Below are positions 1 through 13,005 of a DNA stretch of 13,005 nucleotides, piece by piece; the first letter of the stretch is position 1, and every line of letters starts with the position of its first letter. The position numbers and the translations under genes are program-made. Below the pieces are notes generated by a model. That model saw nothing but the letters and a program-made list of their open reading frames with translations. It ran no database searches and had not been told where the DNA came from. The stretch spans positions 9,264 through 22,268 of the forward strand of contig JACQWU010000027.1 in assembly GCA_016209155.1 (NCBI GenBank), in the 5' to 3' direction. This stretch comes from Candidatus Desantisiibacteriota bacterium. Its GTDB lineage: Bacteria > JACRDZ01.

Positions 1-1055
1 CCTCCTCCCCATGAATTAGAATGAATACGGGCTTTTTTATCGTAAGCATCCAAAAAAAGTTTTTTCAGATCATGAGGAATTCCTGCAAGCAAAAACCGGC
101 CGTAATTATTAAAATCCCCGGGATTTTTCCATTTTATTTCCTGTTCGATTGCTTGAAAAATAAGTTTTGCTTTATAGGCTAATCCTCTGATCGGATTTGT
201 AACATCAGCTAAATTCATACTTACTGTACCATCCCCAAGCACAGAACCCGCCACATGCGTCCCGTGTCCGCTATCAAGATCAGCAGGGCCGTCATTCCCT
301 CCGGGATTATTAATATATGCTGCAAAATCATCTGTAATAGGATAGCTTTTAATAAATGAAACACGTTTACTAAAATCTTTATGAATATTTTTAGGATCAC
401 CGGTATCCAATCCTGTATCGCATACTGCAATATATTCGCCTTTCCCGCTTAGATTTAAGCCCGGATTTGCCGTTACCGTATTCGCACCCATAATTTTGGC
501 TGCGATATCATTACTTGTACGTTTAAGGTTTCTTTCCCGTATAGTACGCACTCCATGAATTGACGATAGGACTTCAATCCGTTTTCTGGCAATTGATCTT
601 TTATCAGAAATTTTAACTATCATTACCTTTCCATCCGGATTTGCTTCAAGAACTACAGCACCGGCTTTTTTTACAGCCGAGACAGCCTTTTTAAGATCAT
701 CGGACCCGAAAAATTCAATAACATATGTACCGGGGATAACCCTTGTTCTTGGCAAATCTGAAAATACCTCTCCGGGCTTTCTATCCGCATGTTTTAGCGC
801 CGAGTCTGTTACTCTGCCGCTGTGAGGAAGGTGTCCAATCCAGCGGACAAAAGGAAGATTTTTAATCTTTTCAAGTATCAACTCATCTGCTCTTACAACA
901 TATGTGAAATCCGCAAATGGTTCCCTTGGTTCACCGCCTGTATTTTTAACGGCTTTTAACCACTCCTCTTTTATCGGTCCGGTGAATTGCACCAGATAAT
1001 GATGACGGCCGGACAAAGACGGCTTGACTCCTTTATATGCGGGATGTGCATGCAC
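1..1055 (-). CDS. Subtilisin-like serine protease (peptidase S8), N-terminal part, truncated by window edge
   Basis: The frame is open from base 1100 to base 1 and encodes a prodomain-like region followed by the first half of an S8 catalytic domain. The catalytic Asp lies in AVCDTGLDTGD (about 365-430) and the catalytic His in SGHGTHVAGS (about 242-275). HSNSWGG, the conserved strand before the oxyanion region, is at the left edge. The catalytic Ser lies outside the window. Family members are usually secreted endopeptidases, but no signal peptide is visible here. There is no ATG near the start. Stops in frame at 1101-1103 and 1110-1112 limit the ORF. GTG at 1055 is used here. TTG at 1016 has a better ribosome-binding site (AAAGGAG, 11 nt upstream) but would remove residues. 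The thpR stop lies just upstream at 1090, with AAGGAG at 1095-1100. The family call is firm; the start is not, and the 5' end may have been lost. Confidence 0.75.
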   Translation of the reverse strand, partial: MHAHPAYKGVKPSLSGRHHYLVQFTGPIKEEWLKAVKNTGGEPREPFADFTYVVRADELILEKIKNLPFVRWIGHLPHSGRVTDSALKHADRKPGEVFSDLPRTRVIPGTYVIEFFGSDDLKKAVSAVKKAGAVVLEANPDGKVMIVKISDKRSIARKRIEVLSSIHGVRTIRERNLKRTSNDIAAKIMGANTVTANPGLNLSGKGEYIAVCDTGLDTGDPKNIHKDFSKRVSFIKSYPITDDFAAYINNPGGNDGPADLDSGHGTHVAGSVLGDGTVSMNLADVTNPIRGLAYKAKLIFQAIEQEIKWKNPGDFNNYGRFLLAGIPHDLKKLFLDAYDKKARIHSNSWGG

Positions 1056-1089
1056 TTTCCCCTTTGCTTCAAAGCGGGGGATTGATGTA

Positions 1090-1689
1090 TCAATCTCCTT
1101 TTATGAACTTTAAAGAACATATTGGAACTGCTTTGAGACATGTATACTGCGGCCCTTTTGGAGTCAGCACACTATTTATAAGTTTCAAATTATCCACTTT
1201 CTGTGTGCCCAAATCCTTATGGCTCTCACTGTCAGTATTAATATATTTTCTTATCCCTTTAAAATCTTTTACTCTGGCAATAGTTATATGAGGAACAAAA
1301 ACCGATTCTTCACTGTCTCCCAGTCCTTCCAGATTCAAATGCTTTTCTAAATTAAGCTTGATTTTTTGCATTTCCTCTCTACCTTCTACTATACCCGTCC
1401 AGAAAATACGCGGATTCTTCCAGTCAGGAAAAACTCCAAGACCGGAAATTTTCATATTAAACGGATTAACTTCAGAGACTGCTTTCTGCATTATATTATA
1501 AAGTGTGTCCAGTTTATCTTTTGGAAACTCAGCAAAAAATCTTAAAGTAATATGAATATTTTCCGGTTTTGTCCATTTTACAAAACTTGATATTGACGCA
1601 AGATTTTTATTCATTGATGTAATATTGCTTTTGATATCTTCATTAATCTCAATAGCAATAAAAGCCCGGATATATTCTATATTTGTCAT
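1090..1689 (-). CDS. thpR: RNA 2',3'-cyclic phosphodiesterase (2'-5' RNA ligase family, LigT/ThpR)
   Basis: This 199-residue protein belongs to the 2H phosphoesterase superfamily. Both signature H-x-T motifs are present: HITL at residues 46-49 and HITI at 134-137. The conserved FPDWKNPRIFWTGI segment (87-100) is also there. Family members hydrolyse 2',3'-cyclic phosphate ends of RNA to 2'-phosphomonoesters and can ligate 2'-5' in vitro; the protein is soluble. Length and motif spacing are normal for the family, so the gene looks intact. The ATG lies 4 nt after the cinA stop with no clear ribosome-binding site of its own, which suggests translational coupling to cinA. A cinA-thpR neighbourhood is common in bacteria. 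The last codons contain AAAAGGAG, which would serve as the ribosome-binding site for the protease downstream. Confidence 0.93.
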   Translation of the reverse strand: MTNIEYIRAFIAIEINEDIKSNITSMNKNLASISSFVKWTKPENIHITLRFFAEFPKDKLDTLYNIMQKAVSEVNPFNMKISGLGVFPDWKNPRIFWTGIVEGREEMQKIKLNLEKHLNLEGLGDSEESVFVPHITIARVKDFKGIRKYINTDSESHKDLGTQKVDNLKLINSVLTPKGPQYTCLKAVPICSLKFIKGD

Positions 1690-1693
1690 ATAT

Positions 1694-2914
1694 TCATAAA
1701 GTATCGGAAAGAAGAAACTGTCTTATCATATTTAAGGCACTAAAAGCAGTTTTATCTTTTATATCTTTCCTTTCTCCGCTTAAAATAAATTTTTCAGAAT
1801 AGGTTCTATTTTTTGTTGATAATGCAATATATACCAATCCTACAGGTTTGAATTCCGTCCCGCCTTCAGGACCTGCAATACCTGTAATCCCTATACCTAT
1901 TTGAGACATATAAATTTTGCGTACTTTTTTTGCCATCTCTTCCGCAACCTTTACACTGACTGCCCCGTTTTCATTAATAATCTTTTCTGAAATTTTTAAT
2001 ATTTTTTGTTTAATTTCATTTGCATAGGCAACACACGATCCCATAAAATATTTTGAACTTCCGGGAATATTTGTTATTTTACTGCTAAGGAGTCCCCCTG
2101 AACATGATTCTGCTATTGCCAGTGTCAATCCATTCCTGAGTAAAAGTTTCCCTGCTACTTCTTCCATTGTCTCATTATCAAATCCCCAGATATATTTACC
2201 TAAAAGCTCGATGCATTTCATTTCATAATAATTAATTCTCTGTAGTGCTTTTGTTTCAGTTCCTGATTTAACAATAATTTTCAATGATATTTGATTATTA
2301 TCCGGAATTATGGAAAAAGAAACTCCGGGATCCTCTTTGAATAAACCTGAAACTTTACTATTTATTTCCGTTTCATTGATATCCAAAAGTTTTATTATCT
2401 TTGTTCCTGTATAATAATGCCGCGGGATAAAATTCAAAATATTTGGAAGGACAAAATCCTCTGTCATTTGCTTAATTTCAGAAAGTACGCCGGGCATAGC
2501 AAAAATAATTTTCTTTCCTGAATTAAACATAAGACCCGGCATAATGCCGTATTTATTTTCAATTATTTTTGCGCCCTGCGGCATAAGAGCCTCTGTTTCA
2601 TTTGAAACCTGAAGTTTATTCTTGCTCATTAATTTTGGAAAAACTGATTCATTTAATATGAGGGGCTTTTTAAAAACTCTGGAAATAATTTTTTTAGTTA
2701 CACCATTAAGTCCGCCGGTAATAATTATTATATCTGACCGCGATGAAGCTTCTTTTACTATTTCTTCTGCATACTCTGCTATATCGCTTACTATTGTAAT
2801 AGAGGAAACATCCAGTCCATTTTCATACAGCCTTCCGGCTAAAAAATGTCCGCTATAATCCGCTCTATCACCGCTTAATAATTCGCTTCCGATTATAATC
2901 AATTCTATTCTCAT
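1694..2914 (-). CDS. cinA: CinA family protein: MoCF-like domain plus nicotinamide-nucleotide amidohydrolase (PncC) domain
   Basis: This is a two-domain CinA of 406 residues, close to the usual ~410. Residues 1-165 form the COG1058/molybdopterin-binding-like domain (GSELLSGD at 9-16, ITGGL at 65-69, AMPGVLSEIKQM at 139-150). Residues ~250-406 form the CinA-C/PncC domain, which in homologues deamidates nicotinamide mononucleotide in NAD recycling. PncC motifs are intact: AESCSGG (268-274, likely nucleophile Ser270), Y297 with K302, and GITGIAGPEGG (342-352). In the N-terminal domain the usual GGLGPTxDD motif reads GGLNGVTKK (67-75), so its acidic pair is replaced by lysines. ATG at 2914 is chosen because AAAGGA sits 6 nt upstream and the protein then starts MRIELIIIGSELL, as is typical. 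TTG at 2938 and ATG at 2920 are less likely. The ATPase stop is 20 nt upstream; thpR follows 4 nt downstream. Confidence 0.92.
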   Translation of the reverse strand: MRIELIIIGSELLSGDRADYSGHFLAGRLYENGLDVSSITIVSDIAEYAEEIVKEASSRSDIIIITGGLNGVTKKIISRVFKKPLILNESVFPKLMSKNKLQVSNETEALMPQGAKIIENKYGIMPGLMFNSGKKIIFAMPGVLSEIKQMTEDFVLPNILNFIPRHYYTGTKIIKLLDINETEINSKVSGLFKEDPGVSFSIIPDNNQISLKIIVKSGTETKALQRINYYEMKCIELLGKYIWGFDNETMEEVAGKLLLRNGLTLAIAESCSGGLLSSKITNIPGSSKYFMGSCVAYANEIKQKILKISEKIINENGAVSVKVAEEMAKKVRKIYMSQIGIGITGIAGPEGGTEFKPVGLVYIALSTKNRTYSEKFILSGERKDIKDKTAFSALNMIRQFLLSDTL

Positions 2915-2934
2915 AGACATTCCTTTTATATAAA

Positions 2935-4560
2935 TCAATCATAACCATATCTTTTTATAAACCAGATTTTGCCCATCTGAACCATTAAAAGGTAGGCAGT
3001 AATAATAATCAAAAGTGTAATAAAATATAAAGACGGAGGAGCAATAAACCCAAAAGGTTTTGCAAGAGGAGAAAAAGGTATCATAAATCCAATTGATAAT
3101 ATTACAATTGAAGATATCACTAAAAGTCTGCTTGGCTTGCTTTCAACAAATGGGATCTTACCTGTACGGATAATATATATAACAAGTGTCTGAGTACACA
3201 GGGATTCTAAAAACCATCCGGTATGAAATAATTGAGGGGTGGCTTTAAAAATAAAAATTAATACACCAAAAGTTAAAAAATCAAATATCGAACTGATGGG
3301 ACCAATAATGACCATAAATTTTTTTATGGATTCTACCTGCCAGGGTCTTGGTTTTGTAAGATATTCTTTATCAACTTCATCAGTAGGAATTGCTATCTGA
3401 GACAAATCATAAAGAAAATTATTTAAAAGAATCTGTATGGGCAGCATGGGTAGAAAAGGAAGCATAAGACTTGCGCCGGTCATACTTATCATGTTCCCCA
3501 GATTAGAGCTCCCGCCCATCTTAATATATTTAATAATATTACCGAACGTTCTTCTGCCTTCAATAACCCCGTCTTCCAGTACCATTAAACTTTTTTCCAG
3601 CAAAATTATATCTGCTGATTCTTTAGCAATATCAACAGCATTATTTACTGATATCCCGACATCCGATGCTTTTAATGCCGGAGCATCATTTATCCCGTCT
3701 CCCAGATAACCGACAATGTGTCCGTTATCATGAAGTAAATGGATTATTTTCTCTTTCTGCAGTGGTGAAAGACGTGCAAAAATATTAGTGTTTTTTACCA
3801 TTTCCTTCAACTCAATATCATTTAGTTTTGCTATTTCGCTGCCGGTAATTAATCCTTTTACATCCAGGCCGACATCACTGCATATCCTTTTTGTTACCAG
3901 TTCATTATCGCCTGTCAACACCTTAAAATCTACTCCGAGTTTTTTTAATACTTTAATTGCATCTTTTGCTGTTGGTTTTGGCGGATCTAAAAAAGCAACA
4001 TAACCTTTAAGTATTAAATCTTTTTCATCCTCCTTTGAATATATATCTTTCTTATTACTTATATCCTTATACGCTACGGCAAGAACTCTAAAACCTTCCG
4101 CGCTTAAATCATCATATTCTTCTTTTAAATCCGAAAGTATCAAATATTCCATATCCAGTATTTCACCGTCTAATTCATACCTGGAACATCTTTTAAATAT
4201 TTCTTCCGGAGCGCCTTTGGCAATTAATCTATGCATTCCCTCTGTTTCAACAACAACCGACATTAATCTTCTGGAAAAATCAAAAGGTATTTCATCAATT
4301 TTTTTAACTTGTTTTACCAGAAGCTTCTTATACTTAAGAATTGCTCTATCCAATATATTTTTTAAACCTGTCTGATAATAACTATTAATATATGCATATC
4401 TTAAAACATCCTCGTTTTCTCTTTTAACGATATCACAATGCTTTTCCAGAACTATTTGGTCCAATGTAAGGGTCCCTGTTTTATCAGTACAAAGCACATC
4501 CATTGCTCCAAAATTTTGTATTGAATTTAATCTTTTGACAATAACCTTTTTTTTAGACAT
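2935..4560 (-). pseudogene. mgtA: Magnesium-transporting P-type ATPase (MgtA type), 3' fragment of a broken gene
   Basis: This 541-residue fragment carries the phosphorylation, nucleotide-binding and C-terminal membrane parts of a P3B-type ATPase, which imports Mg2+ through the inner membrane. Phosphorylation motif DKTGTLT lies near residue 26, TGDNE near 216 and GDGINDAPAL near 288. A run of membrane helices follows from about 345 to the end. WFLESLCTQTLVIYIIRTGKIPF and KIDEIPFDFSRRLMSVV are signatures of MgtA rather than of Ca2+ or K+ pumps. Upstream of the ATG, in the same frame, the codons for KGAIA continue the MgtA consensus, so the ATG at 4560 is an internal methionine and not a true start. 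It overlaps the stop of the 5' fragment by 8 nt. About 47 residues expected just before KGA, which hold M3, M4 and the ion-binding TPEMLP motif, are absent. A working pump is therefore very unlikely. Confidence 0.9.
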
Positions 4561-5398
4561 AGCTATCGCGCCTTTGAAAACGAATCATTATCCAGGTAAA
4601 ATCATGAATCCCTTTATCAAAACCTGTTTCTGTTCTCATATTTGCGAGTTTGCGGGAAATTTCACCAAACTGCGTGGAGATACCTGTTTTTACAACCACA
4701 GCCAGCGCAGTACCGCTTACAACACTTGAACCCATAAAAGCGATGTTGTTTAATTCTGAGCTTGATTTAGACTTACTCTGCACCGGTACCGCACTTTTTT
4801 CTATGGGAAAAGATTCACCTGTCAGAGAAGATTGATTAATAAACAGATCCTTGCAGGTAATAATCCTTAAATCAGCAGGTATCATATCACCGGCATACAA
4901 ATCAACAACATCTCCGGGAACTATCTCCTTGATTTTTATCTCTTTTGATTTTCCGTCGCGGAATACAGTTGCTGTTGCCCTCACCATTTCACTTAATTTC
5001 TCGGCTTCTTTGCCTGCCCGGTATTCCTGCACAAAGGATAGACATACACTCATTACCGCCATCGAAGTCACCAGTATTGTACTGATTTTCTCACCCAAAA
5101 AAAATGAAAGCGCCGCAATAATCAGAAGAACAATAACCAGCGGATTTGCGAATTTGGAAAGGATTTGAATAAAAATTGTTCTTTTCTTTTTTTTAGCCAG
5201 TTCATTATGCCCATATTCATCAAGCCTGTTCTGCGCTTCTATTTTACCAAGGCCTTTTTCAGAAGTTCCCAATTTTTCAAAAAGAACATCGAAAGGACAT
5301 CCGATATAATCAAAATCTAAAACCTGTAATTTCTGCTGCGGGTCGGGATTTTTTTGTTTGTTATTTTTTTGATTTTTTTTGGGATCATCTATTTTCAC
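4553..5398 (-). pseudogene. mgtA: Magnesium-transporting P-type ATPase (MgtA type), 5' fragment of a broken gene
   Basis: This fragment encodes a Lys/Asn/Gln-rich N-terminus, the cation ATPase N-domain (NRLDEYGHNELAKKKK, near 58-73), M1 and M2 (about 83-125) and the actuator domain with SLTGESFPIEK (dephosphorylation loop TGES, near 192). Homology to MgtA runs through TGFDKGIHDFTWIMIRF, then stops abruptly at base ~4577. The last nine residues are out of frame relative to the family, and the stop is at 4553-4555. GTG at 5398 is the start, with GGAG 9 nt upstream (5408-5411). The first 60 bases contain A-runs of 7 and 8 (on the coding strand), which could be slippage-prone. The gene follows the nucleotidyltransferase gene by 54 nt. 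The frame change cannot be repaired by single-base slippage, because conserved sequence is missing as well as the frame. Confidence 0.9.
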
Positions 5399-5452
5399 CA
5401 GAAAAATCTCCGTAAGTTATTTATAATACTATTTTTTTAAATAGAGGATGCA

Positions 5453-7900
5453 TTAAAGATTAATCAATTGCGTTATTTTTTCTTTGTATTTTCCGAGCAG
5501 CTCTTCAGCTTTTTTGCGGGTATTACCTTCTACCCATAAATGTAAAAAAGGTTCCTCAGGATCCTGTAAAATTAATATCCATTCACCTGAGTCAAAATTT
5601 ATTTTAACCCCGTCAATCAGCTCAATATTTGAATCTTTATATTCTTCAATAATATCCTGTAAAATACGGCCCTTATATTCCCATGGACACGGGATCTCGT
5701 TTACTTCTATGTAATATTCCGGTATTGTGCTGAATATTTTTGAAATTTTTTCTTTTTCACCTGAAATAAATTCTGCTAATTTTAAGATAGAAACGATCGG
5801 GTCAAACACAGACTTAAATTTCGCGAATAAATATCGTCCATCGCCCATTCCCGAAAAAATCAAATTATTATCCATACTGGTTTTTATCAAATGTCTTTCT
5901 TCGCGCTTTGTTCTGAATAACTTTCGATTAAATTTTAAAGCCATATCCTCCACAATTTTAGATATATTAACAGGGACAGCAATATCACCCGACATAGAAT
6001 TTTTAAGTACAAGGTATATCATTAATACTAAAGCATGTTCACTTTTTAATTCCACCCCGTTTTCATCAATAATATAAAACCTCTCGGCTTGAGTATCAAC
6101 TCTTATCCCTATTTGAGCTTTTTCTCTTACAACAAGAGAACCGATCTCATCATCATTGCCGGCAAGAATTACTTCACACCCAATCTCATTAAGCAATTTT
6201 TCAACTTTTATGTCAGTAAACGGGAATACACCATTTTCATATCTTAAAATAATTTTAAGATTGCCTTTCCCTTTATTTATAAAATTATTAATTTCTGCCA
6301 TATAACTTTTTTCAAATTTCTCGGATGGTATTATTTTTCCAAATTCAGACGGCATTACACGAATAAATTCTTCTCTGTAAAAAACCTTTTCAATTTTTTT
6401 CTCCATACTGCGGTCAATATTTAAACCCTGTGAATCAAAAAATTCAATGGATATAGAATTATTATCATGCAATGCTTTATTAATATAAACTCCGCCTGAA
6501 ACCCCCTTAGCTATTACTGCAAACTGGTTTAAAAAAGAAGGCATATTATCAGCATCATAAATATTTACTCCGGCGGAAATAATCCCGCCTTCCATAACCC
6601 TCTTAAGCATTTTGCACATTTTATCTCCGCTTGCGCTAAGCATTACAGAAGAATTTTTTGAAAGACAGGTAGCGTATGCTGTACCCAATTTAGCGGCAAA
6701 TTCTGGGGTTATTTCCACATTAGCTTTACCAAAAACTCCTGAAAAACCAAAAAGATTTTTACGCCACTTTTCTCCCCATATCAAACTTGTCGAAAGAGTA
6801 ACTCCGGTTTCAATAATTTTATCCGGCCAGACTCTGACATTTGTTTTTATTACTGCCTTCTGACCTATCGTAGATCCATCACCTATTACAGCACCTTCAT
6901 ATATAGTTACTCCGCCTTCCATAAAACAATTTTTGCCGATTATGCAGCCCCGTAATTCATCATATTCACTTATATATGTATTATCCCAGATAACACATCT
7001 TTTTATACTGCTCCCCTTACCGATAGTCACATTATCACCTAAAGTCGTAAATTCCGAAATTTCGGCATCTTCTTCCACATTACAATTTCTGCCGATAATT
7101 ACAGGACCTGTAATTTTTGCATCCGGATGAATTATTGTTCCGTCTCCAATCCATATATCTTTACCTTTTTCTGTTCCTGTTATATTTATATTAACTTTTT
7201 TTTGCAGAATATCATAATGCGTCTGTCTATATTCAGGAAGATCACCTATATCACACCAGTAATTATGCGTTATATAACCGAAAAGCCTTTGCTTTTCTTT
7301 CAACAATTTAGGAAAAAGAATTGCACCGAAATCATATTCCTCGCCGTAAGGGATTTCTTTAAATATACCTGTTTCAAATATATATACACCTGTATTGGCT
7401 GTATTACTGAATACTTCTCCCCAGCTTGGTTTTTCCAGGAATCTCGTTATACGCCCTTCATTGTTTACAATAACCACTCCATATTCAAGAGGGAAGTCCA
7501 CCTCCTTCAAAACAATTGTTGCAAGCGCTTTTTTTGATTTATGAAACTCAACAGCTTCCTCAATATTGATATCACTCAACCCATCACCGCTTAATACAAG
7601 AAAAGTATCATCAAAAAAATGTTCAACTTTTTTAACCCCGCCGGCTGTACCCATTAATTTTTCTTCATAGGAATAATGGAGACTAACTCCGAATTTACTG
7701 CCATCTCCAAAATAATCTCTTATACTGTCAGGATAATGATGTAAATTTACGATTATATCTTTGACTTTATATTTTACAAGAAGATTAATAACATGTTCCA
7801 TTACAGGTTTATTTATAACCGGAACCATAGGTTTGGGTATACGGCATGTCAAAGGACGCAGCCGCGTACCAACACCTGCGGCCATGATCATTGCTTTCAT
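5453..7900 (-). CDS. Fusion of mannose-1-phosphate guanylyltransferase-like nucleotidyltransferase with a degenerate phosphomannomutase domain
   Basis: This 815-residue cytoplasmic protein has three parts. Residues 1-235 form an NTP-transferase domain with the nucleotide loop MAAGVGTRLRPLT (6-18), the KP pair at 23-24, LSGDGLSD at 103-110 and EKPSWGE at 156-162. Residues ~245-365 form a left-handed beta-helix of hexapeptide repeats (IGDGT, IGKNC, IGDGS). Residues ~395-815 resemble a phosphomannomutase. Proteins of this architecture (~830 residues) are annotated as GDP-mannose pyrophosphorylase or glucose-1-phosphate nucleotidyltransferase and feed surface polysaccharide synthesis; the exact sugar is uncertain. 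In the mutase-like part the phosphoserine loop (ASHNP type) and the DGDGDR metal loop are not recognisable (SASGDKMCKML at 422-432, GIRVDTQAERF in place of the metal loop), so mutase activity is doubtful, as is typical of this fusion. ATG is 6-8 nt after AGGAGAG. The gene is intact. Confidence 0.85.
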   Translation of the reverse strand: MKAMIMAAGVGTRLRPLTCRIPKPMVPVINKPVMEHVINLLVKYKVKDIIVNLHHYPDSIRDYFGDGSKFGVSLHYSYEEKLMGTAGGVKKVEHFFDDTFLVLSGDGLSDINIEEAVEFHKSKKALATIVLKEVDFPLEYGVVIVNNEGRITRFLEKPSWGEVFSNTANTGVYIFETGIFKEIPYGEEYDFGAILFPKLLKEKQRLFGYITHNYWCDIGDLPEYRQTHYDILQKKVNINITGTEKGKDIWIGDGTIIHPDAKITGPVIIGRNCNVEEDAEISEFTTLGDNVTIGKGSSIKRCVIWDNTYISEYDELRGCIIGKNCFMEGGVTIYEGAVIGDGSTIGQKAVIKTNVRVWPDKIIETGVTLSTSLIWGEKWRKNLFGFSGVFGKANVEITPEFAAKLGTAYATCLSKNSSVMLSASGDKMCKMLKRVMEGGIISAGVNIYDADNMPSFLNQFAVIAKGVSGGVYINKALHDNNSISIEFFDSQGLNIDRSMEKKIEKVFYREEFIRVMPSEFGKIIPSEKFEKSYMAEINNFINKGKGNLKIILRYENGVFPFTDIKVEKLLNEIGCEVILAGNDDEIGSLVVREKAQIGIRVDTQAERFYIIDENGVELKSEHALVLMIYLVLKNSMSGDIAVPVNISKIVEDMALKFNRKLFRTKREERHLIKTSMDNNLIFSGMGDGRYLFAKFKSVFDPIVSILKLAEFISGEKEKISKIFSTIPEYYIEVNEIPCPWEYKGRILQDIIEEYKDSNIELIDGVKINFDSGEWILILQDPEEPFLHLWVEGNTRKKAEELLGKYKEKITQLINL

Positions 7901-7936
7901 TAATCGCTCTCCTTTTTATAGTATAACAATCGATTT

Positions 7937-7965
7937 TTTATAACATACAAGTAATTAAAACGCAA
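7937..7965 (-). promoter_or_regulatory. Possible sigma-70-type promoter for the nucleotidyltransferase gene
   Basis: On the minus strand a TTGCGT box (7960-7965) and a TATAAA box (7937-7942) are 17 nt apart, about 37 nt before the start codon. The -35 box is weak, and the region is AT-rich, so a chance match is possible. A TATACT further downstream (7920-7925) could be an alternative -10. Confidence 0.3.
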
Positions 7966-7980
7966 GTTTTTATAATATCA

Positions 7981-8196
7981 TTATATTAATCCTTCATCAG
8001 CAAAGCTATAAAAAACATTGTTCCCTATAATTATATGATCTAATACTTTAATTTCCAAAGTTTTACTCACTGCTACTAAATCTTTAGTAAATTTTTTATC
8101 TTCAAGACTTGGGGCGGAACTACCTGAGGGATGATTGTGAACACAAATCATTGAAATTGCATGATTTTGCAGAGCTTTATAAAAAATCTCCCGCAT
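7981..8196 (-). pseudogene. radC: RadC family JAB/MPN-domain protein, 3' fragment of a broken gene
   Basis: This fragment encodes the C-terminal half of the RadC domain. It shows the JAMM-type metal motif VHNHPSGSSAPSLED and the family ending KVLDHIIIGNNVFYSFADEGLI. In this frame the reading is open upstream of the ATG through the codons for AQAHPFMREIF, matching the 'HPRE(I/V)F' segment of RadC. The ATG at 8196 is therefore an internal methionine of the original gene and not a true start. RadC proteins carry a zinc-dependent JAB fold; their cellular role is unsettled. About 36-39 residues expected between this part and the N-terminal fragment are missing, and the two parts are in different frames. 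Confidence 0.85.
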
Positions 8197-8582
8197 AAAC
8201 GGATGCGCCTGAGCTCAACTACATCTTTTGAAGATGTTATTTTTGGACGCTCTTCCTTCATTTCTTCTTCCTTAAATCTTCTTCCGATTTCTATAGCAGC
8301 TCTTATCTGCGCAATTTTAGCATTACCAAGACCTTTAGTTTCTTTTAGCGCCGGAATATCCACCTGAGATATACCTCTAAAAGTTTTAAATTTACTCAAT
8401 ATTGCTCTTGAAAGTTCAACAGCGCTCTGTCCCTTATTCCCTGTCCGTAGCAATATAGCCAGAAGTTCAGTATTTGAAAGCCTGTGCTCACCTTCTTTAA
8501 TAAGCTTCTCGCGAGGCCGTTCATCCATGGGCCATGATTTAATACTGTTTGATGAATTATCATCCGATTGTATTTCTTCCAT
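8148..8582 (-). pseudogene. radC: RadC family protein, 5' fragment of a broken gene
   Basis: This fragment encodes the helix-hairpin-helix N-terminal region of RadC: MDERPREKLIKEG, LSNTELLAILLRTG, and KGLGNAKIAQIRAAIEIGRR. The conserved TSSKDVVEL, which begins the JAB domain, comes next. At base ~8211 the match ends, and the frame then reads nonsense residues (RRIRLCGRFF and onward) to a stop at 8148. The true downstream RadC sequence continues in another frame. ATG at 8582 is well supported, with AAGGA 8 nt upstream. It is the first gene of the minus-strand run and has a plausible promoter at 8619-8647. With the core of the JAB domain missing, the product should be inactive. Confidence 0.87.
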
Positions 8583-8618
8583 TTGACTTATCCTTAATGA
8601 AATATATTTTAAATATTT

Positions 8619-8647
8619 ATTTTACTAACTTTTCTTTAAATAATCAA
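8619..8647 (-). promoter_or_regulatory. Probable sigma-70-type promoter for the radC-led run
   Basis: On the minus strand TTGATT (8642-8647) and TAAAAT (8619-8624) are separated by exactly 17 nt. Transcription would start about 30 nt before the radC ATG. Box matches are 4/6 and 5/6. Position and spacing are good, but the region is very AT-rich. Confidence 0.4.
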
Positions 8648-8664
8648 TAAATAGTTACATATAA

Positions 8665-8781
8665 GGCAAATTGTAATTTGCCCGCTACAAAAAACGAATG
8701 GGAATTTGCGCGTTAAATTAATAAAAACACAATGTAGCGGTGGGATTACCATCCCACCGAATAAAGCAAATGGTAATTCGC
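8665..8781. repeat. Cluster of four REP-like hairpin sequences
   Basis: Four short palindromic units lie together. The first, 8665-8682 (GGCAAATT-GT-AATTTGCC), is a perfect inverted repeat. The unit at 8695-8710 is imperfect. The third, 8739-8758 (GGTGGGAT-TACC-ATCCCACC), has a perfect 8-bp stem. The unit at 8766-8781 is imperfect. The first and third are also joined by an outer inverted pair, CCGCTACA (8682-8689) and TGTAGCGG (8733-8740), so the block could fold as one branched structure. This layout is like the REP/BIME elements mobilised by REP-associated transposases. The sequence differs from the palindrome family at 12578 and 12911. Confidence 0.65.
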
Positions 8782-8806
8782 AAACAACAATATGGCAATG
8801 GAATTA

Positions 8807-8992
8807 TTATAAACATATTGTTAGAAATAGTACTGCTGCAAAAGTATTATTACCATATATTACCCCTCCCAGCCAATATTTATTATCCGGAAATATTCTA
8901 TTTCTCCATTTAACACCATCTGGTGAAGTTACTATTTTACCGTTTCCGCTTGACATAAGTTTCCATATTTTAGTATTATTCCCTAAGTGCAT
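8807..8992 (-). pseudogene. Decayed fragment of a BNR/WD-like 'SPDG-x-x-W' repeat protein
   Basis: The minus strand reads GNGKIVTSPDGVKWRNRIF, then LGGVIYGNNTFAAV. This matches one unit of the repeat found in secreted beta-propeller proteins, where units look like 'ILTSPDGxxWTxR...LxGVxYGNNTFVAVG'. After AAV the frame stops within about eight codons, and no further repeat units follow. On the other side, recognisable sequence ends before the tRNA gene. No start, ribosome-binding site or signal peptide can be assigned. It looks like the remnant of a larger gene, left between the REP cluster and the tRNA. The similarity is to one unit only, so the family call is moderate. Confidence 0.5.
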
Positions 8993-9005
8993 AATTCCAA
9001 AATAA

Positions 9006-9092
9006 GGAGGGCTAGTCCTAACTGGCAAGGCAGTAGACTTGAAATCTACCGGGTGAAAGCCCTTGGGGGTTCAAATCCCTCGCCCTCCGCCA
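9006..9092 (+). tRNA. tRNA-Ser (anticodon UGA)
   Basis: An 87-nt class II tRNA. The acceptor stem GGAGGGC (9006-9012) pairs perfectly with GCCCTCC (9082-9088). The anticodon arm is GTAGA-CTTGAAA-TCTAC, giving anticodon TGA. A long variable arm (CGGGTGAAAGCCCTT region) is typical of serine tRNAs. The T arm has GGGGG-TTCAAAT-CCCTC. A discriminator G and an encoded CCA (9090-9092) complete it. A run of eight T's follows immediately, which may assist termination. It is the only plus-strand gene in this part of the window, so it is transcribed towards the convergent propeller gene. Confidence 0.96.
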
Positions 9093-9101
9093 ATATTTTT
9101 T

Positions 9102-10190
9102 TTATCTTATTGCATAAATAGTTCCGTCTGCTGCTGTGACAAATACTTTTTCATCTCCGCAGGTCAGTCCCAGCGGTGTCTCTCCAACATATAACTGTGA
9201 AAAAAGTTCACCGGTGTCTTTATTTAAAACATATATATTTTTATCAAGTGAGCCAACATAAATCCTATCATCTTTTACAACAGGGGGATAAAGGATACGT
9301 CCTTTTGTTCGGTATCTCCATATCATACTTCCGGTTGTTGCATCCAGAGCATAAATAAAATTATCCCATGAGCCTGCATATATTATATTTTTATAAAGCA
9401 GGGCTTTTGAACATATGTTCCCATATGTTTTAAACTTCCATTTTAATTTTCCGGTATTAATCTCAAGAGCATAAAAATAATTATCCCATGAACCAATATA
9501 CAATGTATCTTCACTAAGAACCGGTGTGGCTTCTATATTACCTTCAGTTCTGAATTTCCATTTTAAATCACCCGTGTTTTTATCAAGAGCATAAAGGCAG
9601 AAGTCCCAGCTTCCGCAATATACATTACTGCTGTCTGTTACCGGTGAAGCGAAATAAATACTTGCCCCAGTTTTAAATTTCCATTTGAGTGTCCCGTCCC
9701 CTGCATCTAATGCATAAATATGCTTGTCAAATCCGCCGAAATAGATTGTGTTTCCATCAATTACCGGAGACGAGCGAATAGGTTCCCATGTTGAATATTT
9801 CCATATTTGTTTTCCGCTTGCGGCATCTACAGCATAAAAAGATTTATCAACGGATCCAAAATATACTATATTGTTGTATATATATGGAGTACAATCAATC
9901 CATGATTCTGATGGAAATTTCCATTTTATTTTTCCGGTGATCGCATCAATTGCATAGAGATTATTATCACGGGAACCGGTAAATAAAACATTACCGGAAA
10001 AAAATCCCGGAGATTCAATATGTGCTCCGGTTTTGATTTTCCAAAATATTTTTTCTGAATCAATTTGTTGTTCTGGGGAAGTATTACCATTCAAAGTATC
10101 ATTATTACTTTGTTTTGCCGGTGCTGCGCAGCTATTTAAAAAAATTAAACATAAAAAAATAACAGGTAAAAATAAAAAATTAGTTTTCAT
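9102..10190 (-). CDS. Lipoprotein with PQQ/BamB-like beta-propeller repeats
   Basis: This 362-residue protein has a signal peptide (1-20) with lipobox LNSC, lipidated at Cys21. Ala at +2 suggests the outer membrane by the Lol rule. A short Asn/Gln-rich linker follows, then seven full repeats and a final half. The repeat core '(I/F)YALDxxTGxxxWKF' recurs every 40 residues (LYAID 78, FYAVD 118, IYALD 158, LYALD 199, FYALE 239, IYALD 279, IYVLN 319, IYAIR 358), with GS(W/V/L)D before most copies. This forms a PQQ-type beta-propeller similar to BamB, the outer-membrane assembly factor. Bound cofactor and partner cannot be inferred; BamB itself is one possibility, a stand-alone surface or periplasmic propeller another. 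ATG at 10190 is chosen over an upstream start because AAGGAG lies 5 nt before it. It is divergent from the lipoprotein gene at 10256 and convergent with the tRNA. Confidence 0.88.
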   Translation of the reverse strand: MKTNFLFLPVIFLCLIFLNSCAAPAKQSNNDTLNGNTSPEQQIDSEKIFWKIKTGAHIESPGFFSGNVLFTGSRDNNLYAIDAITGKIKWKFPSESWIDCTPYIYNNIVYFGSVDKSFYAVDAASGKQIWKYSTWEPIRSSPVIDGNTIYFGGFDKHIYALDAGDGTLKWKFKTGASIYFASPVTDSSNVYCGSWDFCLYALDKNTGDLKWKFRTEGNIEATPVLSEDTLYIGSWDNYFYALEINTGKLKWKFKTYGNICSKALLYKNIIYAGSWDNFIYALDATTGSMIWRYRTKGRILYPPVVKDDRIYVGSLDKNIYVLNKDTGELFSQLYVGETPLGLTCGDEKVFVTAADGTIYAIR

Positions 10191-10255
10191 TTTTGCTCCT
10201 TGTAAGTATAATAGCAAAATCGGATAGGTATATTATAAGGGTATTTAAATAAAAC
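10191..10255. promoter_or_regulatory. Divergent intergenic region between two lipoprotein genes
   Basis: Only 65 bp separate the two divergent starts, so both promoters must sit here or overlap the coding ends. AT-rich -10-like boxes occur on both strands: TATAAT at 10207-10212 on plus, and TATAAT/TATACT-like boxes on minus. No convincing -35 partners or operator symmetry are visible. Co-regulation is possible but not shown. Confidence 0.35.
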
Positions 10256-11371
10256 ATGAAGAAAAAAATAATTTTAGTAATTACTTTGGGAATATTTTTT
10301 TGTATTACATCCTGCGGGAAAGAGGATAATCAAAAATCACGGAAAGGACTTAAGTCTGGAATAACAGGGGTTATTGTTTATCAGGGAACACCTGTTAACT
10401 GGGCTTTCGCGTATATATATCCTACAAAAAACACAGGATTTCGTGAGGCTTTTACCGAAGCATCCGAAGCCACGAAAACCAATGGAAAATTCACCATAAG
10501 TGCACTGCCGGGGAAATATTACCTTGTTGCCAGAAAGCGCTGGAATTATGCAAAGGTTGGACCCTTAAGAACAGGAGATTTTGAAATTATTTATTATAAT
10601 AATCCTGTTGAAATTAAAGAAAATCAATTTGTAAACGCAGGTGAAATTGAGCTTAATGAAATAAGAGAAGAAGCTGATATGATCCCTGAAGGCGCAGGGA
10701 TAAGCGGCAAAGCTTTTTTACCCGATAAAAAATCGGATGATATTTTTGTATACATATATAAAAATTCAGATACTGATTTAATGGGACCTTCATATTATAT
10801 TACTAAACAGGTAAAAAGTGACGGTAGTTTTAAAATTAATCTTTTGCCCGGTAAATATTATTTTTCGGCACGTAAACGTAAATCAGGTTCAAAACTCGGG
10901 CCGCTTGAAAAAGAGGACTATAATTATGTTTATTCTAAAAATCCTGTTAATGTATTAAATAATGCATATTTTAATCTTGGAGAAATACTTCTTACAAAAA
11001 TCGATCCAATAAAATTCGATGCAATAAAAGCCGGTACATTTTCTAATAAAACTTTTAGCATGGGAATAAAAGGCTTGATTACAGACAAAAAAGGGAATAA
11101 GATTGAAGGGATTTATGCTTTTGTGTATAAAGATTATCAAATGATCGGGAAACCTTTATTTAGATCATCTTCTACACAAAAAGACGGAAAATACGAAATA
11201 ATTATCAATAGTCCCGGCATATATTATGTGGGAGCCAGAAATACTTACGGAGGACCTCTGGAACCGGGGGATCTCGTTGGCACTTATAACGGTACACCTG
11301 ATCATCTATTGAAGATAAAAGAAGGAGAGATAATAGAAAATATTAATATTGTAATTGAGGAATTCCAATAA
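10256..11371 (+). CDS. Lipoprotein with three tandem ~100-residue carboxypeptidase-regulatory-like repeats, function unknown
   Basis: This 371-residue protein starts with a signal peptide ending in lipobox ITSC (Cys20, Gly at +2), so it should be membrane-anchored and exported. The rest is three diverged copies of one module at about 35-136, 147-249 and 269-371. Each runs: G-x-(I)xG strand, a (Y/F)(I/V)Y(K/P) strand, then (N/D)G(K/S)(F/Y), then PGKYY-x-x-AR-K-R, then GPL-x-x-(G/E)D, then Y-x-x-NPV-x-(I/V) and a final glutamate-rich strand. The DGxF...LPGxYY pattern is that of carboxypeptidase-regulatory-like/transthyretin-type beta-sandwich domains, used for binding or display. No catalytic motif is seen. 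The ATG has only a weak, distant AAGGG upstream. Divergent from the propeller lipoprotein, which may be a functional partner (inference). I do not recognise a named family for the full protein. Confidence 0.8.
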   Translation: MKKKIILVITLGIFFCITSCGKEDNQKSRKGLKSGITGVIVYQGTPVNWAFAYIYPTKNTGFREAFTEASEATKTNGKFTISALPGKYYLVARKRWNYAKVGPLRTGDFEIIYYNNPVEIKENQFVNAGEIELNEIREEADMIPEGAGISGKAFLPDKKSDDIFVYIYKNSDTDLMGPSYYITKQVKSDGSFKINLLPGKYYFSARKRKSGSKLGPLEKEDYNYVYSKNPVNVLNNAYFNLGEILLTKIDPIKFDAIKAGTFSNKTFSMGIKGLITDKKGNKIEGIYAFVYKDYQMIGKPLFRSSSTQKDGKYEIIINSPGIYYVGARNTYGGPLEPGDLVGTYNGTPDHLLKIKEGEIIENINIVIEEFQ

Positions 11372-11378
11372 AAAAACT

Positions 11379-11466
11379 TTTATCATAGGAAATTAAATGG
11401 GAAATTAAATTGAAGATTTGTTTTTACTTCCCATTTCCCATTTTTCACTTCCCATTTATCATAGGA
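11379..11466 (+). repeat. Duplicated ribosome-binding-site leader with inverted repeat before the OYE gene
   Basis: The 12-mer TTTATCATAGGA occurs at 11379-11390 and 11455-11466. The second copy supplies the AGGAG of the OYE gene. The first is followed by ATG GGA AAT TAA (11397-11408), a four-codon mini-frame. Between them AAATGGGAAAT (11395-11405) is complementary to ATTTCCCATTT (11433-11443), followed by five T's, which may form a weak terminator-like hairpin with a 27-nt loop for the upstream lipoprotein gene. CCCATTT appears three times (11430, 11437 and 11451). Confidence 0.55.
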
Positions 11467-11474
11467 GAACTAAA

Positions 11475-12554
11475 ATGAGCAATAAACTTTTTTCACCCGC
11501 AATTTTAGGATCCATCACACTAAAAAATCATATCGTCATGGCTCCCATGACACGATCGCGTGCTACCCAAAATATCCCCAATGATCTTATGGCAAAGTAT
11601 TACACGCAGCGCTCAGGAGCAGGACTCATAATCACTGAAGGGACATCTCCTTCCCCCAACGGGCTTGGCTATGCGCGCATTCCCGGAATTTTTTCCAAAG
11701 AACAGGTTGAAGGATGGAAAAAGGTGACCGCCGCGGTACACGCAAAGGGAAGCAAAATATTTGTTCAGCTCATGCATACAGGAAGAATTTCTCATAAAGA
11801 AAACATGTCTGCTTCCGCATTAATAATTGCTCCGTCAGCTATTGCGGCAAAAGGCCAAATGTGGACAGATAAAAATGGGATGCAGGATCAGCCTGTCCCA
11901 AAGGAAATGACTAAAGATGATATTATCAAAACTAAAAATGAATTCATAATAGCCGCAAAAAATGCCATTGAAGCCGGCTTTGACGGTATAGAACTTCATA
12001 GCGCAAACGGATATCTTCTTGATCAATTTTTAAACCCGGGTTCCAATCAAAGAAAAGATGAGTATGGCGGAAGTATTGAAAACCGCTGTAGATTTATTAT
12101 TGAAGTAGCAGAAGCCGCTGTAAAGGCAATAGGAAAAGAAAAAATTGGAATTAGACTTTCTCCCTACGGTGCGTTTAATGATGTTAAAGGGTTTGAAGAA
12201 ACAGAAGCCGAATATTCTTATCTTGCTGAAAAATTATATGCTCTGGGACTTATATATATACATCTTGTTGACCATTCATCGATGGGAGCACCCATGGTGG
12301 AACCATCTACCGTACTAAAAATAAGAAAAAATTTCAAAAACACTCTTATTTTAAGCGGAGGGTATGACAAAGAAAGAGCCGAGAAAGATCTGCAATCAGG
12401 AGCAGGAGACCTAATCTCTTTTGGCAAACCTTTTATTTCCAATCCGGATCTTGTATTAAGACTTGAAAAAGGTATTACTTTGACACCTCCAGACATGAAT
12501 ACTTTTTATACACCTGGTGAACATGGTTATACGGATTATCCTTTTGCGTTGTAA
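11475..12554 (+). CDS. Old Yellow Enzyme family NADH:flavin oxidoreductase (NemA-like alkene reductase)
   Basis: This 359-residue FMN-dependent TIM-barrel enzyme should reduce activated C=C bonds or nitro compounds using NAD(P)H in the cytoplasm. Seen motifs are MAPMTRSRA near 22-30 (FMN-contacting Thr26), FVQLMHTGR (96-104), the substrate-binding pair His175 and Asn178 with catalytic Tyr180 in HSANGYLLDQF, YGGSIENR (197-204), and the C-terminal phosphate-binding region LSGGY...FGKPFISNPDL. In the last motif the usual Arg of FGRxF is Lys318, a conservative change. The ending TFYTPGEHGYTDYP is typical of the family. Length is normal and the gene looks intact. ATG at 11475 is chosen because AGGAG lies 7 nt upstream and the protein then starts MSNKLFSP; the in-frame TTG further upstream encodes unrelated leader sequence. 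The physiological substrate cannot be deduced. It probably has its own transcription unit, ending near the palindrome at 12578. Confidence 0.93.
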   Translation: MSNKLFSPAILGSITLKNHIVMAPMTRSRATQNIPNDLMAKYYTQRSGAGLIITEGTSPSPNGLGYARIPGIFSKEQVEGWKKVTAAVHAKGSKIFVQLMHTGRISHKENMSASALIIAPSAIAAKGQMWTDKNGMQDQPVPKEMTKDDIIKTKNEFIIAAKNAIEAGFDGIELHSANGYLLDQFLNPGSNQRKDEYGGSIENRCRFIIEVAEAAVKAIGKEKIGIRLSPYGAFNDVKGFEETEAEYSYLAEKLYALGLIYIHLVDHSSMGAPMVEPSTVLKIRKNFKNTLILSGGYDKERAEKDLQSGAGDLISFGKPFISNPDLVLRLEKGITLTPPDMNTFYTPGEHGYTDYPFAL

Positions 12555-12577
12555 ATATAATTTTCATTCATCTATAA

Positions 12578-12672
12578 TTGTAGAGACATGCCATGGCATG
12601 TCTCTACAATACGTTTCTGCAACACCACCATTGGGATGTCCATACAATTGACATATCCCTACAATTTCCCCC
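12578..12672. repeat. 95-bp repeat, copy 1, with a perfect 32-bp palindrome
   Basis: Identical over all 95 bases to 12911-13005. Bases 12578-12609 are a perfect palindrome centred on CCATGG. A second, imperfect hairpin follows: GGGATGTC (12633-12640) against GACATATCCC (12650-12659). The copy lies 23 nt after the OYE stop and could act as a transcription-stopping hairpin. Its far end contains the stop codon (TAG, minus strand, 12659-12661) and the last codons of the transposase fragment. Confidence 0.9.
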
Positions 12673-12976
12673 TGTCAAATAATTTATCGTTATTCCAATT
12701 GTATGGGTTGCTAATAATATATTCTTTAATACGGTATAATTCTTTTTCATCACGAATAATGTGATCATAAAATCTGGATTGCCATGCAAAAACAATATTG
12801 TTTTTATTGCAATATCGTTTTATTGTTCCTTTATAATGATTAATTACCATTGATAATGAATTTTTTTTTGGTTTTGAAAATTGATTATTATTTGTTTGTT
12901 GTTGTCGTTGTTGTAGAGACATGCCATGGCATGTCTCTACAATACGTTTCTGCAACACCACCATTGGGATGTCCAT
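12659..12976 (-). pseudogene. 5'-truncated REP-associated (Y1, IS200-like) transposase
   Basis: The 105-residue frame ends in the C-terminal part of a REP-associated tyrosine transposase: NHYKGTIKRYCNKNN, then FAWQSRFYDHIIRDEKELYRIKEYIISNP and W-N-N-D-K. Tyr86 in KEYIISNP is the likely nucleophile position by analogy with the family (inference). The N-terminal half, which carries the His-x-His metal site, is absent. An in-frame TAG at 12992-12994 closes the frame upstream, so the loss is real within this sequence. Residues ~12-22 (IVETCHGMSLQ) are encoded by the palindrome of repeat copy 2, followed by a Gln/Asn-rich linker. Such enzymes move REP palindromes through single-stranded DNA; this one should be inactive. 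Confidence 0.75.
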
Positions 12977-13005
12977 ACAATTGACATATCCCTACAATTT
13001 CCCCC
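12911..13005. repeat. 95-bp repeat, copy 2, reaching the window edge
   Basis: Perfect match to 12578-12672, offset by 333 bp (111 codons). Its palindrome (12911-12942) is read in frame inside the transposase fragment. Identity starts exactly at 12911 (12577 is A, 12910 is G) and the copy is cut by the window end, so its true length on that side is unknown. Confidence 0.9.

Follow-up and report, generated by a model that had tools for sequence, protein, structure and literature searches.

The broken mgtA gene in the window, i.e., the whole stretch of 13,005 nucleotides analyzed here, most likely is an assembly mistake, because similar small losses hit many genes of the same draft, including the essential rpoB. 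A cell cannot live without RpoB. We put the probability of an assembly artefact at roughly 0.85 and infer that the join within mgtA is false and the gene intact in the cell. The organism would then most likely have a full-length MgtA, an ordinary Mg2+ P-type ATPase. The gene is represented in the window by the following features:

2935–4560, minus strand: mgtA 3′ piece, a 541-aa ORF with DKTGT, the P and N domains and M5–M10
4553–5398, minus strand: mgtA 5′ piece, a 281-aa ORF with the N-terminus, M1–M2, the A domain and the start of M3; the frame is lost past IRF
4576–4577, minus strand: mgtA junction, where 140 nt encoding M3, most of M4 and VGLTPEMLP are absent compared with the nearest relative

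Their family matches identify the two ORFs as opposite ends of a single MgtA-type Mg2+ P-type ATPase. The 5′ piece matched positions 21–264 of the Mg P-type ATPase model TIGR01524 (E 1.2e-70, 238.4 bits), together with the Pfam families Cation_ATPase_N and E1-E2_ATPase. The 3′ piece matched positions 317–865 with 717.8 bits and alone exceeds the curated cut-off of 610.75 bits, although mgtA is split over two frames and gave no single-frame full-length match above it. Likewise, solved MgtA chains in the PDB are matched by the 5′ piece up to residue 295 and by the 3′ piece from residue 347. The A-domain TGES motif is present as SLTGES in the 5′ piece and the phosphorylation motif as CTDKTGTLT in the 3′ piece, whereas M4 with VGLTPEMLP, found in relatives, is missing in both. 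An earlier, sequence-only reading of this DNA had proposed to align the two translated fragments to MgtA proteins; both indeed match the family, with a gap between TIGR01524 positions 264 and 317.

On the minus strand, MgtA homology stops at IRF (base 4577), leaves one spare base (4576) and restarts in another frame at KGAIAMSKKK (base 4575), upstream of the ATG of the 3′ piece. The sequence-only reading had located this break correctly to the base. Its estimate of about 47 missing codons, a net loss of 3n−1 or about 140 bases, also held: compared with the nearest relative, a genome of the same phylum (G001) with mgtA as an 873-aa open frame, the window lacks exactly 140 nt between its bases 4577 and 4576. 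In this alignment (locus L007) the left flank reaches base 1344 and the right flank starts from base 1485 of the relative, and the lost block comprises 47 residues. The 5′ and 3′ pieces are 74% and 79% identical to the G001 protein, respectively. Nucleotide changes lie mostly at third positions (pN 0.13–0.16, pS about 0.8), and from this pattern both pieces look constrained. Apart from the junction they are fully open, with no further decay in either.

We compared the spacing from the F codon of IRF to the ATG of the 3′ piece in 77 relatives and two copies of the window, using loci that encode both pieces with at least 50% identity in the second. Of the 77, 74 have a spacing of 156 nt, two of 159 nt and one of 210 nt; in the window it is 16 nt. 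The M3–M4 block is present in all 77, and the short form, which in the earlier reading would point to a real variant if close relatives had it, occurs in none of them. Some close MgtA relatives (61–71% identical; L046, L048, L049, L050) lie on contigs labelled archaeal, i.e., Woesearchaeota, Euryarchaeota, Ca. Ainarchaeum and Micrarchaeota, which reflects either transfer or mis-binning.

Similar losses were found elsewhere in the draft:

7984–8582 of the window, minus strand: radC, with N-terminal homology to about 8196 and C-terminal homology that resumes at about 8211 in a different frame; relative to G001, the gene has lost its frame and about 36 codons (net −109 nt)
2768–2775 of L194 (G000:C276): rpoB, split into 851- and 429-aa frames, 32 nt missing
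Contig C70: a second P-type ATPase, net −179 nt, frame changed
Contig C34: UDP-glucose dehydrogenase-like gene, net −254 nt, frame changed, one reference protein
Contig C50: PorA-like gene, net −140 nt, frame changed, one reference protein
Contig C20: a gene that we take, by eye, to be epimerase-like, net −134 nt, frame changed, one reference protein
Contig C12: a gene that by eye presumably is ATPase-like, net −28 nt, frame changed, one reference protein; a weak case with 41% and 36% identity
Contig C155: a ninth lesion from the first survey, net −112 nt

When non-overlapping ORFs from relatives served as references, the draft showed eight frame-changing net losses of 28–254 nt, free of Ns, in 113.6 kb of homologue-covered coding DNA. 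Tested in the same way, 153 kb of G001 and 127 kb of a further same-phylum genome (G003) each yielded none. In-frame losses, which are about equally frequent in the relatives, were counted and left unused. If lesions fell evenly, all eight would lie in the draft with a chance of about 5e-5, a rough figure as mgtA, radC, the C70 gene and rpoB had already been noticed or suspected when the survey began and some contigs had been chosen for an already-seen broken ATPase or rpoB. Without these four genes, four lesions are left (C12, C20, C34 and C50), on contigs picked by number alone, and the corresponding chance is about 0.007 (0.289 to the fourth power; likewise rough). An earlier survey, with all ORFs as references, had produced many spurious 1–2 nt calls in 80 mixed loci, for which shadow ORFs and frameshifted references are the probable source; in these loci a single call reached a net loss of at least 28 nt (−50, one reference).

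The same kind of lesion hence recurs at many unrelated loci of the draft, among them an essential single-copy gene, and at none in the relatives. rpoB was found once in the draft and is one frame of 1293–1297 aa in three same-phylum genomes (G001, G002, G003). rpoC is cut by contig ends, and model positions 129–168 (about 40 codons, about 120 nt) are unmatched between C276 and C110.

A false join could have arisen when two short-read contig ends, or the parts of a chimeric read, were joined over a short readless stretch within an intact mgtA, which would drop 140 bases of the gene. Assembly that drops short stretches explains mgtA, radC, rpoB and the other cases jointly, whereas separate real deletions need a reason each. 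The source draft (G000; 3.08 Mb in 352 contigs, 79% complete) is scaffolded, and the window (G000:C3:9264-22268) is the terminal part of a 22,268-base contig; its position 1 is the first base past a 15-N scaffold gap (C3:9249-9263). In 584 kb of the draft, leaving out one all-N contig, we counted 18 short N runs of 6–106 bases, four of them with identical ends of 10–23 bp on both sides. Such identical-ended gaps are overlaps that the scaffolder left unmerged, and one of them breaks a gene in C20 that by eye looks like a glycogen branching enzyme. Short unbridged gaps thus occur throughout the draft. The mgtA junction itself contains no Ns, and no long overlap is common to the homologous ends in G001, so that a false join through overlap leaves no directly visible trace there. 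Multiple displacement amplification is expected to yield inverted-type chimeras; these were sought in three genomes and found in none. A literature search for descriptions of such an assembly error returned nothing specific. As a counterpoint, the scanned relatives belong to other families, and gene decay specific to this lineage may play a part.

Elsewhere in the window, a minus-strand ORF at 5453–7900 encodes an 815-aa protein in which a nucleotidyltransferase with hexapeptide repeats is fused to a phosphoglucomutase/phosphomannomutase-like part. A tRNA-Ser (TGA) lies on the plus strand at 9006–9092 (ARAGORN, Rfam), and a 105-aa minus-strand ORF at 12659–12976 resembles, by eye, the last part of a REP-associated (IS200-like) transposase.

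The sequence-only reading had stated that mgtA "has lost" the block, which is accurate for the assembled sequence; as a statement on the organism it is less likely than an assembly error, the alternative which that reading had itself named, with similar losses spread across the draft up to rpoB. A real recent deletion is unlikely, yet it is the rival reading that survives best. Here, mgtA would be a fresh pseudogene in the organism or in part of its population, and the other losses would be assembly errors or further pseudogenes. The exact and clean loss without Ns is compatible with this, as is the lack of another mgtA in the 79%-complete draft, where the next-best matches are 36–37% identical. 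However, comparable losses affect indispensable genes, above all rpoB, neither mgtA piece has decayed further, and no relative has the short form. Even a real mgtA deletion would still be an ordinary pseudogene. It is highly improbable that small out-of-frame deletions truly occur in many genes of the organism, even in rpoB, and that it gets by with proteins that are split or corrected in frame.

We give hardly any credence to the idea that two coupled ORFs yield a working pump, be it shortened or of two subunits. The mgtA ORFs do share 8 nt (ATGTCTAA), an arrangement compatible with translational coupling, and the earlier reading had called this a coupled junction. However, the ATG of the 3′ piece is the usual internal Met of the family (MSKKK here, MSKEK in 9zlk), and the overlap hence is a chance by-product of the lesion, with no designed coupling. 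Neither piece encodes M3 or most of M4, VGLTPEMLP included. In E. coli MgtA, the TM4 exchange E331A abolished complementation and reportedly renders the transporter inactive (PMC10925321). Membrane Mg2+ in MgtA structures was resolved between M5, M7 and M8 (PMC13174805). TPEMLP, which the earlier reading had named the ion-binding motif, hence belongs to the ion path as an essential element rather than being a demonstrated main Mg2+ site. That reading was right that M3–M4, TPEMLP and the frame went together and that the two ORFs are no split functional pump; with the block in neither, they cannot make a working one.

Equally remote is the reading that another part of the genome, or a programmed event such as frameshifting or an excised element, provides the missing block: nothing speaks directly in its favor, the G001 block finds in the draft only other P-type ATPases (31–38% identical) and the right flank of the window itself, and frameshifting alone would leave about 47 codons absent.

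The assembly artefact as preferred reading also calls for caution, since claims of gene loss, split genes or pseudogenes that are based on this draft need reads. In it, mgtA, radC, rpoB and the UDP-glucose dehydrogenase and PorA genes would be called broken. Compared with MgtA/MgtB-type Mg2+ P-type ATPases (P3B; TIGR01524), the window gene is alike in the order and content of its pieces, in TGES, DKTGT and M5–M10, and it differs by the absent 140 nt (M3–M4) and the frame shift between the pieces. Compared with local misassembly, i.e., a false join in a short-read draft, the mgtA junction differs in showing no visible overlap; the draft resembles it in short net losses at many loci, essential genes included, and in having contig ends as well as short N gaps of comparable size.
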